Origin: Bifidobacteriaceae bacterium
GTDB lineage: Bacteria; Actinomycetota; Actinomycetes; Actinomycetales; Bifidobacteriaceae
Direction of reading: 5' to 3'
Assembly (NCBI GenBank): GCA_022651005.1
Contig: JALCQD010000002.1
Span: 1 to 64,000, forward strand
DNA: 64,000 bases
The translations under genes and the position numbers were made by a program. Each line of letters begins with the position of its first letter. The first letter of the stretch is position 1. Under the pieces are notes generated by a model. That model ran no database searches, had not been told where the DNA came from, and was given only the letters and a program-made list of their open reading frames with translations. Shown one piece after another: positions 1-64,000 of the stretch.

Positions 1-2
1 AC

Positions 3-77
<75 letters not shown>

Positions 78-78
78 C

Positions 79-152
79 GGCGGGGTAGCTCAGCTGGTTA
101 GAGCGTACGACTCATAATCGTAAGGTCAAGAGTTCGAGTCTCTTCCTCGCTA
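79..152 (+). tRNA. elongator tRNA-Met (anticodon CAT)
   Basis: The acceptor stem GGCGGGG (79-85) pairs with CCTCGCT (145-151), with G-T wobbles at 79/151 and 83/147. The anticodon loop CTCATAA carries CAT (113-115), and the T arm is AAGAG/CTCTT around TTCGAGT. The body matches my memory of actinobacterial elongator methionine tRNA rather than initiator, because the first pair G79-U151 is a wobble pair, not the initiator-type C1-A72 mismatch. A lysidine-modified tRNA-Ile(CAT) cannot be fully excluded. No genomic CCA is present (ACAA follows). Confidence 0.93.
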
Positions 153-197
153 CAATGTCGGAACTTCCGGCGAGCAACGACAATAGGGGTAAACGAA

Positions 198-365
198 ATG
201 GCAAAGAGCAGCGATATTCGTCCTGGCATCACGATGGCATGCACCGTGTGCAAGGAGCGTAATTACATCACGACGAAGAACCGTCGTAATACGCCTGATC
301 GTCTCGAGCTGAACAAGTTCTGCCCGCGCTGTGGCAAGGAAACGCTGCATCGCGAGACTCGCTGA
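198..365 (+). CDS. rpmG: 50S ribosomal protein L33
   Basis: This 55-residue basic protein of the large ribosomal subunit has the L33 zinc-ribbon layout: a first CxxC (C-T-V-C, near residue 15) and a second CPRC near residue 42, so it is the zinc-binding form of L33. The ending KETLHRETR is typical. The gene is too short for many ORF cut-offs. It starts at ATG 198 after GGGGTAAACGAA, 45 bases behind tRNA-Met, and is followed by a clear intrinsic terminator. The tRNA-rpmG-murB order is common in Bifidobacteriaceae. Confidence 0.96.
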
Positions 366-392
366 TAGGCGTCACTAAAGATAATCTTGATA

Positions 393-417
393 AAGCCCGG
401 CTCGTCCGGGCTTTTTT
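393..417 (+). terminator. intrinsic terminator after rpmG
   Basis: The stem AAGCCCGG (393-400) and CCGGGCTT (406-413) closes a CTCGT loop and runs into six T residues. It ends the tRNA/rpmG unit. Confidence 0.93.
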
Positions 418-486
418 GTCTCGCAACTGAGAGTGTGTCGCACTGTCGCGCCACATGATGCTCGGAAGCACATGATCGAGGGCCGC

Positions 487-1680
487 ATGAACACAGCACC
501 GCGTTTTGCCGATATCACCACCATTCGTGTTGGTGGGTCCATTGCACGGTTTGTTGAACCCACAAGCAGGGTCGGTTTTATCGAAGCGATCGAGGATGCG
601 GACTCGGCGCACCTTCCGCTGTGCGTTATTGGAGGAGGCTCCAATCTACTTGCGTCGGATGCGGACTTCATCGGTGTAGTTGTGCGCGATGGCCGGCGCG
701 ACATCAACGTTCTCGATCAGGCGGCACCGAGAGAGGGAAATGATCTCAGCGTGCATGTGCAGGCGGCTGCCGGCGCAAACTGGGATGATTTTGTGGACTT
801 CTGTGTACGCATGGGACTGCAGGGCGTGGAGGGGCTCTCCGGAATCCCCGGGACTGTGGGCGCTTCTGTTGTGCAGAATATTGGGGCATACGGGCAAGAG
901 GCTTCGGGCTCGGTTGAGTCGGTGGAAGTGTGGGACAGACTCACGAAGACGGTCAAGACGCTGCGCGCTGCTGAGATGGCGTTCGGCTACAGAAGCTCCG
1001 CACTGAAGGAGAGCATGTACAAGGCTCCCGGTGTCGCTGGAGACGACTTTTTCCCCACGCCGCGCTTCGTGGTGCTCTCCGTCACCTTTGTGCTCCAGCA
1101 CAGTGCGACGGGAGTGGTGCGTTTCGGCCAGCTTGCCGCCGCGCTTGGGGTTGAGGTGGGCCAGAGCATGAGCTGCGCCGCTATCCGTACTGCCGTGCTC
1201 GCCGTTCGTGCACGCAAGGGAATGCTGGAAGACCCAACGCGCTATGAGAATCCGTGGATGGCGGGAACGAAGCGTGATGGTATGGCGGCATCCACTGACT
1301 CATCCTCTGCAGCTGTTGTGGATCACGACCGCTGGAGTTGCGGGAGTTTCTTTATCAATCCGGTGGTGTCGCCATCGGTCTCTCAGACTTTGCCTCAGGA
1401 GGCGCCTCGCTTTGATGCGGTGACCGCTGATGGCAAGAAAGGCGTGAAGACATCGGCCGCATGGCTCATCGATCACGCCGGTTTCCACAAGGGGTACCCG
1501 ATGGCGGACAATTCCGCCGCGTCCGCCGCACTGTCCACAAGACACACGTTGGCGCTGACGAACCGGGGGAGCGCTACAGCTCATGCCATCGTGGAACTCG
1601 CTCACACTGTGCAAAACGGAGTGGAGAGCGCTTTCGGAATCCGATTAATACCAGAGCCGGTGTTTCTCGGGTTGTCCTAA
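487..1680 (+). CDS. murB: UDP-N-acetylmuramate dehydrogenase MurB
   Basis: MurB reduces UDP-GlcNAc-enolpyruvate to UDP-MurNAc with NADPH and FAD, the second committed step of peptidoglycan synthesis, in the cytoplasm. The FAD-binding motif GGGSNLL lies at about residues 49-55 and the GIPGTVGASVVQNIGAYGQE segment follows. The catalytic proton-donor serine sits in CGSFFINP (Ser287), and the C-terminal IPEPVFLG end is typical. ATG 487 is preferred over in-frame ATGs at 433 and 472 because GAGGG lies just upstream and the protein then begins next to the conserved TTIRVGG. The predicted length is 397 residues, longer than E. coli MurB (about 340) as in other actinobacteria. Confidence 0.95.
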   Translation: MNTAPRFADITTIRVGGSIARFVEPTSRVGFIEAIEDADSAHLPLCVIGGGSNLLASDADFIGVVVRDGRRDINVLDQAAPREGNDLSVHVQAAAGANWDDFVDFCVRMGLQGVEGLSGIPGTVGASVVQNIGAYGQEASGSVESVEVWDRLTKTVKTLRAAEMAFGYRSSALKESMYKAPGVAGDDFFPTPRFVVLSVTFVLQHSATGVVRFGQLAAALGVEVGQSMSCAAIRTAVLAVRARKGMLEDPTRYENPWMAGTKRDGMAASTDSSSAAVVDHDRWSCGSFFINPVVSPSVSQTLPQEAPRFDAVTADGKKGVKTSAAWLIDHAGFHKGYPMADNSAASAALSTRHTLALTNRGSATAHAIVELAHTVQNGVESAFGIRLIPEPVFLGLS

Positions 1681-1759
1681 TATGAGTGCGCACTGTGGCA
1701 CAGAATGACTAGCATTTGTTTTGCATGCTTGGCGAAGTTGCCAGGCGAGGAGGATTTTC

Positions 1760-3328
1760 ATGCACGTTCTTCGTAAGAAGACCATCGAGCATTCGTTGGC
1801 AGAATCCAAGGAGGCCGGACATTCCCTGAAGCGCACGCTTCACACGCGTGACCTTGCTTTCATGGGTGTGGCGGTGGCGGTAGGAGCAGGAATCTTCTCA
1901 GTGGGTGCGCAGGCCGTGGCGTTCCATGCAGGGCCTGCTGCAATCATCAGCTTCCTCATAGCCGCAGTGGTGTGCGGCTGCGCGGCGTTGTGCTATGCCG
2001 AACTCTCCTCCGTGGCACCGGTCGCGGGCTCTGCCTACACCTTTACCTACTCCACGATGGGCGAACTGATCGCCTGGATCATTGGGTGGGACATGATCCT
2101 GGAGATGCTCATGGCGGGCTCGGTCATCTCCAAATACTGGAGCGTCTACGTCAATGACTTCTTGCGACTCTTTGGCGCGAACGTCACTACCTCAGTGAAG
2201 ATCGGCTCAGTGACAGTCGATTTTGCGCCGATTATCGTCATTGCCTTCTTCACCATTCTGCTGGTGATGGGAACCGAGATTGGTTCGCACGTCAACAACG
2301 TGCTTGCCATCATCAAAATCGTCATCGTGCTCTTCATCGTGGTGGCGGGCTTCTTCTTCATCAAGGCGTCGAACTTCACACCGTTCATTCCGCCGAGTCA
2401 GCCGGCGTCGTCAGTCGCCACAAATCCGGGTGAATCCGGTGTATGGTTCCAGCCGCTGTTCCAATGGGTCACAGGGCAGGCTCCTTCCATCTACGGCGTC
2501 TCCGGCATCATCTCCGGTGCGGCCCTCGTGTTCTTCGCTTTCATCGGCTTTGACGTTGTGGCAACGGCCTCAGAAGAAGCCGTTGATCCCAAGAAGACAG
2601 TTCCGCGTGGCATCACTCTCGGCGTGATCATGGTGACAATCCTCTACATCCTCGTCGCCATCGTCACCACCGGCATGGTCTCCTACAAGCAGCTGGCAGC
2701 GGTGAAGGACCCCTCTCTCACCACCGCCTTCGAGCTGGTGGGCGCCACGTGGGCCGCCAAAGTCATCGCTCTGGGCATCGTCATCGGACTCACAACGGTG
2801 GTGATGGTGCTGCTGCTGGGCCTTACGCGCATCATCTTCGCCATGAGTCGCGATGGCCTGCTGCCACGTTCTCTGTCCAAGACTTCCAAGCGCGGTATTC
2901 CCGCTCGACTGCAGATCGCTGGCAGCATTGTGGTGGCCATCATGGCGTCCACTTTCGACGTGACTGTGTTGTCCGACATGGTCAACATCGGCACCCTGTC
3001 CGCCTTCATGCTGGTGGCAATCAGCATCCCGATTCTGCGTCATTCCCGCCCTGACCTGGAACGCACCATCAAGGTGCCAGGAAGCCCTGTGATTCCAATC
3101 CTCACAGCCTTGGCATGCCTGTGGCTCATGATTAACCTTTCCCTACTCACATGGGTGAGATTCCTCGTGTGGCTGGTGGTGGGCTTCATCATCTACTTTG
3201 GGTATTCCTACAAGCACTCCCTGCTGCAAAAGAACGGTGGTCTCATGCCGGATCTCGCTCCGGAGGGCTCCGAAAAGGGAATGGACACCAAGGCCGGGGC
3301 ACCCATCTCCGCAGAGTCGGACAAATAA
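1760..3328 (+). CDS. APC-family amino acid permease (cationic amino acid transporter type)
   Basis: This 522-residue inner-membrane transporter has about 12 hydrophobic helices. The N-terminal region LAFMGVAVAVGAGIFSVGA, with the APC-type GAGIF unwound-helix motif of substrate binding, and the following CYAELSSVAPVAGSAYTF stretch are typical of the CAT/YfnA branch of the APC superfamily. The exact substrate is not readable from sequence. ATG 1760 is chosen over the upstream ATG at 1721 because AGGAGG (1748-1753) sits six bases before it. It stands alone between murB and the ferredoxin gene, with no obvious biosynthetic partner. The C-terminal tail after residue 490 is hydrophilic. Confidence 0.92.
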   Translation: MHVLRKKTIEHSLAESKEAGHSLKRTLHTRDLAFMGVAVAVGAGIFSVGAQAVAFHAGPAAIISFLIAAVVCGCAALCYAELSSVAPVAGSAYTFTYSTMGELIAWIIGWDMILEMLMAGSVISKYWSVYVNDFLRLFGANVTTSVKIGSVTVDFAPIIVIAFFTILLVMGTEIGSHVNNVLAIIKIVIVLFIVVAGFFFIKASNFTPFIPPSQPASSVATNPGESGVWFQPLFQWVTGQAPSIYGVSGIISGAALVFFAFIGFDVVATASEEAVDPKKTVPRGITLGVIMVTILYILVAIVTTGMVSYKQLAAVKDPSLTTAFELVGATWAAKVIALGIVIGLTTVVMVLLLGLTRIIFAMSRDGLLPRSLSKTSKRGIPARLQIAGSIVVAIMASTFDVTVLSDMVNIGTLSAFMLVAISIPILRHSRPDLERTIKVPGSPVIPILTALACLWLMINLSLLTWVRFLVWLVVGFIIYFGYSYKHSLLQKNGGLMPDLAPEGSEKGMDTKAGAPISAESDK

Positions 3329-3414
3329 TCCATTTCGACACGATTGCTTTGGTGCTATCGGGGCGGCTCGGTAGTCTAAGAAAAGTACTTTACGAGTAAG
3401 CGGAAGGATCCATC

Positions 3415-3735
3415 ATGGCGTATGTGATTGCAGAGCCGTGCATCGATGTCAAGGACAAGGCATGTGTGGATGAGTGCCCCGTCGACTGCATCTACGAGGG
3501 TCAGCGCACCTTGTACATCAATCCCAACGAATGCGTGGATTGCGGAGCATGCGAGCCGGCATGCCCCGTCGAGGCAATCTTTTATGAGGATGACCTGCCC
3601 GAGGAATGGGCATGGTACAAAGATGTGGCCACCGAGTACTTCGCCGAGGTGGGAGACCAGGGTGGCGCGCAGGCCTTCGGGCAGATCGACCATGATCATC
3701 CACGCATCACCGAAGTTCCCGCAAAAGAAGACTGA
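3415..3735 (+). CDS. fdxC: seven-iron ferredoxin
   Basis: This 106-residue small soluble electron carrier has cysteines at 9, 17, 21, 25, 40, 43, 46 and 50. That spacing is the [3Fe-4S]/[4Fe-4S] pattern of actinobacterial 7Fe ferredoxins (CxxxxxxxCxxxCP and CxxCxxCxxxCP). The acidic C-terminal extension (EEWAWYKDVATEYFAEVG) is also characteristic. The stop is 14 bases before dapC, and the ferredoxin-dapC pairing is widespread in actinobacteria, although the reason for the link is not established. The symbol is by analogy with mycobacterial genes. The start ATG 3415 is preceded by GCGGAAGGAT. Confidence 0.95.
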   Translation: MAYVIAEPCIDVKDKACVDECPVDCIYEGQRTLYINPNECVDCGACEPACPVEAIFYEDDLPEEWAWYKDVATEYFAEVGDQGGAQAFGQIDHDHPRITEVPAKED

Positions 3736-3749
3736 GAATAAGTCTCTCC

Positions 3750-4889
3750 GTGTCTTTTAACGACTTTTCGACTCCCTACCGCTGGGAGCGTCTCACAGGC
3801 GCCAAGAAGACGGCTGCTGCGGCTCCCGGGGGCATGATTGATCTTTCCGTTGGCTCTCCCGTCGATGACGTCCCTGAGTCCGTGCAGACGGCGCTCTCTG
3901 CTGCTGCGGACGCCCCCAATGCATATGGTTATCCCACGACTGTGGGAACGCCTGATCTTCAGGAGGCCATCTCTGAATGGTTCCGGGACGTTCGTGGAAC
4001 GGATCTCGCTGCCATACGGGCCTCAGTGATTCCCAGTGTGGGATCCAAGGAAGCGGTGGCGCTCATGGCGTCGCTGCTGCAACTGGCACCTGGCGCACGC
4101 GTGGTTCAACCGGAAGTGTCCTATCCCACGTACGAGATTGGCACCCAACTCGCGGGCGGCACGATCGTTAAGACGAATGTGACCGATCCGAGCACCTGGG
4201 AGCACCTCGACAACGTGGGCATGGTCTGGGTCAATTCCCCCAGTAATCCCACCGGCGAGACTCTGAGCGCACGCCAGCTGGCGGCAATTGTTGCCGCTGC
4301 CCGTCGCATTGGCGCCGTTGTGGTGTCGGACGAATGCTATGCGCTCATGCACTGGGACGGCGGAGTGAATGGTTCCTTTACCGCCGCTCCTGGCATCCTC
4401 GATCCAGAGGTGTGCGGCGGCTCGGCGGAGGGCATTCTCTGCCTGTACTCGCTCAGCAAGCAGTCAAACATGGCGGGGTATCGCACTGCGTTCATCGCCG
4501 GTGACTCCGAGATTCTCTCGAAAATGCAGGTTTTCCGCAAGCAAATAGGCCTCATCATTCCCGGACCAGTACAGGCCGCCATGGCCGCGGGGCTGCGAGA
4601 CACGGCCGCAACTGCACTGCAACATCGTCGGTATGACGCGCGGCTTCACACGCTCGTCGAGGGCTTGCAGGCAGCAGGATACGATGCCGCCATGCCTCAG
4701 GGGGCGCTCTACGTGTGGGTGAAGGCGAAGTCCGGCGACTGCTGGGAAGATATCGCTGCCTTGGCGCGCGTGGGAATTATTGCCAGTCCTGGCGAGTTCT
4801 ACGGGGACAAGGGCTATCTGCGTTTCTCCTCCACAGCGTCCGACGCTCAGATTGCTGAAACCGCAGAGCGTTTACGCCAACTCGCCTGA
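3750..4889 (+). CDS. dapC: succinyldiaminopimelate transaminase DapC (fold-type I PLP aminotransferase)
   Basis: This 379-residue class I/II aminotransferase is expected to convert N-succinyl-2-amino-6-oxopimelate to N-succinyl-LL-diaminopimelate for lysine and cell-wall DAP. The PLP lysine is K237 in YSLSKQSNMAGYR. The aminotransferase motifs NSPSNPTGE and SDECY are present, and the C terminus LRFSS contains the carboxylate-binding arginine. It starts at GTG 3750, 14 bases after the ferredoxin stop, so the two are probably co-transcribed. Lysine versus ornithine or aromatic specificity cannot be read directly. The DapC call rests on the ferredoxin neighbour and overall resemblance. It converges on dinB with only 13 bases between stops. 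Confidence 0.88.
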   Translation: MSFNDFSTPYRWERLTGAKKTAAAAPGGMIDLSVGSPVDDVPESVQTALSAAADAPNAYGYPTTVGTPDLQEAISEWFRDVRGTDLAAIRASVIPSVGSKEAVALMASLLQLAPGARVVQPEVSYPTYEIGTQLAGGTIVKTNVTDPSTWEHLDNVGMVWVNSPSNPTGETLSARQLAAIVAAARRIGAVVVSDECYALMHWDGGVNGSFTAAPGILDPEVCGGSAEGILCLYSLSKQSNMAGYRTAFIAGDSEILSKMQVFRKQIGLIIPGPVQAAMAAGLRDTAATALQHRRYDARLHTLVEGLQAAGYDAAMPQGALYVWVKAKSGDCWEDIAALARVGIIASPGEFYGDKGYLRFSSTASDAQIAETAERLRQLA

Positions 4890-4902
4890 GATTTTCAAAC
4901 GT

Positions 4903-6267
4903 CTAACCCAGACCGAGGTGTATGGAGCCCTTTCCATACCGGGTGCGGATTGAATCCAACGTTTTTTCAGCGGTGCGCAGCCGTTCGAGATCTGCGGTGG
5001 TAGTGGCACGAGTACTACCTGTGCGAGAGCCTTTAGCGGAACCCTCTTGGCGGCGGCGTACCGTGTCAGCAGATGCCGTACCGTTATCAGGAGTAGCAGT
5101 CAGTGCCGGGGCCTCATCGTTCACATCGAAATCGAGCGCAGGCTGGAGCGCCGTGGTCTTGGATGGTGATAATCCAGACGTACTCACTCCAGCGAGCCGC
5201 ACTGCCCTCGGGAGCTCCGTGACGTCGGGAGCCATGTGCAGCATCGCGAACAAAAGCTTTCGCGCGGTGGGAAAGATCACGGCCGCTGAATCCAACGGTT
5301 CTGTAAGCGTCAGCGCCTTGGTAGCGTAACTGAGATCGTCAAAACGCAGCTTCGTGGTGACGGTCCGCGCCACGAGTCCCCGTGTGCGCAAGCTCGCCGC
5401 CACCTCTTCGCTGCTGCGTCGCAGAAGATTCGATACGGTCTGAACATCTGTGGTGTCTGCCATGAAGGTGCGTTCCGCGCCGATGGACTTCTCCGGCGTG
5501 TGAGGCGTGACCTTCCGTTCATCCCTGCCCTGAGCAGCGAGCAGCAAGTCGTGCGCGTGAATCTTGGATCCTGTGATCTGCACGAGTTCGCTTTCGCTCA
5601 AATCCGCCAACTGTGCCACCGTTTCCACTCCCCAGCGTCGAAAGCGCTCGGCGGAAGCGGGTCCTACTCCAGGAAGAGAGCGCAGCGGCAGCATCTGGAT
5701 GAATTCGGCATTGCGGGAGGCGGGCACGAGCAGCATACCGTCGGGCTTGGCGTTGGTGGAGGCAAGCTTGGCGATGAGTTTGTTGGTGGCGATTCCCACC
5801 GAGCAGGTGACGTTGAAACGGTCGTGCACCGTGGCACGAATCCAGCGCGCAATGGCCGTGGGCTCATGCCACAGCAGAAGCGCGGAGGCGACGTTGACGT
5901 AGGCCTCGTCCACTGACACCTGCTCAATTTGGTCGGTGACAGTGGCGATGAGCGCAAAGATCTTGCGTGATGTGGCACGGTAATACGCCATGTCCACTGG
6001 CAGGTAGATTCCCTGAGGGCACTTGCGGCGGGCAGTTGCCACTGCCATGGCAGAGTTGATGCCATAGGCGCGGGCCTCGTAGCTGGCGGCGGAAACCACG
6101 GCACGATTCCCGGTGCCTATGATGACCGGTTTCCCCTTCAATTCGGGATGGCGCGCGATCTCACAAGAGGCATAGAAGGCGTCCATGTCGATATGAAGCA
6201 CGGTGCAGCCCGTTTCGTCGTGGCCCCAGTCACGCTTGACTGCCTGGGAACGGGGTGATGTGCTCAT
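4903..6267 (-). CDS. dinB: DNA polymerase IV (Y-family, error-prone)
   Basis: This 454-residue translesion polymerase has the palm-domain metal ligands Asp27 in HIDMDAFYASCE and Asp120/Glu121 in SVDEAY. The helix-hairpin-helix thumb LPGVGPASAERF and the little-finger domain follow. After the little finger the tail contains QPALDF, which fits a QxxLxF beta-clamp binding motif, followed by about 70 disordered Ser/Thr/Arg-rich residues. The start is set at the ATG whose complement is 6265-6267, because the region upstream in frame has no polymerase similarity. It is convergent with dapC and divergent from the DMT transporter. No LexA box is obvious in the 87-base divergent gap. Confidence 0.94.
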   Translation of the reverse strand: MSTSPRSQAVKRDWGHDETGCTVLHIDMDAFYASCEIARHPELKGKPVIIGTGNRAVVSAASYEARAYGINSAMAVATARRKCPQGIYLPVDMAYYRATSRKIFALIATVTDQIEQVSVDEAYVNVASALLLWHEPTAIARWIRATVHDRFNVTCSVGIATNKLIAKLASTNAKPDGMLLVPASRNAEFIQMLPLRSLPGVGPASAERFRRWGVETVAQLADLSESELVQITGSKIHAHDLLLAAQGRDERKVTPHTPEKSIGAERTFMADTTDVQTVSNLLRRSSEEVAASLRTRGLVARTVTTKLRFDDLSYATKALTLTEPLDSAAVIFPTARKLLFAMLHMAPDVTELPRAVRLAGVSTSGLSPSKTTALQPALDFDVNDEAPALTATPDNGTASADTVRRRQEGSAKGSRTGSTRATTTADLERLRTAEKTLDSIRTRYGKGSIHLGLG

Positions 6268-6354
6268 GAGGCCATGGTAACGGGGGCTGCGGGCAGACGG
6301 CTTAGCTGGCGGAGAACGCGTGTGCCCCTTCGCGGGCTGCGGTAGCGTGGAGGA

Positions 6355-7344
6355 GTGAAGCAAGCGATAGTGCGGGCAATGAACGCAACACCCGCGTGGA
6401 TCTTGGTGGTGATCCAAAGCGTTTCGCTCTACGTGGCGACCGGACTGGTCAAGGATGCCTTTTCCGAAATTGAGCCCATGTACGCAGCGTGGTATCGCGT
6501 GGGATTCCTTGCGTTGGCCCTGCTGGCGTGGAGACGCCCATGGAGAAAAGCTGTGCGCGAACAGTTCCCTCGGCTGCGAGAGAGCGCTGAAGGTCCCGAA
6601 GGAACCTCTGGACGGGCATGGAATAAGAAAGGCATACATGCCTGGATGACAATCGTGATCCTCGGCTTGGCTATCACAGCGATGAGCACAGTGTTCTATA
6701 TCGCCGTTGACAACATGGACATGGGCGTTGCCGTCTCCATCGAGTTTTTGGGGCCTCTGACGGTGGCGGTGGTCACTGGCAGGGATTGGCACGAACGGGT
6801 GGGCATCTCGCTCGCCGCCCTCGGCGTGATTTTGCTCGCTGGCATCTCCTTCGCCGGCCCGTCGTCCGGGAACTTCTTGGTGGGCTTCATTGCAATTCTG
6901 TGCTCCGCCAGCATGTGGGGAACCTACATCGTTGCGGGAAGGAAAATTTCGTTCAGTGGGCGCTCGATTGATTCCCTGGCTGTTGCTATGGGAATCGGCT
7001 TTGTTGTTCAGTCGCTTGTGCTGGGCGTTCCTGCCGTTCGCGCGGTGATCTGGCCTCGCGCTGGTGCCTCATGGAGCCTTGGCCCCGTTGGTGCCTTGAA
7101 GCTTGTGGCGTTGCTGCTGTGCGTGTCGATGTTGGGATCCTTCCTGCCGTACGTGATGGATCAGCTGATTATGCCGCGATTGTCGTCCGGAGCGTTCTCG
7201 GTGATGCAGTCAATCAATCCCGCTGTTGCGGTGGTGGTAGGCCTCGCTTTTGGGGAGATCCCGACGATATGGGAGCTGGTGGGGATCGCCATGGTGATTG
7301 TGGCCGTGATCGTGACATTCTCCGGCGACCGAAATCCCGCGTAG
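6355..7344 (+). CDS. EamA/DMT-family transporter, RhtA-like
   Basis: This 329-residue integral membrane protein has about 10 hydrophobic helices built as two EamA repeats, with the second repeat beginning near AILCSASMWGTYIVAGRK. The C-terminal repeat ends in the GEIPTIWELVGIAMVIVAVI pattern typical of RhtA-type amino acid/homoserine exporters. The substrate is inferred only from family resemblance. The start is uncertain: GTG 6355 overlaps the only AGGAG, while GTG 6370 or ATG 6379 (MNATPAW) have better distance but weak ribosome-binding sites. It is divergent from dinB. The hydrophilic loop at residues 75-95 (RESAEGPEGTSGRAW) is unusually polar. Confidence 0.85.
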   Translation: MKQAIVRAMNATPAWILVVIQSVSLYVATGLVKDAFSEIEPMYAAWYRVGFLALALLAWRRPWRKAVREQFPRLRESAEGPEGTSGRAWNKKGIHAWMTIVILGLAITAMSTVFYIAVDNMDMGVAVSIEFLGPLTVAVVTGRDWHERVGISLAALGVILLAGISFAGPSSGNFLVGFIAILCSASMWGTYIVAGRKISFSGRSIDSLAVAMGIGFVVQSLVLGVPAVRAVIWPRAGASWSLGPVGALKLVALLLCVSMLGSFLPYVMDQLIMPRLSSGAFSVMQSINPAVAVVVGLAFGEIPTIWELVGIAMVIVAVIVTFSGDRNPA

Positions 7345-7383
7345 ATGGTATAGTAATTCGGTGTTGTCCGGAAGGATGGCTGT

Positions 7384-7470
7384 GGAGTGATGCCTGAGTG
7401 GCCGAAAGGGGCACCCTGCTAAGGTGTTAAGGAAGTAATTCCTTCGAGGGTTCGAATCCCTCTCGCTCCG
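7384..7470 (+). tRNA. tRNA-Ser (anticodon GCT)
   Basis: This class II tRNA has a long variable arm. The acceptor stem GGAGTGA (7384-7390) pairs with TCGCTCC (7463-7469), and the discriminator is G7470. The anticodon arm CACC-CTGCTAA-GGTG gives anticodon GCT (AGC/AGU codons). The variable arm GTTAAGGAAGTAATTCCTT forms a hairpin, and the T arm is GAGGG-TTCGAAT-CCCTC. It has no encoded CCA and sits 40 bases after the DMT transporter. Confidence 0.96.
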
Positions 7471-7475
7471 CGGAT

Positions 7476-7509
7476 AAAGGTCTTGAGTCGAATGGCTCAA
7501 GACCTTTTT
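7476..7509 (+). terminator. intrinsic terminator after tRNA-Ser
   Basis: The 12-bp perfect stem AAAGGTCTTGAG (7476-7487) and CTCAAGACCTTT (7496-7507) encloses an 8-base loop and is followed by T residues. Confidence 0.92.
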
Positions 7510-7550
7510 GATATTTTGAGGAACGCTACGACGCGGTGGAAATCCCCCGC

Positions 7551-8390
7551 TCAGTTCCTCTCGTGCAACTCCACGCGGTTGAGCCCGTGGATCGAAAGAA
7601 TCTGGCCGTCCGTCAGCGTGAGAGGCATCGAGGTGTGGCCGACGCCGTGGATCGTACCGAGAATCTCGTTGTGCGTCACCGCTTCGCCCGTGAGAATCGA
7701 CACGGTTCCTTGTTCCCCGGCGCGTGTGGCAGAGAGGGAGAAAGTGCCTGCGGGAACATCGATCCCCACGATCCATGTGCCGCTTGATATGGTGGTTCTC
7801 ATTTCAGACACGGCAGGGACGAAGGACACGGTCCCCAGGCGCTCGATAGTGATGATTTCGTTGTCTTCCAGGTCGGTGGTCACTGTTCCCACGCGCAGAC
7901 CCGTGGTGAGATGAGCGGAGAAGATTTCGTTGATGCCGCGTCTTCCGTCGCGCTTGACGGAAGAGGTATTGCCGGTTCCGCGCACTGCTGATATGACGTA
8001 GCGTCCGGGGGGAATGTCGGTGCCGACGCGCCAGTGTCCCACGCTCAGATCCGTCTTGACGGCGTGTGAATTGTTGTGTGCGGGGGAGTCTTCCTGGCTG
8101 GGCATCTCAGAGGTGCTCGGAACTGTGGCAATTCCCTTGGCGGAGTCCATTGCTTCCGTTCCTGCTGCAGCAAGGAGGGGTGCGCCGAAAAGCAGATGCC
8201 AGATGAAAGCGACAGTAATCGCCACGGTGGCGCAGTATCCAAGGGCACGCTTGCGCAAGAGTGAAGTCGTGTCTGCGCGGCCTGAGTCTGCACGACGATG
8301 TTTTCCCCCATGCTCGGAGACGGAGGAGACGTCTTCTTCGTCGAGAAGTTGCTCGAGAGGAATGATGAGAGTGGTGGGTCGTGTCGTCAT
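7551..8390 (-). CDS. membrane-anchored protein with two tandem beta-rich repeats, function unknown
   Basis: This 279-residue protein has a polar cytoplasmic N terminus (about 45 residues), one hydrophobic helix (YCATVAITVAFIWHLLFG, about residues 52-70) and an extracytoplasmic C-terminal part. That part holds two related blocks of about 75 residues: the first opens with GHWRVGTDIPPGRYVISA and the second with GTWIVGIDVPAGTFSLSA. The VG-D-[IV]-P-[PA]-G motif is common in actinobacterial surface proteins of unknown role. ATG 8390 is preferred over 8402 because GGAG (8397-8400 on the complement) is correctly spaced from it. It is divergent from the helicase operon, with an 18-bp AT-rich palindrome between them. 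Confidence 0.8.
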   Translation of the reverse strand: MTTRPTTLIIPLEQLLDEEDVSSVSEHGGKHRRADSGRADTTSLLRKRALGYCATVAITVAFIWHLLFGAPLLAAAGTEAMDSAKGIATVPSTSEMPSQEDSPAHNNSHAVKTDLSVGHWRVGTDIPPGRYVISAVRGTGNTSSVKRDGRRGINEIFSAHLTTGLRVGTVTTDLEDNEIITIERLGTVSFVPAVSEMRTTISSGTWIVGIDVPAGTFSLSATRAGEQGTVSILTGEAVTHNEILGTIHGVGHTSMPLTLTDGQILSIHGLNRVELHERN

Positions 8391-8439
8391 CAGGTGCTCC
8401 ATCGCAGGTGTGCCAGCAAGGCTCTTTTAGCCACTGTGT

Positions 8440-8457
8440 TTATTTTCTGGAAAATAA
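8440..8457. promoter_or_regulatory. perfect AT-rich inverted repeat in divergent promoter region
   Basis: TTATTTTC and GAAAATAA form perfect 8-bp arms around a TG centre. It lies in the 150-base gap between the divergent repeat-protein gene and the adnA-like gene, 50 bases before the former and 84 before the latter. It resembles an operator more than a terminator because no T-run follows either arm. The binding protein is unknown. Confidence 0.5.
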
Positions 8458-8540
8458 TGGAAGAACCTGAGAGAAACCTGATACTTGCAGATCCCGGTGC
8501 TTCCTCTGAAGCTGTGCCTCCCAAACATTAGAATCGAAGA

Positions 8541-11500
8541 ATGGCTTTGGACACGGGGAATGAGAATGCAGAGGCGCGCGCAACTGGTGGCGATACCGAC
8601 GAAGTGCGTGGCCAGATCGACGACTTGCTTGCGGGACGTCTCACGACGGTAAGCGGTACTCCAACACGCGTCCTCAGCGTTGCCGGATCGCCCAGGAGCG
8701 GCAAAACGACTCTGTGCTACGACACTTTTGTGTCGCCCGCAAATGCAGGGCGAGTGCGCGCGGGGGCGAGTTTTCTCATCGTGTCCCATCGCCGTACAGC
8801 CGACTCGCTCAGCAACAAGTCTGTGACCGCCGTCGGCAACAGCGTCGTCAGCCGACCTGTAAAAACACTTGTTGCGCTCGCTTTCGATATCTTGAAAAAG
8901 GACCGTCAAGCGCGCGGCCTCACGTCTCCCAAACTTCTCGATGGTGCGGAGCAAGACCAGCTCATTCGCTCCGTCCTCGAAACGCATCGTGATCATGTGC
9001 GATCCGGAGACGATGCGACATGCGAGACGTGCGCTCTGCTGAAAAAATACTTCTCCGTTCGCGACGAGGACCTGAGGGAAAGAAGTTCGCAGATCGGGGG
9101 TTCTTCGGTAGAACGCGTTGTTGCCGCTCACACAACGGCCTCAATCTTTGAGCAAATGATGACCCCGTCCTTCGCGGATCAACTGAGAGACATGTTCGCG
9201 CGTCTGAGTGAGCTCCATTTTCACATTGACGCTTCTGACGAATTGAGTGCCATCGAGGACTCCCTGCCGCTCGATTCCCGTCGTCGCGTGGAGTGGAACC
9301 TTGCCGTGGCGTTACGCGCAGAGTACGCAGAGAAAGTGAGGACGCACTACCCGGAAGAATTCCGCGTTGACAATGCCTTCGTGCTTGTGGCGGCCGAGGA
9401 CTCTGCGGCTCGGATAGCGCGCGAGGAGAACGCGGGGAACAGCCTGCCGGAGCTCGTCATCGTGGATGACGCTCAGGAACTCACGCTCGCAGGCTTCTCC
9501 TTCCTGGAGACTCTGGCGGCGCATGGAACCTCACTGTTGATGGCGCGCAATAACGATGAATCGGTGCAAACTTTCCGCGGTGCTTATCCCGAGGTGCTGT
9601 CCGAACTCGAGACGGCACCGAAGGGCATGAATGCGCGTCAGACGCAGCTTCCTCATCGCATGACGCGTCCGGATTACCGAACGAACGTGGTGTCACGGGT
9701 GTCTCAGGCCATCGGTTCGGTCATGGTGACGAGCGTTCCGATTCCACAGCGTCCTGGGAAATTACCGGCCCCCAGAGCGGCCGCGGAACCGGCGGAAGTC
9801 ACGGGAGGGACAGCCGAGCGGTGTGCGCACGGCATCACTCCTGACGCAAGTTTGCAGGGCCGCCTTTTTCGCAGCGGTGCGGAGGAGCTTGACGATCTTG
9901 TGTGGCAGGTAAAAAGCACACGGTTGCGTGAGGGCGCGGCATGGCGAGATTTCGGCGTCATCGCTCATGACAATGCAACGTTGCAGACGATTGGCAAGCG
10001 TTTTGATGCAGAGGGCATTCCTGTGTCGTATTCGTCGGTGTCGCGGCCGTTGAAGGAAGAGAGCGTTGTTCAGGGATTGCTTGCTCTGATGCGCATGGTT
10101 GCCATTGCCCGCACCATTGAGGATCGACCACTGACGCAGCCCGACGAGAATGATCTGATGGAGTACCTGAAGCGTGTGGCAGAGTCGCCTCTTTTCGTTG
10201 TGCCGACGGCCGAAGGTATCGATCGGCCATTGCGGTTGCAACGCATCATGGCGGGGTTGGCGTCCCTCGCCGTCCTCGAGGGAATAGCGTCGACCGCAAC
10301 GCAAAGCGATGACGACGATGAGAATGCCGATCTCGTAGATGTGCGCAGTTTTGCTCAGCTGCGTGCGTCGTGGAACACTCTGCATGGCGACGTGGAAGAG
10401 GGACGAGTAACGACACCCCTCGGTGTTCGCGGATTGTGTGCTGTGCTCATGTTGGGGGAGAAGAGTGCGCGTCGAGGTCTTGTCCGCATGCTCGACTCGA
10501 TTCTGTCGCGTGGATACCGGTCGCAGAAACGTGTCGGCAATGCCGATCTTGCTGCCATTGCGCGGGTGGGAGATGCTGTGGAGCGCGCGTCGAGAGCGTG
10601 TGAGTCTCAGAGGAACGCGCGTTCCGAGGGTTCCTCTGCAGACTCGACGCCTCACGGCGACGTCTATGAAACGTTGTGGAACGTGTGGGATGCCTGTGAT
10701 GTGGCAGAGGTATGGCAGACGCGAGCGTTGTCCAACGACGCACAGGGACGTGCGGCAAATCGGTTGCTCGACACGGTCATCAGACTGTTCACACACGCCT
10801 CGGCGGCAAGTGACAGCGAAACGGTTACTGACTTTATCGACCGAATTTCACACCTGGAAATCGAAGCCGATTCGTTGGCGAAGGTTGCCCCAGAAGAGGA
10901 TGCCGTTACCGTGGCGAGCCCTGCGGGAGCATCGGGCTCGCAGTGGGAGTATGTGTGGATACCTTCTCTACAGCAGGATTTGTGGCCCAATCTCACACCT
11001 CGTAACACGCTTTTTGGAGCTGAGATACTAGCGGACGTGGTGGTGCGCTCGCGCTTGACGCGGATGCGGGGAGTGGCTGATGACAGCGCCGATGTCAGCA
11101 TGGATGCACGCCGCACCCGGCTTGCCACCTTGTATTCGGAGATGAAGAGCTTTCTCGTGGCGCTTACACGCGCTGGGACACACGTAAGTGTGAGCGCGGT
11201 CGCGTCAGACACCATGGTTCCCTCCGAGTTCCTGGCGGCGTTTCTTCCAGAGATTTTCTCGACAACGACGATCGGCGATGCTGCTGTGTTCACTCGCGTG
11301 GGTGGGGAGGGGCTTTCAGAAGATTCGGTGGCAGAGACTGAGTCGGTTCAGGAAGCACGCGGCGGCCTTGATATGTCTCCCCGGGGATTGGTGAGCCTTT
11401 CCCGTGCGCGGCTTGCATGTTACTTTGCGCAGCCTTCCGAAAACAACCAGAACAACGATGGCTCCGAAGATGCCGATGTTAAGAATCTGCCGCCTGACGT

Positions 11501-12911
11501 CCTGGATGCCGCAGAGGCTTTGGCGTATTTGTCACAGCGTGGCGTGCCCGGAGCGGATCCGAGCGAATGGGGATTTGCGGCCATCGTCGCCGATGATGGC
11601 GCTGACACAAAAAGTGCGGAGGAACCTGGCAACGACGCGGGTGCCGCGGAAGGGAGAGCGGACGCCATACCCGTCATGCTCTCTCCCTCCAGCGTGGACA
11701 GCATCTGGCGGTGCCCGCTGAAGTGGGCGATGGAAAATAAATACAATGGCCCGCGTTCCGGCAACGTCGCCACCAGTTTTGGGACGCTCATTCATGGCTG
11801 CGCTGAGGAGGCCACGCAATCGGGTCTCGATCGCACTGCGGACGTCGACGCATTGACAGAGCATATGGTCTCGTATTTTCACGAGTTGCGTGACCGTCAG
11901 AACCTTCCGAGTACTCCGGAAGACCGGTACGCCGTGGCACAACAGGATCGCAAGGCCGAGTCAGTTCTGAAAACCATAGCGACCTATTTCGTGGAGAGCC
12001 GCAGCCCCTTCTACGGAATCGACACGCAGGCCAAGAAACCGGCAAAGAATGAGCTGCCTCCTGCTGGCGCTCTCGAAGGCGTGGAATCGGAGAAGCCGTT
12101 CACTGCCACCTTCAGCTTGAGGGATATCGTGCCGATGGTGGCCGTCGCTCTCGATCGCGATTCGGAGGGATCCGAGGAGGGGCAGAGCAATGACCATGCA
12201 CTGGCATCTGAGGTGGCCGCTGCCCTGACTGCGCTCGCTGACGGCTTCGACGCCGACTTTTCCGAGCGTGCGGTCATTACCCTCAGCGGGCGTATTGACC
12301 GTCTGGAGCATCGCAATCGCAAGGGAGAGAAGACCTTGACGGTGGTGGATTACAAGACCGGCAACCGGCACCGGGGACCTGCCATCTTCGCTGATCTCCA
12401 GCTCGTGTGTTATCAGCTTGGCCTCATGTTTACGCCCGACAGATCTCAGAGCGCGCGCGTGGAGCGATCTGTGCTTTTCGATGTGGAGGCCAGTTCTGTG
12501 CCCTCTCCTTCGTATGGCGGTGCTGTCGAAGGATCCTATCAACCCGCGTTATTTGAGTCCGGGAGTGCGTTTAACGTGCGTTTCACCCCGCGTCCGGGCG
12601 TTCCGCAGTTGAGTAGCATTTTTTCTGACACCGCTACCTATGCAGCGGCATTCGAAGCCTTCGACAGGCTGGAGGTTGCCGCGCACGGTAACGAGACACT
12701 TATGTGGTGCCTCACCATGATTTCGAGAATCTTCTACGCCGCCGGTTACCGGCAAGCAGATCGATTTGTTCCCAAGCGTGGCGCCACATGCACTTTCTGC
12801 GCTTTCAAGAGCATTTGCCCGGCGTGGCCCGAGGAATCGGGAAGTATTTATGGCGCAACGGTTCCACACACTGATTCCAGAAGTGGTGAGCAAGGGGGAG
12901 TGGCACGATGA
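8541..12911 (+). CDS. adnA: AdnA-like UvrD-family helicase/nuclease subunit
   Basis: This 1456-residue SF1 motor plus RecB-type nuclease is expected to pair with the next gene product to process double-strand DNA breaks for recombination, as mycobacterial AdnAB does. Walker A is GSPRSGKTT (residues 49-57). The Walker B-like site is IVDDAQE rather than the usual DEAQE, and the next motif reads NNDESVQTFRGA rather than the canonical GDxxQxIYxFRGA. The C-terminal nuclease has D1270-Y-K1272-T-G. An Fe-S style cysteine set is present: C1058 (WRCPLKW) and C1417, C1420 and C1426 (CTFCAFKSICP). AdnA is assigned because it is the first of the pair and has the degenerate motor. It is longer than mycobacterial AdnA (about 1050 residues, from memory). 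ATG 12908 of the next gene overlaps its stop. Confidence 0.86.
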   Translation: MALDTGNENAEARATGGDTDEVRGQIDDLLAGRLTTVSGTPTRVLSVAGSPRSGKTTLCYDTFVSPANAGRVRAGASFLIVSHRRTADSLSNKSVTAVGNSVVSRPVKTLVALAFDILKKDRQARGLTSPKLLDGAEQDQLIRSVLETHRDHVRSGDDATCETCALLKKYFSVRDEDLRERSSQIGGSSVERVVAAHTTASIFEQMMTPSFADQLRDMFARLSELHFHIDASDELSAIEDSLPLDSRRRVEWNLAVALRAEYAEKVRTHYPEEFRVDNAFVLVAAEDSAARIAREENAGNSLPELVIVDDAQELTLAGFSFLETLAAHGTSLLMARNNDESVQTFRGAYPEVLSELETAPKGMNARQTQLPHRMTRPDYRTNVVSRVSQAIGSVMVTSVPIPQRPGKLPAPRAAAEPAEVTGGTAERCAHGITPDASLQGRLFRSGAEELDDLVWQVKSTRLREGAAWRDFGVIAHDNATLQTIGKRFDAEGIPVSYSSVSRPLKEESVVQGLLALMRMVAIARTIEDRPLTQPDENDLMEYLKRVAESPLFVVPTAEGIDRPLRLQRIMAGLASLAVLEGIASTATQSDDDDENADLVDVRSFAQLRASWNTLHGDVEEGRVTTPLGVRGLCAVLMLGEKSARRGLVRMLDSILSRGYRSQKRVGNADLAAIARVGDAVERASRACESQRNARSEGSSADSTPHGDVYETLWNVWDACDVAEVWQTRALSNDAQGRAANRLLDTVIRLFTHASAASDSETVTDFIDRISHLEIEADSLAKVAPEEDAVTVASPAGASGSQWEYVWIPSLQQDLWPNLTPRNTLFGAEILADVVVRSRLTRMRGVADDSADVSMDARRTRLATLYSEMKSFLVALTRAGTHVSVSAVASDTMVPSEFLAAFLPEIFSTTTIGDAAVFTRVGGEGLSEDSVAETESVQEARGGLDMSPRGLVSLSRARLACYFAQPSENNQNNDGSEDADVKNLPPDVLDAAEALAYLSQRGVPGADPSEWGFAAIVADDGADTKSAEEPGNDAGAAEGRADAIPVMLSPSSVDSIWRCPLKWAMENKYNGPRSGNVATSFGTLIHGCAEEATQSGLDRTADVDALTEHMVSYFHELRDRQNLPSTPEDRYAVAQQDRKAESVLKTIATYFVESRSPFYGIDTQAKKPAKNELPPAGALEGVESEKPFTATFSLRDIVPMVAVALDRDSEGSEEGQSNDHALASEVAAALTALADGFDADFSERAVITLSGRIDRLEHRNRKGEKTLTVVDYKTGNRHRGPAIFADLQLVCYQLGLMFTPDRSQSARVERSVLFDVEASSVPSPSYGGAVEGSYQPALFESGSAFNVRFTPRPGVPQLSSIFSDTATYAAAFEAFDRLEVAAHGNETLMWCLTMISRIFYAAGYRQADRFVPKRGATCTFCAFKSICPAWPEESGSIYGATVPHTDSRSGEQGGVAR

Positions 12912-15900
12912 TCCCAGAGAAGAAGAACGCCGCTGAACAGACTGAGTCTGGCTCTACGGTGACCGCCGTGACGACAACTCCCGAGCAGAATGCTGTCATT
13001 TGGGCCGATCCAGCCATCGATGAACTCGTGGTGGCAGGTGCGGGGTCGGGAAAAACTTTCACCATGACGGAGCGCATCATCGCCTTGATGAGCGCCAAGG
13101 ATCCCAGCAAACGAGTGGCCGCTAGCTCGATTCTCGGTCTCACCTTCACGAACAAGGCGGCGCAGGAGCTGGGGAGTCGCGTCATTGAGCGTGTAAGTCG
13201 TGAACTGAACGGTCTCGGCAACGATGGTGACGGTGGCAACGGCAACGATGGCGGTGCACGTGGCATCAGCCGCGTAGAGTCGCTTACCATGCGACCCGAA
13301 GTCATGACGTATGACGCTTTTTTCCAACAGATTGTGCGCCACTATGGCCTGCTCATCGGTATCGATCAGTCGATAATGCCTCTGAGCGACGCCGGTCGCT
13401 ACGAACTCGCCAGCTCAGTGGTATCGGAGTCCATGGCGGAGCTTTTCTCTGACGAAAGCGACGCGGAAGGCACCGATGATGGTGGTGCCTACGTCGACAC
13501 TGGCGACCGCGACAGTGATGCCGACGATGCCGAGGGCGACGGTGACGGTGACGATGCCAGTGACGGTGAGCCCACGAGTCGCTTTGACAAGTTGGTGTAC
13601 GGCATTCTGCAAATCTCCGACGAGTGCCTTAGCTACATGATTGACGAACATCGCCTCAGTTTCGATGCCGCGCTTGCCTCTGCGCAGGAGTGGAATGACG
13701 CCTTCATTGCGAGAGCTCGCGATATCGTTGCGGCGGGTGTGGCAGACGACCCCGCAGCAGCAGAGACTTTTAGCTACCCCAAAAATCCGAGTATCAAATC
13801 ACGCGCGCGAAAGCCGGAAAAAAGAGAGCCGGAAATTACGGCGAAGAATCATGTGCGTGCGCTCTACCGAACCCACCACCTCCTAGAGGTAGCAGTGCAG
13901 CGGCGTCGCCTGCTGCGCCTCGCCAAAATCTATAACGAGCGCAAGCGGGAGAATCACTTTGCGGAATTTGCCGATTTTGTAGTCTATGCGCTTCAACTGC
14001 TTGTTCGTTTCCCCTCCATAGGCGAGGAATATCGACGCCATTACACCCACGTGTTCCTCGATGAATACCAAGACACCTCCACCACGCAGGCCAAGCTCAT
14101 CGCACGACTTTTCCATCCGGAAAGAACGACGGCAGGGGAGACCGCGTCGGCAGCTTCTCGGTCCGCCGTGACGGCTGTGGGCGACCCCTTCCAATCCATC
14201 TACTCGTGGCGTGGCGCCAGTCCGGGAGCCTTCGCGCTCTTCCGGCATGACTTCGGTCTCGATGACGTGCCACCAAGCCCATTGACGTTTTCGGTGCGCA
14301 ATCCGCAGAAGGTGCTCGATCTTGCCAACGCGCTCACTGTTCCGCTACGGCAGAAGGAGTATCTCAGTCGCAAGGGGACCGCGTCCAGCTCTCAGGTGAG
14401 CGAAGTGGACGTCGGCAAGCTCAACGTGCTGGACACTCCGGCTCATCCTGCCGCGCAGGGGACTGTCGCTGTAGCGGGATACTCCTCGCGCACTCAGGAG
14501 GCCACCGCCATCGCTGCCTTCGCAAAAAAGTACAGCGATCGGTACGCGGCCGACGCCGATACTCCCGTGGCAGTGCTCGTGCGATCGAAATCACACATGG
14601 CGCAATATGCTCAGGCCTTGGAAGCGCAGGGGCTGAGCTATGAAGTCGTTGGATTCTCCGATCTCATGCACAAACCTGAAATTCAGGACCTCTTTTCAGT
14701 GCTCGACGCGGTAACGGATCACACGGACGCGGGAGCCGTTGTGCGCCTGTTGGCGTCGCCTCGCTTCGGTCTGACGGGGTCCCAGCTTCGTCTGCTCGCT
14801 CGCCTCGCCGAACATCTCAACATGGAACAGCAGTATGCCGCGCTGCGCCAGGCCGGGTTCGGGACCGGTACTGAGAACGAGGAGGCACGGCGCGCGCTGG
14901 TACACGATCACCGTGACGTGGTTCCCAACCTCGTAAGCCTTGTGGACCTCGTCATGGATGACGCCGTGGAAACGCTAATAACGCGCATGAATCTGCCGCA
15001 GTCTGCTTGTGATGCGATTCTTGCGTTGTCTCAGATACTGCGGGCGGTGGAGACCGTTGCAAATGCTGGCGTTGGACGCGCTCTGCGCACTGCGGTGGAG
15101 GCGCTTGGGCTTGATGTGGACCTTGTGGTGGGCAATGCTTTGGCAGCGGGTATTCGTGGTTCCGATGCCGTAGGCGTGAGCAGGGCCCAGGTGAGCACCG
15201 GCATCGATGCGATTGCGCAGCTGGTGGACACATATTCTGCCGAGTTGCCGGCGGGTATGTCGCCCAGTCTGCGTGGCTTCGTGAAGTGGATCGAGGCCCT
15301 TGAGAAGGATCCTGAGGAACCTGCGATGAGCTCTGGGCACCGCGCCGACGTAGTGCTCATGACTATTCATCAGGCGAAGGGCTTGGGATGGAGAGCTGTT
15401 GCCGTTGCAGGCATGACGAAGAATGTCTTCCCCTCGTCGTCATCCGTGAAGGTAACCTCCGTGGAGAACGGTTATTACACGGCAATCTCTTCCACGTGGA
15501 TCGAGGAGCCTTTCGCTGTTCCGGCACCCATGCGCTCCGACGCTGCCATCCTGCCGCGTTTCCCACACACGGCTGTTCCCGGGGATCCCATTGGCTCGCT
15601 GAGCATTCTAGATTCTCCCGAAACCGTGGATGCCGAGGTATATGAGACGGATGCCGAGCAGCAGGAGATCGGGCTGTCGCATGATTTCCTCTCGTTGCGA
15701 GAGGAGTATGGTTCGCGTGGACACGCCGACGAGCGTCGGCTGGCCTATGTGGCGACCACTCGCAGCAAAAACGCGGTGTTGCTGACATTCGCCGGGCACC
15801 CTCGCTATGATGCCTCCAATGGCAGTGCGCTGCGTACGGATCTAGACCCGGCTGCGGCAGGTGTGTTCTGGAATGATGCCTTTGATTTTGTGGCGGGACA

Positions 15901-17104
15901 AAACGACGGTGGAGAGGATTCCTCGCTGAGGTGGGGCGAGGATCCGGAAACCCTGAAAGATGCAGAGGGCTTGCGACGCCAGATGAGGGGTGCCGTGAGC
16001 GGCGATGATGCCGGGGATCTGGCAAAGATTCTCACCACGTCGATTGCGCCGACGACGAATGCCACCTTGGACGCAGAAGTCGGCAAGAGCAGTGTTGTGG
16101 GGTCATGGCCATTGGAACTCAACGAAGTATCACGCACCGCTCTGAAGAAATCGGGTTGGGCAGTATCGGCGGCCCTGCACGCCACCATTGCCCTGGATGA
16201 TACGTCGGGAGAGGGGGCGTCATCCGAATCGCGTGAGGTGGCAAAAGGAAGCCTTCTCGAGCGTGCGGCGCTCCTAGTTCCCGACACACACCATCCGATA
16301 TCGGAGGCTGTTGGCACTGCCGACAAGCCATTGACATCGGAGGGGAAGCCCGATGCCAAGACCGAGGAAGATCCAGAAATGGCGCAGTTGCGCGCTCGTG
16401 TGGAGCGAGTGCTACCACGGCTTTCTCTGGGCGCAACGCAAATGCAGCGCCTTGCGTCCTTCGGCGATGGGACTGGTGCTGGAAGCTCTGGGGAACGTAA
16501 GGAACTCGTGGGAATCTTGCGTCCGGTTCCGCAGCCACCGAACTTTGCTGCGGATTTGGGAACGCGTTTCCACTCGTGGGCACAGGAACTGCTCGACGAG
16601 GATTCCTCCACTCCTGAGTATGCCGCCGGAGATGGCGTCGATGCCGAACCCGAGACCGCGAAGCTACTCACGTGGCAGCATCGTCTCGCCGACTCTGAGT
16701 GGGTGAACCGGCCAGTGGAAGGTCTCGAGGAAGCGTATGTTATCGATATCTTTGGCCTGCGCGTGGTGGCCAAAATGGACGCTGTGTTTAGAGGAGGATA
16801 TCGCAACGACACCGCTGACACAGAGCGCGTGCGCTACACCATCGTCGACTGGAAGACGGGCCGCAAGCCCTCCTCCGAGGAGGACGTCGAGCACGCGCAA
16901 CTGCAGCTGGATCTCTACCGGCTCGCTTTGTCGCGCAATCTCGAGGAACCGTTGGAATCCATTGACGCGTGTCTCTACTACATCAATCAGGAGAAGCCGT
17001 CAGATCGAATCATCTACGCAGACATCACTCAAGATGAACGTGCGATTCTGGACCATCTGACGCGGGATTCCGCGCTGTTGCAGCATCTGTCTGAAAGTGC
17101 GTGA
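12908..17104 (+). CDS. adnB: AdnB-like UvrD-family helicase/nuclease subunit
   Basis: This 1398-residue protein has a canonical motor: Walker A AGAGSGKT (43-50), DEYQD (385-389) and a VGDPFQSIYSWRGA motif. A C-terminal PD-(D/E)xK nuclease centre sits at VDWKTG (D1314, K1316). It is the probable lead motor of an AdnAB complex. Low-complexity inserts interrupt the motor: Gly/Asn/Asp-rich at about 104-118 and strongly acidic (about 40 residues of Asp/Ser/Gly/Glu) at about 181-222. A second acidic/variable region lies near 1060-1170. ATGA overlap with the upstream subunit implies translational coupling. No Fe-S cysteine set like that of the partner is seen at the C terminus. Confidence 0.88.
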   Translation: MIPEKKNAAEQTESGSTVTAVTTTPEQNAVIWADPAIDELVVAGAGSGKTFTMTERIIALMSAKDPSKRVAASSILGLTFTNKAAQELGSRVIERVSRELNGLGNDGDGGNGNDGGARGISRVESLTMRPEVMTYDAFFQQIVRHYGLLIGIDQSIMPLSDAGRYELASSVVSESMAELFSDESDAEGTDDGGAYVDTGDRDSDADDAEGDGDGDDASDGEPTSRFDKLVYGILQISDECLSYMIDEHRLSFDAALASAQEWNDAFIARARDIVAAGVADDPAAAETFSYPKNPSIKSRARKPEKREPEITAKNHVRALYRTHHLLEVAVQRRRLLRLAKIYNERKRENHFAEFADFVVYALQLLVRFPSIGEEYRRHYTHVFLDEYQDTSTTQAKLIARLFHPERTTAGETASAASRSAVTAVGDPFQSIYSWRGASPGAFALFRHDFGLDDVPPSPLTFSVRNPQKVLDLANALTVPLRQKEYLSRKGTASSSQVSEVDVGKLNVLDTPAHPAAQGTVAVAGYSSRTQEATAIAAFAKKYSDRYAADADTPVAVLVRSKSHMAQYAQALEAQGLSYEVVGFSDLMHKPEIQDLFSVLDAVTDHTDAGAVVRLLASPRFGLTGSQLRLLARLAEHLNMEQQYAALRQAGFGTGTENEEARRALVHDHRDVVPNLVSLVDLVMDDAVETLITRMNLPQSACDAILALSQILRAVETVANAGVGRALRTAVEALGLDVDLVVGNALAAGIRGSDAVGVSRAQVSTGIDAIAQLVDTYSAELPAGMSPSLRGFVKWIEALEKDPEEPAMSSGHRADVVLMTIHQAKGLGWRAVAVAGMTKNVFPSSSSVKVTSVENGYYTAISSTWIEEPFAVPAPMRSDAAILPRFPHTAVPGDPIGSLSILDSPETVDAEVYETDAEQQEIGLSHDFLSLREEYGSRGHADERRLAYVATTRSKNAVLLTFAGHPRYDASNGSALRTDLDPAAAGVFWNDAFDFVAGQNDGGEDSSLRWGEDPETLKDAEGLRRQMRGAVSGDDAGDLAKILTTSIAPTTNATLDAEVGKSSVVGSWPLELNEVSRTALKKSGWAVSAALHATIALDDTSGEGASSESREVAKGSLLERAALLVPDTHHPISEAVGTADKPLTSEGKPDAKTEEDPEMAQLRARVERVLPRLSLGATQMQRLASFGDGTGAGSSGERKELVGILRPVPQPPNFAADLGTRFHSWAQELLDEDSSTPEYAAGDGVDAEPETAKLLTWQHRLADSEWVNRPVEGLEEAYVIDIFGLRVVAKMDAVFRGGYRNDTADTERVRYTIVDWKTGRKPSSEEDVEHAQLQLDLYRLALSRNLEEPLESIDACLYYINQEKPSDRIIYADITQDERAILDHLTRDSALLQHLSESA

Positions 17105-17202
17105 ACACGGTCCGTTGTGACACGAGTGGCCTCAGCGTAATGGTCTCCACCCGGCTGATAGGCTGTGAGGGCTATCACGATGGATGAGGAAGGGACGTTG
17201 CA

Positions 17203-17955
17203 GTGCAGATGGACGCGAGCTCGGCGGTGACTTTACGACAAGGGCAGACCGATGATCTTCCCGAAATCGCTGAGATGTCACGACGTATGTGGTTTGGCGA
17301 CGAGATGGCGGGAAGCCATGAGGCGTCGAACTTAGTGGGAATCAATGACACAGCCCATCTCGCTTCTGAGGCAACGTATGCGCGGGTGGCGGTACTTGAT
17401 GGTGCGGTGTGTGGCGTCTTGATGGCGCGAGTCAAGGGCGAATCGACTTTGGGTTTGGTGAGCACTGCTGATTTCGAGCAGTCGTATGCCGCCATTGCAA
17501 AAGCTCCGGATGGCCCGCACATCGAGCAGTATTTGAGAGAGGACCGTGCCGATGTGGAACGCCTCGCACATGCAACGGATGAACACAGCGACGCCGAGAT
17601 TCTCCTGTTCATCATGGCGCCTCAGGCGCGCGGGCATCACGTTGGTTCGCTTTTATTCGATGAGTTCCTGACGCATCTGCTCGATTCCGGCGCTGATTCC
17701 TATTATCTGTATACCGATTCCGCGTGTAATTACGGCTATTACGACCATCGCGGCATGCGACGAGTGGCGACGCATCTCGGTGCGCCAGCGCTCGAAGGTG
17801 GAACGTACGACAAGTTCATCTATGCCGGATCCGCGTACGAGAATCTTGCGTATAAGGCGTCTCCCACGTGGTCAACGTCGCGGAAGAGCTTCACGAAAAG
17901 TGAGCACAGGGAGGGCGAGAAGAACTCCAAGGATGGCTGGGGTGTGCGCGTATGA
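17203..17955 (+). CDS. GNAT-family N-acetyltransferase
   Basis: This 250-residue cytoplasmic protein has a central GNAT acetyl-CoA motif: LLFIMAPQARGHHVGSLLFDEF (about residues 130-150) provides beta-4 and the R/Q-x-x-G-x-G/A-like pyrophosphate loop. The C-terminal YYDHRGMRRV is the usual beta-6/alpha-4 region. The substrate is not predictable. GTG 17203 (or ATG 17209) follows GAGGAAGGG. Its stop overlaps the ATG of the MFS gene (ATGA), and MFS overlaps dapB, so all three appear to be one unit. The C-terminal 40 residues are polar and may be disordered. Confidence 0.85.
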   Translation: MQMDASSAVTLRQGQTDDLPEIAEMSRRMWFGDEMAGSHEASNLVGINDTAHLASEATYARVAVLDGAVCGVLMARVKGESTLGLVSTADFEQSYAAIAKAPDGPHIEQYLREDRADVERLAHATDEHSDAEILLFIMAPQARGHHVGSLLFDEFLTHLLDSGADSYYLYTDSACNYGYYDHRGMRRVATHLGAPALEGGTYDKFIYAGSAYENLAYKASPTWSTSRKSFTKSEHREGEKNSKDGWGVRV

Positions 17956-19340
17956 GTGCTCCATCGACTACGCACAAAAGTCCGTACACTCAAATTTTCA
18001 AGGTTCCCGGTTCGAAGGCTTTCAGCTTCTCGGCAGCGCTCGCGCGCCTGCCGATGTCGATGATCTCGCTGGGAATCGTGCTCGCCATCAACCATCTGTA
18101 TGGCGACTGGACGAGCGCGGGAACTTTGTCTGCTGTCTACGTTCTATCGGCCGCCGTTGCCACTCCTGTTTTTGCGCGACTGTTCGATCGCTATGGTCAG
18201 CGTGTAGTGGGTCGGGTGGCGTTGCCTCTGGCTGCTGTGACGCTTGCTGTTTTCGCGAGTGCCGTGTTGGTGCGCTTCCCGCTGTGGTCGCTGTACGTTA
18301 TTGCCGTGCTCATGGGGCTCACCCAGTTTTCCTTCGGCGCGCTTGTCCGTACGCGATGGACGTGGGTGCTGCGGCACAAAAAGGCGGACGGTGGCTCATA
18401 CGATCCCAAGCTGTTGAGCACTGCTTACTCGTTTGAATCCGCCGTGGATGAGTTGATTTACGTTATTGGCCCGGTTTTTGCAACGTTCCTCGCCACAGCG
18501 GTGCATCCCGTGTCCCAGCTGTTCGTGCCGTTGGTGGCGTTGATTGCGGGTGGCGTGGTGTTCTTCGCGCTTCGTTCAGCCGCCGCTCCTGCGGTGACGA
18601 TGGAGCCGGTGGATGTGTCTGCGGTCAGCCCGCAAAAATTCTCGCCGACCGTTGTAGGCGAGACGGTGCAGCAGGAGGATGAGCGGCACAATCGCACTCA
18701 TTCGCGCCGTTCTCCCATCGCTCTGTTGCGCGCCGTCAAGACTCGTACGGCCTTGGGCTTCCCCGGAATGGCGTTGCTGATAGTGAGCTTTACGGTATTC
18801 TCCATGAGCTTTAGCGCCTACGACGTGGTGCTGGTGGCCATGACGAAGGCGGCGGGAGAAGAATACGTAGTGGGCGTCGTGATGGCGACATTCGCCGGTG
18901 GCTCTATGGTGGGCGCGCTGATCTACGGTTCTCGACAATGGAAAGGATCGCTCTGGGTTCGCTATGTGCTGTGTCTCACGGTGCTGACTCTGGGATTCCT
19001 TTCATTCACTTTTGTGCGCTCGAATCTCGTGGCACTCTGCATGGCGCAATTCCTTACAGGTCTGTTTGTGTCACCGACGTTTGCCACCTGCAATATGATT
19101 ATCGAGGACAGCGTTCCCGGAATCTATCTCACGGAGGGCCTCTCGTGGCTGAGCACCAGCTCTGCGCTGGGCTCCTCGATCGGTTCCACGCTTGCGGGCA
19201 TCTTCATTGACCGCATCGGCGTGGACGCAGGCTTTACTATTCCGTGGGCTGCGGTTCTCGCCACGCTTGTCATCGTCTTGGTACTGAGAAAGGGACTGTT
19301 GAGCAGTCTTTTCACACGTCAAAAAAGGAGCACACTATGA
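17952..19340 (+). CDS. MFS transporter
   Basis: This 462-residue membrane protein has two bundles of about six helices joined by a polar loop (about residues 215-255, rich in Glu/Arg/Gln). The FARLFDRYGQR segment after the second helix is the MFS loop 2-3 motif. The substrate cannot be assigned from sequence. It is translationally coupled at both ends: ATGA overlap with the upstream acetyltransferase and with dapB downstream. That raises the possibility of a role near lysine/DAP metabolism or export, but this is inference from neighbourhood only. Confidence 0.87.
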   Translation: MSAPSTTHKSPYTQIFKVPGSKAFSFSAALARLPMSMISLGIVLAINHLYGDWTSAGTLSAVYVLSAAVATPVFARLFDRYGQRVVGRVALPLAAVTLAVFASAVLVRFPLWSLYVIAVLMGLTQFSFGALVRTRWTWVLRHKKADGGSYDPKLLSTAYSFESAVDELIYVIGPVFATFLATAVHPVSQLFVPLVALIAGGVVFFALRSAAAPAVTMEPVDVSAVSPQKFSPTVVGETVQQEDERHNRTHSRRSPIALLRAVKTRTALGFPGMALLIVSFTVFSMSFSAYDVVLVAMTKAAGEEYVVGVVMATFAGGSMVGALIYGSRQWKGSLWVRYVLCLTVLTLGFLSFTFVRSNLVALCMAQFLTGLFVSPTFATCNMIIEDSVPGIYLTEGLSWLSTSSALGSSIGSTLAGIFIDRIGVDAGFTIPWAAVLATLVIVLVLRKGLLSSLFTRQKRSTL

Positions 19341-20083
19341 AGGTATCTGTTATCGGCGCAAAGGGACGCATGGGAGGCAATGTGGTGACGGCCGTCGCCG
19401 GCGCTCCCGATATGGAAGTGGGACTGACCCTCGACGCGGGCGATGATCTCACTCAGGTCACCACAGCGAACACGGACGTCGCAGTCGATTTCACGGTCCC
19501 CTCAGTGACGCTCACCAACGTCCTCGCCCTCATCAAGCAGGGCGTCAACGTCGTGGTGGGAACTACCGGCTGGACCGATGACAAGCTCGCGCAGGTGCGT
19601 CAGGCGCTCAAGGAAAATGGCGACGAAAAGCAAGCCGTTTTCATCGCTCCTAACTTTGCCATCTCCGCCGTTCTCGCCGATTACTTCTCCGGCATCGCCG
19701 CACAGTATTTTGAGTCTGCGGAGGTCATTGAGTTGCACCATCCCGACAAGGTGGACGCTCCGTCCGGCACCGCAATTCACACCGCCCACTCCATCGCAGA
19801 GGGCCGCAAGAAGGCGGGACTCGGTTCCGTTCCCGACGGCACGCAGACTGACGGCGGTTCGCGCGGACAGGTGGTGGACGGCATCCACGTCCACGCCGTG
19901 CGGCTGCGTGGCCTCAATGCGCATGAGGAGACGCTCTTCGGCAACGCGGGGGAGCAGTTGGTGATTCGTGCGGACTCCTTCGAGCGCAGTTCCTTCATGC
20001 CCGGAGTCCTTCTGGCGGCACGCAAAGTGAGCCAGCATCCCGGTCTCACCGTGGGCCTGGACGCCTTCCTCGACCTGAAGTAA
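19337..20083 (+). CDS. dapB: 4-hydroxy-tetrahydrodipicolinate reductase DapB
   Basis: This 248-residue enzyme uses NAD(P)H to reduce 4-hydroxy-tetrahydrodipicolinate to tetrahydrodipicolinate in lysine/DAP synthesis. The N-terminal Rossmann motif is VIGAKGRMGGNV. The catalytic/substrate segment is ELHHPDKVDAPSGTA, and the C-terminal HPGLTVGLDAFL end is normal. ATG 19337 is set by AAGGAG (19325-19330), six bases upstream, and by overlap with the MFS stop. dapA follows 53 bases after the stop. A longer in-frame extension reaching back to 19244 lies inside the MFS gene and is not real. Confidence 0.97.
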   Translation: MKVSVIGAKGRMGGNVVTAVAGAPDMEVGLTLDAGDDLTQVTTANTDVAVDFTVPSVTLTNVLALIKQGVNVVVGTTGWTDDKLAQVRQALKENGDEKQAVFIAPNFAISAVLADYFSGIAAQYFESAEVIELHHPDKVDAPSGTAIHTAHSIAEGRKKAGLGSVPDGTQTDGGSRGQVVDGIHVHAVRLRGLNAHEETLFGNAGEQLVIRADSFERSSFMPGVLLAARKVSQHPGLTVGLDAFLDLK

Positions 20084-20136
20084 AACCGGTGACAACGCCT
20101 TCCCCGAGTCCCAGCCGACAGCTAGTCTTAAAGACT

Positions 20137-21045
20137 ATGAGTGAGTCTGATATGCATCTTCTTGATCCTGCCCCGTTCGGCCGCGTTATTCCGGCCATGG
20201 TCACCCCGATGTCCGCCAATGGCGACATTGATTACGAGGCGGCAAAGAAACTCGCTCGTCATCTCGTTGCCGACGGTGCCGACGGCTTGCTCGTCAACGG
20301 CACCACCGGCGAATCTCCCACGACTCACGTCGAGGAGAAGGCGGATCTGGTACGCGCCGTCAAAGAAGCCGTGGACGTTCCGGTGATTTCCGGATCCGGT
20401 TCAAACGACACCGCCCACACCGTGCGCATGAGCAACATCATGCAAGACGCGGGCGCTGACGGGCTTCTCGTGGTGGCTCCGTACTATTCCCGCCCCTCAC
20501 AGAACGGCATCGCCGCGCACTACGCGGCAGTTGACGAATCCGTGAGCGTTCCCATGGTCGTCTACGACGTCCCGGGGCGCACAGGAGTAAAGATTGACCT
20601 CTCCACCTATTGCCGTCTCGCACAGCTCGAGCATGTGGTGGCAGTAAAAGACGCCACGGGCGATCTCGCCGGTGCCGTCAAGAAGCGTGCGGCAACCGGA
20701 CTCACTTGGTACTCAGGTGATGACGGTATTTTCCTTCCTTTCCTCTCCATCGGCGCTGTCGGCGTCATTTCGGTGATTGCCCACGTGGCAAGTTCTCCCA
20801 TGCAAGAGCTCATTGCAGCCTTTGATCGTGGAGATCTCCGCCAGGCGCGCGCACTTGCCACGCGGTTGAGTCCGCTCGTCGACGCCATTAACGGTGACGG
20901 TTTCCAAGCCGTCATGGCGAAGGCTGCACTGCAAATTAAGGGATACATCCCCGGATCTGCCATGCGCCTGCCGAACGCTGCACCGGGAGCCAAGGAACTC
21001 AACAAGGCAGAAGAGGGCATGCGCGCAGCGGGACTTCTCGACTAA
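20137..21045 (+). CDS. dapA: 4-hydroxy-tetrahydrodipicolinate synthase DapA
   Basis: This 302-residue aldolase-fold enzyme condenses pyruvate with aspartate semialdehyde. The Schiff-base lysine is K171 in VAVKDATGDLAG, the catalytic tyrosine Y143 lies in VVYDVPGRTG, and the GTTGES motif sits near residue 65. ATG 20137 is preferred to GTG 20089, which immediately follows the dapB stop without a ribosome-binding site and would add a Ser/Pro-rich leader outside the family. ATG 20152 is also possible. The order dapB-dapA is conserved in the family, with RNase J following. Confidence 0.96.
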   Translation: MSESDMHLLDPAPFGRVIPAMVTPMSANGDIDYEAAKKLARHLVADGADGLLVNGTTGESPTTHVEEKADLVRAVKEAVDVPVISGSGSNDTAHTVRMSNIMQDAGADGLLVVAPYYSRPSQNGIAAHYAAVDESVSVPMVVYDVPGRTGVKIDLSTYCRLAQLEHVVAVKDATGDLAGAVKKRAATGLTWYSGDDGIFLPFLSIGAVGVISVIAHVASSPMQELIAAFDRGDLRQARALATRLSPLVDAINGDGFQAVMAKAALQIKGYIPGSAMRLPNAAPGAKELNKAEEGMRAAGLLD

Positions 21046-21095
21046 GCGCAGCTCTCGCAACCCCCGCAAGGGGAGAAATAGAAAACTAAAACTCT

Positions 21096-22913
21096 ATGGC
21101 AAATGAACAGAAAACCTCTCATTCCAAGAAAAGCAGTGGCGAGGGCCGCAGCCGGAAATCCTCCGGAACAGGAAGGGGACGGTCTCGCGGTACGCGCAGG
21201 CCTGCAGCTGCTGCCGCACCTGAACGCGACGCAAGCTTGGTAGCTCCCCCGAAGTACCGCAAGGGATCGATGAGAATTGTTCCCCTCGGCGGTCTCGGTG
21301 AAATCGGCCGCAACATGAACGTGGTCGAATACAACGGCCGCATTCTGCTGATCGATTGTGGCGTGTTGTTCCCAGAGGAGGAACAGCCGGGCGTCGATCT
21401 CATTCTTCCTGATTTCTCTTACATCAAGGATCGTCTGGATAAGGTCGATGGCCTTGTACTCACTCACGGTCATGAAGATCACATCGGCGGCGTGCCGTAC
21501 CTTCTGAAGCTGCGCAAGGACATCCCACTTATCGGATCCAAGCTCACGCTGGCCTTCGTTGAGGCCAAGTGCAAGGAACATCACATCAACCCGAAGATGA
21601 TTCAGGTGGACGGCCATGACAAGGTCAAGATGGGTCCGTTCAACCTCGAGTTCGTTGCAGTGACGCACTCCATTCCCGATGCTCTCGCAGTGTCCGTGAA
21701 GACTCCTGCCGGCCACATCATCGACACGGGCGATATGAAGCTGGATCAGTTGCCGCTCGATCACCGCATCACCGATCTGCGCGAGTTTGCGCGTCTGGGT
21801 GAGCAGGGCGTCGACCTCCTCATGGTGGATTCCACCAACGCCGAGGTTCCCGGCTTCGTTAAGCCAGAGGTGTCCATCGGACCCGCACTCGACAAGGCCT
21901 TCGCCGATGCAAGCCGCAAGATCATCGTGGCCAGCTTCTCCAGCCACGTTCACCGCGTGCAGCAGGTGGTCGACACCGCGCATAAGTACGGGCGCAAGGT
22001 GGTCTTCGTGGGCCGTTCCATGGTTCGTAACATGGGCATCGCCTCGGATCTGGGCTACTTGCATCTCCCCGCCGACACGGTTGTGGACCTCAAGCAGGCC
22101 AAGGACATTCAGGACAACAAGATCGTCTACATGTGCACCGGATCGCAGGGTGAGCCGATGGCAGCTCTCGGCCGTATCGCGGACGGCAACCATCCCACCA
22201 TCTCCGTGGGCGAATTCGACACCGTCATTCTCGCGAGCTCCCTCATTCCGGGCAACGAGCACGGCGTCTACAAGATCATTAACAAGCTGACCCGTCTGGG
22301 CGCGCGCGTCGTCAATCGCGACAATGCCGCCATCCACGTGTCCGGGCACGCTGACGAGGGAGAGCTGCTGTACTTCTACAACATCGTGCAGCCCAAGAAC
22401 GCCATGCCTATCCACGGTGAGTCCAGGCACTTGGTGGCCAATGGTCTCATCGCGGTAAAGACGGGCGTGGATCCGCAGAATGTGGTTCTCGCTGAAGACG
22501 GCGATGTTGTGGATCTCTATCATGGCAAGGCCGGAATCGTGGGATCCGTTCCATGCAACTACGTCTACGTGGACGGCGACTCGGTGGGCGAGCTCACCGA
22601 CGACGAGCTCGAGAAGCGCCGCATTCTGGGCGAAGAGGGCTTCGTATCCTCGTTCGTGGTGGTGGACACCGAGGAACACGAAGTGGTCAAGGGACCGCGC
22701 ATCTTCCTCAACGCCGTGGCGGAGGACGAATCCGAGTTCGAATCCGTGAAGTCGCAGATTATCGAACAGCTTGAGGATGCCATGATGGGCGGCACCACTG
22801 ACGTGCACAAGTTGCAGCAGATGATGCGGCGCACGCTGGGTGGCTGGGTGTCGCGCAAGCTGCACCGCAGGCCCATGATCGTGCCTGTTGTGGCCGATAT
22901 TGCGCAGCAGTGA
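21096..22913 (+). CDS. rnj: ribonuclease J
   Basis: This 605-residue metallo-beta-lactamase/beta-CASP nuclease is an endo- and 5'-exonuclease for rRNA maturation and mRNA decay. The zinc motif is H124-G-H126-E-D128-H129. The beta-CASP core follows (TGSQGEPMAALGRI, HVSGHADEGEL and PIHGESRH motifs). A basic 40-residue N-terminal extension, rich in Ser/Lys/Arg/Gly, precedes the MRIVPLGGLGEIG start of the conserved fold; such tails are usual in actinobacterial RNase J. The Arg/Lys-rich tail may bind RNA. It lies 50 bases after dapA, and a strong terminator follows. Confidence 0.96.
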   Translation: MANEQKTSHSKKSSGEGRSRKSSGTGRGRSRGTRRPAAAAAPERDASLVAPPKYRKGSMRIVPLGGLGEIGRNMNVVEYNGRILLIDCGVLFPEEEQPGVDLILPDFSYIKDRLDKVDGLVLTHGHEDHIGGVPYLLKLRKDIPLIGSKLTLAFVEAKCKEHHINPKMIQVDGHDKVKMGPFNLEFVAVTHSIPDALAVSVKTPAGHIIDTGDMKLDQLPLDHRITDLREFARLGEQGVDLLMVDSTNAEVPGFVKPEVSIGPALDKAFADASRKIIVASFSSHVHRVQQVVDTAHKYGRKVVFVGRSMVRNMGIASDLGYLHLPADTVVDLKQAKDIQDNKIVYMCTGSQGEPMAALGRIADGNHPTISVGEFDTVILASSLIPGNEHGVYKIINKLTRLGARVVNRDNAAIHVSGHADEGELLYFYNIVQPKNAMPIHGESRHLVANGLIAVKTGVDPQNVVLAEDGDVVDLYHGKAGIVGSVPCNYVYVDGDSVGELTDDELEKRRILGEEGFVSSFVVVDTEEHEVVKGPRIFLNAVAEDESEFESVKSQIIEQLEDAMMGGTTDVHKLQQMMRRTLGGWVSRKLHRRPMIVPVVADIAQQ

Positions 22914-22967
22914 TCGTTGCGCGGATAAGTAGCGCAGTAGCAAGGTAGTAAAGAAGTACAGGACTGA

Positions 22968-23000
22968 TTGCGTCGGCTCGAGAGAGCCGGCGCAACTTTT
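22968..23000 (+). terminator. terminator-like hairpin between RNase J gene and pepN
   Basis: A 12-bp stem is formed by TTGCGTCGGCTC (22968-22979) and GAGCCGGCGCAA (22984-22995), with one G-T wobble and a GAGA tetraloop, followed by CTTTTGG. It ends the rnj transcript but lies only 17 bases before the pepN start. Confidence 0.85.
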
Positions 23001-23016
23001 GGTCGAAAGGGGCATT

Positions 23017-25647
23017 ATGCCGGGACAGAATTTGACAAGGGACGAAGCCCAGGTGCGCCGCGACGCGGTATCCCATGTGCGCTACAGCGTTCATCTGAAT
23101 CTCACCAAGGGTGCAGAGACCTTCGTGTCCACCACCACTATCAGTTTTGACGCACATGAAGGATCGACGACGTTCCTCGATTTGGTGGCGCCCACGGTGC
23201 ACTCCATCGTGCTCAACGGCAATAAGCTCGACTGCGCTTCCACGTATGCGGACTCGCGCATCACGCTTGCGGGGCTTGAGTCCCATAATGAGGTCACAGT
23301 GGTGGCATCATGCGCCTATTCACATACGGGCGAGGGACTGCACAGAAGCGTCGATCCCTCTGACGGCAATGTGTATCTTTATACGCAGTTCGAGGTTCCG
23401 GACGCCCGTCGCGTGTACGCGGTCTTCGACCAACCCGACATCAAGGGCGTTTTCACCTTCTCCGTCACGGCGCCGCAGTCATGGAACGTCATTTCCAACA
23501 TGCCTTCGGCCTCTGAAGAGATCGAAGGAACCACGGAACCGGGAACGCTCGAGAATGGGGTGACTGAGGGCATCAAAAAGTGGGAATTCTCACCCACGCC
23601 GCGCATGTCGTCGTACCTGACCGCATTCATCGCGGGCCCGTACGCTTCGTGGCACACTGAATATGCCAACGAGGATGGGCGCACCATCCCCATGGGCATC
23701 TACTGCCGCCAGGCGCTCAAGGACGCCATGAGCAAGGATGTGGACTACCTCTTCGACATAACGAAGAAGGGCTTCGCCTTCTACGCAAAAACGTGGGGAG
23801 TGCCCTACCCCTATGCCAAGTATGATCAGATCTACGTTCCCGAATACAACGCAGGTGCCATGGAGAACATCGGTGCCGTCACCATCCGAGACACCTATGT
23901 GTTCGAATCCAAGGTGACCGACGCCTATGCCGAACGCCGCGTGGTGACGGTGCTGCACGAGCTCGCCCACATGTGGTTCGGAGACCTCGTGACCATGAAG
24001 TGGTGGAACGACCTGTGGCTCAACGAGTCCTTCGCAGAGTTCATGTCCACCCTCGCCTCCGCCGAGGCCACTGACTGGCGCGACGCATGGGCCACCTTCA
24101 CTTCTGGAGAGAAGAGCTGGGGCCAGGGACAGGATCAGCTGCCCACAACGCATCCCATTGCTGCGCCGATCAATGATCTCAACGACACTCAGGTCAACTT
24201 CGATGGCATCACCTACGCCAAGGGTGCTTCCGTTCTCAAGCAGTTGGTGGCGTACGTGGGCCGCGAGCAGTTCTTCCAGGGCATTCACGCCTATCTTGAG
24301 AAGTATTCGTATGGCAACGCAACGCTTTCCGATTTGCTCGCGGAGCTCGAGAAGACCAGCGGCCGCGACTTGGTTACCTGGTCCAAGCTGTGGCTGGAGG
24401 AGTCGGGCATCAATACCATCTCTACGGAGATTGAGACGGACGATGCCGGCACCATCACTGCGTTCGCTTTGCGCCAGACCGCTCCCGCAGATCATCCCGT
24501 GTTGCGCCCGCATAGGCTCAAGATCGGTTTCTACGATCTCGGTGAGCCCGATGCCAATGGCGTCAAGAAGGTTGTGCGCACCGATTCCTTCGAGCTGGAT
24601 GTCACCGGCGAACTGACGCAGGTGGCCCAGATTGTGGGACGCAAACGTCCTGGATTCATTCTGGTGAACGACGAGGATCTCACGTACACCAAGCTGCGCT
24701 TCGACTCGGATTCGCTCGCATTCCTGGAGCAGCATCTGTTCGCCTTCGACGACGCCCTCGCACGCGCTGTATCGTGGCTCACGCTGTGGGACATGACACG
24801 CGACGGCGAATACCCCGCCGAGAAGTTCATCGGTGTGTCTCTCAAGGCGCTGTCCACGGAGAAGGAATCGACCACCTTCCGTTACGCGCTGTCGCAGGTG
24901 GAGCAGGCGGCCAAGCACTATGTGGCCAACCGCCGCCGTGCTGACGTCCTCACGGTGATTGCCGGCAGCCTCTGGGATCTTGCGACCGTCGCGGCTCCCG
25001 GCTCCGACGAGCAATTCCAGTTGGTGAGCGCCTACCTGACCTATGGCACGGACGCAGATTTTGAGGATCACGCACGCGGACTGCTAAACGGCCAGTTGCG
25101 ACTCAATGGGCTCGACGTTGACAACAACCTGCGTTGGTCCATTCTCGTGGCACTGGCGGATAAGGATCTTTTGGCAGACGGAGAGATCGACCGTGAGCTC
25201 GCCGCCCGCGACACCACGGAAAACCGTGAGTTTGCCTATCAGGCCAAGGCGCAGATTCCCAGTGCCGATGCCAAGGAATGGGCGTGGAACGCGGCGTTGA
25301 ACGATGACACTCTCACCAACGCCCAGATTGAGGGCGTTTCCTCCGGTTTCAGTTCCACGGATAGACCTGAGCTGTACGCAGGCTATGTCGATCGCTTCTT
25401 CGACAAGGTGGAATGGATCTGGAAGAATAAGTCGTTCCACATGGCGGAGGTGCTGCTTGTGGGCACGAATCGTGGCTACGGACTGTACCCGGGGTTTGCG
25501 GCTCCTGCCGATCTTGTGGCGGCGGGTGAGCGTTGGCTCACAACGCATGCCGATGCAGATCGCGCATTGCGTCGCATGGTCATCGAGAATCTCGAAACCT
25601 CAAAGCGCAATATGCGCGTTCAGGCATACAACGCATTGCTGCAGTGA
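23017..25647 (+). CDS. pepN: aminopeptidase N (M1 family)
   Basis: This 876-residue cytoplasmic zinc metallopeptidase removes N-terminal residues from peptides. GAMEN is at residues 280-284. The zinc site is H314-E315-L-A-H318 with the third ligand E337 in NESFAEF. The C-terminal ERAP1-like helical domain is complete. ATG 23017 follows AAAGGGG; the in-frame TTG at 22999 is less likely because it falls inside the terminator hairpin. It is flanked by hairpin terminators, so it probably forms a single-gene unit. Confidence 0.96.
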   Translation: MPGQNLTRDEAQVRRDAVSHVRYSVHLNLTKGAETFVSTTTISFDAHEGSTTFLDLVAPTVHSIVLNGNKLDCASTYADSRITLAGLESHNEVTVVASCAYSHTGEGLHRSVDPSDGNVYLYTQFEVPDARRVYAVFDQPDIKGVFTFSVTAPQSWNVISNMPSASEEIEGTTEPGTLENGVTEGIKKWEFSPTPRMSSYLTAFIAGPYASWHTEYANEDGRTIPMGIYCRQALKDAMSKDVDYLFDITKKGFAFYAKTWGVPYPYAKYDQIYVPEYNAGAMENIGAVTIRDTYVFESKVTDAYAERRVVTVLHELAHMWFGDLVTMKWWNDLWLNESFAEFMSTLASAEATDWRDAWATFTSGEKSWGQGQDQLPTTHPIAAPINDLNDTQVNFDGITYAKGASVLKQLVAYVGREQFFQGIHAYLEKYSYGNATLSDLLAELEKTSGRDLVTWSKLWLEESGINTISTEIETDDAGTITAFALRQTAPADHPVLRPHRLKIGFYDLGEPDANGVKKVVRTDSFELDVTGELTQVAQIVGRKRPGFILVNDEDLTYTKLRFDSDSLAFLEQHLFAFDDALARAVSWLTLWDMTRDGEYPAEKFIGVSLKALSTEKESTTFRYALSQVEQAAKHYVANRRRADVLTVIAGSLWDLATVAAPGSDEQFQLVSAYLTYGTDADFEDHARGLLNGQLRLNGLDVDNNLRWSILVALADKDLLADGEIDRELAARDTTENREFAYQAKAQIPSADAKEWAWNAALNDDTLTNAQIEGVSSGFSSTDRPELYAGYVDRFFDKVEWIWKNKSFHMAEVLLVGTNRGYGLYPGFAAPADLVAAGERWLTTHADADRALRRMVIENLETSKRNMRVQAYNALLQ

Positions 25648-25653
25648 GAAGTG

Positions 25654-25703
25654 AGGCGGCCGGAGGAGTTCTGTGAAAGGACGCACTCCGGCCGCTTTGT
25701 TGT
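25654..25703 (+). terminator. intrinsic terminator after pepN
   Basis: The 10-bp GC-rich stem GCGGCCGGAG (25656-25665) and CTCCGGCCGC (25686-25695) has a 20-base loop and is followed by TTTGTTGT. Confidence 0.88.
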
Positions 25704-25753
25704 GCGTGGGCCAACTACACTCAAAGACTTGGGAATAAGTGAAGGGACACAAA

Positions 25754-27118
25754 ATGCCACGACTTTTTGGAACTGATGGAGTCAGAGGACTCGCCAACGG
25801 GCTGCTTACGCCAAAGATGGCGTTGGACCTCGGTGAGGCCGCCGTTCGCGTTCTTGGCTCCGAGAATCACGGTGCCGAAGGTTCGCGTCGTCGCGCTCTC
25901 GTGGGTCGCGATACGCGCGTCTCCGGAGACTTCCTTGGTGCTGCACTGTCTGCCGGCATGAGCGCAGGCGGCTTTGACGTCATCGATGTCGGCATTCTGC
26001 CCACACCGGGTATCGCTTTCCTCACTTCCGTCCTTAACGTGGAGATGGGAGCGGTGATCTCCGCATCCCACAATCCCATGCCCGATAACGGCATCAAGTT
26101 CTTTGCACGAGGCGGCTTTAAGCTTCCCGATGCCAAGGAAGACGAGATTGAGAAGATTCTCGGCCAGGACTGGGATCGTCCCACAGGTCAGGGCGTCGGC
26201 CGCATTTCGCATGACACTGTGACGGCCACGAACCTCTACATCAAGCATTTGGTGGAAACTGCCGCCGCAACCGAGGAAGCTCCGCTGAAGGGCCTGCGCA
26301 TCGTCGCCGACTGCGCCAACGGTGCCACGTCGGTGGTTGCGCCCGAAGTGTTGCGCCAGGCTGGTGCCGACGTCAATGTCATCAACGCGTCGCCAGATGG
26401 CTACAACATCAATGATCACGCCGGTTCCACGCATCCGGAGCAGTTGCAGGCCATGGTCGTTGCCTCCAAGGCGGACATGGGCGTGGCTTTCGACGGTGAC
26501 GCCGACCGCTGCCTCGCCGTTGACGCCACGGGGCGCCTTATCAATGGCGACCAGATCATGGGCATCCTCGCTCGTGCTAAGAAGCGCGCAGGAAAGCTCA
26601 ACCATGACACCCTCGTGGTGACCGTAATGAGCAATCTGGGCCTCAAGCTGGCGCTCAAGGACATGGGCATCACCACTGTGGAAACCGCAGTGGGCGATCG
26701 CTACGTGCTTGAGGAAATGCTGCGTGGAGACTTCAGCATCGGCGGCGAGCAGTCCGGGCATGTTATCAACCGTGAATTCGCCACAACCGGTGATGGAACT
26801 TTGACGGCGCTCACACTTGCTGCCGAAGTGATGCACTCTGGCAAGAGCCTTGAAGAGCTCGCCAATGACTTCCCACAGCTGCCGCAAAAGCTCATCAATG
26901 TGCCGAACGTGGACAAGCTTGCCGCCAAGACCAACGCCGCTGTTCAGGCGGCCGTGGCCAAGGAGGAGGCAAGCCTTGGTAATACGGGTCGCGTGCTGTT
27001 GCGTCCCTCTGGAACCGAGCCGCTTGTGCGCGTCATGGTGGAGGCAGCGACGCAGGACCAGGCTGACGAGGTGTGCGATCGCCTTGCAAAGGTCGTGGCG
27101 TCCGAACTGGCAATCTGA
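25754..27118 (+). CDS. glmM: phosphoglucosamine mutase GlmM
   Basis: This 454-residue alpha-D-phosphohexomutase converts glucosamine-6-P to glucosamine-1-P for UDP-GlcNAc, peptidoglycan and other glycans. The phosphoserine loop is SASHNP with S105. The metal loop is FDGDADR, the sugar loop GGEQSGH, and the phosphate loop RPSGTEPLVRVM. ATG 25754 follows GAAGGG; the upstream in-frame GTG 25739 would add MKGHK and is less supported. def follows 35 bases after the stop. Confidence 0.97.
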   Translation: MPRLFGTDGVRGLANGLLTPKMALDLGEAAVRVLGSENHGAEGSRRRALVGRDTRVSGDFLGAALSAGMSAGGFDVIDVGILPTPGIAFLTSVLNVEMGAVISASHNPMPDNGIKFFARGGFKLPDAKEDEIEKILGQDWDRPTGQGVGRISHDTVTATNLYIKHLVETAAATEEAPLKGLRIVADCANGATSVVAPEVLRQAGADVNVINASPDGYNINDHAGSTHPEQLQAMVVASKADMGVAFDGDADRCLAVDATGRLINGDQIMGILARAKKRAGKLNHDTLVVTVMSNLGLKLALKDMGITTVETAVGDRYVLEEMLRGDFSIGGEQSGHVINREFATTGDGTLTALTLAAEVMHSGKSLEELANDFPQLPQKLINVPNVDKLAAKTNAAVQAAVAKEEASLGNTGRVLLRPSGTEPLVRVMVEAATQDQADEVCDRLAKVVASELAI

Positions 27119-27153
27119 CAGCGGAAGCAAGGCCAGAGGAGGGCAGTGGCATC

Positions 27154-27894
27154 ATGTTTGCGATGAATAAGCGTGTGGACCGCAAGCTCAACAAGAGCGT
27201 GGAACGTCTGCTGAAATCCGCGGGTGCGGAGGGTGTTATTCCCATAGTGGCGGCAGGCGAGCCCGTTCTCCGAGCTCAGTCCGAAAAATACGCTGGCCAA
27301 CTCAGTGAAAAGACGCTGACCCACCTCATCTCCGTGATGCGCACTACCATGCTGGAGGCGCCAGGTGTAGGACTCGCGGCTCCCCAGGTGGGCATTCCTC
27401 TTGCTTTCGCAGTGGTAGAAGACCACGTTTCACCCGATAGTGACTTTGATGATGACTACGATAACGACACTGCAGACGAGGCTTCTGATGCCGCAGTGAA
27501 CGAATCCACAGATTCCGACGTGATGGATCCGCGTGAAATTGCGGAATTCCCCTTCCACGTCATCATCAACCCCTCGTATGAGCCTGTTGCAGGCTCCGAG
27601 GAGCAGACCCGCAGCTTCTATGAGGGCTGTCTGTCGGTTCCTGGCTTTCAGGCGGTACGCAAGCGTTGGCTTGACATTAATGCCACGTGGCAGGATGAGG
27701 CCGGAACTAAGCACACGGAGCATCTCCATGGTTGGCCCGCGCGCATCTTCCAGCACGAGACGGACCACTTGAGCGGAGAGCTTTACATTGATCACGCAGA
27801 AATCCGTTCACTGAGCACGGATAACAACCTCGGCGAATATTGGTGGGAGCCGGTGCCGACTCGCGCCGCTGAGACGCTTGGCTTCGAACTCTAG
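27154..27894 (+). CDS. def: peptide deformylase with acidic insertion
   Basis: This 246-residue metalloenzyme removes the formyl group from nascent N-terminal Met. All three active-site motifs are present: GVGLAAPQ (motif 1), EGCLSVPG (motif 2, metal ligand C159) and H201-E-T-D-H205 (motif 3). An acidic insertion of about 35 residues (about 92-128, Asp/Glu/Ser-rich) separates motifs 1 and 2, making this longer than standard deformylases of about 170-200 residues. ATG 27154 has AGAGGAGGG upstream (27136-27144); ATG 27163 is an alternative. It is co-directional with glmM and converges with the membrane glycosyltransferase-like gene. Confidence 0.94.
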   Translation: MFAMNKRVDRKLNKSVERLLKSAGAEGVIPIVAAGEPVLRAQSEKYAGQLSEKTLTHLISVMRTTMLEAPGVGLAAPQVGIPLAFAVVEDHVSPDSDFDDDYDNDTADEASDAAVNESTDSDVMDPREIAEFPFHVIINPSYEPVAGSEEQTRSFYEGCLSVPGFQAVRKRWLDINATWQDEAGTKHTEHLHGWPARIFQHETDHLSGELYIDHAEIRSLSTDNNLGEYWWEPVPTRAAETLGFEL

Positions 27895-27929
27895 AGTTCT
27901 AGCGTTCTAGCGTCACGAGGAATATTTCT

Positions 27930-30443
27930 TTATACCCATTGCGTCCATGCGGTGAACCAGCCGCGTATTTCGAAGAAGATCTGTGGGGCATTGGCCATCA
28001 GATTGTCGATGCGTCCAGGCATGAGGAATGTCAGCGCTGCGATGACAAGCCCCACTCCCACGAGCGCGGCCACTCCGCTTCGCGCGAACGTTACCGCTTT
28101 TGACGTGTGAACCGTCACGTTCTTGAGTGCCACCGCGCGTGTACCGTTGGTGCCTGAAGCGGAGGTTTCGGACTCTCTCGGCTCCATGCTGAGCGACACA
28201 CGTTCTGAGGCCGATCGCTCGACGCGCTGACGTGCCCATTCCTCCAGAGCGCACGCGCCGGCAACAGCGGCGAGGCCAACACACCATCCGAAGTCGGCCA
28301 TGTATCGCCATGACAACCCGGCCTTATACGCGTCAAAAAGGCATTCAATGGCGCCTACACCGAGCAGCGAGAGTACGAATCCCCACATATGCAGGTGGCG
28401 CAATCGAGACCTCATTAATGCCGCAACGATTCCCAGCAGCGCAAACGGAACCAGCCAGAAGAAGCCTCCAGCGTGTGGCTCTGTGAGCTGCCAGCTGCTC
28501 AGCGGAGTCTGCGTGAGCGTGAGGAACGGGAAATGTGCGCTCAGATGGAGCGGCTGGAACAGGTAGTAGTACGTGATCGGGGCCACAAGGCTCACCGGTT
28601 CCTTGTAAGTGGTGAGGTCAGTGACGGTGAGCTGATAGTCGTTGCCGAAGTTCAACAGTGAGCCGAAGCGCCAGAAATTATAGGCGAGTACTGGCAGGCA
28701 GATGGCAATGGCGGGAAGCAGAGCGGCGGCGTCGTTGCCGAGAGAGCTCAGGGGACGCAGCGAGTGCTTCCTCCATGCTCGCGGGTTGAGATAGCTGAAG
28801 AAGCGGCCGGTTCGGATTTCCGGCCAAAAGACCACAAACGCGAGCAATGCGGCGAGAACGAACGTGGGGCGGCATCCCAGATTCGCTGCCATGCAGAGAA
28901 AACCGAAGCCGACGCGCGGCTTGGAAATCCATACGGAGCCCGGAGTGGCTCCCTTCCCCTCCAACAGCTGTTGTGGCGCTCCGTCGCTCACCGTCCACAT
29001 ATGCGACGGCAAGTGGCGCTTTGCATCGCGTGCTGCCTGCGGAGCTCTGTGCCCATTGGTGACGCGACGGGCACCAAGCCACAGCCACAGACCGAGCATC
29101 GTAAGGACGAGTGAGCTCAGCATCGGCACAGCGTAAAAGTTCAGGCGGAAGGCCAGGAAGAACAGATTCGCAGCGCTGAGGAAGCCCAGAATGCTCAGTA
29201 AGGCCATGCCCAGTGACGTTGAGGGGAAGTGGCGCACCATGACGCGGACTGCCAGCAACGTTGCGGTCAGAGCGAATAACCCAAGAAGCAGCACCACCAC
29301 GAATGTCGTCGGCAGGAATGCGCCACCCGGAATCCACAGTGAGGTGATTGCCTGGAACGGCACATAGAAGACTACAGCCGGCAGCACTCCGAAGTAGCAG
29401 TACCAGTGATCGTTCCAGAAGGCGTGATCCCAGAAAATCGGCGTCACACCTTGGGATAGCAACTGTGCTCGTACCTGTGTCGAATAAGGGTTGGAGGCGT
29501 GAGCGAGAGCATCGGGGACCGGAAGATCCAGCCACGGCAGGCCTCGCAGGAGGGAGTCCCCCAAGCGCGCGTATTGGTCGAAATCGTAGGTGTAGTCGCC
29601 GTTGGTGCTCCACTCGCTCAGTGGCTTATATCCACTTTGCGAAAACGCCACGGCACCGAGCACTGCCAGAAATGCGACGATAAATGCCGTGAGAATGCCT
29701 CGCTGAGATCGTGAGCCAGTGTCGAGACGAGTGCGGTACAGCCGCGAACCCGGGCGAAACCCGAGAAGGAAAGCGGCGATGAGCGCCATGATGGCGACCC
29801 GGAAAACGTTGATAGAGAAGGCGGGCCGCACGTTGACGCTCAGGCCAGCGTAGGCAAAGCTCGATTGCTCGGGCTGGAGGAACCATACTCGGATCTTCGC
29901 AACGCGCGTGGTCCGTGGTATCTGCAGGTAGGTGCTCGAAGGCGCTGCCGCAGAATAGCTCTGCGCGTTGCCTTTGATCCATTGGTGCGATCCTGCGGTC
30001 TGCATATCGATGCGCACGGTGGCCCACTTTTCGAAATCTGGGGCAGCGGCAGTGTAGCGCGTATCTGTTTTGTCGGTACGATCGGCCGGCTGTGCCGAGG
30101 TGGGGGTAAGCCGCAGGGACGTAATGGGGATACTGGCGTCGTTGTGCGGCAGATTTACAGTGACATAACTTTTTCCAGGATTTGTGACAGTGACGACGTC
30201 GGCGATTTTGGAGGGTGCGAGGCCCGAGGCAACGCTGACGGAACCTGCGGGAAGGTCAAGTGCGGTTGGTGCCCCCAGAGATGTCCAGAAGCTGAGATTG
30301 AAAACGAAGGCCTCGAAAAGAAGAATAATGAGAGCCGCTAGCAGTCCACGATGGTGGCGGTGGCAGAACCTGCTGATGCGAGCGGGCGACTGCTTCCGGC
30401 GCGCGTGGCCGAGCGAAGCGGTGGAGGGAGCGGTGGAGGTCAC
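27930..30443 (-). CDS. large polytopic membrane protein, probable GT-C-type glycosyltransferase
   Basis: This 837-residue protein has one N-terminal hydrophobic helix (about residues 33-52) and a predicted extracytoplasmic stretch of about 160 residues (Thr/Pro-rich). At least ten further hydrophobic segments run to the C terminus. The region after the second and third helices contains NGDYTYDFDQYARLG and, further on, FWDHAFWNDHWYCYFG. These are aromatic/acidic loops of the kind seen in GT-C fold enzymes such as polyprenol-phosphate sugar transferases, but I do not recognise a specific family. The start is GTG 30443 without a convincing ribosome-binding site. It is divergent from the 1219-residue protein gene, with 48 bases between. 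Confidence 0.6.
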   Translation of the reverse strand: MTSTAPSTASLGHARRKQSPARISRFCHRHHRGLLAALIILLFEAFVFNLSFWTSLGAPTALDLPAGSVSVASGLAPSKIADVVTVTNPGKSYVTVNLPHNDASIPITSLRLTPTSAQPADRTDKTDTRYTAAAPDFEKWATVRIDMQTAGSHQWIKGNAQSYSAAAPSSTYLQIPRTTRVAKIRVWFLQPEQSSFAYAGLSVNVRPAFSINVFRVAIMALIAAFLLGFRPGSRLYRTRLDTGSRSQRGILTAFIVAFLAVLGAVAFSQSGYKPLSEWSTNGDYTYDFDQYARLGDSLLRGLPWLDLPVPDALAHASNPYSTQVRAQLLSQGVTPIFWDHAFWNDHWYCYFGVLPAVVFYVPFQAITSLWIPGGAFLPTTFVVVLLLGLFALTATLLAVRVMVRHFPSTSLGMALLSILGFLSAANLFFLAFRLNFYAVPMLSSLVLTMLGLWLWLGARRVTNGHRAPQAARDAKRHLPSHMWTVSDGAPQQLLEGKGATPGSVWISKPRVGFGFLCMAANLGCRPTFVLAALLAFVVFWPEIRTGRFFSYLNPRAWRKHSLRPLSSLGNDAAALLPAIAICLPVLAYNFWRFGSLLNFGNDYQLTVTDLTTYKEPVSLVAPITYYYLFQPLHLSAHFPFLTLTQTPLSSWQLTEPHAGGFFWLVPFALLGIVAALMRSRLRHLHMWGFVLSLLGVGAIECLFDAYKAGLSWRYMADFGWCVGLAAVAGACALEEWARQRVERSASERVSLSMEPRESETSASGTNGTRAVALKNVTVHTSKAVTFARSGVAALVGVGLVIAALTFLMPGRIDNLMANAPQIFFEIRGWFTAWTQWV

Positions 30444-30491
30444 ACAATTATTCTATTGGCTCATGTCTGGTTGCATTGGGAGAATTGCCAT

Positions 30492-37274
<6,783 letters not shown>

Positions 37275-37360
37275 AACCGCCCTCGGGCATATCAATTCTG
37301 GCGTCACGCTGATTCTCTGATTGGCAGTGAAGGGCATTCTCGAACACGAAGGATGGTGCA

Positions 37361-38014
37361 ATGGAGGAATATTCACAGGCGATGGGTAGCTCGGAATCGA
37401 TTGTCATTACGAAGGCGTCTTCAAGCGATCTCGCAGCAATGGAGGACATCTGTATCAAAACGGCGGATCAGGGGCATAACCCCTTGCCGGAGCGCGCTTT
37501 TCCGCAGTTTTTGCCGGCGATTTGGCTTACCCCTTATATGACCGAAACACGAGATGCCACCTGCTTGGTTGCACGTGAGGCGGCCCATCGGGAACATGTT
37601 GTCGGGTATTGCATTAGCGCGTGGGACGCCGAGAGCTTCGAACGGAATCTTCGGATGGCGTGGTATCCAAAGGTGCGTGCTCATTATGCGGAGCGCATGG
37701 ATGATTTTACTAAGGCGGACAGAGCTCTTTGGAACATCATGTCACGCCCTGCAACATTTTCTGGCGACTGGGTGAAAAGGTATCCCGCAGAAACCCACAT
37801 TGATATCTTGTCGGAGGGGCGAGGATTCGGGTTGGGACGTCGGCTCATAGAAAGCATGGAGAAGGAACTTCAGCGTCATGGAGTTAGAGGATTTCATCTC
37901 GGTGTCGATCCCCTGAATACTAATGCGCAGGCTTTCTATGAGCATCTTGGGCTTGAATTGCTTGTGCCAGTAAGTGCCGGTGGCCCAACATATGGCAGGG
38001 TCTTGCAAGAATAA
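37361..38014 (+). CDS. GNAT-family N-acetyltransferase
   Basis: This 217-residue acetyltransferase has a GNAT core in the C-terminal half. GFGLGRRLIESMEKEL is the acetyl-CoA loop, followed by GFHLGVDPLNTNAQAFYEHLGLELL, a classic beta-5/alpha-4/beta-6 end. The N-terminal half (TADQGHNPL and similar) is less conserved. The substrate is unknown. ATG 37361 follows AAGGAT. It sits alone between the ligA unit and mrp and is slightly less GC-rich in codon use than its neighbours. Confidence 0.83.
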   Translation: MEEYSQAMGSSESIVITKASSSDLAAMEDICIKTADQGHNPLPERAFPQFLPAIWLTPYMTETRDATCLVAREAAHREHVVGYCISAWDAESFERNLRMAWYPKVRAHYAERMDDFTKADRALWNIMSRPATFSGDWVKRYPAETHIDILSEGRGFGLGRRLIESMEKELQRHGVRGFHLGVDPLNTNAQAFYEHLGLELLVPVSAGGPTYGRVLQE

Positions 38015-38169
38015 AGCTGCCACCCCTCCCGGAAGATCAATAATTACAGGAGCCACGGAAAGTATTTCTTTGTAGAGTTGCCGGGAATATCTTCTTGAGT
38101 GTTCCGGGTCATTTCAATAAGCTGGCAGGGGCGTATGCCGGCGGTTGGCATGCTGCGAGGAAAGGCACT

Positions 38170-39351
38170 ATGGCAGACCAGAGTATCTCCGATATCTCCC
38201 AGAAAATCGAGAGTGACGTTTTCGAGCGTCTTGGGCATGTAATTGACCCCGAGCTTGGCCGATCGATCACCGATCTCAAAATGGTGACAGGCGTGGACGC
38301 CACGTTGCGCACAGAAGACTCCGGCTACTCCATTCCTCTCCAGGCGGCAGAGGGAGAGCCCATATACGACGTCAACGTCAATCTCGAGCTCACGGTGGCT
38401 GGGTGCCCACTTACGGAGCACATTCTTGACGGCATCACTGCAGCAGTCACGACGTATCCGGACGTGATGCTCATCCCCAAGGTCAACGTGTCGTCCATGA
38501 GTCAGGAGAAGCTCTCCGGGCTGGTGGAGGAACTCAAGGCGGCGCGCCGCGAAAACCCGTTCTCCAATCCGCAGTCCAAAACTAAAATCTTCGCCGTGGT
38601 CTCAGGCAAGGGAGGCGTCGGCAAATCGTCGGTGAGCGCGAATCTCGCCGCAACTTTCGTCGCTCTCGGCTACGACACCGCCGCCATCGACGCTGATATC
38701 TATGGCTTCTCTCTGCCGAATTTGTTCGGTGTGCGGTCCCAGCCCACCAATCTCGACGGCATGCTCATGCCGGTGACGCAATGGGGCGTCAAACTCATGT
38801 CCATCGGCATGTTCGCAGGCACTGACAAAGCCATTCTGTGGCGTGGCCCGCGTCTGCAGCGCTCCCTGCAGCAATTCCTCTCCGACGTGTGGTGGGGGAA
38901 ACCGGATGTGCTCGTGCTGGATCTCGCTCCGGGGACCGGCGACATGGCCATCTCCGTGGCGCAGATGCTACCCAACGCCGAACTCATTGTGGTGACCACT
39001 CCGCAGCCCTCCGCTTCCGATATCGCCGTGCGTGCGGGGCTCATCTCTCTGCAGCTGCCCGGACATGTACGTGGCGTGGTTGAAAACATGAGCTGGTACG
39101 AGCATAAAGGAGAAAAACTACGCATTTTTGGTGAGGGTGGGGGAGAGCGTGTGGCCTCTCAACTCACGAAGGCCGTGGGCTACGATGTGCCGTTGTTGGG
39201 CCAGCTGCCCCTCGAAACTGACATTCGTACGGACGCGGAATCGGGGCGTCCGGCAGTGTTGAACGCCGACGGCGAGCTTGCGGGAACGCCCTTGAGTGAG
39301 CGCTTTGTGAGCATTGCCGAGCAGCTGATGGGGAAAGCTCACAAAGACTAG
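38170..39351 (+). CDS. mrp: Mrp/ApbC-family P-loop ATPase (Fe-S cluster carrier type)
   Basis: This 393-residue protein has an N-terminal MIP18/DUF59 domain (about residues 20-120, with HVIDPELGRSITDLKMV) and a SIMIBI ATPase domain with deviant Walker A GKGGVGKSS (about residues 146-154; K152). LAPGTGDMAISVAQ and NMSWYEHKGEKLRIFGEGGG follow. Known Mrp/ApbC proteins bind a transferable Fe-S cluster through a CxxC in that last region; here the CxxC is absent. ATG 38170 has GGAAAGG upstream and is preferred to the in-frame GTG at 38095. It converges on the MocR-type regulator with five bases between them. Confidence 0.9.
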   Translation: MADQSISDISQKIESDVFERLGHVIDPELGRSITDLKMVTGVDATLRTEDSGYSIPLQAAEGEPIYDVNVNLELTVAGCPLTEHILDGITAAVTTYPDVMLIPKVNVSSMSQEKLSGLVEELKAARRENPFSNPQSKTKIFAVVSGKGGVGKSSVSANLAATFVALGYDTAAIDADIYGFSLPNLFGVRSQPTNLDGMLMPVTQWGVKLMSIGMFAGTDKAILWRGPRLQRSLQQFLSDVWWGKPDVLVLDLAPGTGDMAISVAQMLPNAELIVVTTPQPSASDIAVRAGLISLQLPGHVRGVVENMSWYEHKGEKLRIFGEGGGERVASQLTKAVGYDVPLLGQLPLETDIRTDAESGRPAVLNADGELAGTPLSERFVSIAEQLMGKAHKD

Positions 39352-39356
39352 AAGAC

Positions 39357-40757
39357 TTAGAGGTATTCCCACAGGAAGTCTTTGAGCCGGGTCAGGCCGC
39401 TTTCGAAATCGCCAATATCATTGATGGAGGTCATCGACACCCGGAGGAATTGCGCGTCGCTTTGCGCCCCAGCGAGGAATCTGTCTGAATGATAGAACGT
39501 GAGTCCCTGTGCAAGGCCTCGGCGCTCGAGGTGTGTTCCGCTGATGTCACTGGTGATGGCGATCCACCGGAAGAGTTGCGCTCGACGATGGCCATCAGCG
39601 GTGAGCGCGGGTGCTGCAGAGGGAAATAGTCGATCGAAAATGGAATTCGTGCGGTGGGCGAGTTCTCGCTTTTTTAGGATGATGGCATCTGCTGTTCCCG
39701 AGAGAATGGCGCGCGTGACGATTTCGGCATCAAGCGCTGTGGTTTTCATAGTGACGTTGATGAGGGCCTCCGTAATTTTGTTCCGAAAGCGTGGAGGAAC
39801 CACGAGATAGGCCACACGCAGCCCCACCGAGAGGGGCTTCGTCATGCTGAAAATATATGCGGTGGAGTCGGGTGCGAGCGAGAACAGAGAGGGGAGCGCA
39901 GGGTCGGGGGTATGCAAGAAGCTGTCGTAGGCGTCCTCGATGACGAGGATCCTATGAGACTTCGCGATTTCTGCGGTTGCGATGCGGCGTTCGCGTGACA
40001 TCTGAAGTCCCGTGGGATTGTTGCAGTCGGGCATGAGATACAGACCATGGATGCGCTCGCGTGCGCAGGCTGCCTCGAGGAGATCAGGCCGCATTCCCTC
40101 GGAGTCGCTGGGAATGGCGATGAGGTGGATGTGGCACATGCGAGCGAGAGAGATGAAGTTGGCGTAGGTGAACTGATCCACGGCGATGCGGTTTCCGGCT
40201 TTGAAAAGACCGAGAAGCAGGAGAGTAAGGGCGTTTTGACCGCCCGAGGTAATTGTGAGCTGGTCCTCGGCGAAATCCGTGATTCCGTATCGCGCAAGGT
40301 AGTGGCGCGCAACGGTTTTGTGGAGGGGCTGCCCCGTAGGAGCCGAGTCTGTGAGTAGTGACGTGACGTTGCTCTGCTGTGCCACATCACGAATGATGGG
40401 GGCGAGCAGGCGGCCGTAATTCGCAAAGGCGGAAACGGATCCGAAATCAGCCGGAGAGGGATTTTCATCGCCGATTCCCTTGCCGATGGTGATGGTGTCT
40501 GTGGCACTGGCCGTCACGAAGGTTCCCCTTCCGGTGACGGCGCGCGTGATGCCCTCCTCTTCGCTGATCTTATAGGCTTTTGTCACTGTTGAGAGGTTCA
40601 CGCCGAGGAACGAAGCGAGGCGTCGTTGGGGTGGTAACTTCATTCCTGGCAGAAGCGTGCCGGAGACGATGTCGTCGTGAAGTGCGCGTGCTAGCGAACG
40701 GTAGATTGGGGTGGAAAGTCGCGCCGGATCGGGCATCCAGGAAAGAGACGGTGACAT
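39357..40757 (-). CDS. MocR-type GntR/aminotransferase transcription regulator
   Basis: This 466-residue fusion has an N-terminal winged-helix GntR domain (about residues 10-75, with the PPQRRLASFLGVNLSTVTKAY recognition region) joined to a fold-type I aminotransferase domain. The putative PLP lysine is K307 in IFSMTKPLSVGLRVAY. Regulators of this kind control genes for vitamin B6, GABA/amino acid or polyamine metabolism using PLP/ligand. ATG 40757 gives the MSPSLSW start, with only a weak ribosome-binding site; an alternative TTG lies at 40820. Its divergent neighbour is an acetyltransferase, the probable target, with an inverted repeat in the gap. Confidence 0.9.
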   Translation of the reverse strand: MSPSLSWMPDPARLSTPIYRSLARALHDDIVSGTLLPGMKLPPQRRLASFLGVNLSTVTKAYKISEEEGITRAVTGRGTFVTASATDTITIGKGIGDENPSPADFGSVSAFANYGRLLAPIIRDVAQQSNVTSLLTDSAPTGQPLHKTVARHYLARYGITDFAEDQLTITSGGQNALTLLLLGLFKAGNRIAVDQFTYANFISLARMCHIHLIAIPSDSEGMRPDLLEAACARERIHGLYLMPDCNNPTGLQMSRERRIATAEIAKSHRILVIEDAYDSFLHTPDPALPSLFSLAPDSTAYIFSMTKPLSVGLRVAYLVVPPRFRNKITEALINVTMKTTALDAEIVTRAILSGTADAIILKKRELAHRTNSIFDRLFPSAAPALTADGHRRAQLFRWIAITSDISGTHLERRGLAQGLTFYHSDRFLAGAQSDAQFLRVSMTSINDIGDFESGLTRLKDFLWEYL

Positions 40758-40807
40758 GACTAAAGATTCGGGCAAGGTGTGTATCTCTTTTCTGCTGATT
40801 ATGTGCC

Positions 40808-40831
40808 ATACAATAATCAAATTATTTGTAT
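40808..40831. promoter_or_regulatory. imperfect inverted repeat in MocR/GNAT divergent region
   Basis: ATACAATAAT (40808-40817) and ATTATTTGTAT (40821-40831) are inverted around CAA, with one unpaired base. The repeat is AT-rich in a GC-rich background and sits 50-74 bases before the regulator start, 70-93 before the GNAT start. It is a plausible operator for the adjacent MocR-type protein. Confidence 0.55.
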
Positions 40832-40900
40832 GTTCGCAATCCTAGATTCTTTGCTGTACCGATGCCACTGGGGCATTGAGGTTATGGGGAAGGGAATGCG

Positions 40901-41392
40901 ATGCTGGCGAAGAACGTGAATTTTCGAGAGATCGTGCCGAGTGATAATCAGAAGATTAAATCAATCATTCGGACTGATCTGGAGGAGTTTGGCAGGGCCA
41001 TTCCTGGGTCGACCTATTACGACACTGTTCTCGATACTCTTGCGCAATCCTATGATGACACTCCCCGAGCCGCTTATTGGGTGGTGGAGGTCGATGGGGA
41101 GATTGTGGGCGGAGTGGGCATTGGGCCATTCCCTTTTCCCGGAACGGCCGAGGTGCAAAAATTCTTTTTCACGCCCGCGGCGCGAGGGAAAGGCATTGGG
41201 CATGCGGCTTTTGACATAGCGGAGGCAAAGGCGCGCGACTATGGCTACACGCAGCTGTATATCGAGACCTTTAACAACTTCAAGGGCGCGTGTGGACTCT
41301 ACGAGCACGTGGGGTTTAGCAGGATCGATCATCCGCTTGCTGCGGCCTCGCATCCTGCGTGCAACACCTGGTACGTCAAAGAATTGGTGTGA
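40901..41392 (+). CDS. GNAT-family N-acetyltransferase
   Basis: This 163-residue single-domain GNAT has VQKFFFTPAARGKGIGHAAFDIAEAKARD, carrying the RGKGIG acetyl-CoA pyrophosphate loop, and a YEHVGFSRI C-terminal motif. The likely role is modification of a small amine or amino acid. The divergent MocR-type regulator shares the 143-base promoter region and probably controls it. ATG 40901 follows GGGAATGC. It resembles short PhnO/RimI-like acetyltransferases, but no specific substrate is recognised. Confidence 0.85.
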   Translation: MLAKNVNFREIVPSDNQKIKSIIRTDLEEFGRAIPGSTYYDTVLDTLAQSYDDTPRAAYWVVEVDGEIVGGVGIGPFPFPGTAEVQKFFFTPAARGKGIGHAAFDIAEAKARDYGYTQLYIETFNNFKGACGLYEHVGFSRIDHPLAAASHPACNTWYVKELV

Positions 41393-41409
41393 CGAACGCG
41401 GGCGGGGTG

Positions 41410-43029
41410 CTAACGCAATCGAATCGATAGAGATGAGTTTACTGTGCCCGTTCGCGCCAACGCCCATTCGATGCTGGTGCAAGCCGCGAGGAATCGCGCA
41501 TCGTGAGACACGAGGATCAACGCTCCAGGATAGCTGCCCAGAGCATTGCCGAGCGCCTCGATGGAGTGTAAGTCCAAGTGATTCGTCGGCTCATCCATGA
41601 TGATGATTTCGGGTGCGTCCGTCACAATCCCCAGGCAGAGCAATAGTTTGCGTAACTCCCCTGGGGAAGGTGCTTCTCCAGAGAGAAGCCGGTCGGGATC
41701 CGAATTCAGTTGCGCGACGCCAGAAAGAACCTGTGCATGGTCAGTGGAATCGAGCCTTTCCAAGGAGACGAGGGCTCGCTTGGCGTCGTCATCGGTGGTC
41801 TCCTGTGGAATGAACAGATAGGGAAGTGGATCATCGGAGGTTGCCATTTTCTCGAGTTCCGCATGAATGCGAGTAATGAGGGTGGTCTTGCCTGTACCGT
41901 TGGGGCCGTCGACGCCGATGTGGTCAAGGGGGCCAACGCTGAGCTCTGGAATAAGCAGCCCGGGTGTGGCACTATCTGCATTATCCGTGGCGTCGTCATT
42001 GGAAGACTGTTCCTGAAGCAGCGGGTCGAACGCGAGCTTCTGTGCGTCCATGTGCACCACCTCGCGCCGGTGACTCGCTGCGGCACCAATGAAGAGCTCG
42101 CCGTCGTAACGCTTGGCTGCTGTCTCGAGGGACTCCACGCGTTCATGGGCCGCCGACACCTGAGAATCAATCCGAGCGCTCGCAGCTCCCGCGCGCCCAT
42201 CTTTCCCGGTGTAAATTGCCATGCCGCGCTTGGCGAAGGCGTCACGATCCTTTGGGTCGATCTTGTCTCCACGCCGCTTCTGTGCGGACTGTGCGGCCTC
42301 GTGGACGCGGTCTGCTTTGACGGAGTCGATACGTGCCGCAGTCCGTCTGGCATTTTTGAGATCTCGGGCCTCCGCAAGATTACTTCGGTTCAGTGACGCC
42401 GATGCTTCCGTGTAATTTCCTGGGCGCGCTGTGAGTACTGTACGGTTGCCAACGCCGGTGTGCCGCCGTTCGAAGAAGAGACAGCGGTCTGCCACCGCGT
42501 CGATGAGTTCGACGTCGTGCGAGATGAGAATGCCGATGCCCTTAAATCCTGTGATGGCAGTGGCGATAGCATGCCGAGTATCCGCATCCACATGATTCGT
42601 CGGCTCGTCGAGTACGAGTACGTCGGGAGCAAGAGCCAGCGAACACGCGATCTGAACGCGTTTCTTCTCTCCGCCAGACAGCGTATCGTAGCGCCACGCC
42701 CAGTCGTCGCCGATTCCGAGCGCGTCTCGTACCTGCAGAGTCTCAGCGGACCAATCGTTGGCAAAATCGTCAAGGTTCTGAGGCTGTTGAGTGGTTTCTT
42801 GCGGGCAATAAGCAGTGATGTAACTGCCCGGGGCTGGCGTAATAGTGCCGTGCTCTGCATGGAGCTCGCCCAGGGCGATGCGAATGAGAGTGGTCTTGCC
42901 GATGCCGTTGTCTCCGAGAACAGCCGTCCAGCCGGTAGAGAATGTGGCACTGACATCTTCGAAGAGAGCTTCGGGCGCACCTTCATAGGAGAAGGTCAGA
43001 TGAGAAAGCGAAATATTTGAATAAGACAT
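41410..43029 (-). CDS. ABC-F family ATPase (ribosome-associated)
   Basis: This 539-residue protein has two ABC cassettes and no membrane helices. Walker A motifs are GDNGIGKTT (K45) and GPNGTGKTT. LSGGEKKR is the first signature, while the second reads SPGELRK instead of SGGE. Both Walker B motifs carry DEPTNH. The inter-cassette region (about 195-345) is a charged helical arm, shorter than in many antibiotic-resistance ABC-F proteins. ABC-F proteins act on ribosomes as translation factors or resistance proteins; which applies here cannot be told. It lies downstream of glnA on the same strand but behind glnA's terminator. ATG 43029 follows GAGGATTTC. Confidence 0.87.
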   Translation of the reverse strand: MSYSNISLSHLTFSYEGAPEALFEDVSATFSTGWTAVLGDNGIGKTTLIRIALGELHAEHGTITPAPGSYITAYCPQETTQQPQNLDDFANDWSAETLQVRDALGIGDDWAWRYDTLSGGEKKRVQIACSLALAPDVLVLDEPTNHVDADTRHAIATAITGFKGIGILISHDVELIDAVADRCLFFERRHTGVGNRTVLTARPGNYTEASASLNRSNLAEARDLKNARRTAARIDSVKADRVHEAAQSAQKRRGDKIDPKDRDAFAKRGMAIYTGKDGRAGAASARIDSQVSAAHERVESLETAAKRYDGELFIGAAASHRREVVHMDAQKLAFDPLLQEQSSNDDATDNADSATPGLLIPELSVGPLDHIGVDGPNGTGKTTLITRIHAELEKMATSDDPLPYLFIPQETTDDDAKRALVSLERLDSTDHAQVLSGVAQLNSDPDRLLSGEAPSPGELRKLLLCLGIVTDAPEIIIMDEPTNHLDLHSIEALGNALGSYPGALILVSHDARFLAACTSIEWALARTGTVNSSLSIRLR

Positions 43030-43342
43030 GATGAAATCCTCTGAACGAGTCGCGCAGAACTCAAAACACTGGATTTAGTGACGCGACACTACTGATATTG
43101 CATGGTTCAGAGAGAAAACCTCATTGGTGCCTTTCGACGGCGGAATAGGAAAGCCTGGGCGGTGCAGTATCCGTGCGGTGCCGGGACTTCGTGTAACAGA
43201 ATAGCACGCCGAGAAAGGCGGGCAGTGCCACGGCTGAATTTTAGTGGGTCTATCCACGTCAAATAATTCCACATGCAAAGGGGCGGAACCCGGCTCCAGA
43301 AGAATCAGATTCCGCCCTTATATTCCAAGAACTGAGAAGAAC
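43030..43342. other. intergenic region upstream of the ABC-F gene, 313 bases
   Basis: It contains the glnA terminator (43278-43319) and the long 5' leader of the ABC-F gene. A 67-codon open stretch on the minus strand (43075-43278) has no ribosome-binding site and no recognisable protein, so it is not annotated. A TTGACG at about 43256-43261 on the minus strand could be a -35 element, without a well-spaced -10. A leader of more than 200 bases before an ABC-F gene would leave room for attenuation. Confidence 0.45.
43278..43319 (-). terminator. terminator of glnA
   Basis: Read on the minus strand, AAGGGCGGAA (43310-43319) pairs with TTCCGCCCCTT (43278-43288), with one extra C, around a loop of about 21 bases. 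Only a short T-run follows. Confidence 0.65.
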
Positions 43343-44779
43343 TCAGATGTGGAAGTACAGCTCGTATTCCTTCGGCGTGGGAAGCTGACGCATTTCGTCG
43401 ATCTCTTCGCGCTTGATGTCGATCCAAGTTTGGATCAGGTCAGGAGTGAACACGTTGCCGGCGGAGAGGAAGTCGTTGTCCTTTTCCAGGGCGTCGATGG
43501 CCTCGTCGAGCGAACCGGGAACCTGTTGCACCTTGTCGTGCTCTTCGGGCGGAAGCTCGTAGAGATCCTTGTCGATGGGCTCCGGGGGCTCGATGTGGTT
43601 CTGAATGCCGTCCAGGCCAGCCATGAGCTGAGCGGAGAAGGCAAGGAACGGGTTGCAGCTGGGATCCGGTGCGCGGAACTCGATGCGCTTGGAAGCGGGA
43701 GACTTGCCAGCGAGCGGGATGCGGATGGCCGCGGAACGGTTGCGTGCCGAGTACACGAGGTTCACAGGCGCTTCGAAGCCGGGAACCAAGCGGTGGTACG
43801 AGTTCGTGGTCGGGTTGGTGAATGCCAGCACCGCGGGAGCGTGCTTGATAAGGCCGCCGATGTACCAGCGAGCGATATCGGACAGGCCGCCGTAACCCTG
43901 CTCCGAGTAGAACAGCGGAACGCCGTCTTTCCACAGAGACTGATGGCAGTGCATTCCCGTGCCGTTGTCACCGGCAATAGGCTTTGGCATGAACGTCGCT
44001 GCCTTACCTGCGAGGGCTGCGGTCTCGTGCACGACGTACTTGTACTTCATGAGATCGTCGCCTGCATGCTGCAGCGTGTTGAAGCGATAGTTGATCTCTT
44101 GCTGTCCGGCGCCGCCGACCTCGTGGTGGCCGCGTTCCAGGGTGAGGCCCACCTTGATGAGGTTGGCAACCATGTCGTCGCGCAGATCCTGCGTGTGATC
44201 GATCGGGGGAACGGGGAAGTACCCACCCTTGACGGAGTTCTTGAAGGCGATGTTCGGAGTTCCGTCGTCTTCCTTTTCCTTGCCGGTGTTCCACGGTGCC
44301 TCGATGGAGTCCACTTCGTAGAAGGAGCGGCGCATGGAGTTTTCGAAACGCACGGAGTCAAAGAGGAAGAACTCAGCCTCGGGTGCGAACGATGCGGTGT
44401 CGGCAATGCCAGTAGCCTTGAGGTACGCCTCGGCCTTTGCGGCCACCTGACGCGGATCGCGCGAGTAAGGCTCGTCTGTGATCGGGTCGACGATGGAGAA
44501 TGCCACGTTCAGCGTCTTGTGCTTGCGGAAGGGATCGACGTAAGCAGTTTCGAGATCCGGGATCATCTTCATGTCGGATTCGTTGATTGCCTGGAATCCC
44601 TTGACGGAGGAACCGTCAAACGCGATGCCGTCGGTGAATGCTTCCTTGACGAACTCATCTGCGGGAAGCGTCATGTGCTGCTGAACGCCGATGAGATCCG
44701 TGAAGCGGACCGAGACGAACTCAATGCCTTCTTGATTAATAACGGCCTCAACGTCTGCCTGGGTTTTGATCGCAGTCAC
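43343..44779 (-). CDS. glnA: glutamine synthetase type I
   Basis: This 478-residue enzyme makes glutamine from glutamate, ammonia and ATP in the cytoplasm, forming dodecamers. The Mg/ATP sites are in [10 protein letters not shown] and [18 protein letters not shown]. The flexible loop is GAGQQE, and [29 protein letters not shown] is conserved. The adenylylation-type tyrosine Y407 lies in [10 protein letters not shown], as in GSI-beta enzymes controlled by GlnE. The start is GTG 44779 with AGGAG upstream on the minus strand. The 194-base upstream region carries the DUF4191 terminator and a possible nitrogen-regulator half-site. Confidence 0.97.
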
Positions 44780-44851
44780 GTCCGGCTCCTTTCATAGTCA
44801 ACTTACAAGCCTCAAGTCTATGCTGAGGGATTTCCTTAACCTTCGGATTGG

Positions 44852-44867
44852 GTTACGAGAATGTTTC
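44852..44867. promoter_or_regulatory. possible GlnR-type half-box upstream of glnA
   Basis: Read on the minus strand, GAAAC and GTAAC are separated by six bases (ATTCTC), matching the inner part of the actinobacterial GlnR pattern GTnAC-n6-GaAAC repeats. It is 73-88 bases before the glnA start. A full four-element box is not present, so the match may be chance. Confidence 0.25.
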
Positions 44868-44874
44868 CGTAATA

Positions 44875-44902
44875 GAAAAGAGCCCGTCGCTATGACGGGC
44901 TC
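44875..44902 (-). terminator. terminator of the DUF4191 gene
   Basis: The 9-bp perfect stem GAGCCCGTC/GACGGGCTC (44880-44888 and 44894-44902) has a 5-base loop and is followed on the minus strand by TTTTCT. It separates DUF4191 from glnA. Confidence 0.9.
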
Positions 44903-44973
44903 GTAAACACAGGGTTAATGCGGTGAACAAATAAGAGAAAAGAGTCTAACGAATCGTTGAAATGAGGTGCGGA

Positions 44974-45690
44974 TCAGCGACCGCGGAGTGCGCGACGGTT
45001 GATCTTCATCTTTGCCGGATCGACGCCCTTGGGCATCCCCATTGCCTTGTCCTGCAGCGTGCGCAGGCGGCCGTTGAGCTGCTCCAATTCCATCTTGGTG
45101 AGCTTCACCTTCTGACGCAGCACCTTGTTCTTGAGCTTGCGCAGCGGAACCTGATTTTCGCCGTTGCCCACGGCAAGTTTGATAACAGGAACGTTGGAGC
45201 CCGGGAAGATGCGGTCAATCTTGGTTTCCTCGCGCTGCATGGCACGCTGCACGCGCCCGTACTCGCCCTCTCCAATGAGATAGACGCCGGTGCGGCCGGT
45301 GCCGCGCCAGATGGCGTCATGCGTCTTGGGATCCACCCAAATGGGTTCCTTGGGGAAGGAGAAGCCGGCCTTATTGACGGTGTCGAGCACAGCGCCGGTC
45401 GCGCCGGGCTTGCCCTCGATCTGCTTGAAGCCCACGGAGTCGGCGCGACGGGTGAGCACCAGCGTCGCCAGCAGCATGCCGAGCATGATCGCGGTGATCA
45501 TGAGCAGGAGCCAGTTGAGCCAGCCGGAGTGAATGACGAGATTGAGCACAACGCCCGCAATAACGGGCACAATGAAGGCGGCGGCGAGGAGCCACGGCAG
45601 TGCGTGATCGTCCTTTGCGGCGAATTGATAGATCTGGATGATCTGCTTCACCGTACTATTGCGTTTCCTGCCAGCTTTTTTCTCCGCCAT
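44974..45690 (-). CDS. DUF4191 membrane protein
   Basis: This 238-residue protein has a basic N terminus, two adjacent hydrophobic helices (about residues 33-52 and 58-80), and a cytoplasmic C-terminal domain ending in a very basic tail (KMKINRRALRGR). The architecture and position beside glnA and lpd match actinobacterial DUF4191 proteins of unknown function. ATG 45690 is chosen because GGAGAAAGC precedes it. The C-terminal part contains a Lys/Arg-rich possible coiled segment (RKLKNKVLRQKVKLTKMELE) that could bind nucleic acid or membrane. The function is unknown. Confidence 0.85.
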   Translation of the reverse strand: MAEKKAGRKRNSTVKQIIQIYQFAAKDDHALPWLLAAAFIVPVIAGVVLNLVIHSGWLNWLLLMITAIMLGMLLATLVLTRRADSVGFKQIEGKPGATGAVLDTVNKAGFSFPKEPIWVDPKTHDAIWRGTGRTGVYLIGEGEYGRVQRAMQREETKIDRIFPGSNVPVIKLAVGNGENQVPLRKLKNKVLRQKVKLTKMELEQLNGRLRTLQDKAMGMPKGVDPAKMKINRRALRGR

Positions 45691-45841
45691 GCTTTCTCCA
45701 TATCTTGTGACGCAGGGCTTTGGACGGCTCAAACCGCGCAAAAGCACCGCGCGTCGTTATCAGACGTGCTGAGGGGCTATCTTACCGAGAGGCGTTGTCA
45801 TTTGGCGCACCGTGCGGAACGCGCATTGGTCGTGCAGTGTC

Positions 45842-47341
45842 CTACCGCGTGTGCAGCGGTCGGCCATCAGCGCTCAGCAGCGCCTCACCCAGCGTCTCGC
45901 TCAGCGTGGGGTGGGGATGCACAAGACGCGCTGCTTCATGAAGCGGAACGCGATTGCCCACCAGTTGCTCGGCCTCGGCCGTCAGCTCCGACACTCCTGG
46001 GCCGGCCATTTGCACGCCGAGCACAACCCGTGCGCTGGTGTCTGCAGTGCTGTCGATTCCCGAGACCACTGTCACCGAGCCGGATTCGCCGCTCATCACC
46101 ACGCGCGCGTTGCCGAGCATGGGGAAAGTGGTCTCTTCAACGTCGCTGAAGTCGGGGTTCGCCCGAGCCTCGTCCGCTGCATACCCCACGGAGCCCACCT
46201 CGGTGAGCGCGAAGGTGACGGCCGGAACGTTGTGATCGTCCACCGGCTCAGTATCGACTCCCGCAATTGATTCCGCCACCACGAGCCCCTGCGCGAAGGC
46301 TCGGTGGGCGAGCTGCTTTCCGGGAGTGATGTCGCCCAATGCCCAGACGCCGGGAACCGAAGTACGGCCGTATGGATCCGTTTTAACGAGGCCGCGCTCG
46401 TCGAGCTCGATGCCGAGCGCGCCGAACCAGTCAGCCCCCGTATTAGGCAGACGCCCGATTGCGACGAGCGCGAACTGGGCGGTAACGCTGTGCTGCGCCG
46501 CGGTGTCGTCGCCCTCACTGTGTGCCTCGCGGTAGCGCACCGTGGCCGTCTGATTGACGCCTTCCTCGACCGAGTCAATGGTGACGCCTGTTTCGTAGGC
46601 GATTCCCGCACGCTTGAGGCCGCGGCTCACCACCGCGCTCACGCGGGGGGTGGCGCTGGGAAGAATGCGGTCGGCGACCTCGAGCAGCGTGACTTGTGCG
46701 CCGACGGAGCTCCACAGCGTGGCGAATTCCAGACCGATGGGGCCGGAGCCGAGGATGACGACGCTGCTTGGGATCTGATGGAGGTTGAGTGCCGCTTCCG
46801 ACGAGAGGATGGCATTCTTTGTGAACTCGGTTCCGGGGAAGTGGCGGGGGCGCGATCCAGTGGCAATCACCACGTCGTCGGCATGAAGTTGCAGGGGGGC
46901 TGCGGTTGCGTCGCCGTCAGTACTGGTTCCCGAATCGGGTGCGGCGAGCTCAACCGAGATGTCGTGGGCGCTCGTCATGGTGGCGGTTCCGGTGATGGTG
47001 GTCACCTTACGGCGGCGCAGCAGGCTTTCGAGGCCCTTGGTCATCTGGTTGACCACGCTTTCTTTGTAATCAACGAGCTTGCCGAGGTCCACAGATTGCA
47101 GGGACAGTGTGAGGCCCATGACGTCGGCGTGCTTGGCGTCGCGGATGGTATGAGCCGCCGTGAGCAATGCCTTTGAGGGCACGCAGCCCTCGTGGAGGCA
47201 CACTCCGCCGGGATAGGGGCTCTTTTCGATGAGCGCCACCTTCTTGCCGAGCTCTGCGGCGCGCAATGCAGTGGAATACCCGCCGGGACCAGCTCCGATG
47301 ATGGCGATGTCGTAGTTCTGCGTGGTCTGTGAATCAGTCAT
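45842..47341 (-). CDS. lpd: dihydrolipoyl dehydrogenase-like flavoprotein
   Basis: This 499-residue pyridine nucleotide-disulfide oxidoreductase has an N-terminal FAD motif GAGPGG and a redox pair C48/C53 in GGVCLHEGCVPSK (the usual family form is CLNxGC). The NAD motif is GSGPIGLE, the second FAD segment is VWALGDIT, and the catalytic histidine is in HPHPTLSE near the C terminus. It should reoxidise dihydrolipoamide in E2/E3 or glycine-cleavage complexes, but no E1, E2 or lipoyl gene is nearby. A weak hairpin at 45743-45770 may terminate it. ATG 47341 has only a weak ribosome-binding site. Confidence 0.9.
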   Translation of the reverse strand: MTDSQTTQNYDIAIIGAGPGGYSTALRAAELGKKVALIEKSPYPGGVCLHEGCVPSKALLTAAHTIRDAKHADVMGLTLSLQSVDLGKLVDYKESVVNQMTKGLESLLRRRKVTTITGTATMTSAHDISVELAAPDSGTSTDGDATAAPLQLHADDVVIATGSRPRHFPGTEFTKNAILSSEAALNLHQIPSSVVILGSGPIGLEFATLWSSVGAQVTLLEVADRILPSATPRVSAVVSRGLKRAGIAYETGVTIDSVEEGVNQTATVRYREAHSEGDDTAAQHSVTAQFALVAIGRLPNTGADWFGALGIELDERGLVKTDPYGRTSVPGVWALGDITPGKQLAHRAFAQGLVVAESIAGVDTEPVDDHNVPAVTFALTEVGSVGYAADEARANPDFSDVEETTFPMLGNARVVMSGESGSVTVVSGIDSTADTSARVVLGVQMAGPGVSELTAEAEQLVGNRVPLHEAARLVHPHPTLSETLGEALLSADGRPLHTR

Positions 47342-47408
47342 ATTTCTTTTTTACCCGAAACCGGCGGTGCCGCGCAGTCTCACCGCCTCTTTTCCTCTGA
47401 CAACACAA

Positions 47409-47439
47409 AACCCTCCGTCGCTGGTGCGTACGGAGGGTT
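47409..47439 (-). terminator. terminator of the DUF3043 gene
   Basis: The 10-bp stem AACCCTCCGT (47409-47418) and ACGGAGGGTT (47430-47439) encloses an 11-base loop. On the minus strand it is followed by TTG. Confidence 0.8.
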
Positions 47440-47473
47440 GAGGAAGTATGGAGACGCGAGCGCCGCCAATGCC

Positions 47474-48085
47474 TTACTTAGGGTAGTTGCCGTGTTTTTT
47501 CGACGCGGGCTTTGGCAGACGGAAGCGGCGCAGCTGGAGCGCGCGGCTCATCGCGTAGCTCAGGCCGCGGGCGTTCTTGACGAGCTGATAATCGCCGAAC
47601 TTCTCAACGAGCTTCTTCTTCAGGGTGCGCCACATGATGAACATGTCGATGATGATGATGAACAGATACACATACATCGCCAACGCAAGGATGAAGGACA
47701 GCATGGGAACTGCCGCGGAGATGAGCAGCGAGCCCAGAAGACAGACCACGGCGACGGGGATGAAGAACTCCGCCAGGTTCCAGCGTGCATCGACGTAGTT
47801 GCGAATGTAGACGCGGATGGGGTTGCGCTCGGCGCGGGGCATGTGTGCCACATCGCCCTTCTGCATGGCGTCATATTCCTCATTCTGACGCTCGCGCATC
47901 TTCGCCCTTTCCTCCTTGACGCGCTTCTTGCGGTCCTTGGGATCGGGGATGAGGGGGCGCACGGCACGCGCCTGTGCGTCCTTGCGCTTTGGGGTTGCGT
48001 GGCCTTTTGTATCCGATGCGTCATCGATCGGAGTTACTGCGGCATTCTCTTTATCTTTATTCCGTGAGAACGGGTTCCATGTCAT
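47474..48085 (-). CDS. DUF3043 membrane protein
   Basis: This 203-residue protein has a long charged N-terminal cytoplasmic region (about 90 residues, KKRVKEERAKMRERQNEEY). Two hydrophobic helices follow (about residues 108-150), then a basic C-terminal tail. This layout and its place in the glnA-DUF4191-lpd-DUF3043 run match a conserved actinobacterial family of unknown function. ATG 48085 is divergent from the M20 peptidase gene, with 61 bases between. No catalytic motif is visible. Confidence 0.84.
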   Translation of the reverse strand: MTWNPFSRNKDKENAAVTPIDDASDTKGHATPKRKDAQARAVRPLIPDPKDRKKRVKEERAKMRERQNEEYDAMQKGDVAHMPRAERNPIRVYIRNYVDARWNLAEFFIPVAVVCLLGSLLISAAVPMLSFILALAMYVYLFIIIIDMFIMWRTLKKKLVEKFGDYQLVKNARGLSYAMSRALQLRRFRLPKPASKKHGNYPK

Positions 48086-48146
48086 GCGAACAGATTACGG
48101 TGACGTCTAGACCCTGAAGTCACTAAACGCTTGAAAAGGTGGGGAA

Positions 48147-49529
48147 ATGACCACAGAATTTACTCTCTCCCAAATCCGCGACCGCGTCGATGAGCAGTGG
48201 GATCACGCTGTTGATCTGCTCAAGCAGAAAATCGCGCTGAAATCCGTTTCCGCACTGGGAATCACCGCGGACCACATGAAGGAATCGGCCGAGTTCGTGG
48301 CCAACGAACTCGCGGCCTTGGGCGTTGACACCCGCGTGGTGCAGTCCACGAATCCTGATGGCACACCTGGCGCGTGGGAGGTTGTTGGCTCTCGTATCGT
48401 TGATGCCGCGGCTCCGACGGTGCTTTTGTACGCGCATCACGATGTGCAGCCCGTTCCCGACGCCAGCGCGTGGGACACGGATCCCTTCGTCGGCACTGAG
48501 AAGGACGATCGTCTCTACGGCCGCGGTGCCGCGGATGATGGCGGTGGCATTGCCATTCACGCGGGTGCGCTGGGAGCTTTGGGCGATGAACTTGGCGTCA
48601 ACATTCGCGTGTTCTTCGAGGGCGAGGAGGAGATGGGCTCGGAGAGCTTCATCCCCTTCATCACAGCCCATCGTGATGATTTCGAGGCAGACGTCATCAT
48701 TGTGGCGGACTCGGGCAATTGGTCGGAATCCGTTCCCAGCCTCACGACCTCGTTGCGAGGTAATGCCGACATGGACGTGTCGTTGCGTGTGCTCAAGCAT
48801 CCCGTGCATTCGGGCCAATTTGGTGGCCCGGTTTTGGATGCGAACACCGTTGCCGCGATGCTCATCGCGTCGATGTATGACGCTTCTGGGAACTTGATTG
48901 TTGAGGGTCTCGACTCGCAGGAGCCAGTGGGCGGCTTGCAGCAGGATTTGGACGAGGCCACATATCGCAGGGATTCCTCCGCTGTTGACGGTCTCGTTCT
49001 GGCAGGTTCCGGAACTCTGGCGTCGCGGTTGTGGGTGAAGCCGAGCGTGACGGTGATTGGCTTCGACGCACATCCCGTGGAAGGTTCCTTCAACGTGCTC
49101 GCAGATTCCACACGCTTCCGTCTTTCGCTGCGCACTGCTCCCTCGCAGGATCCTGTGGAAGCTCTCGACGCATTGAAGGCTTTCTTGACCGCACACGTGC
49201 CGTTTGGGGCCGAGATCAGTTTTGCCAACGAAGATGCCGGCAAGGGGTGGGCGATGGATGCCAGCTCTGCCGTGGTGCACGAGGCTGAGCGCGCGATGGG
49301 CGAGGCCTTCGATACCGAACCCATCAACAAGGGTGAGGGTGGCTCCATTCCTTTCATTCCGGAACTGCAGAAGCTGTTCCCCTCCGCCAAGGTGCTGGTG
49401 ACCGGCCCGGAAGACCCGAAGGCGAATGCTCACAGCCCCAACGAGTCGATCTCGCTGCCTGGCCTCAAAAAGAACATTGTCACTGAGGCGTTGCTTCTGG
49501 CCCGACTCCCGCATATTTCCCTCGACTAA
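48147..49529 (+). CDS. M20-family metallopeptidase (dipeptidase)
   Basis: This 460-residue di-zinc hydrolase has zinc/catalytic motifs AHHDVQP, GRGAADDGGG, FEGEEEMGS (catalytic Glu pair) and ADSGN, with HSPNE near the C terminus. The lid/dimerisation domain (about residues 210-340) contains KHPVHSGQFGGP. It resembles dipeptidases of the DapE/CNDP group and would act on small peptides in the cytoplasm; there is no signal peptide. ATG 48147 follows AAAGGTGGGG. A hairpin at 49582-49616 follows the gene and precedes the TPP riboswitch. Confidence 0.92.
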   Translation: MTTEFTLSQIRDRVDEQWDHAVDLLKQKIALKSVSALGITADHMKESAEFVANELAALGVDTRVVQSTNPDGTPGAWEVVGSRIVDAAAPTVLLYAHHDVQPVPDASAWDTDPFVGTEKDDRLYGRGAADDGGGIAIHAGALGALGDELGVNIRVFFEGEEEMGSESFIPFITAHRDDFEADVIIVADSGNWSESVPSLTTSLRGNADMDVSLRVLKHPVHSGQFGGPVLDANTVAAMLIASMYDASGNLIVEGLDSQEPVGGLQQDLDEATYRRDSSAVDGLVLAGSGTLASRLWVKPSVTVIGFDAHPVEGSFNVLADSTRFRLSLRTAPSQDPVEALDALKAFLTAHVPFGAEISFANEDAGKGWAMDASSAVVHEAERAMGEAFDTEPINKGEGGSIPFIPELQKLFPSAKVLVTGPEDPKANAHSPNESISLPGLKKNIVTEALLLARLPHISLD

Positions 49530-49581
49530 AGTGGCAAATTTCTAACAGGTCGAAGAAGTTCGCCGCCTGTTGTACCATCGA

Positions 49582-49616
49582 CACCGACACGGGAGCTACC
49601 GTGCCGGTGCCTTTTT
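49582..49616 (+). terminator. terminator-like hairpin between the M20 gene and the TPP riboswitch
   Basis: CACCGACACGG (49582-49592) pairs with CCGTGCCGGTG (49599-49609) except for one A-C mismatch, and TTTTT follows. It could end the peptidase transcript or form part of the riboswitch leader (see findings). Confidence 0.7.
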
Positions 49617-49618
49617 GT

Positions 49619-49699
49619 TCGGGTGCCGACGCAGTGGCTGAGAGGAAGCACACGCTTCGACCGATTGAACGTGGGTCTGGATAATGCCAGCGCACGGAC
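49619..49699 (+). promoter_or_regulatory. TPP (thiamine pyrophosphate) riboswitch
   Basis: The THI-box core is present in order: CGGGTGCC (49620-49627), GGCTGAGAGG (49636-49645), GAACGTG (49667-49673), and TCTGGATAATGCCAGCG (49676-49692). Because it lies 70-150 bases before ykoE, it is expected to reduce YkoEDC production when TPP is abundant. No T-run terminator lies between it and the gene, so translational control is more likely. An alternative pairing GCACGG (49692-49697) with CCGTGC (49716-49721) is available. Confidence 0.93.
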
Positions 49700-49767
49700 G
49701 TCTTCTCGCAATTACCCGTGCCACCACAGGGAACGCACCGAGCGCTCCTCTACGGAAAGGCACAAAA

Positions 49768-50385
49768 ATGGTTTCAAATATTATCGATAAGCATCTGCCA
49801 CACTCAAACAAGTGGCGCGTCATTGACATCGTCGTCGCATCCATCATCGCAGTCGCCTCGGGAGTCATCTTCTGGGCGTGGGATCTGGTGAGCACGGCGC
49901 CCCTCGCGCTGTTCGCTCCCGTGGCTCCCGGCTTCGAAGGCCTTCTCAACGGTTTCTGGCTCTTTGGCGGCCCGCTTGCCGCAATCATCGTGCGTAAGCC
50001 GGGTGCTGCATTCTATGCCGAAATTCTTGCCGCATTCCTCGAACTGACCTTCGGCAACCAGTGGGGTATCGGCGGTTCGCTCATCGTGGGTATCGTACAA
50101 GGACTTTTTGCCGAAATCGGGTTTGCGATATTTGCCTACAAGGTGTGGAACATCGGCTCCACCATGCTTTCCGGAGCCCTCGCCGGCGTGGGCTGCTGGC
50201 TGTACTACTTCTTCACCAACCCGGGTTTGGGATTCCTGGGTCAGTACGGCGTCATCTACCTGCTCACCTCCATCGTCTCCGGCGTGGTGCTCTCCGGCAT
50301 CGTTGTGTGGCTGCTGTACAAGGCCATTGCGGCGACCGGCGTCCTTGACCGCTTCGAGTCGGGTCGTACTCAGGTCGAGGTCTGA
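49768..50385 (+). CDS. ykoE: YkoE, substrate-binding S component of thiamine-related ECF transporter
   Basis: This 205-residue integral membrane protein has about five or six helices, with motifs (LFGGPLAAIIVRKPGAAFYAE and FGNQWGIGGSLIVG) typical of YkoE. YkoE is the S subunit that with YkoD and YkoC imports hydroxymethylpyrimidine/thiamine precursors. ATG 49768 follows GGAAAGG; the upstream ATG at 49684 falls in the riboswitch and is rejected. It is controlled by the TPP riboswitch, and its stop overlaps the start of ykoD (TGATG). Confidence 0.93.
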   Translation: MVSNIIDKHLPHSNKWRVIDIVVASIIAVASGVIFWAWDLVSTAPLALFAPVAPGFEGLLNGFWLFGGPLAAIIVRKPGAAFYAEILAAFLELTFGNQWGIGGSLIVGIVQGLFAEIGFAIFAYKVWNIGSTMLSGALAGVGCWLYYFFTNPGLGFLGQYGVIYLLTSIVSGVVLSGIVVWLLYKAIAATGVLDRFESGRTQVEV

Positions 50386-51995
50386 TGATCGCACGTGATA
50401 CGGCGACGGCGACTCTGCCGCTCTCCTCTTCCGCCGCGCAGGTCAGCGCGCACGGCTGGGGATGGCGGCATTCTGGGCGCAAGGATTTTGCGCTGCGCAA
50501 TGTGAGCTTTGACATTCATCCCGGTGAGCGCGTGTTGCTCTTGGGGGCCTCAGGTGCTGGAAAATCAACGCTGATGGCCGCGATGGCAGGTGTTCTTGGC
50601 GGTACCGACGAGGGCGAGCAAGAAGGGTCCCTGAGCGTCGATGGCCTCGATGCTCGCGCTGCCCGTGGCCATGTTGGTCTGGTGTTACAGGATCCGGATT
50701 CGCAGACGATTCTCGCGCGCCTCGGCGATGATGTGGCCTTTGGTTGCGAAAACCTGGGGTTGCCTCGTGACGAGATTTGGCGCAGGGTTCGTCACGCCCT
50801 CGATGTTGTGGGGCTTGGTGGCATATCTCTTGACCATTCCACGTCGCAGCTTTCAGGAGGGCAACGGCAGCGTCTGGCACTTGCCGGAGCGCTCGCGATG
50901 CAGCCGGGACTGCTGCTGCTCGACGAGCCGACAGCCAATCTTGATCCAGCCGGCGTGCGCGAAGTGCGCGACGCTGTGCGCCGCGTCCTCGATGCCACCG
51001 GGGAAACGCTCGTTGTGGTGGAACATCACGTCGACATCTGGCTGCCGCTGGTGGACCGCGTCATTGTGGTGGCGGGGCAGTCCTCGGAAGGTTTGGGGGA
51101 GGGCATTGTCGCCGACGGGAGACCCGAAGAGGTTTTCGACCGACTCGGTGCCCAGCTGGCCGCCGCCGGAACATGGGTGCCGGGGCGCCAATTGCCGGAT
51201 TTTTCGGCGGTGGCAGGTAATGAGCGCACTGAAAATTCCGCAGGATCAGCCGATGACTCCGCATATTCTGATTCCTCACATCGATCGCGCACGGTGCTTT
51301 CGACGCATGATCTCAGTTTCGGCAGGGACTCTCAGGCGCTGGGAGCCGGCCTCAACCTCGAGTTTCACTCGGGCGAGGTCGCAGCGCTCATGGGGCCCAA
51401 CGGCGCCGGCAAAACGACGCTCGCACTCACCCTTGCCGGATTGCTCGCTCCGATCAGTGGGACGGTTGACTATCATGGCGATATTTCACGTGGTGTAGGC
51501 GATGCGGATGGCGCGGATGCGTCGAGCCGAAGAATCGTGAATGAGCCCATTGCATGGCGCAGCCGTGATTTGCTGGGACGTATTGGCATGGTGATGCAAG
51601 AGCCGGAGCACCAGTTTGTGAGTTCCAGCGTGCTCGACGAGGTGATGGTGGGACCGCGATCCATGGGACGCAGCGAGGACCAGGCGCGGCATGATGCGGA
51701 AGAATTGCTGGAACAACTGGGGCTGCGCCGATTCGGCCCGGCCAACCCCTTTACGCTGTCAGGGGGAGAAAAGCGCAGACTGTCGGTCGCGTCAATGCTG
51801 GCTGCGGCACCGCAGGTAGTGGTAATGGATGAGCCCACTTTCGGCCAGGACTTCACCACCTGGACGGCGATGGCGCGCCTTATTGCACGGATTCGGGACG
51901 AGGGGAAAGCAGTGATTCTTGTGACGCACGACGAAGATCTTGTGACGACGCTTGGTGCGCGCCGCATTATGTTCGCGGAAGGAGCGCAACGATGA
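50385..51995 (+). CDS. ykoD: YkoD, dual ATPase of ECF transporter
   Basis: This 536-residue protein has two fused ABC ATPase domains: Walker A GASGAGKST and GPNGAGKTT, signatures LSGGQRQR and LSGGEKRR, and Walker B LLLLDEPTA and VVVMDEPTF. The linker between domains (about 275-305) is Ser/Asp-rich. The fusion of two ATPases in one chain is characteristic of YkoD-type ECF modules. The start overlaps the ykoE stop by one base, and ATGA links it to ykoC, so all three are translated together under the TPP riboswitch. Confidence 0.93.
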   Translation: MIARDTATATLPLSSSAAQVSAHGWGWRHSGRKDFALRNVSFDIHPGERVLLLGASGAGKSTLMAAMAGVLGGTDEGEQEGSLSVDGLDARAARGHVGLVLQDPDSQTILARLGDDVAFGCENLGLPRDEIWRRVRHALDVVGLGGISLDHSTSQLSGGQRQRLALAGALAMQPGLLLLDEPTANLDPAGVREVRDAVRRVLDATGETLVVVEHHVDIWLPLVDRVIVVAGQSSEGLGEGIVADGRPEEVFDRLGAQLAAAGTWVPGRQLPDFSAVAGNERTENSAGSADDSAYSDSSHRSRTVLSTHDLSFGRDSQALGAGLNLEFHSGEVAALMGPNGAGKTTLALTLAGLLAPISGTVDYHGDISRGVGDADGADASSRRIVNEPIAWRSRDLLGRIGMVMQEPEHQFVSSSVLDEVMVGPRSMGRSEDQARHDAEELLEQLGLRRFGPANPFTLSGGEKRRLSVASMLAAAPQVVVMDEPTFGQDFTTWTAMARLIARIRDEGKAVILVTHDEDLVTTLGARRIMFAEGAQR

Positions 51996-52885
51996 GTGAT
52001 GTTTCCACGTCTCTTCCGTCCTCAACTGCAGCCTTGTCTGCTGCGCGCTCGGCAGCGTCACCCGAGACGGTGGTGGTCACCGCACGCTCAGTCCGCGTGG
52101 AACCGGCGCATTCCTCCTCGGAGTCCTGGTTCATTCAGCGCATTAATCCAGTGAGCAGATTCATCGGTGCTCTGCTGATGAGCCTGCCGATGTTCATTAC
52201 GCTCGATGTGGTGTCCGCCTGTACGGCGCTCGGCCTTGAGCTTGTGCTGCTTTGGATTGGCGGGATTAATCCACTCCGTGTGCTGAGGCGCACCTGGCCC
52301 GTGTGGATTGCGGCCGTTGGGGGTTTCCTCACCGTGTTTCTCTATGGCAAGGCGTCAGGAGACGTGTATTTCCACTGGGGAATCATCGATATCACGCAGG
52401 GCTCCGTGAGCCTGAGCATTGCTACCTTTGCCCGCGTGGGAGCCGTTGCAATGCCGTCTGTGATCCTCGCCCTCGGCCTCGATCCCACGGATCTTGCGGA
52501 TGGCTTGGTGCAGCTGCTGCATCTTTCGCCGCGCTTCGTATACGGGGGACTCGCCGGATTGCGCATGATGACGCTGCTCAAAGAGGATTGGCATGCTCTT
52601 GGTCTGTCGCGGCGCTCGCGCGGGTTGGGAGACGGCGGCCGAGTGCGCGCTGTGGCGACGCAGTCGTTCAATCTCTTAGTGCTCTCGATTCGCCGTGCCA
52701 CGAAATTGGCCACGGCGATGGAAGCCCGAGGATTCGGGGGAGATACCGACCGCTCAGCGGCACGTGTGTCGAAGGTGCATGCCGTTGATTGGATCTTTTA
52801 TGCCATTGCGCTTGCCATTCCAGTTGTGGCATTGAGCGCAGCAGTGGTGACGGGGAATTGGCATTTCGCCTTCGGCAGTGTGTAA
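51992..52885 (+). CDS. ykoC: YkoC, EcfT-type transmembrane component
   Basis: This 297-residue membrane protein has about 45 polar N-terminal residues before the first helices. The coupling region SRRSRGLGDGG and ATAMEARGFGG contain the Ala-Arg-Gly-type motifs by which EcfT proteins contact ATPases. It completes the YkoEDC importer. The extra N-terminal Ser/Ala-rich leader is longer than usual. A later in-frame start is possible but ATG 51992 is supported by the ATGA overlap with ykoD. Confidence 0.9.
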   Translation: MSDVSTSLPSSTAALSAARSAASPETVVVTARSVRVEPAHSSSESWFIQRINPVSRFIGALLMSLPMFITLDVVSACTALGLELVLLWIGGINPLRVLRRTWPVWIAAVGGFLTVFLYGKASGDVYFHWGIIDITQGSVSLSIATFARVGAVAMPSVILALGLDPTDLADGLVQLLHLSPRFVYGGLAGLRMMTLLKEDWHALGLSRRSRGLGDGGRVRAVATQSFNLLVLSIRRATKLATAMEARGFGGDTDRSAARVSKVHAVDWIFYAIALAIPVVALSAAVVTGNWHFAFGSV

Positions 52886-52952
52886 TGAGGAGCGAGGTAG
52901 AGAACGATGCCTCGTCACTCAGGAAAGTCAAAAGAATCCAGGAGATGACCGG

Positions 52953-53513
52953 ATGGAACTGGCTGATTATTACGAGAGCGTGAAAAGCGCCGGGATACGC
53001 AGGCAGTATGCAAAGGGTGATGTTCTTCTCTGCGAGGGTGACGTGGCGCATCGCCTGTTCTTTGTGGAAAGGGGAGGGTTGCGGCTGTGGCATAACGATG
53101 ATGGGCGGGATATCACCGTTCAGTTCTTTTTCGAGGGGCATGTGGTGTCGTCGTTCGAAAGCCTCTATCTCAAGGTTCCTAGCCTTTTTTCCATATCGTG
53201 CATCGAGAATTCGGACGTCACTGTGGTCGATGGAACCGGTGTTCTGCAAGATGCTGCGCAGTCGCCGGAAATGATGCGTATTGTCGCAAATCACATCTCG
53301 CATCGATTTATTGACTACACAAAATATTTTCTTGATCGAATAGAGAAGGCTCCAGAGGATCGTTATCGCTCCTTGGCTGCAAGAGAACCCGAGCTAGTGT
53401 CCAGAGTGCCGCAGCATGAATTAGCGTCATATTTAGGTATAACCCCGGTGTCACTCTCGCGTATCAAAAGACGCATTGATACTGATACGTCGGTTGAGGC
53501 TCACAATAATTAA
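52953..53513 (+). CDS. Crp/Fnr-family transcription regulator
   Basis: This 186-residue protein has a cyclic nucleotide-binding-like beta-roll at the N terminus (YAKGDVLLCEGDVAHRLFFVERG, about residues 20-42) and a short helix-turn-helix at the C terminus (VPQHELASYLGITPVSLSRIKR). There is no N-terminal Cys cluster like Fnr's [4Fe-4S] site, so oxygen sensing by that route is unlikely. The DNA-binding part is shortened, so binding properties may differ from Crp. ATG 52953 is set by AGGAG (52940-52944). It is probably linked to the oxidoreductase gene 86 bases downstream, with two inverted repeats in between. Confidence 0.87.
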   Translation: MELADYYESVKSAGIRRQYAKGDVLLCEGDVAHRLFFVERGGLRLWHNDDGRDITVQFFFEGHVVSSFESLYLKVPSLFSISCIENSDVTVVDGTGVLQDAAQSPEMMRIVANHISHRFIDYTKYFLDRIEKAPEDRYRSLAAREPELVSRVPQHELASYLGITPVSLSRIKRRIDTDTSVEAHNN

Positions 53514-53538
53514 CAAAGGTTAATGCGTGCTGCACGCA
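53509..53538. promoter_or_regulatory. two adjoining perfect inverted repeats between regulator and oxidoreductase genes
   Basis: ATTAAC-AAAG-GTTAAT (53509-53524) is directly followed, sharing one base, by TGCGTG-CTG-CACGCA (53524-53538). Both have 6-bp perfect arms. They lie 60-90 bases before the oxidoreductase ATG and overlap the regulator stop codon. They are likely operators for that gene; neither has a T-run typical of a terminator. Confidence 0.55.
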
Positions 53539-53598
53539 CACTTCATAGATTCGTCTTGTTGTCTTGCAAATAGTAAGCAAAGAGCGAAGGTACGAATT

Positions 53599-54174
53599 AT
53601 GAAAACAGTTATTGTGACGTGTCATCCCTATAGTGGCAGTTTTTGCCACGCTTTGATGCTCGCGGCGTCGGATGGTGCGAAGGCGCGAGGAGAAGAAGTC
53701 GATGTCATCGATTTAGAGACGGATCATTTCGATCCCGTTATGCATAGTCAGGATTTGATTGGTTTTCTCAAGCACGAGTCATATGACGAACAGGCTCGGG
53801 ACTATATCCAGCGTGTAAAGGACGCGGACCATTTGGTTCTCATTTTCCCGATTTGGTGGGAACTGATGCCGGCCATGATGAAAGGATTCATCGACAAGAT
53901 AATATTCCCCGGTGAGACTTTTGACTATACGACGAGTGGCATGGGCATGGTGCCGTTGCTGCCGCGACTGAAATCGGTGAGCATTATCACGACAATGAAT
54001 ACCCCGCGACTTCTGTATCGGTTGATTTTTGGCGATGCAATTCAGAGGGCTCTTGTACGTGGAACCTTCCGAAAAATGGGTGTGCGGCATATTAGATGGC
54101 TTAATTGTGCAATGGTGAAAAAGAGTTCAGACGCAAAACGGCAGAAGTGGTTGCGTGTGGTGGCAAAAAATTGA
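53599..54174 (+). CDS. flavodoxin-fold NAD(P)H oxidoreductase (quinone reductase-like)
   Basis: This 191-residue protein has the flavodoxin-like FMN fold of the MdaB/KefF/NQO family. MKTVIVTCHPYSGSFCHALMLAA forms beta-1 and the phosphate-binding loop, IFPIWWELMPAMMKGFIDK is the typical quinone/flavin side, and TSGMGMVP follows. It would reduce quinones or similar compounds with NAD(P)H. ATG 53599 has AGCGAAGG upstream; an in-frame extension from 53527 is rejected. The adjacent Crp/Fnr-type regulator and paired operators suggest redox-responsive expression. Confidence 0.88.
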   Translation: MKTVIVTCHPYSGSFCHALMLAASDGAKARGEEVDVIDLETDHFDPVMHSQDLIGFLKHESYDEQARDYIQRVKDADHLVLIFPIWWELMPAMMKGFIDKIIFPGETFDYTTSGMGMVPLLPRLKSVSIITTMNTPRLLYRLIFGDAIQRALVRGTFRKMGVRHIRWLNCAMVKKSSDAKRQKWLRVVAKN

Positions 54175-54235
54175 GTGATGTCCACAAGTCAGATCATTGA
54201 TCATGGGAAACTACTTCATCGAAGAGGTGTGGAAA

Positions 54236-54306
54236 GGGTGAGTCCTCTCCTCTGGCTTTCGAATCGGCCATGCAGCCTTTATCGGGTCGGAGGAGAGGAC
54301 TCACTC
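54236..54306. repeat. 15-bp perfect inverted repeat (long hairpin) between convergent genes
   Basis: GTGAGTCCTCTCCTC (54238-54252) and GAGGAGAGGACTCAC (54290-54304) form perfect 15-bp arms around a 37-base centre, and the stem can extend with wobble pairs. It is in the 148-base gap between the oxidoreductase and sodA stops. A 12-bp palindrome CGCTTCGAAGCG overlaps its right end (54306-54317). It could be a bidirectional terminator, but it lacks a T-run on either strand. Confidence 0.8.
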
Positions 54307-54322
54307 GCTTCGAAGCGTGTCG

Positions 54323-54943
54323 TTACTTCGCGAGCACCGTGTTGATGTTACGAACCTCGTCAAAGCGCTTGGAGGCGTCCTCCCAGTTGACAATGTGCCA
54401 CCATGACTTCACGTAGTCGGCGCGCACGTTGAGGTAATCGAGGTAGTAGGCGTGCTCCCACAGATCCAGAAGCACCAACGGGAACACAGTGAGGGGCAGA
54501 TTGCCCTGGTGGTCGTACATCTGCAGCGTGATGAGCTTCTCGCCGAGAGAATCCCATGCGAGGACGGCCCAGCCGGAGCCCTGAATGCCTGCGCACATGG
54601 CCTCGAAATAGCGCTGGAATCCTTCGAAGGATCCGAACTGATCCTCAATGGCTGCCTTGAGCTCGCCCAAGGGCTCTTCGTCCTTCGTGCCGGTCATGTT
54701 GTTCCAGAACACCGTGTGATTCTTGTGCCCTGCGAGATTGAACGCAAGATTCTTCTCGAGCATGTTTGCGGCACCTGTGTTGCCAGACTCGGCGGCGTCG
54801 TGAATCTGCTCAAGCGCCTGGTTTGCGCCCTTGACGTAGGCCGCGTGGTGCTTGTCGTGGTGCAGCTCCATGATCTTGCCCGACACGTACGGCTCAAGCG
54901 CCGAGTAGTCGTAGGGGAGATCGGGAAGGGTATAGATAGGCAT
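54323..54943 (-). CDS. sodA: superoxide dismutase (Mn/Fe type)
   Basis: This 206-residue enzyme disproportionates superoxide in the cytoplasm. Metal ligands are H28 in MELHHDKHH, the histidine in GHKNHTVFWNN, and Asp/His in LLDLWEHAYYLDY. The second-sphere region is MYDHQGN, as in the His-type mycobacterial Fe-SODs. Mn or Fe use is not decided. ATG 54943 follows AGGAGAAAGAT. It is an accessory gene in this family: many bifidobacteria lack SOD, to my knowledge. It is convergent with the redox gene pair at 52953-54174. Confidence 0.95.
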   Translation of the reverse strand: MPIYTLPDLPYDYSALEPYVSGKIMELHHDKHHAAYVKGANQALEQIHDAAESGNTGAANMLEKNLAFNLAGHKNHTVFWNNMTGTKDEEPLGELKAAIEDQFGSFEGFQRYFEAMCAGIQGSGWAVLAWDSLGEKLITLQMYDHQGNLPLTVFPLVLLDLWEHAYYLDYLNVRADYVKSWWHIVNWEDASKRFDEVRNINTVLAK

Positions 54944-55288
54944 ATCTTTCTCCTTTTCATGACTTTGTTCCATATCGAGTCGTTGGCTATGCTGCCTGCG
55001 ACTGCAATACTTCGGGTGGCATGTGTCCGGGCTTCTTGATCGTCCCTGATAGCGGTGCCGGACGCTTCTCCATGCCTCTCGTCTTCGAGCGTATCGAAAC
55101 TTCTGCATGGCCCGCAAGGAGAACCAACTCGATACCGCCAAGAGAGGAATTCCGCTGTGATATTGGTCTCATATGCGAATGAGCAGGCCTCGAGAGGAGA
55201 TCTGCTCATTTCTGAATGGCGAGAAAATCCGGCGTCGTGAGCCCGAAGGTGCAGAAAACGAGCGACACAACGCCGGACGACTGTGTGA
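54944..55288. other. intergenic region between sodA and the ABC operon, 345 bases
   Basis: The only structure seen is the terminator of the ABC operon (55222-55277). No convincing gene is present. A 61-codon open stretch (55055-55240, plus strand) lacks a ribosome-binding site and resemblance to known proteins. The sodA promoter should be in the left third, but no clear -35/-10 pair was found. Confidence 0.5.
55222..55277 (-). terminator. terminator of the MacB-like ABC operon
   Basis: On the minus strand TCCGGCGT (55270-55277) pairs with ACGCCGGA (55228-55235) around a long loop of about 34 bases, and TTTTC follows. The loop is unusually long for an intrinsic terminator but the T-run supports it. 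Confidence 0.65.
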
Positions 55289-56047
55289 TTACCGGGTGGC
55301 CGGCCTGCGCTTGCGCAATGCCGCCAGTTGGAACACCACGTCCGACTGCGACGCCACCTCGGGGCTGTGGGTCACCAGGATGACGCACTTATTCTCCCGA
55401 TGGGCGAGCGTCTTGAAGATGTCCATGATGTCGTCCTGTGTGGAGAGATCGAGGTTTCCAGTGGGCTCATCGGCCAGGATGATGCTGGGCTCGTAGCTCA
55501 GTGCGCGGGCGATGGCCACGCGCTGCTGCTCTCCGCCAGACAGATGCAGGATGCGTTCTCCCGCATATTCGGGCTTCAGTCGCACGCGCTCCAGCATGCG
55601 CAGCGCCATGTCCTTCTTGGGTTCATCGAATTTCTTTCCGGACGCATCGATGGAGAGAATGATGTTCTCGGCCACAGTCAGCGAGGGCAGAAGGTTAAAG
55701 CTCTGGAAGATGACGCCGATGTCGTGGCTGCGAAAGCGGTAGCGATCCAGCTTGGCGAGGTTGGCGCCGCCCTTGAGGACTTCGCCCTCGGTGGGGTTCG
55801 CGAGTCCCGATAGTAGCGACAGCAGCGTTGTCTTTCCGGCGCCGGAGGGCCCCGTGATGGCATACACCTTTCCAGATTCGAACTTGTAGCTCAGATCGTG
55901 GAAGATTTTCTTTCCGCCCTTTGTGTAGGAGTACGACACGTGGTCGAGGCTGAGGACGGGAATTCCCTCTCTCGTGGGGCCGGCGTCTGGCGCCGTGGCG
56001 GGCACCTCTGGGGTGGCGTCAAGAGTCTGTGTGGAAGCATCTGTCAT
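55289..56047 (-). CDS. ABC transporter ATP-binding protein, MacB/LolD type
   Basis: This 252-residue single-domain ATPase has Walker A GPSGAGKTT, a Q-loop, signature LSGGEQQR, Walker B IILADEPTGNLD and an H-loop VTHSPE. ADEPTGNLD is diagnostic of the MacB/LolD/FtsE family that pairs with FtsX-like permeases. It operates with the permease whose gene lies 40 bases upstream. ATG 56047 follows AAAGGATTTC. Its role is probably export or envelope mechanotransmission; the substrate is unknown. The N-terminal 30 residues are Thr/Pro/Ala-rich and outside the fold. Confidence 0.92.
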   Translation of the reverse strand: MTDASTQTLDATPEVPATAPDAGPTREGIPVLSLDHVSYSYTKGGKKIFHDLSYKFESGKVYAITGPSGAGKTTLLSLLSGLANPTEGEVLKGGANLAKLDRYRFRSHDIGVIFQSFNLLPSLTVAENIILSIDASGKKFDEPKKDMALRMLERVRLKPEYAGERILHLSGGEQQRVAIARALSYEPSIILADEPTGNLDLSTQDDIMDIFKTLAHRENKCVILVTHSPEVASQSDVVFQLAALRKRRPATR

Positions 56048-56087
56048 GATGAAATCCTTTCGTGATGTGCGTGTGAGGGAGGTCGTG

Positions 56088-57764
56088 TTAGGAACGTTCT
56101 GCGAGGATTTGCAAGGGCTCGTAACGCATCACGAAGATGATGCCGACCAGCGAGGATATCAATGTCAATATCAGACCTATCAGCACGAGTTCGCCGACGA
56201 CCTTGAGATTCACGGTTGCGTTGAGCGAGCTGATATAGCTCGTCGCCTTGGTTGAGGATCCTGGGGCCGAGTTTCCGCTGGGAGCGCTCGGAGCCGCGGA
56301 GGGGGCGCCTGAGGCGCTCGAGGAACCAGAGGAGCTGGAGCTCGAGGAGCCGGGTGCGCCTCCCATGTTTGCGCTGCGACCGAACTGCTGCTGTTGGCTC
56401 GTTTGCTCGGTTTGCGCAGAGGAGACTTGGCTGGACAGCAGTTGGTTCGACAATGGCTTTGCGGCCACTGCTCCGCCAATGACGCCGACGCCGAGACCCA
56501 CCATGGTGACGATGAGCAGCTCTACCACGAATTGCATGGCGACCTTTGGCTTCTTCACGCCGATGGCGGTCATAACGCCGACCTCATACTTGCGCTCGCG
56601 AACGTTGAACAGATTGAGCACGATGAGAATCACAGCTCCGACTCCCAGCACGATGAGGAGGAAGGTGAGTGTGAAGCTCGACAGGTTCTTCATCGGAGTG
56701 AGACTGGACTCATATTCTTCGACGTCAGGGGAGGAAATGGTGTACTTGCTGGACAGGCCTGCCTTCTTCACATCCTTGACGAAGGTGTTGTAGTCGTCGT
56801 CTGATCCCAGAACATAGGTGTAGCTCAACTGGGTGCCCGTGTCGTCCGCGTTGCTGGCTTCGGAGTCGATGCCGAGCTTTTCAAGGGTGGAGACGGAAGT
56901 GTAGATCTGGTTGTCCGCGTCCTGGCTTGTGCCGCCCATCGGTCCTTGGGCGCTCGTGGAGGAAGTGGAGGTGTTCTTGTAGATGCCCGAGATGGTGAGC
57001 TTGTAGGTCTTGGTGCTGCTGCCAATAGTCTTCTTGACGGAGATGGTGTCGCCAACGGAGAGATCATTGAAATCTGCGAGTGAGCTGGAGATGATGACGT
57101 CGCCGTCAGAGCTCGAGGTGTAGCCGAACACCTTGCCGCTGGTCATGGTGAATGCGCCGTTGGAGGCATTCTCAACGGCGGTATCGGAGGAGAAGCCGGT
57201 GAGCGTGAAGTCTCCGCTGCTCGCCATGCCTCCGGGGCCTCCCATGCCGCCCTGCGTGCTCTTGGAATCGGAGGAGGATGACGAGGAAGAACTCGATGAC
57301 GACGATGAATTGGATGACGAAGAATTAGACGACGATGAGCTCGTGCTGGAATCGGAGGATTCAACCGGTTGGAAATTCGTGGTGGAATCGAGGGAGGTTC
57401 CTTCCGAGTAGTACGTTGAGACTCCCACCGAGGAGGCCTTCGCGTATTTCTCATATTGGGCGAGACTCAGAGAAGACTGCGACAGCTGCTTGCGCATCGA
57501 GTCGAAGTCCGGTTTTTCGGAGCTAGAGGAACTCGACGATGATGACGAGCTCTTTGCCTGCGAGATGAGCTTGCTGCGGTCGATACTGATGCCCGCCGTG
57601 ACGGTTGTCGATTGCAAACCCTCTTCCTCGATCTGGCTGGAAGCGTTACGAATCGCCAAACCAACGGTGGCAGTTGCTACGATGATGGCGACAATGATAG
57701 CGATAAGGATGTTGCGTCCCTTATTGCGTATCACCGATTTCCAAGCGTTCTTTAGAACGAACAT
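56088..57764 (-). CDS. FtsX/MacB-like ABC permease with Ser-rich extracellular domain
   Basis: This 558-residue protein has the MacB/FtsX topology: one N-terminal helix (NILIAIIVAIIVATATVGLAI, about 18-38), a large periplasmic-side domain (about 40-360), then three C-terminal helices starting with FTLTFLLIVLGVGAVILIVL. The outer domain is interrupted by Ser-rich tracts (runs of about 11 and 13 Ser at about 75-85 and 155-167). Met/Gly-rich patches occur (GGMGGPGGM, GPMGG). The region between helices 3 and 4 is Gln/Ser/Ala/Pro-rich. ATG 57764 follows AGAAGGAT. It is the partner of the ATPase gene downstream. Confidence 0.9.
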   Translation of the reverse strand: MFVLKNAWKSVIRNKGRNILIAIIVAIIVATATVGLAIRNASSQIEEEGLQSTTVTAGISIDRSKLISQAKSSSSSSSSSSSEKPDFDSMRKQLSQSSLSLAQYEKYAKASSVGVSTYYSEGTSLDSTTNFQPVESSDSSTSSSSSNSSSSNSSSSSSSSSSSSSDSKSTQGGMGGPGGMASSGDFTLTGFSSDTAVENASNGAFTMTSGKVFGYTSSSDGDVIISSSLADFNDLSVGDTISVKKTIGSSTKTYKLTISGIYKNTSTSSTSAQGPMGGTSQDADNQIYTSVSTLEKLGIDSEASNADDTGTQLSYTYVLGSDDDYNTFVKDVKKAGLSSKYTISSPDVEEYESSLTPMKNLSSFTLTFLLIVLGVGAVILIVLNLFNVRERKYEVGVMTAIGVKKPKVAMQFVVELLIVTMVGLGVGVIGGAVAAKPLSNQLLSSQVSSAQTEQTSQQQQFGRSANMGGAPGSSSSSSSGSSSASGAPSAAPSAPSGNSAPGSSTKATSYISSLNATVNLKVVGELVLIGLILTLISSLVGIIFVMRYEPLQILAERS

Positions 57765-57963
57765 GGTGATCCTTCTCGTGAGTGATGTGGCCTGTTGGCC
57801 TCGTATGTTTTCACTCAAGACCTTGAAGATTGACGCAGGCTGGCGCGAAGCTGAAAAAACGAAAGCGCAACCGATGGGGAATCGGGGGAGTTTCCTGAAA
57901 GAAGTCTGGAGGGGAAGTCGCGTCACGGCTGGCGCCCGCCCTGCGGTGAGCTAATCTGGGCAT

Positions 57964-58854
57964 ATGCCTAAGGTCCAGCAGATTCTCGATAATCCCCGCG
58001 CTGATCGCGTGCGTCGCGTGGCCGATCTCGCCTCTCATAAAACTCGCAAGAAAACCGGAAAGTTCCTCATTGAGGGGCCGCAGGCGGTGCGCGAGGCAGT
58101 GACGTACCGTCCCGAGCTCATCGACGATGTCTATGTGAATACGGAAGCCGATCCCAATCTCGACATCGTGGCGGCGGCGCTCAAAAGCGATCTGTATATA
58201 CACGAGGTGAGTGGAGAGGTTCTCGCGCGCATGAGTCCAGATGCACAATCAGTCCTTGCGGTGGGAAGGAGCGAGGGACTGATGCTGACGGCACATGACG
58301 CCTCCGCTATTAGTACCGACGGTTCCGGCCTCATTGCTGCCTGCTGGCAGGTGCGCGATCCCGGCAACGAGGGAACCGTTATCCGCACCGCCGATGCAAG
58401 TGGGTGCCGCGCGCTCGTGCTCGTCGGCGAATGCGTTGATCCGCTCAATCCCAAGGTCATCCGTTCCACGGCGGGCTCACTCTTCCACCTTCCGGTGGTA
58501 CGCATGAGCGAGGATGAATTTTTCGCATGGACTTCCTCCCGAAACGTTGCCGTGTGGGCTGCTGACATTCATGGAACCGCGGGCAAGCCTCCCATCGATC
58601 TCGCGAAAAGCGTGTTCCAAGGTCCCTCTGTGTCGGAATTTGCGGGCGCTGAAATGGGCGGCATGAGCGCAGACCATCCCACAGCAATCCTCTTTGGCAA
58701 CGAGGCGCGCGGTCTGCCAAGCGAGATGGTGAACAAGGCTGCGCGCACCATCATGATTCCGTTGTACGGAAAGGCGGAATCACTCAATCTCGCCATGAGC
58801 AGTGCGGTACTCCTTTATACGCTCGCTATGTCGAGTCATGTTGGGAGAATGTGA
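57964..58854 (+). CDS. SpoU/TrmH-family RNA 2'-O-methyltransferase
   Basis: This 296-residue protein has an N-terminal substrate-binding domain (KFLIEGPQAVREAV) and the SPOUT knot domain with its three motifs: NEGTVIRTADASGC, ILFGNEARGLPSE and IPLYGKAESLNLAMSSAVLLY. It should methylate a ribose in rRNA or tRNA using SAM (RlmB or TsnR-like); the target nucleotide cannot be told. ATG 57964 is divergent from the ABC permease gene, with 199 bases between. Its position just before pheS-pheT is typical of actinobacteria. Confidence 0.92.
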   Translation: MPKVQQILDNPRADRVRRVADLASHKTRKKTGKFLIEGPQAVREAVTYRPELIDDVYVNTEADPNLDIVAAALKSDLYIHEVSGEVLARMSPDAQSVLAVGRSEGLMLTAHDASAISTDGSGLIAACWQVRDPGNEGTVIRTADASGCRALVLVGECVDPLNPKVIRSTAGSLFHLPVVRMSEDEFFAWTSSRNVAVWAADIHGTAGKPPIDLAKSVFQGPSVSEFAGAEMGGMSADHPTAILFGNEARGLPSEMVNKAARTIMIPLYGKAESLNLAMSSAVLLYTLAMSSHVGRM

Positions 58855-58903
58855 ACTCGTAGTATCCCGAAAACGTTGAGAATTGGCGGAAAGGTCGACC
58901 TCA

Positions 58904-59971
58904 GTGGCTGACACAGCAGTATTCGACGAGCAGGCGGTAACGGCGTCCGTTACCGAAGGTATCGAGAAGATTCAACAGGCAGGCAGCACCGATGAGCTCA
59001 AGGCTCTCCGTGCCCAATACGCGGGTGGCGACTCAGAGATGACGCGCGCCTCCAAGATGATTGGCAAGCTTCCCGTTGAAGGAAAGAAGGCAGCGGGGCA
59101 GCTGATGAGCAAGCTCCGCGCCGACTTTGGTCGTGCTTTCGCCGCCAAGGAGACCGAGCTGAAGGCAGCGGAAGAGGCTGCCGCGCTCGATGCCGAAACC
59201 GTGGACGTCACCATGCCCACGGATCGCCATCCTCTGGGAGCGCGTCATCCGCTGAGCACTCTGATGGAAGACATTCAGGACTTCTTCACCTCCATGGGCT
59301 GGCAGATCGCCGATGGCCCAGAGGTGGAAACCGAGTGGTACGACTTCGATGCGTTGAACTTCGGTCCCGACCACCCCGCGCGCCAGATGCAAGACACCTT
59401 CTACGTCAAGGGCGACAAGGCTACGGATGCCGCTGGCTTCAAGGGTTCCAACATGGTGATGCGCACGCAGACGTCTTCGGATCAGGTGCGCAGCCTGCTG
59501 AGCAAGGGCGTTCCGCTGTATTTGGCATGCACCGGTCGTGTGTTCCGCACCGACGAACTCGATGCCACGCACACGCCCGTATTCCACCAATGCGAGGCGC
59601 TCGCGGTAGACAAGGGCCTCACCATGGCAGATCTCAAGGGAACGCTCAACGCGCTCGCCGTGGCCATGTTCGGCCCCGAAGCCAAGACGCGCCTGCGTCC
59701 CTCGTATTTCCCCTTCACTGAGCCCAGCGCCGAGATGGATCTGTGGTTCCCCGACAAGAAGGGCGGCCCCGGTTGGATCGAATGGGGTGGCTGCGGCATG
59801 GTGAACCCGAACGTGTTGCGTTCCGCGGGCATTGACCCGGACGTGTATACGGGCTTCGCTTTCGGAGTGGGTGTCGAACGCGCGCTGCTGCTGCGTCACG
59901 ACATCAATGACATGCATGACCTCGTCGAGGGTGACGTGCGTTTCAGCAAGCAGTTCGCGATGGGGGAGTGA
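58904..59971 (+). CDS. pheS: phenylalanyl-tRNA synthetase alpha subunit
   Basis: This 355-residue alpha chain of the alpha2-beta2 enzyme holds the catalytic domain. The N-terminal coiled-coil (about residues 10-90) binds tRNA-Phe, and the DRHPLGARHPLSTLMEDI region leads to class II motif 2 (FRTDELDATHTPVFHQCE) and motif 3 (GFAFGVGVERALLL). GTG 58904 is chosen because GAAAGG lies nine bases upstream; the in-frame TTG at 58883 would add seven residues. pheT follows after three bases, so the genes are coupled. Confidence 0.97.
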   Translation: MADTAVFDEQAVTASVTEGIEKIQQAGSTDELKALRAQYAGGDSEMTRASKMIGKLPVEGKKAAGQLMSKLRADFGRAFAAKETELKAAEEAAALDAETVDVTMPTDRHPLGARHPLSTLMEDIQDFFTSMGWQIADGPEVETEWYDFDALNFGPDHPARQMQDTFYVKGDKATDAAGFKGSNMVMRTQTSSDQVRSLLSKGVPLYLACTGRVFRTDELDATHTPVFHQCEALAVDKGLTMADLKGTLNALAVAMFGPEAKTRLRPSYFPFTEPSAEMDLWFPDKKGGPGWIEWGGCGMVNPNVLRSAGIDPDVYTGFAFGVGVERALLLRHDINDMHDLVEGDVRFSKQFAMGE

Positions 59972-59974
59972 AAA

Positions 59975-62599
59975 ATGCCGATTGTAGATATTGACTGGCT
60001 CAAGGAGCACGTCGAGGTTCCCGAGGACCTCACCGTTGAACAGCTCGCCGCCGATCTGGTGCGCGTGGGGCTGGAAGAAGAGGACATTCACACCTCGTCC
60101 GTCACCGGGCCGCTCGTTGTGGGTAAGATTGTCGACTTCACGCCCGAGCCACAGAAGAATGGCAAGACCATCAACTGGTGCCACGTGGACGTGGGCGAGA
60201 AATACAACGCCACGGACGAAAACGGCAACAAGGTGCCGCGAGGCATCATTTGCGGGGCTCCTAACGTCGGCCTCAACGAGCTCGTTGTGGTGGCGCTCCC
60301 CGGTGCCGTTCTTCCAGGGGACTTCGAAATCGCGTCACGCAAGACGTACGGTCACATCTCGGACGGCATGTGCTGCTCCGAGCGTGAGCTGGGTCTGAGC
60401 GACGAGCACAATGGCATTATTCTGCTGCGCGAGCAGGGCTACTCGGAAGAGGAGTTTGCAGCGCTCGAGCTCGGTCAAGACGCCATCCACTTGTTGCATT
60501 TGGATCGTCCCACACTGGAGATCAACATCACTCCGGATCGTGGCTACGCATTCTCCTATCGCGGTGTGGCTCGTGAATACCACCATTCCACAGGCCGGCC
60601 CTACGTGGATCCGATTCCCGAATTGCTCGAAAAGGCTCCGAAGGCCTCCGAGCATGGTGACGTCGAAGTTCTCATCGAAGATGACAATCCGATTCACGGC
60701 GTTCCCGGAGCTGATAGGTATTACGCCCGCGCCATTCACGGCTATAATCCCGCGGCCCATACGCCCAACTGGATGAGGCGTCGCCTCACCCGCGCTGGCA
60801 TGCGACCGATTTCATTGGCCGTTGACGTCACGAACTACCTCATGCTCGATCTGGGTCAGCCGATGCATGCGTATGACTTGGACAAGATTAATCCGCCCAT
60901 CGTGGTGCGCAGGGCTCACGAGGGAGAACACCTCACCACTCTGGACGACAAGGATCGTCCGCTCAGCACGGAAGATCTGCTCATCACCGACTCTCCGAAC
61001 GGAGAAAAGGGCTCTCGCATCATCGGTCTTGCGGGCGTCATGGGTGGCCTCTACGGCGAAATCACCGCTGAGACGAAGAACATCCTCGTGGAGTGCGCTC
61101 ACTTTGATCAGGTGACCATTGCCCGCACGGCCCGCCGTCACAAGCTTCCCAGCGAAGCGAGCAGGCGCTTTGAGCGCGGCGTGGACACTGCAATGCAGCC
61201 GGGTGCCGCGCAAGCAGCCGTCGAGCTTCTCTCGCGCTATGGTTCCGGAGAGCCGTCGAGCAATCCTACCGACGTGAACGCCACGGCCGCTCCTGAGGCA
61301 ATCAGCTTCAAGGTCACAGAAGTCAAGCGCCTGGCGGATTTGGACGTTTCGGCGGACCAGATTTCCGATATCCTCACCGACATCGGCTGCACTGTAGCCG
61401 GCGGCGGGAATGGCGTCATGAGTGTGGTGCCTCCGACGTGGCGCCCGGATATCACCATGGCGTGCGATTTGGTAGAGGAGGTGGCACGACTCGTCGGCTA
61501 CGACGAAATTCCGGTCACCGTGCCGTCCGCACCCGTCAAGGACACGGGTCTCACCCCGGACCAGCAGCGTCAGCGCTGGGTTGCGAACACCCTTGCCGAA
61601 TCCGGCCTCGTGGAGACTCTGAGTTATCCCTTCGTGGGAGATGCGGATTACAAGGCCTTCGGCTTGGATACCGCTGCGATGGCAGCGCGTTCCGTAGAGA
61701 TCACCAACCCGCTCGGTGGAGACCGTCCGTATCTGCGCACCGACCTGTTGCACACCTTGGCGTTGACCGCGCAACGGAACATCCGTCGTGGAATCGACAA
61801 TGTGCAGATCTACGAGATCGGTCACGTGTTCCACTTCGATCCTGCGGCTCCCGCAGTTCCCGCGCTTCCCGGCGGAGTGAAGCCGAATCCTGAGCAGCTC
61901 GCTGCCCTCGACGCAGGCTTGCCAGATCAGCCTCTGGCCGTAGCGGGTCTTCTGACGGGAGAGGCCGTCACCAAGGGCTGGTACGAGGATGCTCGTGCCA
62001 TCGATTGGTCTGACGCCGTGTCCCGTGTGCGCCGCATCGGTGAGCGACTGGGAATAGATCTCAGCTTCGCTGCGCCGAAGAATTATGGGGAGCTGCCGGA
62101 AACATTCGAATCTGCAACATGGCATCCTGGACGCACTGCTCTGGTGAGTCTTCCTGACGGCACGTGGATTGGTGTGGCAGGGGAGCTGCATCCTCAGGTG
62201 TCTGAGAATCTGGGCATTCCGGCGCATTCAGCAGCCTTTGAACTGAACCTGACAGCTCTGTTCAATGGGCTGAGCGATCAGCCGCTGCAGGCCAAGCCGA
62301 TTTCCACCTTCCCGCCCGTTAAGCAGGATCTGGCGTTCAGCGTGGACGAGTCCGTCACCTCTGCTCAGCTTGAGGCAACCATTGCCGAGGCCGCGGGGGA
62401 TGTACTGGAATCTATCCAGCTCTTCGACGTGTTCCACGGATCGGCAGACAACGACGCCCTGGGTGCAGGCAAGAAGTCTCTTGCGTACGCGGTGGTGTTC
62501 CGCTCTCCGTCCAAGACGCTGACAGCGGAAGACTCCGAGGCCATTCGCGCTAGCATTGTTGACAAAGCGCAGGTTCTGGGAGCGCAGCTGCGCTCGTAG
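59975..62599 (+). CDS. pheT: phenylalanyl-tRNA synthetase beta subunit
   Basis: This 874-residue subunit has an N-terminal tRNA-binding OB domain (about residues 40-150), B3/B4 editing domain with GIICGAPNVG, and B5 DNA-binding-like fold. A catalytic-like core and C-terminal anticodon-binding FDX-ACB domain follow (PVKQDLAFSVDESVTSAQLEATI). It edits mischarged Tyr-tRNA-Phe. ATG 59975 follows GGGGAGTGAAAA. It is three bases after pheS, as an operon. Length is within the actinobacterial range. Confidence 0.97.
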   Translation: MPIVDIDWLKEHVEVPEDLTVEQLAADLVRVGLEEEDIHTSSVTGPLVVGKIVDFTPEPQKNGKTINWCHVDVGEKYNATDENGNKVPRGIICGAPNVGLNELVVVALPGAVLPGDFEIASRKTYGHISDGMCCSERELGLSDEHNGIILLREQGYSEEEFAALELGQDAIHLLHLDRPTLEINITPDRGYAFSYRGVAREYHHSTGRPYVDPIPELLEKAPKASEHGDVEVLIEDDNPIHGVPGADRYYARAIHGYNPAAHTPNWMRRRLTRAGMRPISLAVDVTNYLMLDLGQPMHAYDLDKINPPIVVRRAHEGEHLTTLDDKDRPLSTEDLLITDSPNGEKGSRIIGLAGVMGGLYGEITAETKNILVECAHFDQVTIARTARRHKLPSEASRRFERGVDTAMQPGAAQAAVELLSRYGSGEPSSNPTDVNATAAPEAISFKVTEVKRLADLDVSADQISDILTDIGCTVAGGGNGVMSVVPPTWRPDITMACDLVEEVARLVGYDEIPVTVPSAPVKDTGLTPDQQRQRWVANTLAESGLVETLSYPFVGDADYKAFGLDTAAMAARSVEITNPLGGDRPYLRTDLLHTLALTAQRNIRRGIDNVQIYEIGHVFHFDPAAPAVPALPGGVKPNPEQLAALDAGLPDQPLAVAGLLTGEAVTKGWYEDARAIDWSDAVSRVRRIGERLGIDLSFAAPKNYGELPETFESATWHPGRTALVSLPDGTWIGVAGELHPQVSENLGIPAHSAAFELNLTALFNGLSDQPLQAKPISTFPPVKQDLAFSVDESVTSAQLEATIAEAAGDVLESIQLFDVFHGSADNDALGAGKKSLAYAVVFRSPSKTLTAEDSEAIRASIVDKAQVLGAQLRS

Positions 62600-62681
62600 A
62601 ACTGCAGCGATGGGTGCGGCGTGATCCTCGTGATTGTGCCGCACCAACAGTGATAGCGTCCTCACGCAGGAGATGATTTAT

Positions 62682-63275
62682 TTGAGCGATTCGGGTAACG
62701 AGAATCCGCGGAACGATACGCCAGAATACGGCCAGTATCAGGAACCAGAGTACGGTCAACGCGCCTCTCAGTACCCCGGATGGGATCCGTACGTCTACGG
62801 CAAGCCAGAACCGGTAAAGCCAAAGGACGATGACACCAAGAATCAGAGCGCGCAGAACGCTCAGGCTGCCACGAATACCAACCAGAACGCCCCACGCAAC
62901 GCTCAGCAGTATCCGGGTAACAACGGGCAGAATGGCCCGCACATTGAGTTCCGTCAGATCGATCCCAACGATCCTCGTCAGAATCCTTATTATGGGCACT
63001 GGGACTCGTTGGCGATCATCTCTTTCGTTGTGTCATTTTTCGTTCCCATCCTTTCCATTCCGCTGGCGTGGGTGGCGATGCGGCGCACGAAGCTGCTTCA
63101 CACAAAGGGCCACGGCCTCGCGGTGGCGGCGATGGTGATATCCCTTATCGACATCGCGCTGAACATCATCCTGATGATGAGTGGCGTCAATCTGCTGGAC
63201 GTGATGATGCAGTATTCGGGGATGGGTTCCTATACGGGTGGTGGTTCCTCCGTGTCCACGTCGTACGTGGCGTAG
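62682..63275 (+). CDS. DUF4190-domain membrane protein
   Basis: This 197-residue protein has a Pro/Gln/Asn/Tyr-rich disordered N-terminal half (about 100 residues). A DUF4190-type pair of hydrophobic helices follows (SLAIISFVVSFFVPILSIPLAWVAM and GLAVAAMVISLIDIALNIILMM, with GHWDSLAIISF and the TKGHGLAV link). The C-terminal tail is Gly/Ser-rich. TTG 62682 is proposed because AGGAG (62668-62672) lies nine bases upstream; ATG 62673 touches that AGGAG and is poorer. It is probably in the same unit as pheST, 82 bases on. Function unknown. Confidence 0.75.
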   Translation: MSDSGNENPRNDTPEYGQYQEPEYGQRASQYPGWDPYVYGKPEPVKPKDDDTKNQSAQNAQAATNTNQNAPRNAQQYPGNNGQNGPHIEFRQIDPNDPRQNPYYGHWDSLAIISFVVSFFVPILSIPLAWVAMRRTKLLHTKGHGLAVAAMVISLIDIALNIILMMSGVNLLDVMMQYSGMGSYTGGGSSVSTSYVA

Positions 63276-63318
63276 GCTTCTCGCCACAGCACAAGCGGCA
63301 AGCGCAAATTTCGAAAAT

Positions 63319-63360
63319 AAAAGTTCCCCCATGATTCTTCCGGATCGTGGGGGGACTTTT
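63319..63360 (+). terminator. intrinsic terminator after the DUF4190 gene
   Basis: AAAAGTTCCCCC (63319-63330) pairs with GGGGGGACTTTT (63349-63360), a 12-bp stem with one G-T wobble around an 18-base loop. Confidence 0.9.
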
Positions 63361-63396
63361 GTATGTTGTGTATCAAAAAGGCGCGAAACGCCGATA

Positions 63397-63432
63397 TGCA
63401 TAATTATGCAAAGTACTGCATATGTTGTATGC
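63397..63432. promoter_or_regulatory. two ArgR-box-like palindromes upstream of argC
   Basis: TGCATAATTATGCA (63397-63410) is a perfect 14-bp palindrome. GCATA-TGTTG-TATGC (63418-63432) is a second dyad with centre-to-centre spacing of about 21.5 bases, two helical turns. This pairing is the usual layout of ArgR operators in arginine operons. The boxes lie about 98-133 bases before the argC start. Confidence 0.75.
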
Positions 63433-63529
63433 TTGCGTCATCGACAACGAGGCCGGCGGTGGAATGACGCGTTCCATGTGCCGACCTCGTTGAATATTTT
63501 CGGCAAATATACGGAAAGCGGCGAACCTC

Positions 63530-64000
63530 ATGACGTACACGGTAGCTGTGGCAGGAGCGAGCGGATACGCGGGCGGAGAGGCACTGCGCCTTCTTGCGGA
63601 CAATCCAAATTTCGACGTGACGACCGTCACCGCACACTCGAAGGTGGGCGAGACGCTCGGGCAGAATATGCCGCATATTCCCACTCTTGCGAATCTGGTG
63701 TTGAAAGATACCACAGCAGAGAATCTCAATGGGCACGACGTCGTGTTCCTGGCCCTGCCTCACGGGGCGTCAGGGGAGCTGGCTTCGCACCTAGATCCCA
63801 AAACCGTTGTGGTGGATCTTGGTGCCGACCATCGCCTCGAGGAGAAATCCGCATGGGATGCGTTCTACGGTGGCCATTTCTACGACCATTGGACGTATGG
63901 CATGCCTGAGTTGATTCTGGGGCACGCCGCTGATGGCACTTACGCCAAGCAGCGCGAAAATCTTTCGGGCATCACACGCATTGCTGGCCCCGGTTGCAAC
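63530..64000 (+). CDS. argC: N-acetyl-gamma-glutamyl-phosphate reductase (5' part, runs off window)
   Basis: The first 157 codons are present; the reading frame is open to the window end. It shows the N-terminal Rossmann motif [11 protein letters not shown], a conserved FLALPHG loop, and the YGMPEL segment. The catalytic cysteine is in AGPGCN at the last visible residues (Cys156). The enzyme reduces N-acetylglutamyl phosphate in arginine synthesis. ATG 63530 follows GGAAAGCGGC. Two ArgR-like palindromes precede it, so repression by arginine is expected. It is the likely first gene of an arginine operon. Confidence 0.96.

Follow-up and report, generated by a model that had tools for sequence, protein, structure and literature searches.

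The closest described relatives of the element studied here are the TPP riboswitches of the THI element family (Rfam RF00059), with their core motifs CTGAGA, GAAC and UAAUGCCAGCG and arms P2 to P5 with an optional P3a. Extended P3 arms have been published, for example for Klebsiella pneumoniae thiC in the accessible part of PMC12632268, and the accessible part of PMC2258182 describes translational OFF riboswitches of the sequestor/anti-sequestor type, in which ligand breaks the anti-sequestor and the ribosome-binding site is sequestered. The ykoEDC genes are placed under a THI-box in the available portion of PMC5037267. A paper on Bifidobacterium breve promoters names, in its accessible text, one TPP riboswitch, at a thiamine synthesis operon (PMC5746004), and an account of TPP regulons, whose actinobacterial groups are Corynebacteriaceae and Mycobacteriaceae, does not contain the string 'bifidobacteri' in its accessible main text (PMC3766115). 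A literature search combining TPP riboswitches and Bifidobacteriaceae found nothing, and no paper describing the expression platform reported below was found in a search beyond whose reach lay most subscription literature, including a comparative study of thiamine regulation from 2002.

Here, we describe a TPP riboswitch in the window, a stretch of 64,000 nucleotides from a Bifidobacteriaceae bacterium (contig JALCQD010000002.1). Like RF00059 members, it has the family's core motifs, arms P2 to P5 with P3a, and a putative thiamine transporter downstream; unlike them, it scores below the family cut-off (48.8 against 54.3 bits), its P2 is reduced to CGG:CCG, its P1 has 3 bp and its P3 is long. 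The window's P3 is lengthened by a stem insert, as in the extended-P3 riboswitches of the accessible part of PMC12632268, and differs from those in carrying a T-run at its loop and, probably by chance, a complement of the aptamer 5' edge. The mechanism predicted here from sequence resembles the scheme set out in the accessible part of PMC2258182; its specific strands, CACGGG, CCCGTGCC and GGCAC, distinguish it from the systems described there. Our verdict is that the locus is probably an ordinary TPP riboswitch, translational in action and well conserved, with a long P3, whose 5' end had been misplaced in a preliminary description made from the letters of the window.

Methods

The 90 loci compared comprise the window, a genome of the same genus (G002) and 88 others of the family, chosen among the matches listed, with some genomes giving two. 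They derive from 31 loci (L004-L034) and 60 further regions, from which L086, a second copy of the region of L005, was dropped before counts were made; L085, which is without the 5' block, is the miss in counts of 89/90 and is absent from counts over 89. The alignment behind covariance model R1 took 59 sequences from the 85 loci that have the switch strand, leaving out the loci of this genus (L004, L005), those with a P3 longer than 22 letters, and identical sequences. Hexamers were counted as -10-like at a match of at least 4/6, with A2 and T6 required. Start codons were verified as in frame in the 79 parsed loci only, one of them mis-parsed, and six loci outside these 79 do carry AAGGCAC before a start codon. 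Folding energies were compared in 78 of the 79 parsed loci; for L018, GGTTT was wrongly taken as the ribosome-binding site, so its OFF energy is without the sequestor. Outside the family, 14 regions were picked from the higher-scoring R1 matches, and a family member (L153, from genome G048) was also fetched.

Results

The riboswitch lies between a peptidase gene and the genes of a transporter:

48147..49529, plus strand: M20 peptidase gene, upstream (Pfam PF01546)
49768..50385, plus strand: ykoE-like S component of an ECF transporter (Pfam PF09819, 131.6 bits; no match in an NCBIfam search)
50385-51995: double ATPase, next after the S component (Pfam/NCBIfam)
51992-52885: CbiQ-like T component, after the ATPase (Pfam/NCBIfam)

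Pfam and NCBIfam label the downstream transporter genes as parts of cobalt-type ECF systems, and the order of the S, A and T genes is that of ykoEDC. The name ykoE or ykoEDC rests on homology and gene order, and the product is by homology a putative thiamine transporter; with ECF S, A and T components downstream, the riboswitch is linked to transport genes of the kind that TPP riboswitches accompany. A search for relatives in genome contigs gave two named ones, the closer being Bifidobacterium moraviense (56% identity). An M20 C-terminus lies upstream of the aptamer in 38/89 loci, many loci having only about 500 upstream bases. Between the M20 stop and the aptamer, an inverted repeat (AACAGG...CCTGTT, inner CGAA/TTCG, 49544-49571) is without a T-run and spans, by eye, the expected -35 region. 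Two more TPP riboswitches occur in the same genome (L001, G000:C5:13605-13738; L003, G000:C2:179805-179891), both below the Rfam cut-off; read by eye, they precede what we take to be a thiM-like and an ABC permease-like gene, respectively.

The aptamer has the following parts:

49586..49596, plus strand: conserved aptamer 5' strand GACACGGGAGC, with P1 (GAC), P2 (CGG) and the first P3 bases (89/90 loci and R1 alignment)
49595..49638, plus strand: lengthened P3 arm, a closed hairpin (-22.0 kcal/mol, z -2.88)
49639..49699, plus strand: aptamer core, TGAGAGG with P3a, P2', P4 and P5 (R1, fold, and covariation in P3a, P4 and P5)
49645-49649/49654-49658, plus strand: P3a (covariation)
49661-49663, plus strand: P2' CCG (R1 alignment, fold)
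49670-49673/49693-49696, plus strand: P4 (covariation)
49677-49680/49687-49690, plus strand: P5 (covariation)
49700..49702, plus strand: P1 3' strand GUC, partner of GAC at 49586-49588 (invariant in 59/59 aligned relatives; free MFE)

The 5' boundary is set by conservation, by model R1 and by folding. Among the 90 sampled ykoE upstream regions, 89 have an aptamer that opens with GACACGGG[AG]GC or a near variant; written as the pattern GA[CT][AT]CGGG[AGT]G[CG], this block reads GACACGGGGGC in 46, GACACGGGAGC in 32 and a near variant in 11, and in all those 89 a P3 arm of 7-89 nt and then CTGAGA come next. R1 matches the window at 49574-49722 with 88.9 bits, aligning GAC to 49586 and treating the rest of P3 as an insertion, and gives 89.3 bits on G002 and 84.9 bits on the B. 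moraviense locus L065, which stands outside both model and counts. The free MFE structure of 49586-49704 is the full outer aptamer (-47.5 kcal/mol), and G002 folds in the same way (-45.6 kcal/mol). The conserved core of RF00059 is present, with CTGAGA in J3/2, the UAAU(G/A)CCAGCG loop and P5, and the P2-P3 and P4-P5 arms. The preliminary description had begun the riboswitch at 49619 and placed a hairpin with a U-run upstream of it; the 5' arm of that hairpin holds the aptamer 5' strand (49586-49596) and its T-run falls at the P3 loop, so the start looks to have been drawn about 30 bases too far downstream. Rfam errs similarly: its RF00059 match covers 49609-49714 (E 1.3e-8, 501 bases searched) and scores below the cut-off because an internal look-alike, TTCGGGTGCC (49618-49627), is taken as the 5' strand, and for that low score a default Rfam scan of the window reports three tRNAs only. 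RF00059 exceeds its gathering score in 138/189 family genomes, the cut-off being a score limit and not a biological feature.

The P3 arm measures 41 nt in the window and 38 nt in G002, within a range of 7-89 nt, and reaches at least 41 nt in 4/89 loci. Four T of the T-run fall in its predicted loop (49613-49620), and the fifth pairs beside the loop. Among arms of at least 24 nt, 24/25 are closed hairpins, with a median z of -3.3. Over the 59 aligned sequences, 98.1% of aptamer cells are paired, against at most 45.1% for slid versions; 10/21 pairs change on both sides (6.5 in shuffles, with 4/500 reaching 10), and the covariation score is 0.264 against 0.139 in shuffles (0/500 as high). This support is located in P3 (one pair), P3a, P4 (one pair) and P5. 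P1, of only 3 bp, and P2 show no variation in the alignment, and the anti-sequestor and sequestor described below show hardly any across relatives, so these four helices rest on conservation and not on covariation.

Just before this corrected edge lies a candidate promoter element:

49573..49578, plus strand: TACCAT, putative -10 element of a promoter belonging to the riboswitch itself (matching at 4/6 and lying 7 nt ahead of GAC)

It had been argued that a terminator abutting the riboswitch leaves no room for a separate promoter, a premise that fails because it was drawn from the wrong 5' edge. A -10-like hexamer ends 6-11 nt before GAC in 79/89 loci, at 7-9 nt in 73 of them, compared with 6.2% of 4450 control positions; that of G002 is TATCAT. 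This spacing to GAC predicts a transcription start at about 49585-49587, at the aptamer's first base. By eye, the -35 element matches poorly, at about 3/6 with a spacer of 17 nt, and a pattern scan for promoters saw none at the TACCAT site.

Three strands, one at the aptamer 5' edge and two downstream of the aptamer, would form the expression platform:

49588..49593, plus strand: CACGGG, anti-sequestor partner of 49715-49720 in the ON state (98.6% of cells paired in 59 relatives)
49715..49722, plus strand: switch strand CCCGTGCC (CCCGTG in 85/90 loci)
49754..49763, plus strand: Shine-Dalgarno region GGAAAGGCAC, whose GGCAC (49759-49763) pairs with GTGCC (49718-49722) as the sequestor of the OFF state

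The letters named in the preliminary description (CCGTGC at 49599-49604, GCACGG at 49692-49697, CCGTGC at 49716-49721 and the T-run at 49612-49616) are all in place, and the strands differ in how well relatives keep them. CCGTGC at 49716-49721 is part of a genuine switch strand, CCCGTG being found downstream of the aptamer in those 85 loci. Most relatives could also pair this strand with the aptamer 3' edge GCACGG (82.5% of cells across six columns, of which one is never paired), less consistently than with the 5' edge CACGGG. The copy at 49599-49604, proposed as a further partner, is there in the hairpin's 3' arm and is not conserved: between the 5' block and CTGAGA, CCGTGC occurs in the window alone and CCGTG in 4/89 loci (L004, L013, L014, L120). 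Without prompting, RNAalifold joins the 5' edge (CGGG) to the switch strand (CCCG) in all 59 sequences, and CACGGG and CCCGTG occur together in 80/89 loci.

A GTGCC:GGCAC pairing before the start codon is found by strict pattern in 76/85 switch-strand loci, and the other nine, read by eye, keep it, six being exact with a different base before and three (L016, L033, L110) paired through G-U. The loop between switch strand and GGCAC is 11-90 nt in the 79 parsed loci. The locus thus has both marks of a translational platform, a strand complementary to the Shine-Dalgarno sequence that relatives keep and a mutually exclusive anti-sequestor, CACGGG:CCCGTG. The OFF fold (aptamer plus sequestor) falls below the ON fold without ligand in 0/78 loci, the median gap being 4.4 kcal/mol, for which ligand binding could pay; for the window the values are -68.8 (ON), -66.3 (OFF) and -70.6 kcal/mol (free MFE), and the leader's free MFE structure mixes parts of both states. 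In four relatives of one genus (L079-L082), CACGGGG recurs after the switch strand and could also pair with CCCGTG. Four ykoE leaders (L083, L084, L105, L116) have the aptamer and are without the CCCGTG strand; in L083 and L084 the aptamer 3' edge runs directly into GGAAAGG, suggesting direct sequestration.

Beyond the 90 loci, L065 shares the 5' block and the switch strand and has AAAGGCAC ahead of ATG, which speaks for the outer-aptamer reading. In the genus g12, 14 ykoE loci (L154-L167) of seven genomes gave no R1 match and no 5' block, which would limit the spread of the switch; these are seven small genomes (0.6-0.9 Mb), each with two ykoE homologues side by side and no TPP riboswitch match at them. 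Neither a ykoE nor an R1 match turned up in G001, a 76%-complete genome of the same genus as the window. R1 matches occur in 138/198 genomes sampled from the order; among the matches listed, most outside the family are much weaker, and we take them for TPP aptamers in general. Read by eye, six loci of other families (L140, L141, L142, L144, L145, L148) combine CACGGGAG[CT] and CCCGTGCC with a ribosome-binding site of the GGCAC type ahead of the start codon, three (L139, L147, L152) have a partial platform, and five (L143, L146, L149, L150, L151) have no CCCGTG in the stretch read.

The preliminary description was right that a strong hairpin stands at the site it gave:

49582..49616, plus strand: hairpin with T-run, a terminator-like fold, complete only in RNA starting upstream of about 49582

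The stem has 10 pairs (49582-49586/49605-49609 and 49588-49592/49599-49603; span 49582-49609), followed by CC and then TTTTT (49612-49616), with an energy of -17.7 kcal/mol and a z of -3.63 that 0/200 shuffles equal. This energy holds for RNA starting at 49580; RNA from 49586 keeps only -8.3 kcal/mol, so the terminator-like fold is complete only in upstream-initiated RNA, and the remnant no longer adjoins the T-run. A pattern scan of 48500-50500 saw two terminator-like sites against 2.1 +/- 1.6 in shuffles. Between the -10 hexamer and CTGAGA, such a site occurs in the window alone among 89 loci, and shuffling the same 89 stretches in 20 rounds gives a mean of 0.35 (max 2); G002 has CAAAAG where the window has CTTTTTG, and is without a terminator-like site.

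A conserved hairpin at the 5' edge was considered and rejected: when this stretch was folded for all 89 loci, the window came first (-17.7 kcal/mol) against a median of -7.0, and G002 fourth (-11.9, level with the fifth), with other pairings and without a T-run. A stand-alone peptidase terminator ahead of the riboswitch is likewise rejected as delimited, since the conserved aptamer strand lies within the hairpin's 5' arm. Near the promoter (-150..+45), terminator-like sites occur in 15/89 loci against 9.85 +/- 2.4 in shuffles (20 rounds, max 15), a weak excess. Hairpins ending in T-rich tails lie over or next to the riboswitch promoter in three M20-linked loci (L008, L070, L079).

Discussion

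Alongside the computed conservation, structure, 5' boundary and energy ordering, we infer a transcription start, TPP binding and a translational read-out, and consider it very probable that the locus is a single translational TPP OFF-switch with its own promoter at the aptamer 5' edge, controlling ykoEDC-type thiamine transporter genes. The RNA would start at about 49585-49587, right at that edge. When TPP is absent, CACGGG (49588-49593) would pair with CCCGUG (49715-49720), blocking P1 and P2 and leaving the ribosome-binding site free. When TPP is present, the aptamer would close through P1 (GAC:GUC), P2 (CGG:CCG), the long P3, P3a, P4 and P5, freeing CCCGUGCC, whose GUGCC would then pair with GGCAC at the ribosome-binding site, and the sequestered site would lower ykoE translation.

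The suggestion that the hairpin is part of a switching structure and not the peptidase terminator holds insofar as its sequence belongs to the switch; the hairpin does not stand upstream of the riboswitch, and since its sequence is that of the riboswitch itself, the 'terminator' amounts to the sensor's 5' strand plus a lengthened arm. We regard the hairpin as incidental to a long P3 arm that by coincidence begins with bases complementary to the aptamer 5' strand, because it is found in 1/89 loci, a level that shuffles can give, and because G002 is without the T-run. Against such a chance origin speak the significance of the fold against shuffles and its energy, the lowest of the 89 loci at that position. 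It is conceivable, if rather unlikely, that the fold works as a terminator in read-through RNA only, with M20 transcripts forming the complete hairpin and ending at the T-run and promoter-born RNA folding P3. The drop in hairpin energy between RNA from 49580 and RNA from 49586 would suit such a role, as would the predicted start inside the hairpin's 5' arm, which would leave the outer stem missing, and the pattern scan shows this hairpin as the sole terminator-like site from the M20 stop to the aptamer. One sequence would then insulate the switch from upstream transcription and serve as ligand-sensor arm, an economical insulation of a switch. The T-run and arm are not conserved, however, not even in G002, the single occurrence among 89 loci lies within the range of the shuffles, and two C separate the stem from the T-run. 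Moreover, 29/38 M20-linked loci are without a terminator-like site in the scanned stretch, so insulation is no general need.

Placing the aptamer in the register of Rfam and the preliminary description, from about 49617 with GUUC/GGAC as P1 and TTCGGGTGCC as P2-P3 and with a separate M20 terminator before it, appears highly improbable. Rfam does give it 48.8 bits, CGGGTGC resembles the 5' strand, and R1 restricted to 49598-49800 still finds this register with 77.7 bits; yet the inner CGGGTGCC, though it resembles the outer strand fairly well, scores 11 bits worse than the outer register, which reaches its 88.9 bits despite the P3 insertion. With the inner P2 forced, the fold is also 11 kcal/mol worse (-36.3 kcal/mol), the conserved GACACGGGAGC would be left unexplained, and the pattern scan shows no promoter-like site between hairpin and aptamer. 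We give next to no credence to the hairpin as a TPP-responsive transcription attenuator that terminates when TPP is bound. Hairpin and aptamer are indeed mutually exclusive, the 5' arm being common to both, but the T-run would be transcribed before the aptamer core exists, so that ligand would come too late, and the outer arm is absent from RNA starting at 49586. The hairpin is moreover not conserved (1/89 loci), and the conserved translational platform would already account for control.

The reading as a translational OFF-switch with its own promoter brings a corrected 5' boundary to a riboswitch that Rfam scores sub-threshold and mis-registers, and a warning that what looks like a hairpin beside a riboswitch can be part of that riboswitch read in the wrong register. 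For the family, the boundary, the position of the putative promoter and the predicted expression platform hold across the sampled ykoE leaders and partly beyond.
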